A stretch of 46,252 nucleotides of DNA from Caldanaerobacter subterraneus. Lineage in GTDB: Bacteria; Bacillota; Thermoanaerobacteria; Thermoanaerobacterales; Thermoanaerobacteraceae. The stretch covers positions 1-46,252 of the forward strand of contig NZ_SLWU01000020.1 of NCBI RefSeq assembly GCF_004345675.1. The letters are read 5' to 3'. Of this stretch, positions 1-46,252 are shown one piece after another (within the stretch, counting starts at the first letter, position 1; every line of letters starts with the position of its first letter). The translations under genes and the position numbers were made by a program. A model generated the notes under the pieces. The model made no database searches. It was not told where the DNA came from and saw only the letters and a program-made list of their open reading frames with translations.

Positions 1-84
1 TATTAATCCTTCCTTTTCCCAGTTTATTAATGTAATTCTGCTTATATCATACAGCTCTTTAACCTTTTTTATAGTTAATAACAT
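1..84 (-). CDS. Partial HTH (MerR/IS607-like) DNA-binding protein, N-terminus only
   Basis: The reading frame starts at an ATG at 84 and runs off the window edge after 28 codons. It begins MLLTIKKVKELYDIS and continues to a WEKEGLI segment. This is the pattern of a MerR/excisionase-like helix-turn-helix at the N-terminus of IS607-type serine recombinases and related regulators. A ribosome site (AGGTGATG) lies just upstream and a good promoter is present at 104-132. It sits downstream of a TPP riboswitch but has its own promoter, so it is probably not a thiamine gene. Only 28 residues are visible, so recombinase, MerR regulator or another HTH protein all remain possible. Confidence 0.55.
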   Translation of the reverse strand, partial: MLLTIKKVKELYDISRITLINWEKEGLI

Positions 85-103
85 TCATCATCACCTAATT
101 AAA

Positions 104-132
104 ATTATATCATTTTTTACTACTAATTTCAA
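104..132 (-). promoter_or_regulatory. Sigma-A promoter of the partial HTH gene
   Basis: On the minus strand TTGAAA (127-132) is followed by a 17-nt spacer and TATAAT (104-109). It lies after the riboswitch terminator, so it would make the HTH gene independent of TPP control. The TTG of the -35 box is also a possible start codon behind an AAGGAGGTC ribosome site; that frame stops after 13 codons. Confidence 0.6.
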
Positions 133-158
133 CTGTTTTGACCTCCTTGAAGTTTTTA

Positions 159-190
159 ATAATAAAATATGCCCACCTGAAAAGGTGAGC
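159..190 (-). terminator. Terminator of the TPP riboswitch expression platform
   Basis: On the minus strand GCTCACC, a six-base loop and GGTGGGC form a 7-bp stem (171-190) followed by ATATTTTATTATT. It lies about 25 nt after the TPP aptamer, the expected position of a transcription-attenuation platform. Confidence 0.7.
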
Positions 191-207
191 ACTTTTTACA
201 AATTTCG

Positions 208-302
208 TAAAACGTGCTTCCCTTCGCAGGCATTACCCTGGTCAGGTTCTAAGGGTCGGGAACGAATCCCCTCTCAGCCATTTTTGGCTCCCCTAGCACT
301 TG
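208..302 (-). promoter_or_regulatory. TPP riboswitch (THI element) aptamer
   Basis: Read on the minus strand, this stretch contains the conserved TPP aptamer blocks in order: a GGGGAGCC-like 5' arm, GGCTGAGAGG, ACCCTTAGAACCTGA, and GGGTAATGCCTGCGAAGGGAA. The family binds thiamine pyrophosphate and usually shuts off thiamine biosynthesis or uptake genes. A terminator hairpin follows at 171-190, giving a transcriptional OFF switch. The next frame downstream is an HTH protein with its own promoter, not a recognised thi gene, so the natural target is missing, displaced or outside the window. Confidence 0.9.
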
Positions 303-337
303 AGTATTTAATTTTTAGAATAGAATAGGTTAAAGTA

Positions 338-366
338 ATTATATCACAAAATTTCTCAAAATCCAA
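338..366 (-). promoter_or_regulatory. Promoter of the TPP riboswitch transcript
   Basis: TTGGAT (361-366), a 17-nt spacer and TATAAT (338-343) on the minus strand place transcription start about 30 nt before the aptamer. The promoter overlaps the last codons of the upstream RQC-type gene. Confidence 0.6.
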
Positions 367-937
367 CTTCCATTAAATAATTAATTGCTTTTTGAAGCTC
401 TGTTTGAACCTTTTTATATTCTATTCTCTTCCATTCTTTCAATAGGGGTATAAACCTGGCATTCTTCGTATTCTTGATTTTTTCGATTAAAAGAAGTATC
501 ATCCCTCGGTTTCTATCTTTTAATTCATAAACAAAACTATAATCTTGATCTTCCAAAATCTCTGTGAGTTTATTTAACAATTCATTTGCATAAGTTTCAC
601 GTTCAATTTCCCAACCTTTCTCCGTAAAGATAAGCACTGGAAGTCTCCCACTGTACTCAATTTTAAGATAGCCTGACTTTATCATCCAGTCAATCCGTTT
701 GGTTATTTCCTCCCTCGTAAGTTCACAGTAATATCCATAAGAAGGACATTTGTTCAAACCATACTTTAAAACTTTTTTATCTTTTGAACCCTTAAGGATC
801 TTTGCCAGCATACTGCGTCCACCTGTTCCAATCAGTTCATCTGCCGCGCGGAGTATAACCTTAATTTCTTCATCACTTAAGCTCTTAATCCCACCACTAT
901 TAAGTTTATATCTTACTTTCTGCTTAGTTCTCCCCAT
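356..937 (-). CDS. RQC-minor-1-type winged-helix DNA-binding protein
   Basis: This 193-residue protein has a central region (about residues 24-120) resembling the RQC winged-helix domain of RecQ helicases: an LAKILKGSKDKKVL segment, then a YGYYCELTREEI segment and an IKSGYL helix. There is no helicase domain, so it is a stand-alone RQC-minor protein rather than RecQ. The C-terminal ~75 residues are charged and helical. The ATG is preceded by AAGGGGT. It lies 58 nt downstream of the SWIM-protein gene on the same strand and may share its transcript. RQC folds bind DNA ends or G-quadruplexes in RecQ; the role of the stand-alone form is unknown. Confidence 0.75.
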   Translation of the reverse strand: MGRTKQKVRYKLNSGGIKSLSDEEIKVILRAADELIGTGGRSMLAKILKGSKDKKVLKYGLNKCPSYGYYCELTREEITKRIDWMIKSGYLKIEYSGRLPVLIFTEKGWEIERETYANELLNKLTEILEDQDYSFVYELKDRNRGMILLLIEKIKNTKNARFIPLLKEWKRIEYKKVQTELQKAINYLMEVGF

Positions 938-995
938 AAATAATACCCCTTATATTTTTCCCATTATTTTAATGAAGAGTCTCTTTGGTCCTGCC

Positions 996-2672
996 TTACT
1001 TAATTTTGCTAAGTTCATCAATAAATGCTGGTCTTTTTTTATACAACCTCATTAGCTCATTTATAATTTCTTTTTGGCTTTGCTCTCCTGCTATTTTTTT
1101 ATATCTTTTAAGTATTCCACATACTTTTTGATAGTCTTTTCTATTTGATGAAGAGCTTGCAGCAAGTTTTATATATTTTTTGTACACTTCAATAACTTCA
1201 TCTTTAAACTTATCTTTTAGCTTATCTGCATATTCTTCTATTCTTGTTGGGTTTTCTTTTACAAACTCCATAAGCTCATCCAAGTCATTTTCTTCTAATA
1301 TGACCTTAAGATAAATATCTTTCCCATGCCATCCCTTATAGTTCTTTAATTCTTGTTTTAAATTATTGTAAAACTCTGCTCTATCGCCAGTAATTAATTC
1401 CTTTAGTTCTCGATAGTATTCAAAATTTCCATCAAACAAAAGCTCTTTTGCCAATTTCATTTGTTCTTCTTTTAATGAAAGCTTTTTATAGGCTTCATAT
1501 CTCATCTTTTTCCATTTTGATACTAAACCAGGATATTGCCTGTCTTGTTCCTCCCACTTTAAAGCTAACTCTATGACTTTCTCATACTCTTTTTCTCTAA
1601 AACACTTTTGAATAAACACTTCTTTAAAAAAGTCAAATTCAAGATGTTCTTGTACGAATTGTTCTGCTTCTTCTCTACTCCCATATCTCTCTTTTATCAC
1701 ATAAAGAATTTGAAGTAATTTTTCAGTAATATATTTTCCATAGCGATTCTCGGTAGACCAATTACTTACAAGATATTCTATTTTCGACACCAGTTTATCT
1801 CTCAGTTCCTCTATGTCAACAAAGTCAGCACAAAGCCAAAGTATATCAATTCTGTAACTTTCCCATCCATCAAAAATTTTACTTTCACTTAATGTCAATA
1901 ACCTACTAAATATTTCCTTTTTTAAATTTATATCTAAGTTTTCGCTCCGGAATACTATGTCTCCTATAACTTCTATGGCGTCTGATACCAACAAATCTAT
2001 ACTTCCACCCGAATCATCTGCGTATTCAAAAGCCTGTATCGCTTCTTCAAGTACTAAAAATGCAATATCCAATGCTAAGAATATATCTTCAGTATCTCTG
2101 GCTTTCCACAATAAATCTTCCATTTCACTTACAAAATCATATGTTTCATTATAGGAAATAAAACCATCTCTGCCCTTATATTTCCTAACAATAGAATTTA
2201 TTAGTTTTCTGCACCTTATAAGTTCTTGTTTACTGTCAACCTTTGAATATCTTAAGACGATCCTATTTTTTAAAGTTTCATCGTCTCCTATTAAATCCAT
2301 TATAATATCTATTAACTCTTCTTTTGAAAGATTGTCTAATACTTCTTTTATATCCTGCTGTTCTTTAGCTCTTTTCTGTACATTTGAAGCTTCATTTTGA
2401 CTGCTAAAAATCTCCACCAGTTTATAAAAAGCTGCTACCTGATGTTTACAAATAGGACCATAATCATAGGGGCAATTACATTCTGAATAGAGAATTTCCC
2501 CATTGTCATCTAGTTTTACCATAACCTCATAGTCATCACTACCTTGAATTTTAAAAATATATTCATTTTTTCCGGAATTATAAAGGTCTATTATGTTTCC
2601 TCCAACATAGTAATCGTAACCTCTATCTAAAATTATTTCATCGATATAGTCTTCAAAATCATATATGGTCAT
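996..2672 (-). CDS. SWIM zinc-finger protein
   Basis: The N-terminal ~85 residues hold a SWIM zinc finger. The metal ligands are Cys-X-Cys in the ECNCPYD segment and Cys-X-His in ICKH, about 10 residues apart. The remaining ~470 residues are helical and charged, resembling tetratricopeptide-like helical repeats, with no enzymatic motif that I recognise. SWIM domains are predicted DNA- or protein-binding modules and are often encoded next to SNF2-type helicases. No helicase gene is visible here, but the RQC-type gene lies just downstream. The ATG start is preceded by GAGAAAG, a modest ribosome site. Function unknown. Confidence 0.8.
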   Translation of the reverse strand: MTIYDFEDYIDEIILDRGYDYYVGGNIIDLYNSGKNEYIFKIQGSDDYEVMVKLDDNGEILYSECNCPYDYGPICKHQVAAFYKLVEIFSSQNEASNVQKRAKEQQDIKEVLDNLSKEELIDIIMDLIGDDETLKNRIVLRYSKVDSKQELIRCRKLINSIVRKYKGRDGFISYNETYDFVSEMEDLLWKARDTEDIFLALDIAFLVLEEAIQAFEYADDSGGSIDLLVSDAIEVIGDIVFRSENLDINLKKEIFSRLLTLSESKIFDGWESYRIDILWLCADFVDIEELRDKLVSKIEYLVSNWSTENRYGKYITEKLLQILYVIKERYGSREEAEQFVQEHLEFDFFKEVFIQKCFREKEYEKVIELALKWEEQDRQYPGLVSKWKKMRYEAYKKLSLKEEQMKLAKELLFDGNFEYYRELKELITGDRAEFYNNLKQELKNYKGWHGKDIYLKVILEENDLDELMEFVKENPTRIEEYADKLKDKFKDEVIEVYKKYIKLAASSSSNRKDYQKVCGILKRYKKIAGEQSQKEIINELMRLYKKRPAFIDELSKIK

Positions 2673-2787
2673 TTATACTTTCTCACCACTCTTTCTCAAA
2701 AAGACAACATTTAGTATTATTATCCAACCCCCACCAATTGCTATATAAGCAATTTTTTGTACTTTTATTATGTGGTTAATAATGTAC

Positions 2788-2877
2788 AATTGACCCACTC
2801 CCAGCAAAATTCACCTTGGGAGGATTGGAGGAAAATAAAAATGCTCGGGAGTAGGTCACTTATAGAGTGGGTCTATT
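2788..2877. repeat. 90-bp element with 13-bp terminal inverted repeats (MITE-like)
   Basis: AATTGACCCACTC (2788-2800) and GAGTGGGTCTATT (2865-2877) are inverted repeats with one mismatch. An internal inverted pair, ACTCCCAGC and GCTCGGGAGT, is nested inside. The ATTGACCCA core is the same as the repeats at the IS21-type end at 43851-43884. No clear target duplication was seen. The rest of the 2673-3057 gap holds only the promoter of the next gene. Confidence 0.45.
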
Positions 2878-2967
2878 CTTATGATATATTAACTTAAAAG
2901 CAAAAGCAATTCTATTTTTTGTACTTAGTAAGATTTCATAGGACAATAATTATATTCATCATTTTTG

Positions 2968-2996
2968 TTGAAAATTTAACAATCCTATTGTATAAT
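2968..2996 (+). promoter_or_regulatory. Promoter of the HydG-like gene
   Basis: TTGAAA (2968-2973), 17-nt spacer, TATAAT (2991-2996). The leader of about 55 nt contains two purine-rich SD-like stretches; the one used by the gene is GGGAAGGAGG, ten bases before the ATG. Confidence 0.75.
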
Positions 2997-3057
2997 GTAA
3001 TTGAAATGCTGAGCCCAAGGAGGTACTCTGAGGGCAAGGGAAGGAGGAAATTTAAAA

Positions 3058-4563
3058 ATGGCTGTTGTGCTTAGTGAAAAAGAGAAAAAATGGATGGAAG
3101 GAGTAATCAAAGAGGAACAAATCACCAGATATCTTGAAAACGGAAGAGACTTCATTGACGACGAAGAAATATGGGAAAAACTGAGGAAAAACCAGAATCC
3201 TGATAAGCAGAGGATAAGAGAAATAATTCAAAAGTCACTAGAAATAGAAATTCTTGAACCTGATGAAACGGCTGCTCTTCTCAATGTTAAAGATCCTGAA
3301 CTATGGCAAGAAATTTTTGATGCAGCAGCAAAAATCAAGAAAAAAGTTTATGACAGCAGAATTGTAACCTTTGCGCCCCTTTATTGCAGCAACCTGTGTG
3401 TAAATAATTGCGTCTACTGCGGATTTAGGAGAGAAAATACAGTCATCAAAAGAAGAAGGTTAACATTAGAAGAAGTAAGAAGAGAAGCAGAAGTTCTAGC
3501 AGGAGAAATAGGCCATAAGCGTTTAATTGCAGTATATGGTGAGCATCCTACTACAGATGCTAAATATATTGCAGATACAATAAGAACTATATATGAAGTC
3601 AAAGTTAAAACAAAAAATGGATATGGGCAGATAAGAAGAGTAAATGTAAACGCCGCCCCCATGTCTATAGAAGAATTAGAAATGCTTCGGGATGTAGGAA
3701 TAGGAACCTATCAGGTTTTCCAAGAAACCTATCATCATGAGACCTATAAAAAGCTACACCCAGAAGGAACCATAAAATCCCATTATCAGTGGAGATTGTA
3801 CTGTCACCACCGAGCACTGGAAGCAGGAGTTGACGATGTAGCTTTGGGAGTGCTCTTTGGACTTTATGACTGGAGATTTGAAGTAATGGGTCTTTTATAT
3901 CACGCAAGAAATCTAGAGAAATTTTTTGGCATAGGACCTCATACCATATCTTTCCCAAGGTTAGAACCTGCTGCTAATACACCTTTTGCTCAAGAATCAA
4001 AATACAAAGTATCTGATGAAGATTTCAAAAAGTTAATAGCTGTCATAAGGCTTTCTGTACCTTATACTGGTATGATTCTAACCGCCAGAGAACCTGCTCA
4101 CTTAAGGGATGAAATTCTCTCCATGGGCATAGTCACTCAAACGGATGCTTCTACAAAAATTGGAATAGGCGCCTACTCTGACAGGTACACCGAGCAGGAA
4201 GCAGAGAGACAGCAGTTCCTGCTAGGGGATACCAGAAGCCTGGACGAATTGATAAGAGAACGGGCAAAAATGGGGTATATAACAAGTTTCTGCACAGCAG
4301 GTTACAGATGTGGAAGAACAGGCAAACACATAATGACCCTTTTAAAAACAGGAAGAGAAGCTGTTTTCTGCAAGCTAAACGCCGTACTCACTTTTAGAGA
4401 ATGGCTGGACGATTTTGCAAGCGAGGAAACAAAAATAGCCGGTGAACAAGTAATACAGAAAGAAATTGAAGAAATCAAAGAAAGAGTTCCCGCAGAAGTA
4501 TTTTCAAAGCTCATGGAGTATTACAGGAGGATACAGAATGGAGAAAGAGACCTCTACTTCTAA
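3058..4563 (+). CDS. HydG-like radical SAM enzyme with altered C-terminal cluster motif
   Basis: The protein has 501 residues and matches HydG, the radical SAM tyrosine lyase that makes the CO and CN ligands of [FeFe]-hydrogenase. The radical SAM cluster motif is Cys114-X3-Cys118-X2-Cys121 in CVNNCVYC, followed by the GFRREN segment. The C-terminal region keeps the HydG-like GRTG and EWLDD segments and a terminal RDLYF. Canonical HydG has CX2CX22C for its auxiliary iron-sulfur cluster. Here the pattern is Cys412-X5-Cys418-X19-Cys438: the second cysteine is moved three residues and Gly415 occupies its usual place. It is therefore a HydG or a HydG paralogue. No hydE or hydF lies nearby. A small gene overlaps its 3' end. 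Confidence 0.85.
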   Translation: MAVVLSEKEKKWMEGVIKEEQITRYLENGRDFIDDEEIWEKLRKNQNPDKQRIREIIQKSLEIEILEPDETAALLNVKDPELWQEIFDAAAKIKKKVYDSRIVTFAPLYCSNLCVNNCVYCGFRRENTVIKRRRLTLEEVRREAEVLAGEIGHKRLIAVYGEHPTTDAKYIADTIRTIYEVKVKTKNGYGQIRRVNVNAAPMSIEELEMLRDVGIGTYQVFQETYHHETYKKLHPEGTIKSHYQWRLYCHHRALEAGVDDVALGVLFGLYDWRFEVMGLLYHARNLEKFFGIGPHTISFPRLEPAANTPFAQESKYKVSDEDFKKLIAVIRLSVPYTGMILTAREPAHLRDEILSMGIVTQTDASTKIGIGAYSDRYTEQEAERQQFLLGDTRSLDELIRERAKMGYITSFCTAGYRCGRTGKHIMTLLKTGREAVFCKLNAVLTFREWLDDFASEETKIAGEQVIQKEIEEIKERVPAEVFSKLMEYYRRIQNGERDLYF

Positions 4564-4816
4564 GAAGCTATTGATCGAAGAATTTACCAGGCTCTCAGAC
4601 TTAATAAAATCAAAGTACGGCGTGAGCTTGTGGCTGGTGGAAATTATGGGAAAAAGGCATTCGTATGTAGCAGGCTATAAAGAGGAATCATTCCTTCCAC
4701 CCCAGGTTATTTATCTTAATGAGAGGTTTGCAATAGTATCAAATAATTGGGACAAAATTCCTGAAAAAGAAAAGAAAAAGCTTATCAATCACCTCAAGAA
4801 GTTCAGTGGCACATAA
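4538..4816 (+). CDS. Small uncharacterised protein coupled to the HydG-like gene
   Basis: This 92-residue protein starts at an ATG preceded by ACAGGAGGATACAG and overlaps the end of the HydG-like gene by 26 nt, so translation is likely coupled. It is soluble, lysine-rich and has a compact core with KYGVSLWLVEIMG and a repeated Ile/Val pattern. I see no cysteine, metal motif, signal peptide or membrane segment. I do not recognise the family. The tight overlap suggests a role with the radical SAM enzyme, but that is inference from position only. Confidence 0.7.
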   Translation: MEKETSTSKKLLIEEFTRLSDLIKSKYGVSLWLVEIMGKRHSYVAGYKEESFLPPQVIYLNERFAIVSNNWDKIPEKEKKKLINHLKKFSGT

Positions 4817-4835
4817 ATGTGTGCCCTTTTATTTT

Positions 4836-5564
4836 TTATCCCTCCTTCTCTTCAAATTTCATGGCAAATTCAACCGCTCCCATTTGGAAAAAAAGATGTG
4901 CTTTCCTTGAAAGTGGAGTCTCTTCAGGACTTACCTCTACTACAAAAGCTCCTCTTTCAAGGGCCAGAAAAGGAAGAGAAGCTGCAGGCTGCACCATTAA
5001 AGATGTACCAATCACAATAAAAAGGTCTGCTCTTTGTGACAGCTCCATAGCCTCTGTAAGCTTATCAGATGGGAGAGGTTCACCAAACCAGACCACATCT
5101 GGTCTTACAATAGATCCGCATTTCGGGCACTCAGGAGGTATTTTGCTTAAAGGCACTTCTCTATTTATGCCTCTGAAGTCACATTTTGTGCATTTTACTT
5201 TCTATATATTCCCATGAAGTTCTATCACATTTGTAGACCCTGCTGCCTCATGTAAGCCATCTACATTTTGCGTAATTACTCTTACATTTTTAAACCTTTC
5301 CTCAAACTCTGCAATGAGCAGATGACATTTATTGGGTTTCGCTTTAGAAATTATCTTTCTTCTATAATCATACCACTCCCAAACAAGAACAGGATTTCTT
5401 TGAAAAGCCCATGGCGTTGCAAGTTCTTCTGGATTGTACTTCTTCCATAGCCCATCTTCTCCTCTAAAAGTAGGTATCCCACTTTCTTTCGATATCCCTG
5501 CTCCTGTCAGCACAACCGTCAAATTCGATTGAGTTAGTTTTTCTTTCAATATTTTAAAATCCAT
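4836..5564 (-). pseudogene. NAD-dependent deacetylase (sirtuin, CobB/Sir2) interrupted by an in-frame TAG
   Basis: Read through, the frame gives 243 codons, the normal length of a bacterial sirtuin. It contains all key motifs: [15 protein letters not shown] for NAD binding, [12 protein letters not shown], the catalytic histidine in ELHGN, two zinc CxxC pairs (KCTKC and CPKC), and the GTSLMVQPA motif. A single TAG at 5202-5204 follows ELHGNI and separates the catalytic half from the zinc-binding half. Both halves are in the same frame, so this is a nonsense change, not a frameshift. The start at 5564 has GGGGAGGAAAAGAAA before it. The truncated product would lack zinc and much of the Rossmann fold, so it is probably inactive unless TAG is read through or is a sequencing error. 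Confidence 0.85.
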
Positions 5565-5697
5565 TTTCTTTTCCTCCCCTACATTTTTATCATTTAAAAA
5601 TTTCTCCTTCAATTTCAAAACTCCTTTTTTCAAAAAAGCAACAAAACTATGGTAAAATATATCCTGTAGACAAAACTTCTGAAAGGGGAGTCGGAAG

Positions 5698-6114
5698 GTG
5701 AAAAGCTATAGAAAAGAACTCTGGTTTGAAACCAAAAAAAGAAGAGAGTTTATCAATATCACTCCTCTCGTGGAAGAATGCGTAAGAGAAAGCGGAATAA
5801 AAGAAGGTCTTCTTCTCTGCAATGCCATGCACATAACTGCCAGTGTCTTTATAAATGACGACGAACCAGGATTACATAAAGACTTTGAAAATTTTTTAGA
5901 AAAACTGGCTCCTGAAAAGCCTTATGAGCAGTACTATCACAACACCTATGAAGACAATGCCGATGCCCATCTAAAAAGAACTATTATGGGAAGAGAAGTT
6001 GTCGTGGCAATAACAGATGGGAAACTAGATTTAGGGCCGTGGGAACAAATTTTTTACGGAGAATTTGATGGAAAAAGGAAAAAAAGAGTACTGGTAAAGA
6101 TAATAGGAGAGTAA
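5698..6114 (+). CDS. YjbQ/UPF0047 family protein
   Basis: The 138-residue protein is full length for the YjbQ family, with an [15 protein letters not shown] segment, the [15 protein letters not shown] segment and the [16 protein letters not shown] signature. Members form a small barrel. Some have weak thiamine-phosphate synthase-like activity, so the family is sometimes called secondary thiamine-phosphate synthase; the true role is unsettled. The start is GTG with GGGGAGTCGGAAG upstream. It is divergent from the interrupted sirtuin and ends in a bidirectional terminator shared with the yteA-like gene. Confidence 0.85.
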
Positions 6115-6147
6115 AAGGCACTTATACTCTTTTTAAGTGCCTTTTAC
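6113..6147. terminator. Bidirectional terminator between yjbQ and the yteA-like gene
   Basis: AAAAGGCACTTA (6113-6124) and TAAGTGCCTTTT (6134-6145) form a 12-bp perfect stem. A-tracts on one side and T-tracts on the other fit convergent genes. Confidence 0.8.
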
Positions 6148-6764
6148 AAAGTCTTTTTATAATCTTCGTTGCTTATCTTGTCCGTCTCCTCTACATACCC
6201 TGCATTTTCTTCGTCGTATACCTCTTCGTAATGGTCAGAACCGCTTTTTGTCTTATTAAACCTTGCAACTTCTTGAAAGGAGTCTTCAGCATCAAACTGT
6301 ATCTCTCCTTTTTTGTCCTTGTATCCCCATCCAAAGGGGTATTTTATGACTTTTTCCTCATTGGGTCTTGAATTTTTCAAATCCTTTAAGCTTAAGTCCT
6401 TTTCTTTTGCACAGGAGGAGCATAAAGTAGTATAGGGAATAGCCTCAAGTCTTTCTTCCTCTATGGGTTGCCCACAATTCTCACAAATTCCATAATTCCC
6501 ATTTTCTATTTTTTGAAGTGCATCTTCTATCTGGCGCAGTATATTTTTTTCATTGTCTTTTAAAGCGTAATTTTTTTCTACTTCGTAAACCTCTGAAGCC
6601 ATATCAGCTGGATGATTGTCCAAAAGAGAAAGCTCCTGATAGTATTCCCTCTGAGCAATTCCCCCTATCCCATCGTTTAAGTTCATCCTGTGTATGGTAG
6701 ATAACACCTTGTTTTTCTCCTTAAGAAGTAAATTTTTAAAATGCATCAATTTTTCATTATCCAC
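6144..6764 (-). CDS. yteA: TraR/DksA-type zinc-finger protein, YteA family
   Basis: The 206-residue protein has an N-terminal coiled-coil region, then a four-cysteine DksA/TraR-type zinc finger at about residues 95-120 (CENC then CSSC). The C-terminal ~70 residues are acidic and include the FGWGYKDKKGEI segment typical of YteA, a protein linked to sporulation in Bacillus. Start is GTG behind AGGAGCTGATTATA. It is followed on the same strand, upstream, by the DUF5665 gene 15 nt away, so the two are probably cotranscribed. Confidence 0.8.
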   Translation of the reverse strand: MDNEKLMHFKNLLLKEKNKVLSTIHRMNLNDGIGGIAQREYYQELSLLDNHPADMASEVYEVEKNYALKDNEKNILRQIEDALQKIENGNYGICENCGQPIEEERLEAIPYTTLCSSCAKEKDLSLKDLKNSRPNEEKVIKYPFGWGYKDKKGEIQFDAEDSFQEVARFNKTKSGSDHYEEVYDEENAGYVEETDKISNEDYKKTL

Positions 6765-6779
6765 TATAATCAGCTCCTG

Positions 6780-7094
6780 TCAGTACAATTTTTGCTGTAC
6801 AATCTTAACTATATCAGCTATAATATTCCCTATTAGAGGCAGGTTTAATACAACTAATTTTTGTAAGATATATATGATAATTGCGCCAAGTATTGTAAAA
6901 CCGACTGCTATTCCAAAACCTCTCGCAACTCCCCCTATAAAATTTAGCCACAAAAGCCTATAAGGACTTTGCATAAGCTCTACATAGTCAGCTATTTTCA
7001 TTTTCTCCATAAGCTCAGCCATCTGGTCAAGTTGCTTTTTTATAACGATTAAAAGCAGATTATCCTTGTCTCTTTTTTCCTCTTTATCATTCAA
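6780..7094 (-). CDS. DUF5665 small membrane protein
   Basis: The 104-residue protein has a charged, coiled N-terminus (about residues 1-45) and a hydrophobic half with a glycine-rich helix around residues 52-75 and a second hydrophobic stretch. The segment YRLLWLNFIGGVARGFG is diagnostic of DUF5665. The start is probably TTG, preceded by AAAGGAGGAAATAGCAG; the nearby ATG is out of frame. It precedes the yteA-like gene in what is likely a two-gene operon. Function unknown. Confidence 0.75.
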   Translation of the reverse strand: MNDKEEKRDKDNLLLIVIKKQLDQMAELMEKMKIADYVELMQSPYRLLWLNFIGGVARGFGIAVGFTILGAIIIYILQKLVVLNLPLIGNIIADIVKIVQQKLY

Positions 7095-7195
7095 CTGCTA
7101 TTTCCTCCTTTTACTCAAATTTCTTAATTTAATTAATATGCATTAATCCTTCTTTTTAATAGTTTACAACAAAATCCATCACAAAGAAAGGGTTA

Positions 7196-7224
7196 TTGAC
7201 TTTTAATTTTTCCCATATTATGAT
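7196..7224 (+). promoter_or_regulatory. Promoter of the trans-sulfuration enzyme gene
   Basis: TTGACT (7196-7201), 17-nt spacer, TATGAT (7219-7224), then a short leader with GAGGGTGAT before the ATG at 7257. Confidence 0.75.
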
Positions 7225-7256
7225 AGAGTTAAAATCTGAAAATTGAGGGTGATAAT

Positions 7257-8438
7257 ATGGAACTTCATTTCAAAACAAAAGTAGTTCATATTGGAAATTA
7301 TGTGGATGAAAAAATTCCTCCAAAACCCAAAACTCTCCCTATATATCAAACTTCTGTATTTACTTTTGATACTCTTGAAGAAGTTTATGATTACTTAGAC
7401 GGCAATCCTTCAAGGTATATGTACACAAGGCTTGGAAACCCAAACCAAACTGCTGTAGAAGAATTAATTGCAAATTTAGAAGGAGCAGAGGCAGGGCAAG
7501 CCTGTGCTTCAGGGATGGCAGCAATTTCCTCAGCTCTCCTGGCAGAAGTAAATTCAGGAGACCACATAATCGCGGCAAAAGACATATACGGAGGAACAAA
7601 CAGCCTTTTTAATTTGGAGTTTAAGAGATTGGGAATGGAAATAAGTTTGGTGGATTTTTCAGACTTAGAATCTGTAGAAAAGGCTATCAAGCCAAATACA
7701 AAAGTCATATACATGGAAATCATGACAAATCCTTTGATAAGAGTATTTGACGTTGAAGAAGTTGTAAAAATAGCAAAAAGGCACGGATTAAAACTTATAG
7801 TAGACAATACTTTTACAACTCCTTACCTGATAAGGCCTTTAGAAGTCGGCGCTTATGCTGTAATACATAGCGCCACAAAATACATAAACGGACACAGTGA
7901 TGTAATAGGAGGACTTATAGCAGGAAATAAAGAATTTATTTTCCGCACAAGGAGAATAGTCCACAATTTTGGAGGCTCTATGAGTCCTTTTGACGCATGG
8001 CTCACTTTAAGAGGTGCTAAAACACTGTTTTTAAGGATGAGAGAGCACTGCAAAAACGCAATGCGATTGGCCGAATTTTTAGAAAGCCATCCAAAAGTGA
8101 AAAAGGTCTTCTATCCAGGACTGCCTTCTCACCCTGATTACAGCATCGCCAAAAAGCTTTTTAAGGATGAATTTGGAGGCATGTTGAGCTTTGAAATTGA
8201 CGGTGGTGAACAATCTGTAAATAGATTCATGCAGGAGCTCAAACTTATAAAATTTGCTCCATCACTGGCAGGAGTTCAAACCATGATAACACATCCGAAG
8301 TCCACTTCCCACAGGGCTTTGAGCAAAGAAGAATTAAAAGCTCTTGGAATTTCAGAAGGACTCATAAGGGTGTCTGTCGGAATTGAGGAAATAGAAGATG
8401 TGATAAGAGACTTTAAACAGGCTCTAGATAAAGTGTAA
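7257..8438 (+). CDS. Trans-sulfuration family PLP enzyme (cystathionine gamma-synthase/lyase type)
   Basis: The 393-residue enzyme belongs to the Cys/Met-metabolism PLP family (fold type I). It has YTRLGNPNQTAVEELI for phosphate binding from the neighbour subunit, SGMAAISSAL in the cofactor pocket, DNTFTTPYLIRP, and HSATKYINGHSD with the PLP lysine. Members catalyse cystathionine gamma-synthesis, gamma- or beta-lysis, or methionine gamma-lysis; sequence alone does not separate these safely. It stands alone with its own promoter and terminator, away from the second paralogue at 16837-18021. Confidence 0.85.
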   Translation: MELHFKTKVVHIGNYVDEKIPPKPKTLPIYQTSVFTFDTLEEVYDYLDGNPSRYMYTRLGNPNQTAVEELIANLEGAEAGQACASGMAAISSALLAEVNSGDHIIAAKDIYGGTNSLFNLEFKRLGMEISLVDFSDLESVEKAIKPNTKVIYMEIMTNPLIRVFDVEEVVKIAKRHGLKLIVDNTFTTPYLIRPLEVGAYAVIHSATKYINGHSDVIGGLIAGNKEFIFRTRRIVHNFGGSMSPFDAWLTLRGAKTLFLRMREHCKNAMRLAEFLESHPKVKKVFYPGLPSHPDYSIAKKLFKDEFGGMLSFEIDGGEQSVNRFMQELKLIKFAPSLAGVQTMITHPKSTSHRALSKEELKALGISEGLIRVSVGIEEIEDVIRDFKQALDKV

Positions 8439-8466
8439 AGAGGGAGCTTTTTACACTCCCTCTTTT
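8437..8466. terminator. Bidirectional terminator between the PLP enzyme gene and bcp
   Basis: AAAGAGGGAG (8437-8446) pairs with CTCCCTCTTT (8456-8465), followed by T residues on the plus strand and with the corresponding A-tract for the minus strand. It overlaps the last codons of bcp. Confidence 0.75.
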
Positions 8467-8924
8467 ATTTCATCAAGCGCTTTTAAAACTTGATCCACAT
8501 GCCCATCCACTTTTACCTTTCTAAATATCTTTCTCACAATCCCTTTTGAATCTATTATAAATGTAGACCTCTCTATCCCCATTTTCTTTTTACCGTACAT
8601 ATTCTTCTCTTTGTACACTCCATATTCAGTTGATACTTTTGCCTCTTTGTCACTTAAAAGTACAAATGGAAGACTGTACTTTTCAATAAACTTTCTGTGA
8701 GAAGCCTCGTCATCCAAGCTTATTCCGATGACAACCGCATTTTTATCCTCTATAGTCTTTATACTGTCCCTAAAAGCAACTGCCTCTTTGGTGCACCCTG
8801 GAGTATTGTCCTTTGGGTAAAAGTACAGCACTACATTTTTCCCAAGAAAATCTGAAAGAGATACCTGTCTACCATCAGCATCTGGAAGCACAAAATCAGG
8901 GGCTTTTTTGCCTACCTCTACCAT
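8451..8924 (-). CDS. bcp: Bcp-type peroxiredoxin, 1-Cys form
   Basis: The 157-residue thioredoxin-fold peroxidase reduces organic and hydrogen peroxides in the cytoplasm. The peroxidatic cysteine is Cys44 in DNTPGCTKEA. E. coli Bcp has a resolving cysteine five residues later; here that position is valine and no other cysteine exists, so this is a 1-Cys enzyme needing an external thiol partner. Other family features are FYPKDNTPG and the SLPFVLLSD segment. It is a single-gene unit. Confidence 0.92.
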   Translation of the reverse strand: MVEVGKKAPDFVLPDADGRQVSLSDFLGKNVVLYFYPKDNTPGCTKEAVAFRDSIKTIEDKNAVVIGISLDDEASHRKFIEKYSLPFVLLSDKEAKVSTEYGVYKEKNMYGKKKMGIERSTFIIDSKGIVRKIFRKVKVDGHVDQVLKALDEIKEGV

Positions 8925-9004
8925 ATTATCCCTGCTTTCTAAAATTATTTTCTATGGATAATCATTATCTGATACTTAAATTATAGCCTCATTTCCTTCA
9001 AATG

Positions 9005-9787
9005 TCAACACCTTTTTATTTCTCTCATTAAATTTTCAAATTCAAGAAAATTGAGAGACTGCTCACCATCTGACAAAGCTTTTTCAGGATCAGGATGCAC
9101 TTCTACCATTATTCCGTCAGCACCAGCACAGAGGGCTGCCTTTGCCATTGGGATAATTAAGCTTCTCTTCCCTGTACCGTGACTTACATCTACAATAATA
9201 GGAAGATTTGAAAGTTCATGGATTACAGGAACTGCTGCTATATCCAAGGTATTTCTTGTATAAGTTTCAAACGTCCTTATACCCCTTTCACACAAAATGA
9301 TGCTGGTATTCCCTTCAATTGCAATGTATTCCGCTGCATAAAGCCATTCTTCATAAGTTGCAGAAAACCCTCTCTTTAAAAGGACAGTTTTTTTAGTCTT
9401 CCCTACCTCTTTTAGAAGTGGAAAATTTTGCATATTCCTTGAACCGATCTGCAAAACATCTGCGTATTCTTGAACAATCTCCACATCCCTCACATCTAAA
9501 ACCTCTGTCACAATAGGGAGTTTAAAAACATCTCCTACTTTTCTCAAGAGTTTGAGCCCTTCAATGCCCAAACCTTGAAAGGAATAGGGAGATGTGCGAG
9601 GCTTATAAGCCCCGCCCCTTAATGCATTGGCTCCACAGCTTTTGACCTTTTCGGCTGTCTTTACAAGCATTTCTTCACTTTCCACTGCACAAGGGCCTGC
9701 AATTATAAGTTTCTCCTCTCCAACGGTTACCTCCCCTATTTTTACACTCGGCTTTTTATCTTTATTTCCCACTATTTTAAATTCCAT
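9005..9787 (-). CDS. aroF: 3-deoxy-7-phosphoheptulonate (DAHP) synthase, type I-beta
   Basis: The enzyme condenses phosphoenolpyruvate and erythrose-4-phosphate in the first shikimate step. It has the GGAYKPRTSPYSFQG motif, KRGFSATYEEWLYAAEYI, ERGIRTFETYTRNTLD, and a metal/substrate HGTGKRS motif. At about 260 residues it is a core barrel with a short N-terminal tail and no ACT or chorismate mutase domain. The ATG at 9787 is preferred because AAAGGTGAT lies just upstream. It is the last gene of the trp operon, 12 nt after trpA, so Trp T-box control extends to the entry of the common aromatic pathway. Confidence 0.93.
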   Translation of the reverse strand: MEFKIVGNKDKKPSVKIGEVTVGEEKLIIAGPCAVESEEMLVKTAEKVKSCGANALRGGAYKPRTSPYSFQGLGIEGLKLLRKVGDVFKLPIVTEVLDVRDVEIVQEYADVLQIGSRNMQNFPLLKEVGKTKKTVLLKRGFSATYEEWLYAAEYIAIEGNTSIILCERGIRTFETYTRNTLDIAAVPVIHELSNLPIIVDVSHGTGKRSLIIPMAKAALCAGADGIMVEVHPDPEKALSDGEQSLNFLEFENLMREIKRC

Positions 9788-9799
9788 ACTTATCACCTT

Positions 9800-10588
9800 T
9801 CACAAGACTTCTCTTAAGCTTGACACAAATTCCTTTACCTCTTTTAACATTTCACATCTATTATACCCCTTAGCAATTCTTTCTACAATAGCGCTTCCTA
9901 CCACAATTCCATCGCTCAAACTTTTAAGCTTTCTTGCCATTTCGGGTCCTGATATGCCAAACCCTAAAGCCTTTGGCATGCTAGTATATGAAGATACCAG
10001 CCTCATGTATTCCTCAAGGTCTGTTGCAATTTCCTCTCTCGCTCCCGTAACTCCAGTCAGAGTCACGCAGTATACAAATCCCTTACCGTTTTCAGTAATT
10101 GCCTTTATTCTCTCCTTTGAAGTAGGAGCTACCAGAGGTATTAAATAAATTTCGTACTTATCAGCTACATCCAAGACTTCTTTCCTCTCCTCCAAAGGGA
10201 GGTCGGGAATAATGAGTCCATCAACTCCTGCGTTTTTCGAATCCTCCAAAAACTTCTCTATGCCGTATTTGAAGACAGAGTTGTAATAAACAAGATAGAC
10301 AATAGGAATGTCGCTCTTTTCTCTTATTCTCATTACCAAATCCATTATATCTTTAATTTTTATTCCCTTAGCCAAAGCTCTCTGGGAAGAAGCTTGGATT
10401 GTCGGCCCATCGGCCAAGGGGTCAGAATAGGGTATACCAAGTTCAATTATATCCGCTCCTGCTTCTTCAAGGGCTAAAACTATATCATAAGTTGTATCAA
10501 TGTCTGGGTCTCCGGCAGTAATGAAAGTTATAAGGGCTTTTTTACCTTCTTTTTTGAGGTCATCAAACCTTCTATCAATTCTATTCAC
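9800..10588 (-). CDS. trpA: Tryptophan synthase alpha chain
   Basis: The 262-residue TIM barrel cleaves indole-3-glycerol phosphate. The signature [14 protein letters not shown] carries the catalytic aspartate, the N-terminal catalytic glutamate is in IIELG, and GFGISGPE binds phosphate. The start is GTG, overlapping the trpB stop by 4 nt, which supports coupled translation of the two subunits of the alpha2-beta2 complex. Confidence 0.96.
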
Positions 10589-11760
10589 AATTCCACCCCC
10601 ATTACTTTTGCGACGGTATTTACATCTTTGTCCCCTCTTCCAGAAAGATTTACTACAATTATCTTGTCTTCATCCAATTTCTTAGCCAATTTCATAGCAT
10701 AAGCCAGCGCATGTGCACTTTCTAGCGCTGGTATTATCCCTTCTGTCTGAGACAGGTCCATAAAGGCTGCCAAAGCCTCTTCATCTGTAGCATACACGTA
10801 CTCTGCCCTTCCTATCTCCTTCAAATAAGCGTGTTCTGGCCCCACTCCTGGATAATCAAGCCCTGCCGATATCGAATGAACAGGTAGAATTTTCCCCTCC
10901 TCATCCTGAAGGAGATAGGTCATCATGCCGTGGAGCACCCCAACTGAACCTTTTGCCATTGCTGAAGCGTGTTTCCCTGTCTCTATACCTTCTCCTGCCG
11001 CTTCTACCCCTATCAACTTCACTTCCTTATCTTCAATAAAAGGATAGAATATTCCCATGGCATTACTGCCTCCTCCCACGCAGGCAACCACATAATCAGG
11101 AAGTCGACCTTCTTTTTCAAGGATTTGCTCTTTCGTCTCATCCCCTATAACTCGCTGAAAATCTCTTACCATAGTGGGATATGGATGAGGTCCTACCACA
11201 GAGCCAATCACATAGAAGGTAGTTTCTATATTAGTGACCCAATCCCTTATGGCCTCATTCACTGCATCTTTCAATGTCCTTGTACCTGAAGTAACAGCTG
11301 TCACTTTTGCCCCTAAAAGTTTCATCCTAAACACATTTAGTGCCTGCCTTTTTATATCTTCTTCTCCCATGAATATTTCGCATTCCATTCCAAACATAGC
11401 AGCAGCTGTAGCAGTAGCAACTCCGTGCTGTCCTGCTCCTGTTTCAGCTATAATTCTCTTTTTGCCCATTCGCTTTGCCAAAAGCACCTGTCCCAATACG
11501 TTGTTTATCTTGTGAGCTCCTGTGTGGTTGAGGTCTTCTCTTTTTAGATAAATTTTCGCGCCACCCAGCCTTTTAGTGAGATTTTCTGCATAATACAAAG
11601 GCGTAGGCCTTCCTGAGTATTCTTTAAGATAATATCTGTACTCCTCCATGAATTTTTCGTCCTTCTTTGCCTCTTCAAATTCTCTCTCTAACTCTATAAG
11701 AGCATTCATAACTGTCTCCGGCACATACTGCCCTCCAAACCTTCCAAACCTACCTTTCAT
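10585..11760 (-). CDS. trpB: Tryptophan synthase beta chain
   Basis: The 391-residue PLP enzyme joins indole and serine. Visible motifs are [13 protein letters not shown], the PLP lysine in [17 protein letters not shown], and the phosphate-binding GGGSNA. Length and motifs match TrpB1, the form that works with TrpA. It overlaps trpF and trpA by 4 nt on each side. Confidence 0.97.
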
Positions 11761-12368
11761 ACAACACCCCTCACTTTCTCAATAAATGACTTCATTTTAT
11801 TAAAGTCCTTATATCCCCCAACCTCAACGCCACTCGACACATCGACGGCGTAAGGTCTTACTAGTTTTATCGCCTCTTCAACATTTTCCTCCTTAAGCCC
11901 TCCTGACAAAACAACCGGTATTTCTCTTTTGTATGCTTTAAGGATATTCCAATCAAATGCCTCTCCTGTACCTCCATATCCTTTCTCGGAGAATGAGTCA
12001 AACAAAAAGGCATCCACCTTAAATTCCTCTGTCTTTTTTAGGTCAACTTTGCTTCTTATTCTTATAGCCTTCCAGACAATGAAATTTTTAAAATTGTCTA
12101 TATACTCCTGTGTCTCATCGCCGTGAAACTGCAAGACATCTAGCTTTAATTTTTCAGCTATTTCCATGACCTTCTCAACGGGTTCATTTACAAAAACTCC
12201 TACCTTTTTAATCCCTTCTCTGAGCCTTTTTATAAATTCCAATGCCTCTTTCAAATCAACTCTTCTTTTGCTCTCAGAAAATACAAAACCTATAAAATCT
12301 GGCTGTAACTGATTTGCATAATAGATATCTTCAAGCCTTCTTAAACCGCAAATTTTTACTTTTACCAC
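11757..12368 (-). CDS. trpF: Phosphoribosylanthranilate isomerase
   Basis: The 203-residue barrel isomerises phosphoribosylanthranilate. It opens with VKICGL carrying the catalytic cysteine and ends with the phosphate-binding segments LSGGL and DVSSGVE. The catalytic aspartate lies in the DAFLFDS segment. The GTG start is preceded by GGGGAGGATAAA. It is one base from trpC and separate from it, not fused. Confidence 0.95.
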
Positions 12369-12369
12369 T

Positions 12370-13140
12370 TTATCCTCCCCTCACTTTTTTCACAAACTCC
12401 TTTATTCCTCCCTCATCCATTTTCATGAAGCTTTCACCTATCAAAACCGCCTTAACCCCAAGGGAAGATAAATACAATACATCCTCTGGAGTTTTTATGC
12501 CACTTTCAGATACTACTATCTTATCTTTAGGAATGTTTTTTATAAGTCTTTCCGTTGTTTTTATGTCAACTTTAAAAGTCTTCAAGTCCCTATTATTTAT
12601 CCCTATGATATCGCATCCTGCCTTTAGCGCAGTCTCAAGTTCTTCCTCCTCGTGAACCTCGACAAGCACATCAAGCCCAATTTGTTTTGCTATATCGCAA
12701 AAACCCTTAAGCTTATCTTCCAAAATAGCCACAATCAATAAGACTGCATCTGCCCCTAGAAATTTTGACTCGTAAATCTGATACTCATCTATTACAAAGT
12801 CTTTCCTCAAAACAGGCTTTGTGGTTAACTTCTTTATCTGAGGAATGTAGCCATCTTCGCCTTTAAAAAATCTTTTCTCTGTCAAGACAGATATGGCATC
12901 AACTTCTGCCTTTTCGTAGGTCTTTGCAATTTCTACAAGGTCAAATTCTTCTCTTATAATCCCTTTGGAAGGAGAAGCTCTCTTTATCTCCCCTATAATT
13001 GCCACCTTTCCTTTGTTCAGAGAATTTTTAAAATCTCCTCTGTATACTGCGCTGACATTTAGCAATTCGTTGTAAGACTTTAACTCTTTTTTCTTCCTCA
13101 CTTCTTCTTTTTTAAAATTCACAATTTCCTCTAGAATCAT
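12370..13140 (-). CDS. trpC: Indole-3-glycerol phosphate synthase
   Basis: The 256-residue barrel closes the indole ring. The diagnostic [10 protein letters not shown] segment carries the catalytic lysine and glutamate near residue 50; [28 protein letters not shown] and VSESGI follow in order. The ATG is preceded by AGAGGAGGAATATTTC and overlaps the trpD stop by 4 nt. Confidence 0.96.
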
Positions 13141-14156
13141 GAAATATTCCTCCTCTGGTAGTCTAAAATCTCCAAAAACTTCTCATAAGCCAAACCGCTA
13201 TTAAGAAGCCTTTCCGCAAGTTCAACACCTTCTTTTAAGTTTTCAACCAACTTGCCCACGTATAAAGCCGCTGCGGTGTTTAAAACCACTATATCTCTTC
13301 GAGGTCCTTTTTGACCTTTTAATATGTCAATAATTATTTCTGCATTCTCCCTCGGTCCTTCTCCTTTCAGGTCTTCAGGCTTGGAATAAGGAATATCAAA
13401 GTCTAAAGGGTCTATTACGTAATCAAAGATTTCTCCTTCTTTTACTTCACTAACATAGGTTGGAGCCGTAGTAGTTATTTCATCAAGCCCATCAAATCCG
13501 TGCACTACCATCGCTCTTTCTATTCCAAGCTTAAGAAGCACTTCCGCTATCGGATGAGTTAGATTTCTATCATACACCCCTAATACCTGTCCTTTTATAG
13601 GTGCAGGATTTGTCAAAGGCCCCAGCAAGTTAAAAACTGTCCTCGTTCCCAATTCTTTTCTTATTGGAAGTACGTTCTTCATCGCCCTATGGTATAAAGG
13701 TGCAAAGAGAAATCCCATTCCTTTTTCCTCTATCATTTTCTTTGTATACATGGGTTCAGCTTCTATATTAAATCCCAATTCCCTCAAAACATCAGCACTG
13801 CCGCTCTTGCTCGAAACAGCTCTGTTGCCATGTTTTGCAACTTTTACACCCGCAGCAGAGGCAATTATAGCTACAGCAGTGGAAATATTAAAAGTCTTTC
13901 CCCCGTCCCCACCTGTACCACAGGTATCAATGACGTAGTCAGCATCCAATTGCAGTTTTACTGCATTGTCCCTCATGGCTTTTGCAAAACCTGTTATCTC
14001 TTCCACACTTTCCCCTTTTAATCTAAGCCCTATCAATAGACCTCCTATTAAAGAAGGAGTGCCATTCCCACTCATAATTTCTCCCATAACTTCGTAAGCT
14101 TCTTTTTCATCAAGATTTTCTTTTAATACAATTTTTTTAATCGCCTCCTGCAACAT
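13137..14156 (-). CDS. trpD: Anthranilate phosphoribosyltransferase
   Basis: The 339-residue enzyme transfers phosphoribose from PRPP to anthranilate. The PRPP motif [14 protein letters not shown] is present near residue 80, with [17 protein letters not shown] and a C-terminal ALYVGK segment. It is a stand-alone TrpD, not fused to TrpG. It directly abuts trpG (stop at 14157). Confidence 0.96.
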
Positions 14157-14726
14157 TTAAAACACCTCCAAAAAATTTCTCAATATCTCCTTTCCTTGTT
14201 CTGTCAAAATAGACTCTGGATGAAACTGTAAACCATACACAGGGTATTTTCTATGCCTTACCCCCATAATCACCCCTTCCTCCGTCTGAGCTGTTATTTC
14301 CAACTCTTCAGGTAAAGTATTTCTATCAATAACCAGCGAATGGTATCTCATTCCTTCAATTGGATTTTTTATATTTTTAAATATTCCTCTGCCATTGTGA
14401 AAGATAAGAGAAATTTTTCCATGCATTATCCTATCTGCTTTTACAATTTTCGCTCCGTACGCGTATCCAATAGCCTGATGTCCAAGACATATCCCTAACA
14501 TTGGAACTTTTTGACCCAAATTTTTAATCAATTCGACGCATATTCCTGCATTTTCCGGTCTTCCTGGTCCTGGCGATAATATAATTTTATTAGGATTTAG
14601 TTTTGCAACCTCTTCCACTGTTATTTCATCATTTCTCACCACCATGACCTCCTCTTTCATTTCTCCTACGTATTGATAGAGATTATAGGTAAAAGAGTCG
14701 TAATTATCTATAATCAAAACCATCAA
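14157..14726 (-). CDS. trpG: Anthranilate synthase glutamine amidotransferase subunit
   Basis: The 189-residue class I amidotransferase supplies ammonia to TrpE. The triad is visible: the cysteine in GICLGHQAIG and the His-Pro-Glu of LQFHPESILT near the C-terminus. Oxyanion residues lie in LSPGPGRPENAG. In some Firmicutes it also serves folate synthesis (PabA); no pab genes are seen here. It overlaps trpE by 4 nt. Confidence 0.95.
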   Translation of the reverse strand: MMVLIIDNYDSFTYNLYQYVGEMKEEVMVVRNDEITVEEVAKLNPNKIILSPGPGRPENAGICVELIKNLGQKVPMLGICLGHQAIGYAYGAKIVKADRIMHGKISLIFHNGRGIFKNIKNPIEGMRYHSLVIDRNTLPEELEITAQTEEGVIMGVRHRKYPVYGLQFHPESILTEQGKEILRNFLEVF

Positions 14727-16153
14727 AGAACCTCCTTAAGTACCATCACTTTATTTAAAATTTCATAGTATTCCATCTCAGGAATTGAGTCATACACAAT
14801 ACCTGCTCCTGCTTGAAGATAAGCAGTATTTTCTTTTATGAGAATAGTCCTTATTGCTATGCACATATCCATATTGCCGTTATAGGAAAAATAGCCAACA
14901 GCCCCTGCGTAAAAGGACCTTTTTACATTTTCTAATTCCTCTATTATTTCCATCGCTCTTATCTTTGGCGCTCCAGAAACTGTGCCTGCAGGAAGACAAG
15001 CTATAAGGGCATCAAAAGCGGTAAATCCTTTTTTTAATTTTCCAGAAACAGTTGATACAATGTGCATTACATGAGAGTAAAAATCCACCTCCATAAAGCG
15101 CTCCACTTTAACACTTCCAAATTCACTGACCTTTCCTATGTCGTTTCTCCCTAAGTCAACCAACATCACATGCTCTGCCCTTTCTTTTTCATCCTTCAAA
15201 AGTTCTTCTTTGTTTTTTAAATCCTCTTTTTCATCTTTTCCCCTTCGTCTTGTGCCTGCTATAGGATTTGTGGTCACTTTGTCCTGAAAGACTCTCACAA
15301 GGCTTTCAGGAGAAGAACCCAGAAGCTGAAAATCGCCAAAGTCGATATAGAAAAGATAGGGAGATGGATTCTTTGAACGCAACCTCCTGTAAATCTCAAA
15401 AGGATCTGAATTTGTCTTTGCCTTTAGCCTCTGGGATAACACCACTTGAAATATGTCTCCTTTTTCAATGTATTTTTTGGCTCTTTCAACAATTTGACAA
15501 AACTCTTCTTTTGTGAAGTTGTAAGTTATCACTTTTTCTTCTTGAAGCGAAAGGTCGTGAAACTCTATTTTATTTGACTTTATCTCATTTAAAAGCTCAT
15601 TAATCTTTTGCAAAACTTCCTCATACTCGGTATCCTCATTAGCAAATACATTGTAGACAATGTAGACTTCATGCTTAAAATGGTCATAGCAGATGAAACT
15701 CTTGTAAAACATGAAGTATACATCCGGTATATTTATTTCATCAGGATTTTTTTCTGGCAATTTTTCATAAAGCCTTATCGCATCATAAGATACATAGCCT
15801 ACCGCACCTCCTGTAAAAGGAATGTTAAGCCCTAATGGGTTATAATTAATCTGCAGAAAGTTTTTTACCTCTTCCAGTGCTAAACCTCTTTTATTCGATT
15901 CTTCTTCTGTTGTGATAATTTTTATATCCCTTCCATAGCTTAAAACTGACAAATAAGGGTCCTTTCCTATAAAAGAATATCTACCCCAGTGACTCCCTCC
16001 ATTTGCACTTTCCAATAAAAATTTGTGTTTACCAGAAAGACTATAAAAAATGTTTATTGGCGTGATTTCATCACCATTTATTTCCTCATATACTGGGAAA
16101 GTGTATCCCATTTTTTTATAGGCATAAAAATCTTCTTTAGAAATATTTACCAC
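14723..16153 (-). CDS. trpE: Anthranilate synthase component I
   Basis: The 476-residue chorismate-using enzyme has the N-terminal LLES motif, known in the family for tryptophan feedback binding, and C-terminal catalytic segments [33 protein letters not shown], and [15 protein letters not shown]. Start is GTG, preceded by CAGGAGGTGATAGA, immediately after the T-box terminator. It is the first gene of trpEGDCFBA-aroF. Confidence 0.96.
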
Positions 16154-16173
16154 TCTATCACCTCCTGAAAATT

Positions 16174-16490
16174 AAAAAAGTCACTCCGCCCATTGGGGCG
16201 GAGTGACCGCGGTGCCACCCAATTTGTCCTGTATTTACAAAAAAAGCATTTCACCAAAAGGATGAAATGCTTGTGCCACCTTTTTAACACAGGACCACTC
16301 TTTCGGGTACGGAGATTGCTCTCGATACCCTGCCTTTTTAACGGTAGGCTCACCGGAGACTGCTACTTTGATTTCGCAGTTCCCCTCGCGGGCCCATTCA
16401 ATACCGGCTACAGTACTCGGCTCCCACCCTCCCGAGCTCGCTTTGACTAAACGCCGGTATCTACTCTTCCCGGTCATAGGGTTTCATCAG
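16174..16490 (-). promoter_or_regulatory. Tryptophan T-box leader with two terminator modules
   Basis: The minus-strand leader has a stem I in which GATACCGGC pairs with GCCGGTATT. After it comes the specifier loop GAATGGGC, with the Trp codon TGG at 16394-16396. The canonical T-box sequence GGGTGGCACCGCGG (16207-16220) precedes a strong terminator, an 11-bp stem at 16180-16207 followed by T6. An upstream second set is also present: AAAAAGGTGGCAC (16273-16285), then a 12-bp hairpin (16244-16272) followed by T7. GTCCTGT and ACAGGAC flank this inner unit. Uncharged tRNA-Trp would favour antitermination. The trp operon is the regulated target. Confidence 0.93.
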
Positions 16491-16506
16491 AAATTATTTT
16501 GTTTTA

Positions 16507-16535
16507 ATTTTATAACGTGTTAAATCATTTGTCAA
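16507..16535 (-). promoter_or_regulatory. Promoter of the trp operon
   Basis: TTGACA (16530-16535), 17-nt spacer, TAAAAT (16507-16512) on the minus strand. It overlaps the last codons of the upstream MTH1187-type gene and gives the trp operon an independent start just before the T-box. Confidence 0.8.
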
Positions 16536-16818
16536 TATAGTTTTTTATTTTTTCTTCCATAGTTACTCCTGAAGACCTGTAATCAAGCTTTATAATGGAG
16601 ATGACCCTATTCGCACCTTCCTCTTCGCATATCTTTTGAGCTTTTTTTACAATATCAAGAAGGATATCTAGCTCTCCTTCCATAGTAGTTTCCATGGGTC
16701 CCACCATAAAATTCACGCCAGTGCTTTTTATATATTTTATCACTTTATCCACAATTGGATACACTTTCTCTTCTGGGACTAAAGGCAATACCTGTAAGCT
16801 CAAATTGACAATTGGCAT
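16525..16818 (-). CDS. MTH1187 family (thiamine-binding-type) protein
   Basis: The 97-residue protein matches the DUF77/MTH1187 family: an N-terminal LSLQVLPLVPEE strand-turn, a VGPMETTMEGELD segment, and a C-terminal KLDYRSS segment. Structures of relatives are ferredoxin-like tetramers, and some members bind thiamine or its precursors. The ATG follows AAGAGGTGATTTT. It is 18 nt downstream of the methionine gamma-lyase-like gene and probably closes that operon. Its actual ligand here is unknown. Confidence 0.85.
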   Translation of the reverse strand: MPIVNLSLQVLPLVPEEKVYPIVDKVIKYIKSTGVNFMVGPMETTMEGELDILLDIVKKAQKICEEEGANRVISIIKLDYRSSGVTMEEKIKNYIDK

Positions 16819-16836
16819 AAAATCACCTCTTGAGTG

Positions 16837-18021
16837 TTAAATTCTCTTCAAGGCATCTTCTAAATCCTCTATTATGTCGTTGTAATCTTCAAGCCCTACT
16901 GAAATCCTCACGGTATTTTCTTTAAATCCAAAATCTTCTAGTTTTTCCTTTGGATATCCTCTGTGGGTCATAATAGAAGGAACTTCCACCAATGTCTCTG
17001 CGTCCCCCAGACTCACCGCCAGCTGGCAAAGTTTCAACCCTTTTATGAATTCTTCTAATTCTTTCCTTCCACCCTCTATCTCAAAACTTATTATAGCTCC
17101 AAATCCTCTCATCTGCTTTTTTGCAATTCCATGTCCTTTAAAGGATTCAAGACCAGGGTACAAAACATTTTTCACTTTGGGATGCCTACTCAAAAATTTT
17201 GCGACCTCCATGGCATTCTTCTCATGCTGCCTCATCCTGAGCCCTAAAGTCTTTATACCCCTTAACATAAGCCAAGCGTTAAAAGGGCTCATAATCCCTC
17301 CAAACTCGCACATGTAGTCGAATTTTAAATAGTGAATATAGGCTTCATCTTTTGAAATAGCAACTCCTCCTAGCGCATCCCCATGCCCGCATATATACTT
17401 AGTAGCACTATGTACTACCACATCGGCTCCCAAAAGAAGAGGATTTTGAAAACAAGGTGTGGCAAAAGTGTTGTCTACCACTACTTTTATACCTCTTTGA
17501 TAGGCTATCTTACTCACTTCTTCTATGTCTATTATTGACAAATCAGGATTGGAGGGAGTTTCAAAGTAAATCACCTTCACGGTATCATCTAAATTCTCTT
17601 TTAACTCTTCTAAACTTGTCATGTCTATGAGTTTATATTTAACCCCGTATTTGGGCAAAAGGTTAGTTATCACGTTGTAGCTTGAGCCGTACAGAGTTTT
17701 GTTTGCTAAAACTTTGTCATTAGGCCTTAAAAGAGAAAAGAGCACAGAACTTATTGCCGCCATTCCCGATGAAAATGCTACAGCTCCCTTCCCGTACTCC
17801 AGCTCTGCCATTCTGTTTTCAAACAGCCTCAGGGTGGGATTGTTGCCGCGTGTGTAAACATAGTCTTGAGACTCAAAAGACATTACCTTCTCAACATGGT
17901 CCAAATCTTCAAAGACAAAAGTAGTGGTTTGAAAAATAGGGGGATTCAATGCGTTTTCAGGATTTTTCTTAAGCTCTTCGCCGTGAATCGCCTTTGTATC
18001 AAATCTAAACTCTTTTTTCAC
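16837..18021 (-). CDS. Trans-sulfuration family PLP enzyme, methionine gamma-lyase-like
   Basis: The ~394-residue fold-type I PLP enzyme has YTRGNNPTLRLFE, SSGMAAISSVLF, DNTFATPCFQNP and the PLP lysine in HSATKYICGHGD. The late GDAETLVEVPSIMTH segment is typical of methionine gamma-lyase and O-acetylhomoserine sulfhydrylase-like enzymes. GTG at 18021 is preferred over 18030 because AAAGGAG lies seven bases before it. It is last but one in the methylthioadenosine/ECF gene set. Release of methanethiol from methionine is the most likely activity, but gamma-synthase chemistry cannot be excluded. Confidence 0.8.
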   Translation of the reverse strand: MKKEFRFDTKAIHGEELKKNPENALNPPIFQTTTFVFEDLDHVEKVMSFESQDYVYTRGNNPTLRLFENRMAELEYGKGAVAFSSGMAAISSVLFSLLRPNDKVLANKTLYGSSYNVITNLLPKYGVKYKLIDMTSLEELKENLDDTVKVIYFETPSNPDLSIIDIEEVSKIAYQRGIKVVVDNTFATPCFQNPLLLGADVVVHSATKYICGHGDALGGVAISKDEAYIHYLKFDYMCEFGGIMSPFNAWLMLRGIKTLGLRMRQHEKNAMEVAKFLSRHPKVKNVLYPGLESFKGHGIAKKQMRGFGAIISFEIEGGRKELEEFIKGLKLCQLAVSLGDAETLVEVPSIMTHRGYPKEKLEDFGFKENTVRISVGLEDYNDIIEDLEDALKRI

Positions 18022-18049
18022 ACCCCTCACTCCTTTGTTAAAACTTACA

Positions 18050-18075
18050 GGGCGTACCTTTTTAGGTACACCCTG
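18050..18075 (-). terminator. Hairpin between S-component gene and methionine gamma-lyase-like gene
   Basis: CAGGGTGTACC and GGTACGCCCTG form an 11-bp stem with one G-T pair, followed by TAAGTTTTAAC on the minus strand. The T-tract is weak, so it may only attenuate read-through into the downstream gene. Confidence 0.55.
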
Positions 18076-18084
18076 CTGGTATCA

Positions 18085-18888
18085 TTATAGAAGACTCGCC
18101 AGTATAAAGATGATAGTTGAAAAACCTGCTATAAAGCCCACACTGGCAAGTCCTGCTTTTCCTCCCGCAAAACCTGCTGCAAAAAGTGATTGTCCTCCAG
18201 CCACTGCTGCCATCAATCCTCCAAAAAGGCCAACCAATATTGCTAGTGATGTTATGAGAGCAGCGATCCTTGCTTTTGCGTCAGGCTTTGATATTTCATC
18301 TTCTTCCATTATATCTGTCCAGAGTAAATTCCATTTTTTAACTCTGGGATAAAGTATCATGAGAAGAGGAATCCCCAGTACTATTGAGGGTATGGAGTTA
18401 TTTACAGCTATTATAGAAGCTAAAGCTGCAAAGGGAACCATTTTAAGCAAATCCAGTCCCCAGCCTATGGTAAGGGCACAGGCAAAAGAACCTAAAAGAG
18501 CAACTACAGTATAAGCAAAGATTTTTCTTCCAGAATTTAGATTGGGTTCTAAGTCATCTGCCTTTAAAAGCCCCAAATTTCTCCATAGCCTGTAAGGTAT
18601 GTAAGCCTGCATGAAATTACCTATAAAACCAAAAATACTGCCAATACCCAAAGTACCAAAAAAGTCTCCTATAAGATTGCCGATGGCTGAGCCCCAAGCT
18701 CCTGCTGGACCAAAGAGAAGGCCCAAGACAGGAGGTAAAGTGTTGGCAGGTCTTATTTCCGTTATTCCTGGAATTAACACAAGGCCTTTAAAAGGTATTA
18801 GCACAGCTGCATAAATTCCTGCGCTCAAAGCTACCAGTACCACCATCTTGGTGTGCCTCCACATACTTAAAACTTCCTTCACACCCAT
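18085..18888 (-). CDS. ECF transporter S component (substrate unknown)
   Basis: The ~267-residue membrane protein has six or more hydrophobic helices. The N-terminal ALSAGIYAAVLIPF motif and LPPVLGLLFGPAGAWGSAIGNLIGDFFGTLG are typical of ECF substrate-binding subunits. It is longer than most S components (about 180-200 residues), with an added C-terminal pair of small-residue-rich helices. Start is ambiguous: ATG 18888, GTG 18882 and ATG 18864 are possible; 18888 is given. It lies beside ecfT, a fused ecfA and methylthioadenosine salvage genes, so methylthioadenosine, a related 5'-thio- or deoxynucleoside, or methylthioribose is a reasonable candidate substrate. Confidence 0.8.
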   Translation of the reverse strand: MGVKEVLSMWRHTKMVVLVALSAGIYAAVLIPFKGLVLIPGITEIRPANTLPPVLGLLFGPAGAWGSAIGNLIGDFFGTLGIGSIFGFIGNFMQAYIPYRLWRNLGLLKADDLEPNLNSGRKIFAYTVVALLGSFACALTIGWGLDLLKMVPFAALASIIAVNNSIPSIVLGIPLLMILYPRVKKWNLLWTDIMEEDEISKPDAKARIAALITSLAILVGLFGGLMAAVAGGQSLFAAGFAGGKAGLASVGFIAGFSTIIFILASLL

Positions 18889-18969
18889 TTCCCCCTTTTT
18901 CAAAATTTTAATTTTAGAGAATTATAAAAAGAATACTCTTTGGCTTAATCCCCCCTCTTCCCTGTAATT

Positions 18970-19752
18970 TTATAATTCAATTACTGAATTGGCACAGTTG
19001 CAGTGCTCCTGGTCTAAGGTTTCTTCAGTAAATACCCTTATAAAGGTTCTTATCACCTTTTCCTTGTTTATCTCTATTGCACTTGTAATCTCTCTAAGAC
19101 TCACTGGACCTGAACTTGCCGCTATAAGGCCTGTAGCCCAGTTTGTGATTATACCGACGGCTGCATAGCACATTCCCAATTCTTTAGCTAAGACTACCTC
19201 AGGAACATTTGTCATACCTACTACATCAGCTCCCAGCATCTTATAAGCCTTTATCTCAGAAGCTGTCTCAAATCTGGGCCCTTCCGTACATACATATACA
19301 GCTTCTCCTTTTACAGTAAGCCCCTCCTTTTTTGCCGCTTCTATAAATTTTCCTCTCAAATTTACACAATAAGGATCACTCATGTCTACATGCCTTACTA
19401 TCTCATCTTCTCCCTCAAAAAAAGTCAAGGGCCTGGATTTTGTGAAATCTATAAAATCTTTTAGAATAACTACGCTTCCAGGAGGGTAATTTTCGTTTAA
19501 AGAACCGACAGCAGCCGTAGCATATATGTACTTCACTCCAAGCTGCTTTAAAGCCATTATATTTGCTCTATAGTTCACCAAATGCGGGGGAACACCATGC
19601 TCTTTCCCATGGCGTGCTAAAAAAACTATATCTTCTCCTTCTACTGTAACCACGTCCACCTCTACTGTTCCGTATTTCGTTTCAACCTTTTTTTGAACTA
19701 CTTTCTCTGCTACGTCATACACTCCCGTACCACCTATGATAGCTTTCTCCAT
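18970..19752 (-). CDS. mtnP: MtnP-family 5'-methylthio-nucleoside phosphorylase, probably methylthioinosine-specific
   Basis: The 260-residue phosphorylase opens with IGGTGVYD and has phosphate segments FLARHGKEHG and NYRAN, and the active-site CTEGPRFET plus GMTNVPEV. In adenine-specific MTA phosphorylases the base is read by two aspartates in a TDYD segment. Here the matching segment is TNWATG, with Asn204 and Ala206. Asparagine is the residue used by 6-oxopurine phosphorylases such as PNP. With an MTA deaminase gene in the same set, the likely substrate is 5'-methylthioinosine, giving hypoxanthine and methylthioribose-1-phosphate. The C-terminus ends in a Cys-X-Cys (HCNC). Start ATG follows TAGGAGGCGAAATTTTT. 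Confidence 0.85.
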   Translation of the reverse strand: MEKAIIGGTGVYDVAEKVVQKKVETKYGTVEVDVVTVEGEDIVFLARHGKEHGVPPHLVNYRANIMALKQLGVKYIYATAAVGSLNENYPPGSVVILKDFIDFTKSRPLTFFEGEDEIVRHVDMSDPYCVNLRGKFIEAAKKEGLTVKGEAVYVCTEGPRFETASEIKAYKMLGADVVGMTNVPEVVLAKELGMCYAAVGIITNWATGLIAASSGPVSLREITSAIEINKEKVIRTFIRVFTEETLDQEHCNCANSVIEL

Positions 19753-19766
19753 AAAAATTTCGCCTC

Positions 19767-20525
19767 CTACAGCCTGTATTTAAATTTAAAATACACTGCG
19801 ACAATCAAAATCAATAGAGCTACTGCCAAAAAGGCATAATCCCTAACTTCAAATTTTATTTCTAGATAGCTTGTCCTTTTATCACTGTATCCAAATCCTT
19901 TCGACTCTAAAGCCATAGCCAATATATTTGCCTGCCTGATTACAGAGATAAGAACAGGTATTAAAAGAGGAATGTATTTTTTTATTCTTTGTAAAATGTT
20001 TCCTGTATCCAGGTCCAATCCTCTTGATTTTTGTGCTTGCGTTATTATGTAACTGGTAGAAACTATCATAGGAACTAATCTCACAGCAGTAGAAAACGCA
20101 AAAGCAGGTCTATAAGGTATGCCAAGTTTTACTAAACCTAAAGATATTTCTTCAATTTTTGTGGAGCTTAAAAATATCATGCCTGCTATTATCATTACAT
20201 CAAATTTTATTCCTATAGCGATTCCATATATAATTCCTTCTTTCGTAACAGGCCCCCAAAGCCTTGTAGTCCCCGGATAAGTTAAAGCCCAAAGTATAAC
20301 TGACATTATGGCAATCATTATCAAAATTACTCGTATCCTTTTTAAATTGCTGAGAACTTTCCCTAAAGCTCCATATAATATGACCAGAAAAGAAAGGATA
20401 AGGAGCAAAGATAAAGAGCTAAACATTAAAGCTATTGCAAAGCTTATTAACATGATAAATATTTTTGTCCTAGGGTCTAATTTATGTAAAATACTATCTT
20501 TATCCATGTAAAGAAACATCTCCAT
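19767..20525 (-). CDS. ecfT: ECF transporter transmembrane subunit EcfT
   Basis: The 252-residue membrane protein has about five to six helices and the cytoplasmic coupling motifs of EcfT: QKSRGLD near residue 160 and ALESKGFG near residue 205. These link the ATPases to the S component. It lies 8 nt downstream of the fused ecfA gene and 15 nt before mtnP, so it is part of the salvage operon. Confidence 0.9.
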   Translation of the reverse strand: MEMFLYMDKDSILHKLDPRTKIFIMLISFAIALMFSSLSLLLILSFLVILYGALGKVLSNLKRIRVILIMIAIMSVILWALTYPGTTRLWGPVTKEGIIYGIAIGIKFDVMIIAGMIFLSSTKIEEISLGLVKLGIPYRPAFAFSTAVRLVPMIVSTSYIITQAQKSRGLDLDTGNILQRIKKYIPLLIPVLISVIRQANILAMALESKGFGYSDKRTSYLEIKFEVRDYAFLAVALLILIVAVYFKFKYRL

Positions 20526-20532
20526 AAAGCTT

Positions 20533-22242
20533 TCACCTCTTTGTACAGCTGACCATTTCTTCTACAGAAAGGAATGTCTTACCAAGCCTGTTGCTCAAAC
20601 TCACTATTGAAGGGGGCTTCAGAGAAAGCTCTAAAAGCCTTTCTTCCTCCTTGAACACATCCCTTACTTTTCCGTACATTTCAATTTTTCCATCCCTCAT
20701 AACTGCTACTTTGTGAGCATACTCTGCGACAATCCACATGGTGTGGGTTATCATTATTATAGTATGTCCGCTTTCGTTAAGCCTTTTTACAAGTTCCATC
20801 ATCCTCTTTTGCTCTTTGTAGTCCAAACCAGTAGTAGGTTCATCTAATATGATAACTTTAGGTCTTGCTGCTAAAATGGAGGCAACAGCAATCCTCTGCC
20901 TCTCTCCTTTAGACAGAGCAAAAGGATCTTCTTTTTCAAACCCCTCCATGTCCACTGCCTTTAAAGCTTCTGCTACTCTCTCTTTAACTTCCTCTTCAGT
21001 ACAGCCTCTCATGCGGGGTCCAAAAGCAATTTCATCGTACACAGTATCTGCAAAAATCTGATGGTCCGGATTTTGAAAAGCGTATCCCACATAATTTCCT
21101 ATTTCATACACATTTGAATTTTTAGTATCTTTTCCATATACAATAACACTGCCTCTTGTGGGTTTTAAAAGACAATTAAAATGCTTTGCTAGAGTAGTTT
21201 TTCCACTCCCATTGTGTCCTAAAAGAGCTATGAATTCCCCTTCTCTAATCTCCAGATTGATTCCATCCAAAGCTTTCGTACCATTGGAATAGACATATTC
21301 TACATCTTTAGCTTGTATGATTACATCTCCATAGCTTTTTTCTCTCTCATCTTCTCTTCTTAGAATTTCTTGATATTTACCTTCATCAATTTGAAGCCCC
21401 AACTCTTTAAACTTCTGCACCCCTTCCTCATAAGTTAGAGGAAGGTCTGCTTTTTCAAGATTAGAAACCTGTGAAAAATACTTAGGAATCTGCAACGGCA
21501 TTAACCCTATTTTTTCCATCAAATCTACTTCTTTTAAAACTTCTCTTGGTTTGCCATCTTTTATTATCTTACCTTTTTCCATCAAAATTATCCTGTCCGC
21601 ATTTAAAGCTTCTTCTGTCTCGTGCTCTATTATTATGAGGGTTAACTCTTTTTCTTCATGAAGCTGTTTTGCTATATTAAAAACTCCAATTTTACCTATA
21701 GGGTCTAAATCAGTAGTGGGCTCATCCATACAAAGTATGCTGGGCATACAAGCTAGAACTGACCCTATCGCGAGCCTTTGCTTTTGCCCACCTGATAAGG
21801 TAGAAGGAGGTCTGTCCTCTAGCCCTTCTAGGTTTACAATTTTTAAAACTCTCCTTATTATTTCCTCAATTTCTTCTCTAGGAACTCCAAAATTTTCGGG
21901 TCCAAAAGCTATTTCGAGTTTTGTATTAGTAGAAAAAAGCTGTGCCTCAAAATCCTGAAAAACAAGCCCAATCTCTTTCGCCATTTTGCTGACAGGCGTC
22001 TCTTTCACCTTTATACCTCTTACCACAACTTCTCCACTGTAGTGTCCCTTCGTAAAATGCGGAATAAGGCCATTTAAACATTGAGCCAGAGTAGACTTCC
22101 CTGCACCGCTGGGACCCATTATCACAATAAACTCACCCTTCTCTACTTCTAAGTTAATCCCCTCTATAGCATTTCTGTCCTTTTGCTCTTTGTAGCGAAA
22201 TGTCAAATCTTTCACAATTATTTCCTTATCGCTTAACGTCAT
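20533..22242 (-). CDS. ECF transporter ATPase, two-domain EcfA fusion
   Basis: The 569-residue protein contains two complete ABC domains. Domain 1 (about residues 1-235) has GPSGAGKST, LSGGQKQR and a DEPTTDLDP Walker B. Domain 2 (about 310-545) has GHNGSGKTT, the variant signature LSKGERQR and LDEPTTGLD. In most Firmicutes EcfA1 and EcfA2 are separate proteins, so this is a natural fusion. It ends with an MTCTKR-like short tail. It lies between mtnA (10 nt upstream) and ecfT (7 nt downstream) and probably energises the dedicated S component at 18085-18888. Confidence 0.92.
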   Translation of the reverse strand: MTLSDKEIIVKDLTFRYKEQKDRNAIEGINLEVEKGEFIVIMGPSGAGKSTLAQCLNGLIPHFTKGHYSGEVVVRGIKVKETPVSKMAKEIGLVFQDFEAQLFSTNTKLEIAFGPENFGVPREEIEEIIRRVLKIVNLEGLEDRPPSTLSGGQKQRLAIGSVLACMPSILCMDEPTTDLDPIGKIGVFNIAKQLHEEKELTLIIIEHETEEALNADRIILMEKGKIIKDGKPREVLKEVDLMEKIGLMPLQIPKYFSQVSNLEKADLPLTYEEGVQKFKELGLQIDEGKYQEILRREDEREKSYGDVIIQAKDVEYVYSNGTKALDGINLEIREGEFIALLGHNGSGKTTLAKHFNCLLKPTRGSVIVYGKDTKNSNVYEIGNYVGYAFQNPDHQIFADTVYDEIAFGPRMRGCTEEEVKERVAEALKAVDMEGFEKEDPFALSKGERQRIAVASILAARPKVIILDEPTTGLDYKEQKRMMELVKRLNESGHTIIMITHTMWIVAEYAHKVAVMRDGKIEMYGKVRDVFKEEERLLELSLKPPSIVSLSNRLGKTFLSVEEMVSCTKR

Positions 22243-22252
22243 GTCCTAACCC

Positions 22253-23290
22253 TCACCTCAATTTCAATATGTTCTCTCTAAAAGGCGGCCTTATTATGCC
22301 CTTTTCTGTGATTATACCAGTGATATTTTCATGGGGCGTAACATCAAAAGCGGGGTTGTACACATCTATGCCTTCAGGTGCAATTCTCACACCATTTATA
22401 TGTGTTACCTCTTCAGGACTTCTTTCTTCTATGACTATTTCGGCTCCAGTCTCTATGTTAAAATCGATGGTGCTGGTAGGTGCCACCACATAAAAAGGAA
22501 CATTGTACACTTTTGCCACAACAGAGAGCATGAAGGTACCGATTTTATTAGCAGTATCTCCGTTTAGGGCTATTCTGTCTGCCCCCACGAGTATGATGTC
22601 AATCTTTCCATCTCTTATGAGAGTAGCAGCTACACTGTCAGCAATTAATTTAGCCGGTATTCCCTCTTGGACAAGTTCCCAAGCTGTCAATTTCGCCCCC
22701 TGAAGCCTGGGCCTTGTCTCATCAGCGTATACAAAAATATTCTTTCCGCTGTAATGGGCTTCTCTTATGACCCCTAAAGCTGTGCCATAGCCAACTGTGG
22801 CCAAAGCTCCTGTGTTGCAGTGAGTCAGTATGACTGCGTTTGGCTTTATCACTTCATTTCCAATCTTAGCCATCTTTTTATTTGTCTCTAAATCCTCAAA
22901 GTAAATCTTATTGGCTTCTTCTTTTAACGCCTCGTATATATCTGAAACACTCAAATCCTTTACCTTTTCTAAAACACCCCTCATCCTGCCAATAGCCCAG
23001 GTGAGGTTCACAGCTGTAGGCCTGGACTTTGAAAGCACATTTAGAGCATTTTCCATGTTTTTTAAAAAATTTTCCTTCTCTTCTTTCATAAACTGCTGAG
23101 CTGCGAGTACCACGCCATAAGCTGCAGCTGCTCCTATCGCCGGAGCACCCCTTACTACCATGTCTTTTATAGCAAAGTCTACATCCTGATAAGTTCTGCA
23201 TTCAAAAAATTCATAACTTAAGGGAAGTTTCCTCTGGTCTATCAGATAAAGCACGCCATCTCTAAATTCCATTGTCTTAATCTCCTTCAT
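22253..23290 (-). CDS. mtnA: Methylthioribose-1-phosphate isomerase
   Basis: The 345-residue eIF2B-like isomerase converts methylthioribose-1-phosphate to methylthioribulose-1-phosphate. It has VVRGAPAIGAAAAYGV, the THCNTGALATVGYGTALG segment with the catalytic cysteine, DETRPRLQGAKLTAWEL, and VGADRIALNGDTANKIGT with the catalytic aspartate. The start ATG follows TAGGAGGAGTTGGA. No mtnB/W/X/BD oxygen-dependent genes follow; instead a class II aldolase and an alcohol dehydrogenase are adjacent. Confidence 0.95.
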   Translation of the reverse strand: MKEIKTMEFRDGVLYLIDQRKLPLSYEFFECRTYQDVDFAIKDMVVRGAPAIGAAAAYGVVLAAQQFMKEEKENFLKNMENALNVLSKSRPTAVNLTWAIGRMRGVLEKVKDLSVSDIYEALKEEANKIYFEDLETNKKMAKIGNEVIKPNAVILTHCNTGALATVGYGTALGVIREAHYSGKNIFVYADETRPRLQGAKLTAWELVQEGIPAKLIADSVAATLIRDGKIDIILVGADRIALNGDTANKIGTFMLSVVAKVYNVPFYVVAPTSTIDFNIETGAEIVIEERSPEEVTHINGVRIAPEGIDVYNPAFDVTPHENITGIITEKGIIRPPFRENILKLR

Positions 23291-23301
23291 TCCAACTCCT
23301 C

Positions 23302-24255
23302 CTAACCTCTTAAGTCAAAAACTGCCTTAAAAGTATTTTTTGGAGAAAAAGCCTCTTCATACTGCTCTAACTTATAAAAACCGCTTATGAGGTAATCAGT
23401 AGTGACAAACCTCTTTTCAAGAAGCCTCAAGGCAGACGCCATAGGACCGCACCTTGTACCTATCAATTTTATCTCATTCACCACCCAATCAGTGGGATTC
23501 AAAGTAGCATAAGCATTGTATGTGCTCTTCAAAATAACTGTGCCAGTAGGTTTAACCAGCTGCTGAGCAAGTTTCAATCCGTCCTCATTGCCAGTACATT
23601 CTATAGCGACGTCAAACACGCTTTTAGTCTCAAGCCTTTCAACTTCTTCCAAAAGAAGAGTATTAGCTTTATTTTTGAGGTGCTCAAGTTTTTCCTCATG
23701 TTTACCGACCACATAAAGGTCACATCCTGTAAGAGCTACCACCTGCGTTATAAACTGAGAAAGTTTGCCATCACCTATGACTACAACTTTATCAGTAGGT
23801 TTTATATGATACATCTCAAGAATTTCTAAGGCAGCCGCCAAAGGCTCAGTAAAAACAGCTTCTTCATCTTTAATGCTATCAGGCACAATGAAAAGATTGC
23901 GATTAGGAAGCGTAATATACTCCGCAAAAGCTCCATCCTTTTCGAATATACCCAAGACCTTTCTATTTCTGCAGTGATGGAAAAGCCCTTCCTTGCACAG
24001 GTCGCACTCACCACAAGCTATGTTGATATCCGCAACCACTCTTTTACCAATCAATTGCGGATTAGAAGAATCTTCAACAATTCCTACGAATTCGTGCCCA
24101 AGTACTCCTTTAAAATTTTTATACCCTTTCATTATCTCTATATCAGTGTTACACACAGAAGCCAGTAAAACCTTTATCAACGATTCTCCTTCTTTTATTT
24201 CAGGCTTTGGAAGGTCTTTTAGCTTAAGCTTTCCGTCAAAATAAAGGGCTTTCAC
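23302..24255 (-). CDS. Zinc-dependent medium-chain alcohol dehydrogenase
   Basis: The 317-residue MDR enzyme has the catalytic-zinc residues in SVCNTD and GHEFVG, and the structural-zinc cluster CGECDLCKEGLFHHC. The NAD(P) site is VVIGDGKLSQF, a variant of GxGxxG. It sits between mtnA and the class II aldolase gene. In the oxygen-independent DHAP shunt an alcohol dehydrogenase reduces 2-(methylthio)acetaldehyde, the aldolase product, to 2-(methylthio)ethanol; this position suggests that role. Start GTG is preceded by AAGGAAGTGAAAAA. Substrate is inferred from context. Confidence 0.85.
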   Translation of the reverse strand: MKALYFDGKLKLKDLPKPEIKEGESLIKVLLASVCNTDIEIMKGYKNFKGVLGHEFVGIVEDSSNPQLIGKRVVADINIACGECDLCKEGLFHHCRNRKVLGIFEKDGAFAEYITLPNRNLFIVPDSIKDEEAVFTEPLAAALEILEMYHIKPTDKVVVIGDGKLSQFITQVVALTGCDLYVVGKHEEKLEHLKNKANTLLLEEVERLETKSVFDVAIECTGNEDGLKLAQQLVKPTGTVILKSTYNAYATLNPTDWVVNEIKLIGTRCGPMASALRLLEKRFVTTDYLISGFYKLEQYEEAFSPKNTFKAVFDLRG

Positions 24256-24278
24256 TTTTTCACTTCCTTTTAAATTTT

Positions 24279-24935
24279 TTATTTTCTTACCTGCCCATAA
24301 GTTTTAAACTTCTCCATCATAAGCTCCATCTCTTCAGAAGATAAAAGCACAGGTTCGCCTATAGATTTTGCTCTATAGTAAAGTTCTGCTACATACTCGA
24401 TCTGTATACTTATATTGAAGGCATTCGGAAGGTCTTCAGCACCAACTAGAAGCCCGTGATTAGCTAGCAAAACAGCTTTTCTGCCTTTCATTGCCTCAAA
24501 AGCGTTCTCGGCAAGTTCTTTAGTGCCAAAAGTGGCATATTTTGCGCATTTTACATCGGGCCCCGCTAAAGCTATGAGGTAGTGGATAGGGGGAAGGTCC
24601 CAGTTAAGGCAGGCCAGGGTCGTGGTATAAACAGGATGGGTATGTATGATTGCTTTTATGTCATCTCTTCTTACATAAAAAATCCTGTGCATCTCGTATT
24701 CAGTAGAAGGAACCTTTGTCCCTTCTACAACTTTTCCCTCTAAATCCATCACCAATATGTCTTCAGCTTTTAATTCATAATAGTCCATTCCCGAAGGAGT
24801 TATAGCCATAAGTCCACTTTTATAGTCATAAACACTTAAATTTCCCCCTGTACCTCTGGTGAGATTTGTATCTATGAGCTTTTTGCCGTACTCTACTATT
24901 TGTTCTCTCTCATATTTTAAAAGCACGTTTTTCAC
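24279..24935 (-). CDS. Class II aldolase, methylthioribulose/deoxyribulose-phosphate type
   Basis: The 218-residue protein belongs to the L-fuculose-1-phosphate aldolase family. It has GTGGNLSVYD for substrate phosphate, the catalytic glutamate in PSTEYEMH, the zinc histidines in IIHTHPVYT, and ANHGLLVGA with the third histidine. Relatives act as L-fuculose-phosphate aldolase, as MtnB dehydratase, or as the DHAP-shunt aldolase on 5-methylthioribulose-1-phosphate. Between mtnA-adh and mtaD the last role is the best fit: products are DHAP and 2-(methylthio)acetaldehyde. The GTG at 24935 or the GTG three codons later (with GGGGTGA upstream) may be the start. Confidence 0.85.
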   Translation of the reverse strand: MKNVLLKYEREQIVEYGKKLIDTNLTRGTGGNLSVYDYKSGLMAITPSGMDYYELKAEDILVMDLEGKVVEGTKVPSTEYEMHRIFYVRRDDIKAIIHTHPVYTTTLACLNWDLPPIHYLIALAGPDVKCAKYATFGTKELAENAFEAMKGRKAVLLANHGLLVGAEDLPNAFNISIQIEYVAELYYRAKSIGEPVLLSSEEMELMMEKFKTYGQVRK

Positions 24936-24992
24936 CCCGTTTTTGTATGAATATTCCCACTAAATCCATCATATCACAAGAGAAAGGGGCTG

Positions 24993-26294
24993 TCAACTGA
25001 TTTCTCCTCTTATCAAATTTTGAGCCCTTTTCTCCACTTCGTAGTAAACCCTCTCTACGTCCACAGTTTTTATCTCCCTTTTTTCCATTATCACTTTGCC
25101 ATTTACTATAACTGTATCTACATCTGAACCCTGAACAGAATAGGCTAAAGCAGAGATTAAGTCGTTCTTGGGATGTAAATGAGGTTTATTAAGGTCTATG
25201 AGAATTACATCTGCCTTTTTCCCAACCTCAATAGTGCCTATCTCTCTTTCCCATAAAAGCGCTCTTGCTCCACTCACTGTGGCCATCTTTAAAGCTTCAA
25301 AAGCAGGTACAGACAGAGCATCCTCATTTAAGGCTTTGTTGATGGTGGCCGCGAAATGAATCTCTTCAAACATGTTTAAATTGTTGTTGCTGGCAGGACC
25401 GTCAGTTCCAAGAGCAACATTTATCCCTTTTTTTAACATTTTCTCTACAGGAGCAAATCCACTTGCCAGCTTTAAATTGCTGGTGGGATTGTACACAGGA
25501 GAGACTTTCATCTCTTTTAATACCTCAATATCTTCATCTGTAAGGTGTACACAGTGAGCAGCTACAGTAGGCACTTCAAAAATTCCCAAATCCTTTAAAT
25601 GCTGTACAGGGGTTTTACCGTACTTTTCAAGGCTTTCTTCTACTTCCCTCTTTGTCTCTGACACATGAATGTGAATCCCCATACCTAATCTCTTGGCAAG
25701 GTCCAAAATTTCTTTCAAATAAGTTGGTCCACAGGTGTAAGGTGCGTGAGGTCCTACCATCACTTTGATTCTGCCCTCAGCCTTGCCATTCCAAGCGTTA
25801 TACAAATTTTCCGTATCCTTTAGCTTCTCTTCATTAACTTTGGCATCCTGTTCTTCTATAATTCCCCTGGAAATCACGCCTCTTATGCCTATTTCTTCTG
25901 TAGCTTTTGCTACTTCCTCCATAAAAAAGTACATATCACAGTAAGTAGTAGTACCTGAGTAAATCATCTCTATCATGCTAAGAAGGGAGCCCCAGTAAAC
26001 ATCCTCTGCAGTAAGCCTTGCTTCAAGCGGCCATATGTACTTTGTAAGCCAGTCAAAAAGAGGTACATCATTTGCATAATTTCTAAACAAAGACATCCCT
26101 AGATGTGTATGAGCGTTTATAAGTCCCGGCATTGCAAGCTTATCTTTTCCCTCAATGACTACGTCTACTTTAACATCAGGGAGCAACTCTCCTATGTGCT
26201 TTATAGTATCTCCCTCGACATACACATTCACGCCCTCTAATACCTTATCTTCCTCCATGGAAAGAAGGTTTACATTTTTAATTAACAAATTCAC
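24993..26294 (-). CDS. mtaD: 5-methylthioadenosine/S-adenosylhomocysteine deaminase
   Basis: The 433-residue amidohydrolase has metal ligands in [49 protein letters not shown] and [12 protein letters not shown]. The [11 protein letters not shown] segment is typical of MtaD. It converts MTA to methylthioinosine and SAH to S-inosylhomocysteine; some relatives also take 5'-deoxyadenosine, which would recycle the by-product of radical SAM enzymes. GTG start is preceded by TAGGAGGGGAAAGAA. It is the first gene of the salvage set, after the ileS terminator. Confidence 0.92.
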
Positions 26295-26321
26295 TTCTTT
26301 CCCCTCCTATCAAAAATATAA

Positions 26322-26350
26322 GTATAGAAAGGGGAATCCCCTTTCTATAC
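26322..26350 (-). terminator. Terminator after ileS
   Basis: GTATAGAAAGGGG and CCCCTTTCTATAC form a perfect 13-bp stem with a 3-base loop, followed by TTATATTTTT on the minus strand. It overlaps the ileS stop codon and separates ileS from the mtaD operon. Confidence 0.85.
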
Positions 26351-29143
26351 CTTTAACTGCTCCTCAATGTGAGAAGCACATCTTGCACAGATAGTAGGAT
26401 GTTCTTTTATAGTTCCAACTGTCTCGCTGTACATCCAGCAGCGCTCGCATTTTTCACCTGGCGCGCGGGTAACCGTTATTTTAAGGTCATAATCCTCGCT
26501 TACATAAGCATTCTCTGGCGCAACCTCCTGTGGGTCATGCAATACCACCTTTGAAACTATAAATACGTACTGCAAATCCTCAAAGCCTTTAAAGAACTCG
26601 TATAGCTCTGAAGAAGGATAAATATCCACCTGGGCATCCAGAGAGTGCCCTATTTTCTTTTCGCTTCTCGCTATCTCTAAAGCTTTTGAAATGTCTTTTC
26701 TTATGTCAAAGAGCTTTTCCCATTTTTCTATGATATAAGGGTTGTCATACTCCTCTTTTACCTGCGGCCAGTCTGCCAACTGCACGCTTTCAAAGTTGTT
26801 ATTTCTGTCATGCTTCATGTGCCACCATATTTCCTCTGAGGTAAAAGCGAGAACCGGCGCCATAAGCTTTACCAGAGTGTCCAGGATGATATACAGAGTC
26901 GTCTGCGCAGCTTTTCTCTCCTTTGATTTAGCTGGGTAAGTGTACAGCCTGTCTTTCAAAATATCCAAATATAAGCTACTCATGTCTACAACACAGAAGT
27001 TGTGGACAGGGTGGAAAAAGTCGTAAAATTCGTATTTATCAAAAGACTCCGTGAGCTGCTTGACCAGCCTGTTAAGCCTGTATAAAGACCATTTGTCTAT
27101 CTCTAAAAGCTCTTCGTAAGGCAGCATGTCTTTATCAGGGTCAAAGTCGTAAAGATTTCCAAGCAAAAATCTAGCAGTGTTGCGGATTTTTCTGTACACC
27201 TCTGCTATCTGCTTTAGTATCTCAGGAGAAGTCCTCATGTCTGCAGTGTAATCGGCAGATACCACCCAAAGCCTCAAGACGTCAGCCCCGTATTCTTGAA
27301 TCACTTCTGCGGGGTCCACTACGTTTCCCAATGACTTAGACATCTTTCGGCCTTCTCCGTCCACCACAAAGCCGTGAGTTAGCACATTCTTGTAAGGAGC
27401 TTTGCCACGCGTTGCCACAGCTGTCAAAAGGGAAGACTGGAACCATCCTCTGTGCTGGTCAGAACCCTCCAAATAGAGCTCTGCAGGCCATTTCAAGTCA
27501 GGGTGAGTCTCTAAAACGGCCGCATGGCTGGAACCGGAATCAAACCATACGTCCATTATGTCTGTCTCTTTCCTAAACTTGGTAGATCCGCATTCACATT
27601 TTATCCCTTCAGGCAGTATTTCCTCTGCTGACATTTCAAACCAAGCATCAGAACCTTTTTGCCTAAAAAGTTCCTTTACTGCATTTATAGTCTCATCGTT
27701 TATCAAGGGTTTGCCGCAATTTTCACAGTAGAAAATTGGTATTGGAACCCCCCATACCCTCTGCCTAGATATGCACCAGTCTTTTCTATCCCTTACCATG
27801 TTTGTGATGCGCTCTTCTCCCCACGCAGGGTACCAGTTAACTTCCTTTATAGCCTTTAATGCTTCTTCTCTAAAGCCTTCTACGGAAGCAAACCACTGCT
27901 CTGTTGCTCTAAAGAGTATAGGACTTTTACACCTCCAGCAGTGAGGATATGAGTGGGTGATCTTTTTCTCTGCCAAAAGCGCATTTGCCTTTCTCAGGTC
28001 TTCCTTTATAACCTTATTTGCCTCAGCGTAATAAAGCCCCTCATATCCGGGCGCCTTATCTGTGAAATACCCCTTTTCATCTATGGGGTTTAAAGCTTCA
28101 AGCCCATATTCTTGACCTACGAGGAAATCCTCTTCACCATGGCCCGGAGCTGTGTGAACGCATCCAGTACCCGCATCCAGAGTCACATGTTCCCCAAGCA
28201 CAACTATGGAATCTCTGTTATAAATTGGATGTACTGCTTTCATTCCTTCCAGTTCTTTGCCTTTAAAAGTAGCCAGTATCTCGTAATCTCCCAAGCCCGT
28301 CTCTTTTCTCACCTCTTCTATCATGTCCTTTGCTATGATATACACTTCATCTCCAAATTTTGTAAGAGAATAGTCAAACTCGGGATTCAAAGCAATAGCC
28401 AAGTTAGCAGGAATGGTCCATGTAGTAGTAGTCCAAATCACAAAGTATACTTTACTCAAATCTCCAACAATCCCTTTGAATTTACCAAGGTCATCCCTTA
28501 CCCTAAATTTTACGTATATAGAGTCCGAAGTCTCATCAAAATACTCAATTTCTGCCTCTGCTAAAGCTGTCTCACAGCTCGGGCACCAGTAAACAGGCTT
28601 TAACCCTTTGTATATATAGCCCCTTTTTGCCATTTCTCCAAACACTTCTATCTGCTTAGCCTCATATTCCGGGTCAAGAGTAAGGTAGGGCTTTTCCCAA
28701 TCCCCTCTTACCCCCAATCTCTTAAACTGCTGCCTCTGCCTTTCAATCTGAGAAAAAGCAAAGTCTTTACACACTTTTCTGAACTCTACAGGATTCATCT
28801 CATGCCTTTTTACTCCCAAAATTTTTATCACCTGTTGCTCAATTGGAAGTCCGTGAGTATCCCACCCTGGCACATAAGGAGAATCATACCCTCTCATGGT
28901 TTTATATTTCACTACTATGTCCTTTAAAACTTTGTTCATGGCAGTCCCTATGTGTATATCCCCATTGGCATAAGGCGGACCATCGTGCAAAATGTACTTC
29001 TCTTTTCCTTTGTTTTTCTCTAAAACTCTGCGATATATGTCCATTTCTTCCCATTTTTTCAATATCTCTGGCTCTCTTACTGGAAGGTTTGCCTTCATTG
29101 GAAAATCCGTTTTTGGCAGGTTTAAAGTCTTGTTGTAATCCAC
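26345..29143 (-). CDS. ileS: Isoleucyl-tRNA synthetase
   Basis: The 932-residue class I synthetase has the HIGH motif in PPYANGDIHIGTAMNK, the KMSKS motif in GEGRKMSKSLGN, the editing-domain segments WTTTTWTIPAN and GTGCVHTAPGHGEED, and a C-terminal zinc finger (CERCWMYSE followed by CARC). Length matches bacterial IleRS. GTG start follows GAGGAGGTAGCGAGA. It is controlled by an Ile T-box directly upstream. Confidence 0.98.
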   Translation of the reverse strand: MDYNKTLNLPKTDFPMKANLPVREPEILKKWEEMDIYRRVLEKNKGKEKYILHDGPPYANGDIHIGTAMNKVLKDIVVKYKTMRGYDSPYVPGWDTHGLPIEQQVIKILGVKRHEMNPVEFRKVCKDFAFSQIERQRQQFKRLGVRGDWEKPYLTLDPEYEAKQIEVFGEMAKRGYIYKGLKPVYWCPSCETALAEAEIEYFDETSDSIYVKFRVRDDLGKFKGIVGDLSKVYFVIWTTTTWTIPANLAIALNPEFDYSLTKFGDEVYIIAKDMIEEVRKETGLGDYEILATFKGKELEGMKAVHPIYNRDSIVVLGEHVTLDAGTGCVHTAPGHGEEDFLVGQEYGLEALNPIDEKGYFTDKAPGYEGLYYAEANKVIKEDLRKANALLAEKKITHSYPHCWRCKSPILFRATEQWFASVEGFREEALKAIKEVNWYPAWGEERITNMVRDRKDWCISRQRVWGVPIPIFYCENCGKPLINDETINAVKELFRQKGSDAWFEMSAEEILPEGIKCECGSTKFRKETDIMDVWFDSGSSHAAVLETHPDLKWPAELYLEGSDQHRGWFQSSLLTAVATRGKAPYKNVLTHGFVVDGEGRKMSKSLGNVVDPAEVIQEYGADVLRLWVVSADYTADMRTSPEILKQIAEVYRKIRNTARFLLGNLYDFDPDKDMLPYEELLEIDKWSLYRLNRLVKQLTESFDKYEFYDFFHPVHNFCVVDMSSLYLDILKDRLYTYPAKSKERKAAQTTLYIILDTLVKLMAPVLAFTSEEIWWHMKHDRNNNFESVQLADWPQVKEEYDNPYIIEKWEKLFDIRKDISKALEIARSEKKIGHSLDAQVDIYPSSELYEFFKGFEDLQYVFIVSKVVLHDPQEVAPENAYVSEDYDLKITVTRAPGEKCERCWMYSETVGTIKEHPTICARCASHIEEQLKV

Positions 29144-29175
29144 TCTCGCTACCTCCTCTTTAAGATTTTTCCTAC

Positions 29176-29412
29176 TAAAAAGAAAACTTCTCGTCAGGGA
29201 CGAGAAGTTCGCGGTACCACCCTAATTATTAAGACAAAGCAAAGCTTTGCCTTAATCCCTCATTTTAGATAACGGAAAATCCGGCCCAGCCTACTTACAA
29301 GTTCAGCCTGCAGCTCCGAGGGGATTTTCAGTAGAAACGAACTTATTGGCTCGCACCAACCGCCAACTCTCTGAAAGCCGCTTCTACCTACTCGTCCTCT
29401 TCATAGCTTTTC
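29176..29412 (-). promoter_or_regulatory. Isoleucine T-box leader of ileS
   Basis: The minus-strand leader has a stem I with GGTAGAAGC pairing near TTTCTACTGAA, a specifier region GAAAATCCC with the Ile codon ATC at 29323-29325, and the T-box sequence AGGGTGGTACCGCG (29211-29224). A terminator follows: AACTTCTCGTC and GACGAGAAGTT stem, then TTTTC. It would allow ileS transcription when tRNA-Ile is uncharged. Confidence 0.95.
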
Positions 29413-29432
29413 CCGATATTATTTTTACTCAA

Positions 29433-29461
29433 ATTATATAACACATCCTCCATTAAGTCAA
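29433..29461 (-). promoter_or_regulatory. Promoter of the ileS T-box transcript
   Basis: TTGACT (29456-29461), 17-nt spacer, TATAAT (29433-29438) on the minus strand. Confidence 0.8.
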
Positions 29462-29473
29462 TACAATTAAAAT

Positions 29474-29731
29474 CTAGGCAGTGAGGGCTGATTTAACCTT
29501 AACCCCTGGAAGCCTCCCTAATTTCCCCGTCATGGCCCCTATTTCATCAGTTGTACCGTCCACAATAAGTGCGATGACAGATACACCTCTATCCCTATAG
29601 GGTATCCCCATCCTCCCTACAATGATATGGCCATACTCACTCAGTATGTGATTTACTTTATCTGCCACCTTTTCTCTGTCGTAAACGAGTATCCCTACAA
29701 CTCCCAGCCTACTGGGCATTTTCTGTGACAT
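29474..29731 (-). CDS. TM1266-family putative hydrogenase-system regulator
   Basis: The ~85-residue protein has the TM1266-family pattern: RLGVVGILVYDREK, YGHIIVGRMGIPYRDRGVSVIALIVDG, and GKLGRLPGVKVKSAL, an ACT-like ferredoxin fold resembling NikR-type regulatory domains. Relatives are often encoded with [FeFe]-hydrogenase maturation genes. Here it follows divIVA, overlapping it by about 23 nt, so translation is coupled to a cell-division gene instead. ATG 29731 is preferred; GGTGGAGG abuts it. A further ATG four codons later is also possible. No DNA-binding domain is present. Confidence 0.85.
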   Translation of the reverse strand: MSQKMPSRLGVVGILVYDREKVADKVNHILSEYGHIIVGRMGIPYRDRGVSVIALIVDGTTDEIGAMTGKLGRLPGVKVKSALTA

Positions 29732-30206
29732 CCTCCACCTCTTCCCCATCAGGCAGTAATTCTTTCTCGTCTATAGAAAGTATTGCCTCCAACTGAGCTT
29801 CTAAAAGCGCTTTAAACTTCGCTTTAAAGATGTTAAGTTGCTTTCTATACCTTTCAAGCTCCATTCTTATCTTTACGACTTCTTGATTGGCTTGCTCCAG
29901 TATCTTTTCAGCAGTCTGATGAGCATTTTGTATGATAAGTTGTGCTTCTTTTTCCGCATTTCTCTTTAATTCTTCTGCCGTATTCTGAGCCACTATCAAA
30001 GTATTGTTCAAAGTTGTTTCCATATTTATATAACTTTGAAGCTTTTCATTCATTATATTTATTCTCTCTTTAAGCTCAGCATTTTCTCTGTAGAGCATTT
30101 CATAATCTTCCATTACTTTGTCCAGAAACTCATCCACCTCTTCTTCGTTATAGCCGCGAAAAGACCTCCTAAACTCCTTATTATGTATATCCATTGGGGT
30201 CAGCAT
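29709..30206 (-). CDS. divIVA: DivIVA-domain cell-division/polarity protein
   Basis: The 165-residue protein has the N-terminal DivIVA membrane-curvature domain (MLTPMDIHNKEF, then FRGYNEEEVDEFLD) and a long coiled coil to about residue 145. It localises to division septa and cell poles in Firmicutes. ATG 30206 follows AAAGGAGGGATATTA and is chosen over the longer frame. It lies in the conserved yggS-sepF-yggT-ylmH-divIVA order. Confidence 0.95.
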   Translation of the reverse strand: MLTPMDIHNKEFRRSFRGYNEEEVDEFLDKVMEDYEMLYRENAELKERINIMNEKLQSYINMETTLNNTLIVAQNTAEELKRNAEKEAQLIIQNAHQTAEKILEQANQEVVKIRMELERYRKQLNIFKAKFKALLEAQLEAILSIDEKELLPDGEEVEDVTENAQ

Positions 30207-30232
30207 TAATATCCCTCCTTTCTCTTTAGTTG

Positions 30233-30979
30233 TCACAGATACCTCAAAATATGTATAGAAATTCTACCTTTTTTAGTATTCCCCTTTATTTCTTGCAATT
30301 TTATCCTGCCAAACCCCCTTAAAGAAATCACATCCCCTTCCCCAACGTGAAATGAAGGGTCTTCTACAGCTTCCCAATTTACCTGCAAAAGCCCGCTTTT
30401 TATGAGCTCTGAAGCTTTGGTGCGCGAAATGCCAAAGCCAGAGGCGGCAACGCTATCTACCCTGAGCGATGCCACAGTAGAAAAAATGTCCTTGTATTTA
30501 ATCTCCGGCTGCATCACATCTGAAAGCTCAATTTCATGGACTTCCACACTTTCTCTCCCTATTTTAGTTAAATTAAAGAGCAAAAAATCCCTCATCTCTT
30601 CCTTTAAAATCACATCACACTTGCTTTCATTAACAATTATATCTCCAATCTTTCCTCTTTTCACCCCAAGCCCCAGAATGGAGCCCAATACATCTCTGTG
30701 AGAAAAATTACTTCTCCCTTCTATCCTCAAAGCTTTAAGAGGCAACTCTTCTTTTTGAAATTCCAAAAAATCAGGGTATACAGCACCAATTTTCCTTTCG
30801 GCAGAAGGATATCCTCCTTCTAAAAAATATTTAAGCCCTTCATTTTTGTATTTTAAAGCAAGTTTCTCAAACTGTTTCTGCTCAGACAGCGTCAAAAAGT
30901 CGGTATACTGCAACCTTTTTGATTTCAAACAACCCTTAAAAGCATCCTCCATGCGAGCTATCGCATAATCCTTTTCCAT
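30233..30979 (-). CDS. ylmH: YlmH family S4-domain RNA-binding protein
   Basis: The 248-residue protein has an N-terminal region with YPSAERKIGAVYPD, a middle fold with SHRDVLGSILGLGVKRGKIGD, and a C-terminal S4 domain (about residues 175-240) with RVDSVAASGFGISRTKASELI and a GDVISLRG-type turn. YlmH relatives bind stalled 50S ribosomes with peptidyl-tRNA in Bacillus. It lies 26 nt upstream of divIVA in the division cluster. Confidence 0.93.
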   Translation of the reverse strand: MEKDYAIARMEDAFKGCLKSKRLQYTDFLTLSEQKQFEKLALKYKNEGLKYFLEGGYPSAERKIGAVYPDFLEFQKEELPLKALRIEGRSNFSHRDVLGSILGLGVKRGKIGDIIVNESKCDVILKEEMRDFLLFNLTKIGRESVEVHEIELSDVMQPEIKYKDIFSTVASLRVDSVAASGFGISRTKASELIKSGLLQVNWEAVEDPSFHVGEGDVISLRGFGRIKLQEIKGNTKKGRISIHILRYL

Positions 30980-30982
30980 CTT

Positions 30983-31279
30983 TCACCTCATCAGCCACAA
31001 TACTAGCTGAAAAACCAAAGGTCTCACCACGTACTGAATGACCAAAATAGCAAAGACAGGAGAAAAATCTATCATCAAATTCCTTCCAAAAGATGACATG
31101 AATTGAAGCCTTCTAAAAGGCTCTAAAAGCGGTTCTGTAGTCACAATTACAAACCGCGAGATCGGGTTTGACATGTTCTCCATCCTCAGAAGAGAAAGGA
31201 TGACTCTTATGAGGATAAGCCATGTTATCACTTCAAAAAAGTAGTTTAAGGCTGTTAAAATCACGTAGTTTGTAGGCAA
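30983..31279 (-). CDS. YggT family membrane protein
   Basis: The 98-residue protein has two hydrophobic helices of the YggT/YlmG family, at about residues 8-30 and 65-90. Between them is the conserved segment NPISRFVIVTTEPLLEPFRR. It lies 4 nt before ylmH and 19 nt after sepF in the usual order. The role is unknown, with links to division-site or osmotic functions in relatives. Confidence 0.92.
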   Translation of the reverse strand: MPTNYVILTALNYFFEVITWLILIRVILSLLRMENMSNPISRFVIVTTEPLLEPFRRLQFMSSFGRNLMIDFSPVFAILVIQYVVRPLVFQLVLWLMR

Positions 31280-31298
31280 AATTCATCCTCCTCACTAT

Positions 31299-31700
31299 CT
31301 AGTTTAAATTGTAGAGCGCATTAACTTCTTCTTTTATATCGCCTGTTACATCAAAATTCTCTGGAGCCACTAAAAATATATAGCCCGATATTTTAGTAAT
31401 TTCTCCGTTAAGGGCATAAACAGCTCCACTCAAAAAGTCTACCACCCTTTGAGCCTCACTTTTATCCATTTTCTGCAAATCCACAATCACAGGCTTCTTG
31501 CTTTTAAGTTCATTGCATATAGAAAGCACCTGTTCAAATTTCTCTGGCTTAGATATCAATACCTTTATTTGAGGATTGGTGTGGATGTTGACCACTTTAG
31601 GTCTTCTGTCGAAAGATACCACAGGCTGAGGAGTTTGAATTTCCTCCTCTTCTTCAATTCCCAAAAAACTCATTATCTTATCTATTACCTTCGAAGACAT
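31299..31700 (-). CDS. sepF: Cell-division protein SepF
   Basis: The 133-residue protein has an N-terminal amphipathic membrane helix (SSKVIDKIMSFLG), a charged linker, and a C-terminal SepF domain with VLISKPEKFEQV, IVDLQKMDKSEAQRVVDFLSG and GYIFLVAPENFDV. It bundles FtsZ at the septum. ATG 31700 follows GGAGGGGTTAAA and is preferred over the longer frame, which overlaps yggS. Confidence 0.95.
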   Translation of the reverse strand: MSSKVIDKIMSFLGIEEEEEIQTPQPVVSFDRRPKVVNIHTNPQIKVLISKPEKFEQVLSICNELKSKKPVIVDLQKMDKSEAQRVVDFLSGAVYALNGEITKISGYIFLVAPENFDVTGDIKEEVNALYNLN

Positions 31701-31716
31701 TTTAACCCCTCCGCTT

Positions 31717-32400
31717 TTATCGTCTTTCTCCAAAAATGGCGGTGCCAATCCTGACTATGTTAGCTCCCTCTTCCACTGCCACCCAGTAGTCATTCGACAT
31801 CCCCATTGAGAGATACTGAGCTTCTACATTCCTCTGATTAATTCTTTTTAAATCCTCAAAAAGTTCTCTCATCCTTTTAAAATATGGCCTCACTTCTTCT
31901 GGAGGAAGATAAGGAGCAATCGTCATAAGTCCTTTTATCCTTATATTATCATATTTTTCCAATTTTTTCACTAAGTTATGCATCTCTTCCGGCGAAACGC
32001 CAAACTTAGTATCTTCACCTCCTATGTTTACCTCAATGAGACAATCCATTATAATCCCCTTTTGTTTCGCCCTTTTATCAATTTCTTCCGCCAGTTTTTC
32101 TCTGTCCAGCGAATGAATCAGCTTTACCTTGTCTACAATGTACTTCACCTTATTTGTCTGAAGATGACCTATAAAGTGAAAATCTACCTGCCCTTTAAGA
32201 TGCGGATATTTCTCCATAAGCTCCTGCACTCTATTTTCGCCAATAGCAGTAATTCCGCAGGAAATGGCCTCTTTAATAGCATCTACCCCAAAAGTTTTTG
32301 TAGCTGCCACAATCAGTATCTCTTGAGGGTCTCTTCCAACTTTTAGCGCATGTTCCGCAATGGTTTCTTTTATTCTTTTTACATTTTCACAGATGCTCGT
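31717..32400 (-). CDS. YggS family PLP-homeostasis protein with an apparent ACG start
   Basis: The ~227-residue alanine-racemase-like barrel (PLPBP family) has the PLP lysine in VAATKTFG, GENRVQELMEKYP, and the C-terminal SMGMSNDYWVAVEEGANIVRIG. Family members start about 35 residues before VAATK, roughly MSIKENVERIK. In this frame that position reads ACG AGC ATC TGT GAA AAT GTA, exactly the expected start except ACG for ATG. A strong ribosome site (TAGGGGGGATTAAAA) lies 7 nt upstream. The next in-frame normal start is the GTG of VAATK, which would delete the first strand and helix. The gene follows the HlyD-like gene by 2 nt. Confidence 0.85.
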   Translation of the reverse strand, partial: TSICENVKRIKETIAEHALKVGRDPQEILIVAATKTFGVDAIKEAISCGITAIGENRVQELMEKYPHLKGQVDFHFIGHLQTNKVKYIVDKVKLIHSLDREKLAEEIDKRAKQKGIIMDCLIEVNIGGEDTKFGVSPEEMHNLVKKLEKYDNIRIKGLMTIAPYLPPEEVRPYFKRMRELFEDLKRINQRNVEAQYLSMGMSNDYWVAVEEGANIVRIGTAIFGERR

Positions 32401-32402
32401 TT

Positions 32403-33578
32403 TTAATCCCCCCTATTCCTCTCTTTTTTGAGCAAAACTCTATCGTAAATCTTCAACCCCTTTACAATAGCATAGCTTCCATCAGAAATTTCAATCTCTA
32501 TCTCTTTAAACACAGGTTTAGAAGTCCTATCTTTAAGCACCCACACGCCTTCTTTCCCATTTTCAACAACAATCGCTGAAACAGGTATTTTCAACCCCCA
32601 ACACTCTTTCAATTTTATCTCTACATCTACCTTCGACTTTTTGTAAAAATCAGGATATTCATCTATCATCTTTATTATACCTACATATAATTTATCGTCA
32701 CCCTTGTAGACTTTTATAACTCTTCCCCGCATTTCATTGGGATAATCAGAAAATAAAATTTTTATTCCGCTCTCTTCCTTAAGAAGACTTGCCTGTTTAT
32801 CCTCTAAAATCACAGCTAAATACCAGTCAAAATTATCTACTATTTTAACAACAGGTTGTCCTTCTTTGACTTCCCCACTCACCTCTTTATTTTCGAAAAC
32901 CAAATTAGAAAGCTTTGGTATTTTTAAATCAAACATGTTCTTTGTGTTTAAAATGTCCTCCACTCCTTCAAAAGTGTAGCTTATAATTCCAGCCTCAGGA
33001 GAATTTATGGTAACAGTGTTGTCAGATATGTACTTCTCAAGGTATTCCTTTTGCTCCTTCAAACTTTCAATGTTTTGAAGCACTAGAGGCCCTTTTTTCA
33101 AAATCTCTTCTTTCTTAGCCTTTAAACTATCTATTCTCCTTAAAATTTTCTTTGCAAGCTCCGCATCTTTTTTCAAAGCCTCCTTGTAATTATCCTGCTC
33201 TTTTTTTATCATCTCATCAATCTTTTGAAGGTCTTTGTAAAAGGGGATATTTGTATCCTGCTTTTTTAATTCACTCTCCACTGCTTCCAGCTGTCTTAAC
33301 TTTTCCTCATCAAAGGAAGAAGAATATATTTTCAAAATAGCGCGCCCTTTTGAAACTCTTTCCCCTTCCTTCACCAGTTTTTCCACTCTGCCATCAAAAG
33401 GAGCTTTGATTATCATCTCATCTTTAATTATGTAAGCTTTTGTATTAAAACCCAAAATGACATTTCCGTACGTAACAGTTGCAGTGTCTTTCTTTTCAGT
33501 GTAAACGCTGACCACAGATTTTCCTGCATATGCTAAAATAACCATAAAAGCTAATATTTTTATTATATTTCTCCTCAC
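32403..33578 (-). CDS. HlyD-like membrane-fusion-type protein
   Basis: The 391-residue protein has an N-terminal membrane helix (about residues 6-24). A beta-barrel/lipoyl-like part follows, with IKAPFDGRVEKLVKEGERVSKG near residue 60. A coiled coil of about 110 residues (near 90-190) contains YLEKYISDNTVTINSPEAGIISYT. A C-terminal barrel completes it. This is the HlyD/RND-adaptor layout used in efflux or secretion. No pump gene is adjacent; the position before the yggS-sepF cluster is common in clostridia-like genomes. Start ATG follows AATTGTGAGGAG, a moderate site. Confidence 0.8.
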   Translation of the reverse strand: MRRNIIKILAFMVILAYAGKSVVSVYTEKKDTATVTYGNVILGFNTKAYIIKDEMIIKAPFDGRVEKLVKEGERVSKGRAILKIYSSSFDEEKLRQLEAVESELKKQDTNIPFYKDLQKIDEMIKKEQDNYKEALKKDAELAKKILRRIDSLKAKKEEILKKGPLVLQNIESLKEQKEYLEKYISDNTVTINSPEAGIISYTFEGVEDILNTKNMFDLKIPKLSNLVFENKEVSGEVKEGQPVVKIVDNFDWYLAVILEDKQASLLKEESGIKILFSDYPNEMRGRVIKVYKGDDKLYVGIIKMIDEYPDFYKKSKVDVEIKLKECWGLKIPVSAIVVENGKEGVWVLKDRTSKPVFKEIEIEISDGSYAIVKGLKIYDRVLLKKERNRGD

Positions 33579-33641
33579 AATTTCTCACCTATCAATAAAT
33601 ATTCTATAAATTTCTCTACTTTCCTTCTTTCATTTTATCAC

Positions 33642-33668
33642 AAAAAAAGAAGATGGCAAACGCCATCC
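33642..33668 (-). terminator. Terminator after tnaA
   Basis: GATGGC and GCCATC (33652-33667) with flanking pairs form a short stem followed by TTCTTTTTTT on the minus strand, directly after the tryptophanase stop codon. Confidence 0.7.
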
Positions 33669-35057
33669 TCATTCTACAGGCTCTAATCTAGCAGTGAAAT
33701 GTCTCAAAATTGGAGGTTCATATACAAACCTATAACCCTTTATTTGGTCTCTTCTAGCATATACCCTCTTCACTGCTTCTGCTACCACGTCCATGTGACT
33801 GTTCGTGTAAACTCTCCTAGGAATGGTAAGTCGGACAAAATCAAGTTTTGGAAGCCTGTTTTGACCTGTCTCTGGGTCCCTTCCTGCTAGAAGAGCACCT
33901 ACTTCTACAGCCCTAATTCCTGCTTCTATATAAAGTTCTACGCAAATTGCGTGGGAAGGAAATTGATCCTGAGGCACGTGAGGCAAAAACTTTTTGCCAT
34001 CTATAAATACAGCATGACCGCCAGTCGGGTACTGAATCGGTATGCCTGCCTCTCTCAACTTGTCCCCCAAATATTTTACCTGATTTATTCTCCAAGCAAG
34101 GTAATTTTCATCAAGAACTTCTTCTAAGCCTCTCGCCATAGCCTCCATGTCTCTCCCAGCGAGCCCGCCATACGTTACAAAACCCTCCATGGGTATTAAC
34201 ATCGTCTTGACCTTTGTAAAGAGCTCTTCATCGTCTTTTATGGCAATGAGGCCGCCAATGTTTACCAGCGCATCTTTTTTGGCAGACATTGTGAAGCCAT
34301 CGCCGTAGGAGAACATTTCTCTTACTATTTCTTTAATGGATTTGTTTTCATAGCCTTTTTCTCTCTGTTTTATGAAATAGGCATTCTCTGCAAATCTTGC
34401 TGCATCAAAGAAAAGCCTGATACCGTACTTATCAGCAATTCTCCTCACTTCTTTTATGTTTTCCATTGAAACAGGCTGTCCACCCGCACTGTTGCAGGTC
34501 ACCGTTGCTAAAATAAAAGCTATGTTTTCAGCACCTTTTTCTTTTATGAAATTTTCCAAAGCTTCAACATCAAAATTTCCTTTAAAAGGATGGTAGTTTT
34601 CTGTGTCCTCAGCTTCCTTTATCACCATGTCTATACCAATTCCGCCTGCTAGCTCAATATGGGCCTTTGTGGTATCAAAATGCATGTTACCAAGTACATA
34701 CTGTCCCTTCTTTATGAGAAGAGGAAACAACACCTTTTCGGCTCCGCGCCCTTGATGGGTTGGCACAACGTACTTATAGCCAAAAATATCTTGAACAACT
34801 TCGCACAAATGCTGATAGTTTCTGCTTCCTGCGTAAGATTCATCCCCCAGCATCATACCTGCCCATTGATAATCGCTCATCGCAGCAGTGCCGCTATCAG
34901 TCAAAAGGTCAATGTACACGTCGTCAGATTTTAATAAAAACAAGTTATACCCGGCTTCTTTGATAAGCCTTATTCTCTCTTCCCTCGTGGTAATTTTCAA
35001 CGGCTCCACCATTTTGATCTTATAAGGCTCAGCCATTCTCGTCAAATCATCGTACAC
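33669..35057 (-). CDS. tnaA: Tryptophanase (tryptophan indole-lyase)
   Basis: The ~462-residue PLP enzyme of the aromatic beta-eliminating group has [34 protein letters not shown], and the PLP lysine in MSAKKDA near residue 260. Two sites separate tryptophanase from tyrosine phenol-lyase. The residue after NMHF is Asp128, as in tryptophanase (threonine in phenol-lyase). [20 protein letters not shown] matches the tryptophanase version, which lacks the phenol-lyase arginine. It degrades Trp to indole, pyruvate and ammonia. GTG 35057 is preferred because AGGAGGGATTTCT precedes it. It follows ridA by 76 nt. Confidence 0.88.
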
Positions 35058-35133
35058 AGAAATCCCTCCTAAAATTTTTATCCCCAGCCTGTAATCGTTT
35101 AATAGCAGTTTAAAAAGACAGAAAAACAGTTTC

Positions 35134-35511
35134 TTACTTATGAGCAACTACCTCTATCTCTATTAAAGCACCTTTTGGCAGACTTTTTACTTCGACCAGT
35201 GAACGGGCCGGAGGATTGTCTTTAAAATACCTTCCGTAAATTTCATTAATCTTTGCAAAGTCAGCCATATTTGTGACAAATACAGTGGTCTTTATAACGT
35301 TGTTAAAATCCATACCTGCAGCTCTTAAGATGGCCCGTATATTTTCCAAAACTCTTTCTGTCTGCTTTTCAATGTCAGCCTCTACCATTTCTCCTGTGGC
35401 AGGGTCAATAGCTATTTGTCCTGCGGTGTATAAAAATCCATCTACTAAAACTGCCTGTGAATAGGGTCCTATAGCCTTTGGAGCAGCATCAGTGTTTATA
35501 ATTGTCTTCAT
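35134..35511 (-). CDS. ridA: RidA family imine/enamine deaminase
   Basis: The 125-residue chorismate-mutase-fold trimer has [25 protein letters not shown], and the catalytic arginine in [21 protein letters not shown]. RidA hydrolyses 2-aminoacrylate and other reactive enamines. Tryptophanase releases aminoacrylate as its product, so its placement directly before tnaA is functionally sensible. ATG start; a promoter lies at 35563-35592. Confidence 0.93.
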
Positions 35512-35562
35512 CTATCCCCATCCCTTCTATTTATTTTCCCACATAAAACGTTGTCCATGAAT

Positions 35563-35592
35563 ATTATATCACTTAAACTTGCGCTTTTTCAA
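35563..35592 (-). promoter_or_regulatory. Promoter of ridA-tnaA
   Basis: TTGAAA (35587-35592), 18-nt spacer, TATAAT (35563-35568) on the minus strand, about 45 nt before the ridA start. Confidence 0.65.
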
Positions 35593-35725
35593 TAATTTTT
35601 TAAGGATTATAAAATTTTTGTACATACAATTAAGAAAGAGTAAATAAGCGAAAACAGAAGAAAAATAGAGATTTTCTGTAGTTTTTCAATAATTTTGCTG
35701 GAAAATCGCAAACAAATTCATTTAT

Positions 35726-35906
35726 TTGACTTTGACTTTCCCTGACCTTTGTTGTAATTATTAAAGTGGAAGGTAGGCAAAGGGTGCAGGAGGTGGTAAG
35801 TATGGTAAAAAGGAGAGATTTTCTCTCGTAAACCATCTTTCCACCTCTACACACCTTAAGCCTCTAATAGCCAAAGGAGGGGTGAGAAGTCCGCCCCTCC
35901 TTTTTT
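35726..35906 (+). ncRNA. Candidate small structured RNA / leader-peptide transcript
   Basis: A plus-strand unit lies in the gap between ridA and the thioesterase. Tandem TTGACT boxes (35726-35731 and 35732-35737) precede a weak -10 (TAATTA at 35755-35760). A strong ribosome site (GCAGGAGGTGGTAAGT) precedes a 9-codon ORF, ATG to TAA, encoding MVKRRDFLS. A terminator, AAAGGAGGGG/CCCCTCC followed by T6 (35873-35906), ends it. GTGGAAGG near the 5' end can pair with CTTTCCAC after the ORF. The neighbouring CCACCTC could instead pair with the ribosome site GAGGTGG. No known RNA family was recognised. The rest of the 35512-35904 gap shows nothing else besides the ridA promoter. Confidence 0.4.
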
Positions 35907-36324
35907 ATCTTAGCTGAGCAGCTATTTCTCTTAATCTCATTTCTTCCTCATTTTCCGGCTCAGGCAGTACAACGTTGTGAGGTACTGGTTTCCCTTCTTC
36001 ATCTACATGAATGAATGTAGCAAAACCTTCAAGTATAGGTTCTTCTTCATCGTTTTTGTATACTTTTGCGTAAGTTTTTATGCTGGACCTTCCTGTCAGA
36101 ACCACCTTCGCCTTTATCTTTATTATATCCCCTTTTGTAGCACTCTTTCTAAATTCCAACCCGTGTATCTTTAGACACACTATATTTTCAGGCTTTTTTA
36201 TGAGGTCGCAAGCAGCTATAAAACAGGCTTCCACAAACCACTCCGCAATTCTTCCAGCAAAAAGCGTACCATGGTGGTTTAAGTCCTCAGATTTTACAAG
36301 ATGAGCAACGCTTATCTCCTTCAT
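35905..36324 (-). CDS. Hotdog-fold acyl-CoA thioesterase
   Basis: The 139-residue protein is a YciA/BFIT-type hotdog thioesterase. It has VKSEDLNHHGTLFAGRIAEWFVEACF on the hot-dog helix and a C-terminal strand set with RSSIKTYAKVY and EGFATFIHVDEEGKP. The ATG at 36324 follows GGCAGGAGGAAGAAAAA and is preferred over the longer frame. The substrate is not evident. It is a single-gene unit behind a consensus promoter overlapped by a long inverted repeat. Confidence 0.82.
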   Translation of the reverse strand: MKEISVAHLVKSEDLNHHGTLFAGRIAEWFVEACFIAACDLIKKPENIVCLKIHGLEFRKSATKGDIIKIKAKVVLTGRSSIKTYAKVYKNDEEEPILEGFATFIHVDEEGKPVPHNVVLPEPENEEEMRLREIAAQLR

Positions 36325-36356
36325 TTTTTCTTCCTCCTGCCCAGTTTTTATAAAAT

Positions 36357-36405
36357 AAAATTTCGGGACCCCTTTCATAATAACCAGATCCCGAAATTTT
36401 GTCAA
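36357..36405 (-). promoter_or_regulatory. Thioesterase promoter with overlapping 12-bp inverted repeat
   Basis: TTGACA (36400-36405), 17-nt spacer, TATTAT (36377-36382) on the minus strand form a near-consensus promoter. AAAATTTCGGGA (36357-36368) and TCCCGAAATTTT (36389-36400) are perfect inverted repeats. One arm fills the promoter spacer; the other begins just after the transcription start. This fits a repressor operator. It does not match FapR or other operators that I know. Confidence 0.65.
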
Positions 36406-36567
36406 TTGATATTACCATCTTCAAATTGAAGAAATAAATCTTAAGTGCATCTGTTCATACCTTCCTGTCATATTCCACTTCCAAATTTTTAACCATAATT
36501 TTTACCTTATTTTTTATAATATCTTCTCATGCTTTTTAAAAATCTTCCCTACTAACACTCTACCAAA

Positions 36568-36777
36568 TTATCCCTCTTCCTCCTCAACATAAATGGCATA
36601 ATCAGGGCAGTACATTTCACATATTCCGCATTTTATGCATTTTTCATCGTCAATTAAATGGACTTTGCCATTCTTTATCTCTAAAACTTTTCTGGGGCAA
36701 AATTCCACACAGATCCCACAGCCTTTGCACCATTCTTGGATTATGTTAAACTTTTTCACGCTATTTTCCTTTGTCAT
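36568..36777 (-). CDS. Two-cluster 4Fe-4S ferredoxin (KorD-like)
   Basis: The 69-residue protein has two CxxCxxCxxxCP motifs: CKGCGICVEFCP and CIKCGICEMYCP. This is the 2[4Fe-4S] pattern of small ferredoxins and of the delta subunit of 2-oxoacid:ferredoxin oxidoreductases, where such a protein usually precedes korAB. No oxidoreductase subunits follow here. It starts 12 nt after pxpC with its own AGGAGTGAAATGA site, so it is probably the last gene of the pxp operon. A redox role in 5-oxoproline use is not known in this family. Confidence 0.88.
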   Translation of the reverse strand: MTKENSVKKFNIIQEWCKGCGICVEFCPRKVLEIKNGKVHLIDDEKCIKCGICEMYCPDYAIYVEEEEG

Positions 36778-36789
36778 TCATTTCACTCC

Positions 36790-37797
36790 TCAAAAAGGTT
36801 CTACACTCACATCAAAAGTTTCCTCATCCACCCTTACTGTGAAGTACTTTATCTCTTTTGCGGAAGTTTTTATCTTCTCTATTAATTTTTCTATCTCTTC
36901 CAAAGCCCTGTGAGCCTCCTCCAAAGTTATTACCCTGAATCTAATTCTATCCCCTGGTTTTAACTGAGCTATTTTTGATAGATCTGGAGAAATAACCGTA
37001 GCGATTTTAGTATATCCACCCGTAGTCTGGGCATCTTTCAAAATTACAATCGGTTGGCCATTCGCAGGTACTTGGACTGCTCCGGGTAAAAGCCCGTCTG
37101 AGATAATATCGTACCTCTCTTTCGCCTTAAGAAAAGGTCCTTCTAATCTGTACCCCATTCTGTCTGAATCTTTGCTGATGACATAAGACGAGCTTAAAAA
37201 CACTTTTATAGTTTCTTCTTCAAAATAATCATCCTGAGGTCCTAATATCACTCTTACCTCCTCTTCAGAAGAGTAAGAGGGAATGTACTCTTCACGCACT
37301 TTCCTTGTCTGCAGTAACACCTGAGGAGAAGGATTCTTTTCTAGTATGTCGCCTTTTTCTAAGCGCCTGCCCTTGATACCTCCTAATTTACCCCGGGTAT
37401 ACGTAGAAACACTTCCCATCACGTAGTCCCCTTTGAATCCGCCTTTAACAGCAAGGTATGACCTTAAGCCTGACTTAATAGGAGAAAAAGATAAAATATC
37501 CCCTTTTCGCACAGGAAAAGAAGACCACATAGGTCTTGGTATACCGTTTACCATAGGTTGCATCTCTGCTCCTGTCACAGCTACAAAAGTATCAGTTAAT
37601 GCTTCTAAAGTAGGTCCCACAAGAGTAATTTCCAAACACGCATCATTTTCTTCATTTTCTAAAAGTCTGTTAGCTATCCTAAAAGCAAATTCGTCCATTG
37701 CTCCAGAAGTAGGAACTCCCTGGCTCTCATAGCCAAACCTACCTAAATCTTGAATAGTAGTAAATAATCCCGGCTCTAATACTTTAAAACATTCCAT
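36790..37797 (-). CDS. pxpC: 5-oxoprolinase subunit C (biotin-dependent carboxyltransferase-like domain)
   Basis: The ~335-residue protein of the KipA/PxpC family has a QDLGRFGYESQGVPTSGAMD start, EITLVGPTLE, and GYTKIATVISPDLSKIAQLKPGDRI near the end. With PxpA and PxpB it forms the ATP-dependent prokaryotic 5-oxoprolinase. The preferred start is ATG 37797 (GGGTGAT upstream); GTG 37809 overlaps pxpB by 8 nt. Domain and gene order pxpA-pxpB-pxpC are typical. Confidence 0.92.
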   Translation of the reverse strand: MECFKVLEPGLFTTIQDLGRFGYESQGVPTSGAMDEFAFRIANRLLENEENDACLEITLVGPTLEALTDTFVAVTGAEMQPMVNGIPRPMWSSFPVRKGDILSFSPIKSGLRSYLAVKGGFKGDYVMGSVSTYTRGKLGGIKGRRLEKGDILEKNPSPQVLLQTRKVREEYIPSYSSEEEVRVILGPQDDYFEEETIKVFLSSSYVISKDSDRMGYRLEGPFLKAKERYDIISDGLLPGAVQVPANGQPIVILKDAQTTGGYTKIATVISPDLSKIAQLKPGDRIRFRVITLEEAHRALEEIEKLIEKIKTSAKEIKYFTVRVDEETFDVSVEPF

Positions 37798-37801
37798 TTT
37801 A

Positions 37802-38551
37802 TCACCCACTCAGATTATGATTTAGATATTCGTAAATGCGCAGTTGATATTTACCCTCTTGTATTTCTTTTTCTATCTTGTAATATTCCTCTTCAGAGAC
37901 GGGAATGAACTTTATATAGTTTCCTGCCTCAAATAAAATTGGCTTTTCTCTCTCCTGATCGTACAATCTCACAGGAGTTTTCCCTATTATTCGCCATCCT
38001 CCCGGACTCGAAAGAGGATAAATCCCAGTCTGATTCCCAGCAATCCCCACGGACCCTGCCTTTATTTCTGTGCGAGGAGTCTCAAGGCGCGGTGTAGCAA
38101 TTTTTTCGGACATTCCACCTAAATATGCAAATCCCATAGTAAAACCTACCATATAAATTCTGTAAAGTGGAGCGCTGTGAATTGCTATTACTTCTTCAAT
38201 AGATAAATTATTGTGTTTAGCTACAAATTCAAGGTCAGGCCCAAATTCTCCCCCGTATACCACTGGTATTTCGTACACCTGCGGTTTAAATTCCTCTTTT
38301 ATTTCTACTTCTTTATCCATTTTTTCTGAAACATATTTTATCAGCTCATTGTAGGAAATCTGTAAAGGATTGTACTTTACAAGGAGAGACCTATATGTGG
38401 GAATCATAGAAATTATTCCTTGTCTACTCTCTTTCTTTAATATTCGATAAAGATTTACAACTTTTTCATTGCATTCGACGGTTATTTCATTTCCAAACTC
38501 AACTACAATTCCTTTGTCGCCAAAAGGCAATATTCGGGGTTTTTCGTACAT
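37802..38551 (-). CDS. pxpB: 5-oxoprolinase subunit B (KipI-like)
   Basis: The 249-residue protein has the cyclophilin-like KipI/PxpB signature: the IPVVYGGEFGPDL segment, HSAPLYRIYMVGFTMGFAYLGG, and a late GGWRIIGKTPVRLYD. It pairs with PxpC; KipI homologues in Bacillus were first seen as sporulation-kinase inhibitors, but next to pxpA and pxpC the oxoprolinase role is more likely. It starts 18 nt after pxpA, with GAGGAGTTGATATAG upstream. Confidence 0.92.
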   Translation of the reverse strand: MYEKPRILPFGDKGIVVEFGNEITVECNEKVVNLYRILKKESRQGIISMIPTYRSLLVKYNPLQISYNELIKYVSEKMDKEVEIKEEFKPQVYEIPVVYGGEFGPDLEFVAKHNNLSIEEVIAIHSAPLYRIYMVGFTMGFAYLGGMSEKIATPRLETPRTEIKAGSVGIAGNQTGIYPLSSPGGWRIIGKTPVRLYDQEREKPILFEAGNYIKFIPVSEEEYYKIEKEIQEGKYQLRIYEYLNHNLSG

Positions 38552-38569
38552 CTATATCAACTCCTCACT

Positions 38570-39337
38570 TTATACAAATTCGCCCATTGGAAGTATGTCT
38601 ACTCCGTTTTCTTCTAAAGTTTCCCTTATCTTTTTTGCAAACTCCACAGCCTGCGGATTATCACCGTGTACACATATAGTGTCAACCTTTACTTTTACCA
38701 AAGTCCCATCTATTGCCTCACAACCCCCTTCCTTTACCATCCTCAAGACTCTCTTGCAAGCCAATTCTTCATCGTGGATTATGGCATTGGGATGTTTTCT
38801 AGAAACTAGAGTGCCATCTGGATTTATATTTCTATCTGCAAAGACCTCATATGCAAATCTCAATCCAACCTTCTCTGCTGCTCTTTCCATCGCTGTATTT
38901 GCCATTCCAACACATATTAAATTTCTGTCTACAGAAGCTATAGCTTCTGCAATTGCCATGGCAATTTTTTCATCCACTGCTGCCATGTTATAAAGAGCTC
39001 CATGAGCCTTTACATGCTGTAATTTTGTACCTCTGATTGCAGCAAAAGCCTGTAATGCTCCTATTTGATATATAACGTAATTTTTTATTTCTTCTGAAGA
39101 AGCGTCCAAATTTCTCCTTCCAAACCCTAGCAAATCAGGAAAACCAGGATGTGCCCCTATTGAAACCACATTTTTTAAGCAACGGTCAACAGTCAAAGCC
39201 ATTACCATTGGATCTCCTGCATGAAAGCCACATGCAATATTGGCAGAAGAAATATATTTGACTACCTCTTCATCCATTCCTATTTTATAAGCTCCAAAAC
39301 TCTCTCCAATATCGCTATTTATATCCACTCTGTACAT
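38570..39337 (-). CDS. pxpA: 5-oxoprolinase subunit A (LamB/YcsF family)
   Basis: The ~255-residue protein has [14 protein letters not shown] at the N-terminus, [36 protein letters not shown] and [12 protein letters not shown]. These are the conserved segments of the LamB/YcsF barrel (PxpA). The ATG at 39337 gives the usual family start and has GAGGGGG eight bases upstream. It opens the pxpABC-ferredoxin operon. A Crp-type palindrome lies upstream at 39473-39492. Confidence 0.93.
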
Positions 39338-39472
39338 AATCATTACCCCCTCATCTTTATTCTACATTGTACCCTTTGCAATTTTTGTGCCATCTCTTCT
39401 GCTCTTTTACTGTTTTAATTCTACTAAATTGATAGGCTAATTTTCCATTTCAGTGTGCACTACACATTTCTT

Positions 39473-39492
39473 AATGTGCTTTTTCGCACATT
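39473..39492. promoter_or_regulatory. Crp-type palindrome upstream of pxpA
   Basis: AATGTGC-TTTTTC-GCACATT is a 20-bp inverted repeat with the Crp spacing TGTG-N8-CACA. It lies about 135 nt before pxpA. A possible -10 box, TAGAAT (39418-39423, minus strand), would place the site near -71.5. The promoter assignment is weak. Confidence 0.4.
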
Positions 39493-39757
39493 TGCTTGAT
39501 AGTGTGAAATTTCAGTACGTGACAAAGCAGAAAAAATGAGGTATTAATGTAGAAAAAAAGACCTCACCGGGAAAAAACCAAAAATCAAAACAAAAGGAAG
39601 GTAAGGTCCGATATATTATTAGATATTCGACACATAGTGTAGTGGGTATAATCCTGCTTTTGGTTCAAGATTTTAATGAAAATAGTAAAGGAAAACGAAG
39701 CAGAATATAGACTAAATCCCTATCACTTGCAGAAGAACTTGCTAGAGGTCCTGTGGT

Positions 39758-39895
39758 ATGACGAAGAGACATATACTGGAAGGTCCATCTGCGAGCAAGC
39801 CATGGATAAAATACATTTTAAAGGAAATAACACGAGCACAAAGGTTTGGCAGTAGATATTTGAGGAAGGAGTATAGTTCTATTATTTTACATTAA
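39758..39895 (+). pseudogene. C-terminal transposase remnant
   Basis: A 45-residue frame from an ATG reads KRHILEGPSASKPWIKYIL and ends RYLRKEYSSIILH before a TAA. The same C-terminal residues RKEYSSIILH and stop recur in the second repeat copy at 44205. That makes this frame the truncated end of a duplicated insertion-sequence gene. The transposase family was not recognised. An overlapping frame upstream (about 39676-39855) reads KIVKENEAEYRLNPYHLQ and may be the N-terminal part of the same or another element. Between 39344 and 39670 I see only the palindrome described separately. Confidence 0.5.
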
Positions 39896-40046
39896 GAAAA
39901 GCAAAGAAAGAAAAGATATTTGTGTTTTTGTTAAAGTAATAATTTAACATAAATGGAATATATATAAATTACTAATCAAGCTTATAGGTTATTAGCGGTG
40001 AGGTCGGCTACAAAAAATTTTTTACCTACAAAATCTTGACACGGGC
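39864..40046 (+). repeat. Direct repeat, copy 1 (~183 bp, insertion-sequence end)
   Basis: It starts at GGAAGGAGTATAGTTC and ends at AAATCTTGACACGGGC. Copy 2 is at 44205-44391 in the same orientation, clearly similar along its length with small indels. The repeat contains the last codons and 3' flank of a lost transposase gene. The two copies bracket the DUF969-to-Crp block. Confidence 0.8.
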
Positions 40047-40049
40047 AAA

Positions 40050-40093
40050 TTGTAGCCGTGACTACAGTTTTATTTATGTATTGTTGATATAAT
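40050..40093 (+). promoter_or_regulatory. DUF969 operon promoter with GTA-N8-TAC palindrome at -41.5
   Basis: TATAAT lies at 40088-40093, giving a start near 40100. There is no recognisable -35 box. The palindrome TTGTAGCCGTGACTACAG contains TGTA-N8-TACA (40051-40066), whose centre is 41.5 bp before that start. This is the class II activator position of Crp-family regulators; the GTA-N8-TAC form is that of NtcA. A Crp-family gene lies in the same block. Confidence 0.6.
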
Positions 40094-40129
40094 TATAAAA
40101 AAATAAATCCATTTTAAAGGGGGTAGTTT

Positions 40130-40831
40130 ATGATTAAGTTAATTGGTATTTTAATCATTATTGTGGGATTTATCTTAAAGCTCGATACTTTAGCAGTGGT
40201 TTTAATTGCTGGTATTGTGACTGGCCTGGTGGCAGGATTGCCTTTTCCTAAAATTGTAGAAATTTTAGGGAAAGCTTTTGTAGAGAATAGGTATATGTCT
40301 ATATTTATTGTCTCATTGCCTGTAATTGGAATCCTTGAAAGGTATGGCCTCCGTGAAAGAGCTGCATATGTAATAGGGAAAATAAAAGCAGCTACAGTGG
40401 GGAAAGTAACTGCTTTATATCTAGTACTTAGAACATTATCAGCGATGTTCGGCTTAAGGCTTGGCGGACATGTACAATTTATACGACCTTTGATACTACC
40501 TATGGCAGAAGGGGCAGCAATGAATAGATATGGCGAAATAAAAAGCGAAGACCATGAAACAATTAAGGGATTAGAAGCTGCAGTAGAAAACTATGGCAAT
40601 TTCTTTGGGCAGAATGCTTTTGTTGCAGCAGGAGGAGTTTTGTTAATTGTTGGCGTATTAAAAGAATTAAACTATACTGTAGAAGCTATAGATATTGCAA
40701 AAGCGTCAATACCTATCGCGTTAATAATAATGGTAGTTGGTAGTTTGCAGTTTTTCTATTATGACAGAAAATTTGACCAAAAATATGGAATAAAAACAAG
40801 GCCTAAAAAAGAAAATAGGCAGAATGCTTAG
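40130..40831 (+). CDS. DUF969 membrane protein (putative transporter subunit)
   Basis: The 233-residue protein has about five or six hydrophobic helices and matches DUF969: ILIIIVGFILKLDTLAVVLIAGI, FVENRYMSIFIVSLPVIGILERYGLRE, and RLGGHVQFIRPLILPMAEGAA. DUF969 and DUF979 proteins occur as pairs, commonly next to pyroglutamyl-peptidase genes, and are thought to be a two-part permease. ATG follows AAAGGGGGTAGTTT. It is first of the operon DUF969-DUF979-pcp-GGCT. Confidence 0.85.
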   Translation: MIKLIGILIIIVGFILKLDTLAVVLIAGIVTGLVAGLPFPKIVEILGKAFVENRYMSIFIVSLPVIGILERYGLRERAAYVIGKIKAATVGKVTALYLVLRTLSAMFGLRLGGHVQFIRPLILPMAEGAAMNRYGEIKSEDHETIKGLEAAVENYGNFFGQNAFVAAGGVLLIVGVLKELNYTVEAIDIAKASIPIALIIMVVGSLQFFYYDRKFDQKYGIKTRPKKENRQNA

Positions 40832-40846
40832 GAAGGAGGAGTGTTG

Positions 40847-41803
40847 ATGCTTAAGGATGCTTTAACTGAAATCCTATACATTATGATGGGCATAGTTTGT
40901 TTTTACTCGGTGTATGCTACACTAAAAGAAAAAAGTCATCCTTCAAAAATTCCTACTGCTTTATTTTGGGGATTATTAGGAATAATTTTTACATTTAGCC
41001 GAATAGGCTTATTGTGGGGTAATAAAAACATTTATATACCTGATATCTATACAGGATACATGGTTATTATATTGACTCTGTTATCTGCATTTCGGTTAGT
41101 CAAAATTGGAAAATTTGACGAATCAACCTCAGAATTTAAACAACAAATGTCACAAAAAATTGGCAATTTAATCTTTGTTCCAGCCTTGGCTCTTGGTATT
41201 GTTGCGTTTATTGTTGCCCAAATATGGACTAAACAACTGGGTTCTCTTGTGGCTTTTTGGATATCAACTGTAGTAGCTGCAATTTTGGCATTAGTTATTA
41301 CGAAAGGGAAAGTTAAAGAAATGGCTGATGATGGTAGGAGGTTACTTGAAGTAGTAGGACCTGTAAGCATTTTACCACAATTGCTTGCTGCTCTAGGGGC
41401 TATTTTTACCGCTGCAGGAGTAGGCGATGTGATTGCAAGTGGAATAAAGACTGTCATTCCTCAAGGTAATATACTTTTAGGAGTAATTGCTTATTGCGTA
41501 GGAATGGCTTTATTTACCATGATAATGGGCAATGCTTTTGCAGCTTTTGCAGTTATTACAGCAGGTATCGGAATTCCTTTTGTAATAGCTCAAGGAGGGA
41601 ATCCTGTGATAGTAGCGGCCTTAGGTATGACAGCAGGATATTGTGGAACTTTAATGACACCAATGGCGGCAAATTTTAACATAGTTCCGACTGCAATATT
41701 GGAAATGGAAGATAAGAAATATGGAGTTATAAAATATCAAGTTCCTGTAGCTATTGCCATGCTCATTATTCACATAGTACTAATGTATGTTTGGGCATTT
41801 TAA
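40847..41803 (+). CDS. DUF979 membrane protein (putative transporter subunit)
   Basis: The ~318-residue protein has about nine to ten hydrophobic helices and matches DUF979. Typical segments are EILYIMMGIVCFYSVYATL, PQLLAALGAIFTAAGVGDVIA, FTMIMGNAFAAFAVITAGIGIPFV and GYCGTLMTPMAANFNIVPTAIL. The last two resemble the paired hairpin repeats of ion-coupled permeases. ATG 40847 is preferred, with GGAAGGAGGA six bases upstream. It probably works with DUF969; the substrate may be 5-oxoproline or pyroglutamyl peptides. Confidence 0.85.
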   Translation: MLKDALTEILYIMMGIVCFYSVYATLKEKSHPSKIPTALFWGLLGIIFTFSRIGLLWGNKNIYIPDIYTGYMVIILTLLSAFRLVKIGKFDESTSEFKQQMSQKIGNLIFVPALALGIVAFIVAQIWTKQLGSLVAFWISTVVAAILALVITKGKVKEMADDGRRLLEVVGPVSILPQLLAALGAIFTAAGVGDVIASGIKTVIPQGNILLGVIAYCVGMALFTMIMGNAFAAFAVITAGIGIPFVIAQGGNPVIVAALGMTAGYCGTLMTPMAANFNIVPTAILEMEDKKYGVIKYQVPVAIAMLIIHIVLMYVWAF

Positions 41804-41829
41804 TATTTTTATGAAAGGGTGATGTGGTA

Positions 41830-42450
41830 ATGAAAATACTTGTAACAGCTTTTGATCCTTTTGGTGGGGAAAGTATTAATCCTTCTTATGAAGTATTAAA
41901 AAACTTAAAAGATAATATAGAAGGTGCGGAGATAGTTAAGATTCAAGTTCCTACTGTTTTTTATCTCTCTGTTGAGAAGGCAATAGAAAAAATAAAGGAA
42001 GTTAATCCGGATGCAGTTTTAAGTATTGGACAAGCTGGAGGACGATATGATATAAGTGTGGAGAGAGTAGCCATCAATATCGATGATGCTAGAATTCCAG
42101 ATAATATAGGACAGCAGCCAATTGATACACCGATTGACCCTGAAGGAGCTCCAGCTTATTTTGCCACTATTCCAATAAAAGAGATAGTGGAAGAGATAAA
42201 GAAAGAAAATATACCGGCATCAATTTCCAATACAGCAGGTACGTATGTGTGCAATCATCTAATGTATGGAATTCTAAATTACATTCACAAAAACAAATTA
42301 AACATTAAAGCGGGCTTTATTCACATACCTTATTTGCCAGTGCAAGTTTTGAATAAGCCTTCTACTCCTTCCATGTCTTTAGGGGATATGGTTAAAGCTA
42401 TAGAAACTGCTATAAAAGTAATTGTAAAAAGTTGTAAAAAAAGTAGATAG
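41830..42450 (+). CDS. pcp: Pyroglutamyl-peptidase I
   Basis: The ~206-residue C15 cysteine peptidase removes N-terminal pyroglutamate from peptides, releasing 5-oxoproline. It has the N-terminal LVTAFDPFGGESINPS and the catalytic triad: Glu in VERVAINIDDARIPDN, Cys in SNTAGTYVCNHLMYG, and His in FIHIPYLP. ATG 41830 is preferred, with AAAGGGTGATG upstream. It follows DUF979 by 26 nt. With pxpABC nearby, the released 5-oxoproline could be opened to glutamate. Confidence 0.95.
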   Translation: MKILVTAFDPFGGESINPSYEVLKNLKDNIEGAEIVKIQVPTVFYLSVEKAIEKIKEVNPDAVLSIGQAGGRYDISVERVAINIDDARIPDNIGQQPIDTPIDPEGAPAYFATIPIKEIVEEIKKENIPASISNTAGTYVCNHLMYGILNYIHKNKLNIKAGFIHIPYLPVQVLNKPSTPSMSLGDMVKAIETAIKVIVKSCKKSR

Positions 42451-42466
42451 CAGTTATTTGGGAGAA

Positions 42467-42868
42467 GTGAAAAAACTATTTGTATATGGAACTTTAATGA
42501 GAGGTTTTGAAAATTACAACAAATATTTAAAAGATAAAGTTAAAGAGATAAAGAAAGGATATACTTACGGCAATCTCTATCACCTGATACGGGAAAGTTG
42601 TCCTGCTTTAATTGAAGGGAAAGAAAAAATATGGGGGGAGATTATTACTTTCTATGATGATGGCAATGTTTTGTCAAGTATTGATGAGTTAGAGTTATAT
42701 TTTGGAGATAAGCATGAAATTATGTATTTAAGAGAAAAAAGAGAAGTATTTTATGAGAATGGCGAAAAAGAGTATATTGATGTTTATGTATATAAAAAAG
42801 ACATAAAAAGAGAACCTCATATTTATATCGAAACAGGTGACTGGAGAACATTTTTATTAAAGAGATGA
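42467..42868 (+). CDS. Gamma-glutamylcyclotransferase-fold protein
   Basis: The ~134-residue protein has the GGCT/AIG2-like fold, starting KKLFVYGTLMRGFENY, with GYTYGNLYHLIRESCPALI, WGEIITFYDD and a SSIDELELYFG helix carrying acidic residues near the expected catalytic glutamate. Family members release 5-oxoproline from gamma-glutamyl peptides or amines. It directly follows pcp, another producer of 5-oxoproline. GTG 42467 matches the usual family start, with a short GGGAG site; TTG 42458 is also possible. A terminator follows at 42878. Confidence 0.82.
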   Translation: MKKLFVYGTLMRGFENYNKYLKDKVKEIKKGYTYGNLYHLIRESCPALIEGKEKIWGEIITFYDDGNVLSSIDELELYFGDKHEIMYLREKREVFYENGEKEYIDVYVYKKDIKREPHIYIETGDWRTFLLKR

Positions 42869-42877
42869 AACTATGTT

Positions 42878-42910
42878 AGGCATGGAGATTTTTATGCTCC
42901 ATGCCTTTTA
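42878..42910 (+). terminator. Terminator after the DUF969-pcp-GGCT operon
   Basis: AGGCATGGAG (42878-42887) and CTCCATGCCT (42897-42906) form a perfect 10-bp stem followed by TTTTAG. Confidence 0.85.
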
Positions 42911-43082
42911 GATATTTAGATATAGAAAACCTATAAAGGTCAAAATATAGAAATGCAATTTTAAAGATAGTATAATTAATTTTAAAGGTTAACTTTTTAA
43001 TTACACATATTGTAAAAATAGCAAAATTGTTGGTGTAATTTTTATTGTTCCAAACAGAAAAGAAATGAGGAGCTGAAAGGGG

Positions 43083-43769
43083 ATGACTATAAGTTCGGTA
43101 TATAACGAAATGTTTGATATAAATCGACAGAAAGATATGAGAAAATTTTTCCTTAATATAGCTATAGAGGGATATAAAAAGAGTTTTTTGAAAAATGAAA
43201 CTATAACAATTGATTGTGACAAAACATATATTGCCATAATAACGAAAGGGTTGATAAAGCAATTTATTTCAAATAAAAATGGGAAGATAAAAGTTCTTTA
43301 TTTGTTGCAGCCAGGGGAGATATTTGGGGAATTTTCTTATTTAGGAGGAGGATTTGATTTAATTGAAGGTCAAGCTATAAAAGATAGTGAAATATCTATT
43401 ATTTTTGAAGATAAATTAAATTCTATGCTGAAAACAAATCCTACGATGTATAAATATATTGCTCATAGCATGAGCAGAAAATTCAGAATTGTTACTATGC
43501 AAATGAGTGATTTGATTTTCAAAGATTCAATGGGAAGACTATGCGATTTTCTAATTAGAGTGTTTTATCAGGAAGGTAAGAAAATAGAAAAAGGTTATAT
43601 AATAGACATCCCTTTAACCCATGAGGATATTGCTAATTTAATAGGATGTGATAGAGTAACTGTTACAAAAGGACTAAATAAGTTGAAAAAAGAAGGTTTA
43701 ATTGAGATAGATGGAAAAAAGATTATAATAAAAGACCTTCGCTACCTTGAAAATTATGCGGATTCATAA
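43083..43769 (+). CDS. Crp/Fnr family transcriptional regulator
   Basis: The 228-residue protein has an N-terminal cyclic-nucleotide-type beta barrel with YLLQPGEIFGEFSYLGGG, a dimer helix, and a C-terminal winged helix (about residues 170-220) with IPLTHEDIANLIGCDRVTVTKGLNKLKKEGLI. There is no cysteine set for an iron-sulfur cluster as in Fnr. It has its own 215-nt upstream gap after the operon terminator, with no obvious promoter seen. The start ATG is preceded by GAGGAGCTGAAAGGGG. Its likely targets are the palindromes upstream of DUF969 and pxpA. Confidence 0.9.
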   Translation: MTISSVYNEMFDINRQKDMRKFFLNIAIEGYKKSFLKNETITIDCDKTYIAIITKGLIKQFISNKNGKIKVLYLLQPGEIFGEFSYLGGGFDLIEGQAIKDSEISIIFEDKLNSMLKTNPTMYKYIAHSMSRKFRIVTMQMSDLIFKDSMGRLCDFLIRVFYQEGKKIEKGYIIDIPLTHEDIANLIGCDRVTVTKGLNKLKKEGLIEIDGKKIIIKDLRYLENYADS

Positions 43770-43832
43770 CATTTAAGCATGATATAATAAATAACAACCC
43801 GGCGATAAGTGAAGGGGTTAATAATTTGAAAG

Positions 43833-43890
43833 TGTCAATAGCGGATTAAAATTGACCCATTTTCAACGGTTTTAAATTGACCCACCCTGC
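43833..43890. mobile_element. IS21-type terminus with tandem ATTGACCCA repeats
   Basis: The terminus reads TGTCAATAGCGG, followed by two copies of ATTGACCCA (43851-43859 and 43876-43884) in direct orientation. TGT ends with internal transposase-binding repeats are typical of IS21 elements. It adjoins an istB fragment on the minus strand. Confidence 0.7.
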
Positions 43891-43900
43891 GTTTTTTTAA

Positions 43901-44204
43901 TTAAGCTTTAATGTTTGGACTACCGTAAAGACCAGTCTTTAATCTATCCTTTAAACGATAGCTGTTACCTCTTATGTTGATTATATGAGCATGGTGCAGC
44001 AATCTGTCCAAAGCCGCAGTTGCAAGAACCGGATCCCCCATTAGTTCACCCCATTCCCCAAATCCTTTATTGCTTGTAAGTATTATGCTCCCTCTCTCAT
44101 ACCGTGCACTTATCAGCTGAAAAAAGAGATTTGCTCCAAGGTTGTCTAAAGGCAAATATCCTATTTCATCTACAACAAGAAGCCTTGGCCTTATGTGGTT
44201 CCTC
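43901..44204 (-). pseudogene. istB: istB (IS21 helper ATPase) C-terminal fragment
   Basis: The frame begins inside the gene with the Walker B segment RPRLLVVDEIGYLPLDN and continues through RYERGSIILTSNKGFGEWGE and DRLLHHAHIINIRGNSYRLKD to the stop. Intact IstB is about 250 residues; only about 100 remain, with Walker A and the N-terminus missing. The fragment is cut at 44205 by the second copy of the ~185-bp repeat. No istA is present. It is an inactive remnant. Confidence 0.9.
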
Positions 44205-44391
44205 GGAAGGAGTATAGTTCCATTATTTTACATTAAAAAGCAAGAAAAAGGAGAAAAGATCTTTACGCTTTGTCAAAGTAATAATTTAACATAAATAGTA
44301 ATATATATATAAATCACTAATTTAAACTTATAAATTTTTAGCGGTAAGGTTGTCCACAAAAAATTTTTACCTACAAAATCTTGACACGGGC
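44205..44391 (+). repeat. Direct repeat, copy 2 (~187 bp)
   Basis: It matches copy 1 (39864-40046), starting GGAAGGAGTATAGTTC and ending AAATCTTGACACGGGC, and includes the terminal RKEYSSIILH codons and stop. It interrupts istB, so it arrived after the IS21 element. It lies 66 nt upstream of the tRNA-Pro gene. Confidence 0.85.
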
Positions 44392-44407
44392 CAGAAAAAA
44401 TAAACTC

Positions 44408-44436
44408 TTGATTTTTTCCTCATTTTCAGCTAAAAT
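44408..44436 (+). promoter_or_regulatory. Promoter of tRNA-Pro
   Basis: TTGATT (44408-44413), 17-nt spacer, TAAAAT (44431-44436), about 20 nt before the tRNA 5' end. Confidence 0.65.
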
Positions 44437-44456
44437 AAAGGTAGACCAGAGAATGT

Positions 44457-44532
44457 CTGGGTGTGGCGCAGCTGGTAGCGCGCCAGAATGGGGTTCTGGA
44501 GGCCGGGGGTTCAAGTCCCCCCACTCAGACCA
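44457..44532 (+). tRNA. tRNA-Pro (anticodon GGG)
   Basis: The cloverleaf folds fully: acceptor CTGGGTG with CACTCAG, D-arm GCGC/GCGC, anticodon stem CCAGA/TCTGG with loop ATGGGGT (anticodon GGG), and T-arm GGGGG TTCAAGT CCCCC. Discriminator A and an encoded CCA end follow. Confidence 0.96.
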
Positions 44533-44537
44533 GTGAA

Positions 44538-44573
44538 AAAAAGACCACTTACTCACACGTAAGTGGTCTTTTT
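44538..44573. terminator. Bidirectional terminator between tRNA-Pro and spoIVA
   Basis: AAAAAGACCACTTAC (44538-44552) and GTAAGTGGTCTTTTT (44559-44573) form a perfect 15-bp palindromic stem serving the tRNA and the convergent spoIVA. Confidence 0.85.
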
Positions 44574-44575
44574 GT

Positions 44576-46054
44576 TTAGATGATTATGAATATTATTCCT
44601 CCGCCACTGTCATTCACTACTCTCTCCAACGTATCTCTCAATTTATGACTTAAATTTTCAGGAATTGCACTTACTTTGTTTTGCATACCTTCTTTTACAA
44701 GATCGCTCAATGTCTTTCCAAATATGTTGGATTCCCAGATTTTTTCTGGGGCATTTTCAAACTGCTCTGTTATGTATTTTACAAAGTCTTCGCTTTGCTT
44801 TTCTGTACCTACTACAGGTGTCACTTCTGCTGTTATATCTGTGCGGAAAATATGATAGGAAGGTGCAGAAGCTTTAAGCCTTACCGCAAATCTTCCACCT
44901 TGCCTCACTATTTCAGGCTTTTCAAATTTCATCTCCTCTAAACTCGCAGGAACTACCCCTACTCCTGTCTCTTGTGCCTTTAAAAATGCCTCTTTTATTC
45001 TATCGTACTGTCTTTTTGCATGTGCCAGTTCTTTTATAACACTCATCAATTCTTTGTCATTTTTGATTGTAAGCCCGCTTTCATCACTTAAAATTTTGAA
45101 AAATAAGCCTTCATGGGTTTTAATCTCAATATTGGCGCTTCCCTCTCCGGGAGCAATCTTTTTTATAAACACCTCTGAAAAGTTTTCATTTGCTTTAAGA
45201 CCGCCTACAAGATTTGAAATATCTCTTAGCCTATACAAATCTTTTACGCTCTCTTTTACCGTAGAAAGCACATTTTCTTTAAACCAGTGGTTTTTATCAA
45301 GAGCATCCACCCATGTAGGAAGGTCAATGGCAATTTCCCTGATTGGAAATTCAAAAAGCACTTTTTCCAAAATTTTGTAAATATCCTTAATCTCCATCTG
45401 CATCACATTGACTACAATCACAGGTGTATCGTACTTTTTCTCCAGTTCACTTGCTAAATTCATTGTTTCTGTATTCTGCGGATGAGTGGTATTGAGAAGA
45501 ATTATAAAAGGTTTGTTTAGCTCTTTTAATTCTTTTATAACCCTTTCCTCGGCAGGAACGTAATTTTCTCTCGGTATTTCTGTAATACTTCCGTCCGTGG
45601 TAACTACTAACCCTATAGTAGAATGGTCGCTTATTACTTTCCTTGTCCCTATCTCCGCTGCCTCTTCAAAAGGTATTTCGTAGTCATACCAAGGGGTAGA
45701 AACCATCCTGGGTTTGTCTCCTTCCATGTAGCCTAGCGCTCCTTTTACCATGTATCCAACGCAATCCACAAGCCTTACTTTAAACTTAGTGTTTTCGTTT
45801 ATAGTTATTTCCACTGCTTTTTCTGGAACAAACTTGGGTTCTGTAGTCATAATTGTTTTGCCAGCAGCGCTCTGAGGAAGTTCATCCCTTATTCTTTCTT
45901 TTAAAGGAGCTTCTTCTAGGTTAGGAAGCACTAATATGTCCATAAAACGCTTAATAAAAGTCGACTTGCCTGTTCTAACAGGGCCAACAACTCCTATGTA
46001 GATGTCTCCCTGAGTTCTCTCAGCAATGTCTCTATAGATGTCGTAGCCTTCCAC
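44576..46054 (-). CDS. spoIVA: Stage IV sporulation protein A
   Basis: The 492-residue ATPase forms the basement layer of the spore coat on the forespore surface. It has the N-terminal P-loop GVVGPVRTGKSTFIKRF, the family segment MVSTPWYDYEIPFEEAAEIGTRKV, and ends with the family C-terminus ERVVNDSGGGIIFIII. The start is GTG with AAAAGGAGGGAATAAA. Its presence shows an endospore former. Confidence 0.97.
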   Translation of the reverse strand: MEGYDIYRDIAERTQGDIYIGVVGPVRTGKSTFIKRFMDILVLPNLEEAPLKERIRDELPQSAAGKTIMTTEPKFVPEKAVEITINENTKFKVRLVDCVGYMVKGALGYMEGDKPRMVSTPWYDYEIPFEEAAEIGTRKVISDHSTIGLVVTTDGSITEIPRENYVPAEERVIKELKELNKPFIILLNTTHPQNTETMNLASELEKKYDTPVIVVNVMQMEIKDIYKILEKVLFEFPIREIAIDLPTWVDALDKNHWFKENVLSTVKESVKDLYRLRDISNLVGGLKANENFSEVFIKKIAPGEGSANIEIKTHEGLFFKILSDESGLTIKNDKELMSVIKELAHAKRQYDRIKEAFLKAQETGVGVVPASLEEMKFEKPEIVRQGGRFAVRLKASAPSYHIFRTDITAEVTPVVGTEKQSEDFVKYITEQFENAPEKIWESNIFGKTLSDLVKEGMQNKVSAIPENLSHKLRDTLERVVNDSGGGIIFIII

Positions 46055-46136
46055 TTTATTCCCTCCTTTTGGCTATGTCCCTCATTCTCATTCCTAATAT
46101 ATGCTTTTACCCCACAGTTATATGATTAAATATAAA

Positions 46137-46157
46137 ATCTCCGGCAAAGCCGGAGAT
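46137..46157 (-). terminator. Terminator of a gene beyond the window
   Basis: ATCTCCGGC and GCCGGAGAT form a 9-bp stem with a 3-base loop, followed by TTTATATTT on the minus strand. A further inverted repeat (AGCCCCTG at 46184-46191, CAGGGGCT at 46210-46217) lies upstream of it. No coding frame is visible in 46055-46252. Confidence 0.6.
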
Positions 46158-46252
46158 TCAGTTTGTTGACAAAGCAAAATTTTAGCCCCTGTTTTCTTAG
46201 TACCGAAAGCAGGGGCTGTATATATCTGGATAAAATTTTCTTTAAAACTCCA

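Follow-up and report, generated by a model that had tools for sequence, protein, structure and literature searches.

The hydG locus

The window analysed here, a stretch of 46,252 nucleotides from Caldanaerobacter subterraneus (NZ_SLWU01000020.1, forward strand), carries a gene for a 501-residue [FeFe]-hydrogenase maturase, hydG (3058–4563, + strand), of a noncanonical kind referred to below as D-type. A small gene encoding 92 residues (4538–4816, + strand) overlaps its 3′ end. Further along the window, a Sir2-family deacetylase gene is split into two minus-strand parts (4836–5156 and 5202–5633), which align with the N- and C-terminal regions of the profile and represent either a frameshifted pseudogene or an assembly error.

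The larger product scores 464 bits against the HydG family model (NCBIfam TIGR03955), above the equivalog cut-off of 312, and 249.6 bits against the ThiH profile TIGR02351, below the cut-off of 380. Its relatives in the PDB are the canonical HydGs of T. italicus (4WCX) and C. hydrogenoformans (4RTB); homology is full-length, and the structure alignment gives 48% identity to 4WCX. An AlphaFold model (pLDDT 93.7) superposes on 4wcx_A from end to end (TM 0.97 by target length, rmsd 1.5). As had been proposed from the DNA alone, the radical SAM CX3CX2C motif (C114/C118/C121; 3397–3420, + strand) is intact. His295 (3940–3942, + strand) aligns with His265 of T. italicus HydG, which we take to be the ligand of the dangler iron.

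What has been established about HydG chemistry, tyrosine cleavage followed by CO/CN assembly on the dangler iron, comes from canonical enzymes. The accessible portions of that literature treat CX2CX22C as the usual HydG motif and as essential by mutation. The window protein departs from it. Translation of the region near the C terminus (4291–4371, + strand) gives S-F-C412-T-A-G415-Y-R-C418-G-R-T-G...F-C438, or CX5CX19C, bearing out the original prediction that the C412–C438 spacing is the same as in CX2CX22C, that the second cysteine lies at 418 and that Gly415 occupies its usual position. A sequencing error as the source of the shift is ruled out by a second genome of the genus, where a copy 97% identical to the window protein shows it too, and by its conservation in all 82 members of the closest group (below).

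A clade with a movable cysteine

The position of this protein among HydGs was examined in a comparison set of 169 sequences, 48 S-type (canonical) and 121 D-type, which includes further HydGs from the phylum. All 48 S-type sequences combine CX2CX22C with Thr343 and Ser363. In D-type sequences, residue 363 (4144–4146, + strand, in the window) is Asp throughout (121/121), and residue 343 (4084–4086, + strand; Ala in the window protein) is Ala (110), Cys (9), Val or Asn. All 169 share C412, C438, H295, R344 and the radical SAM cysteines. On a tree built without the class-defining columns, Asp363 changes once and the D-type clade receives an SH-aLRT of 100. A tree of HydG and its paralogues had been suggested as a check, and the result confines the motif to this one clade: all proteins with a shifted cysteine fall within it, and only there does the position of the second cysteine vary.

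Among the 121 D-type sequences, the second cysteine is C418 alone in 94, C415 alone in 16 and C423 alone in four; one has both C415 and C423, and six have no cysteine at 415, 418 or 423. C415 and C418 occur together in 0 of the 169 sequences. In the closest group (the window protein, its 97% copy and 80 relative loci), G415/C418 is present in 82/82. The four proteins with C423 alone (CX10CX14C; L004, L167, L169 and L170) form a separate D-type sub-branch.

C418 requires four changes on the tree and occurs in three separate lineages. A tree holding all C418 lineages together was rejected (p-AU 1e-42), as was one uniting the main C418 lineage with L168/L171 (p-AU 2e-6); in both cases the groups were named after the tree had been seen. 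A further AU test that grouped just the rows with C418 was discarded, since nested losses by themselves would lead to rejection. Too few pairs were available for an independent-pairs test of C415 versus C418, and the two AU tests took its place. Mutual exclusion of C415 and C418, together with the repeated origin of C418, would be expected if a cysteine at 418 can stand in for one at 415, although it does not prove ligation. We infer that Cys418 would most likely replace Cys415 as the second of three cysteines on the auxiliary [4Fe-4S] cluster, in a site that would keep Cys412, Cys438 and the dangler-binding His295.

The cluster could also have become relaxed or dispensable in the clade, with CO and CN released free rather than built on the dangler iron and with C418 being neutral. 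The six D-type members devoid of cysteine at 415, 418 and 423 (L174, L176, L178, L180, L183 and L186) come from HydA-bearing genomes, and in five of these cases the protein is the only HydG found there, which indicates that the third cysteine is not always needed; free CO/CN release by HydG is moreover discussed in PMC9431212. Such relaxation is nevertheless improbable given that C418 prevails in 94/121, never coexists with C415 and arose in separate lineages, and that H295, C412 and C438 do not vary. Of the two options first offered for the motif, a cluster bound in a new geometry or a HydG-like branch with a different product, the data fit better with an unchanged auxiliary cluster whose ligand has shifted. 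Changes in the substrate pocket, which the original prediction did not include, keep different chemistry partly open.

The tyrosine pocket

According to PMC9046217, ThiH grips the phenolate of tyrosine with T299, S318 and S321, and R306 lies beneath it; the paper calls all four residues strictly conserved in HydG. The ThiH lyase (7PD1) has the same radical SAM lyase core as the window protein, with R344 as the equivalent of Arg300, but lacks the C-terminal cluster domain and possesses an intact Thr299/Ser318/Ser321 crown. ThiH residues were mapped through chain 7PD1, with a ten-residue offset checked on E158, T299, R300, R306, S318 and S321. By this mapping, the counterparts of T299, S318, S321 and R306 are A343, D363, T366 and R350, respectively, and the phenolate crown of canonical HydG is not matched in the variant. 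Replacement of Thr by Ala343 and of Ser by Asp363 means that two of the four crown residues are changed in the D-type clade, where the crown overall reads A/C, D, T/S, R (with R replaced in 12/121). The altered pocket extends to more sequences than the cysteine shift and, judging by the tree, came before it: 17 D-type sequences keep C415. The window protein thus has neither CX2CX22C nor the Thr/Ser phenolate crown, two features that define the HydGs described so far.

A further difference concerns ThiH position 128, where a glutamate is said to compensate for E158N in HydG. The residue is Glu in 42/48 S-type and Val in 116/121 D-type sequences. Judged from these residues, either tyrosine may be bound differently in the D-type clade or the substrate may differ. 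One form of this idea is that the enzyme still produces CO and CN for the H-cluster but uses a different amino acid as substrate, or binds tyrosine as a neutral phenol, Asp363 acting as proton acceptor. Although the altered crown and the lost glutamate speak for it, it seems rather doubtful: R344 (ThiH R300), N198 and E162 are kept, the gene neighbourhood suggests no alternative substrate, and some canonical HydGs, such as that of C. hydrogenoformans, also lack the position-128 glutamate. The pocket residues would otherwise fit a tyrosine site rewired through Ala343, Asp363 and Val159, with the substrate phenol probably held via Asp363/Arg350 in place of the Thr/Ser crown.

Relatives and their gene neighbourhoods

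The best 80 relative loci taken from the genome collection (60–81% identity) come from Desulfobacterota, Omnitrophota, WOR-3, Mesoaciditogaceae, Spirochaetes, Neomarinimicrobiota, Planctomycetes, Archaeoglobaceae and others. Within the fetched flanks, 62/80 have hydE, hydF or hydA, and 22/80 have the gene for aspartate ammonia-lyase (aspA), a known companion of hyd genes (PMC11736057). No other HydG above the cut-off was present in 45 of the 47 variant-bearing genomes searched. HydA was found in 41/47 and HydF in 45/47; as many of these genomes are metagenome drafts, the absences may reflect gaps. HydA also exceeded the cut-off in 29/29 further genomes with D-type HydGs. In three Archaeoglobaceae loci (L043, L044 and L066), the variant hydG adjoins hydF and HydA-like genes.

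The CX5CX19C motif was already reported in 2022 for Clostridium autoethanogenum (PMC9431212), where the protein CLAU_RS03260 was assigned as HydG and variability of the cluster motif among HydGs was credited to a 2012 review; we liken the window protein to it by the reported motif rather than by sequence. In the sections of that paper available, the motif is listed for one strain and the clade, the pocket changes and the partner gene are not described. The original prediction had held that it would be refuted if the pattern turned up in many bona fide HydGs, and genomic evidence points to just such a set: G415 and C418 are present in 80/80 of the best relatives, and the motif had been noted in C. 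autoethanogenum.

These data bear on whether the protein might be a paralogue of HydG that makes something else and plays no part in hydrogenase maturation. In favour of such a paralogue are the fixed differences in the tyrosine pocket (Ala343, Asp363 and Val159) and in the auxiliary-cluster loop, and the location of hydG away from the other hyd genes in its own genome. It is nonetheless very improbable in light of the sole-HydG status in 45/47 genomes, mostly with HydA and HydF, the hydE/hydF/hydA/aspA neighbours, the HydA of all 29 further genomes and the scar left by its deletion in a sister species where canonical hydG is retained (see below). Of the suggestion that the enzyme belongs to a HydG-like branch with a different product, the branch thus stands, as one well-supported clade with fixed sites, whereas the different product does not fare well.

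A small partner gene

The small overlapping gene was correctly anticipated. Its ATG lies at 4538, with an AGGAGG ribosome-binding site (4525–4530) seven bases upstream, and its 92-codon frame overlaps hydG by 26 nt and ends by 4816. By profile, a homologue lies downstream of hydG in 61/121 D-type and 0/48 S-type loci, some with short flanks. The gene was present in 28/398 genomes of the phylum, in 25 of them directly downstream of the HydG match by coordinates; the other three are a deletion scar (G010), a locus probably split between contigs (G306) and one orphan. The orphan copy (L238; G240 contig 1, 117933–118139) contains one stop codon and lies away from the hydG of its genome.

The partner protein has a conserved core, G-(K/R)-R-x-S with an invariant Arg40, and its residues 1–8 are constrained by the hydG overlap. 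No credible Pfam or NCBIfam match was found in 39 members of the family, and none among PDB sequences. A structural model (pLDDT 89) displays an alpha-beta4-alpha arrangement. A GAF/roadblock-like fold was considered and not adopted, the matches being only middling (best Z 6.8; Foldseek E 0.6 or worse). Its genomic association suggests that the partner probably acts on or with the D-type HydG.

Maturases in the genome and the genus

The source genome (2.58 Mb in 79 contigs, listed as 100% complete) was inventoried for hyd genes by targeted searches. A second, canonical hydG, which had been proposed as something to look for, was not found; the other match in the HydG search is HydE, leaving the variant as the only HydG. 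HydE is accompanied by HydF (588 bits) and HydA (587 bits), both over their cut-offs, and the variant hydG lies away from the other hyd genes.

Most other genomes of the family possess a canonical hydG, approximately 48–50% identical to the variant. The site equivalent to that of the sister species' canonical hydG (contig C6) holds a flippase gene, then one for a TrpR/YerC-like protein and pcrA, and no hydG. Loss of a canonical copy in an assembly gap is ruled out, as this orthologous locus is continuous. Within the genus, genome G004 has both the variant and the canonical hydG, and sister genome G010 has only the canonical gene. At the locus corresponding to that of the variant hydG, the G010 DNA matches window positions 2401–2925 and then jumps to 4591–4666. 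The variant hydG was evidently deleted in G010: the upstream flank, bearing a SWIM gene, runs straight into a 76-bp piece of the small gene (L239:3894–3969) with 93% identity. With both genes in G004, this scar in G010 and the variant alone in the source genome, the two HydG types have been kept or lost in turn within the genus.

HydA is well conserved in the genus (90–91%). HydE and HydF of the source genome are divergent too, at 52% and 66% to those of its relatives, so this is not a clean swap of HydG alone, and all the maturation genes may have been exchanged together. The divergent full-length HydF is encoded on contig C4, and HydE on C25, adjoining a transposase-like ORF. A 167-residue C-terminal piece of HydF, 79% identical to the HydF of the relatives, is encoded on contig C11 (L126:7087–7590), where it adjoins the same transporter gene as in those genomes.

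Role and significance

By phylogeny, fold and genome context the window protein is a HydG, yet a noncanonical one. It resembles canonical HydG in its fold, radical SAM motif, His295, C412, C438 and the company of HydE, HydF and HydA, and differs in having its second auxiliary cysteine at 418 rather than 415, Ala343/Asp363 for Thr/Ser, and a partner gene. Its status as the sole HydG, the hyd neighbours of its relatives and the deletion scar beside a retained canonical hydG argue for an H-cluster maturase over a branch with an unrelated product. We consider it likely, with good confidence, that this D-type protein is the genome's H-cluster maturase, with Cys418 in place of Cys415, a rewired tyrosine site and a partner; it would supply the CO/CN-bearing iron unit for the H-cluster of the organism's own [FeFe]-hydrogenase. 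Sequence comparison thus points most likely to the same pathway, run with a relocated Cys418 ligand and a rewired tyrosine site. More tentatively, the clade could represent a second biochemical route to the H-cluster ligands, with a remodelled pocket, a movable cluster ligand and a dedicated small partner.

The D-type clade is a large, little-noticed branch of HydG. No description of the clade, its pocket changes or its partner gene was found in the literature searched, mostly open-access papers, and the clade with these two features appears to be new. Searches that require CX2CX22C will miss real HydGs, as was suspected for some acetogens in PMC9431212. Across many phyla and in some archaea the clade seems to work for the same hydrogenases even though it alters both the motif and the tyrosine crown, and it adds an undescribed partner protein; its members would therefore provide natural mutants for asking which cluster ligand and which pocket residues HydG needs.
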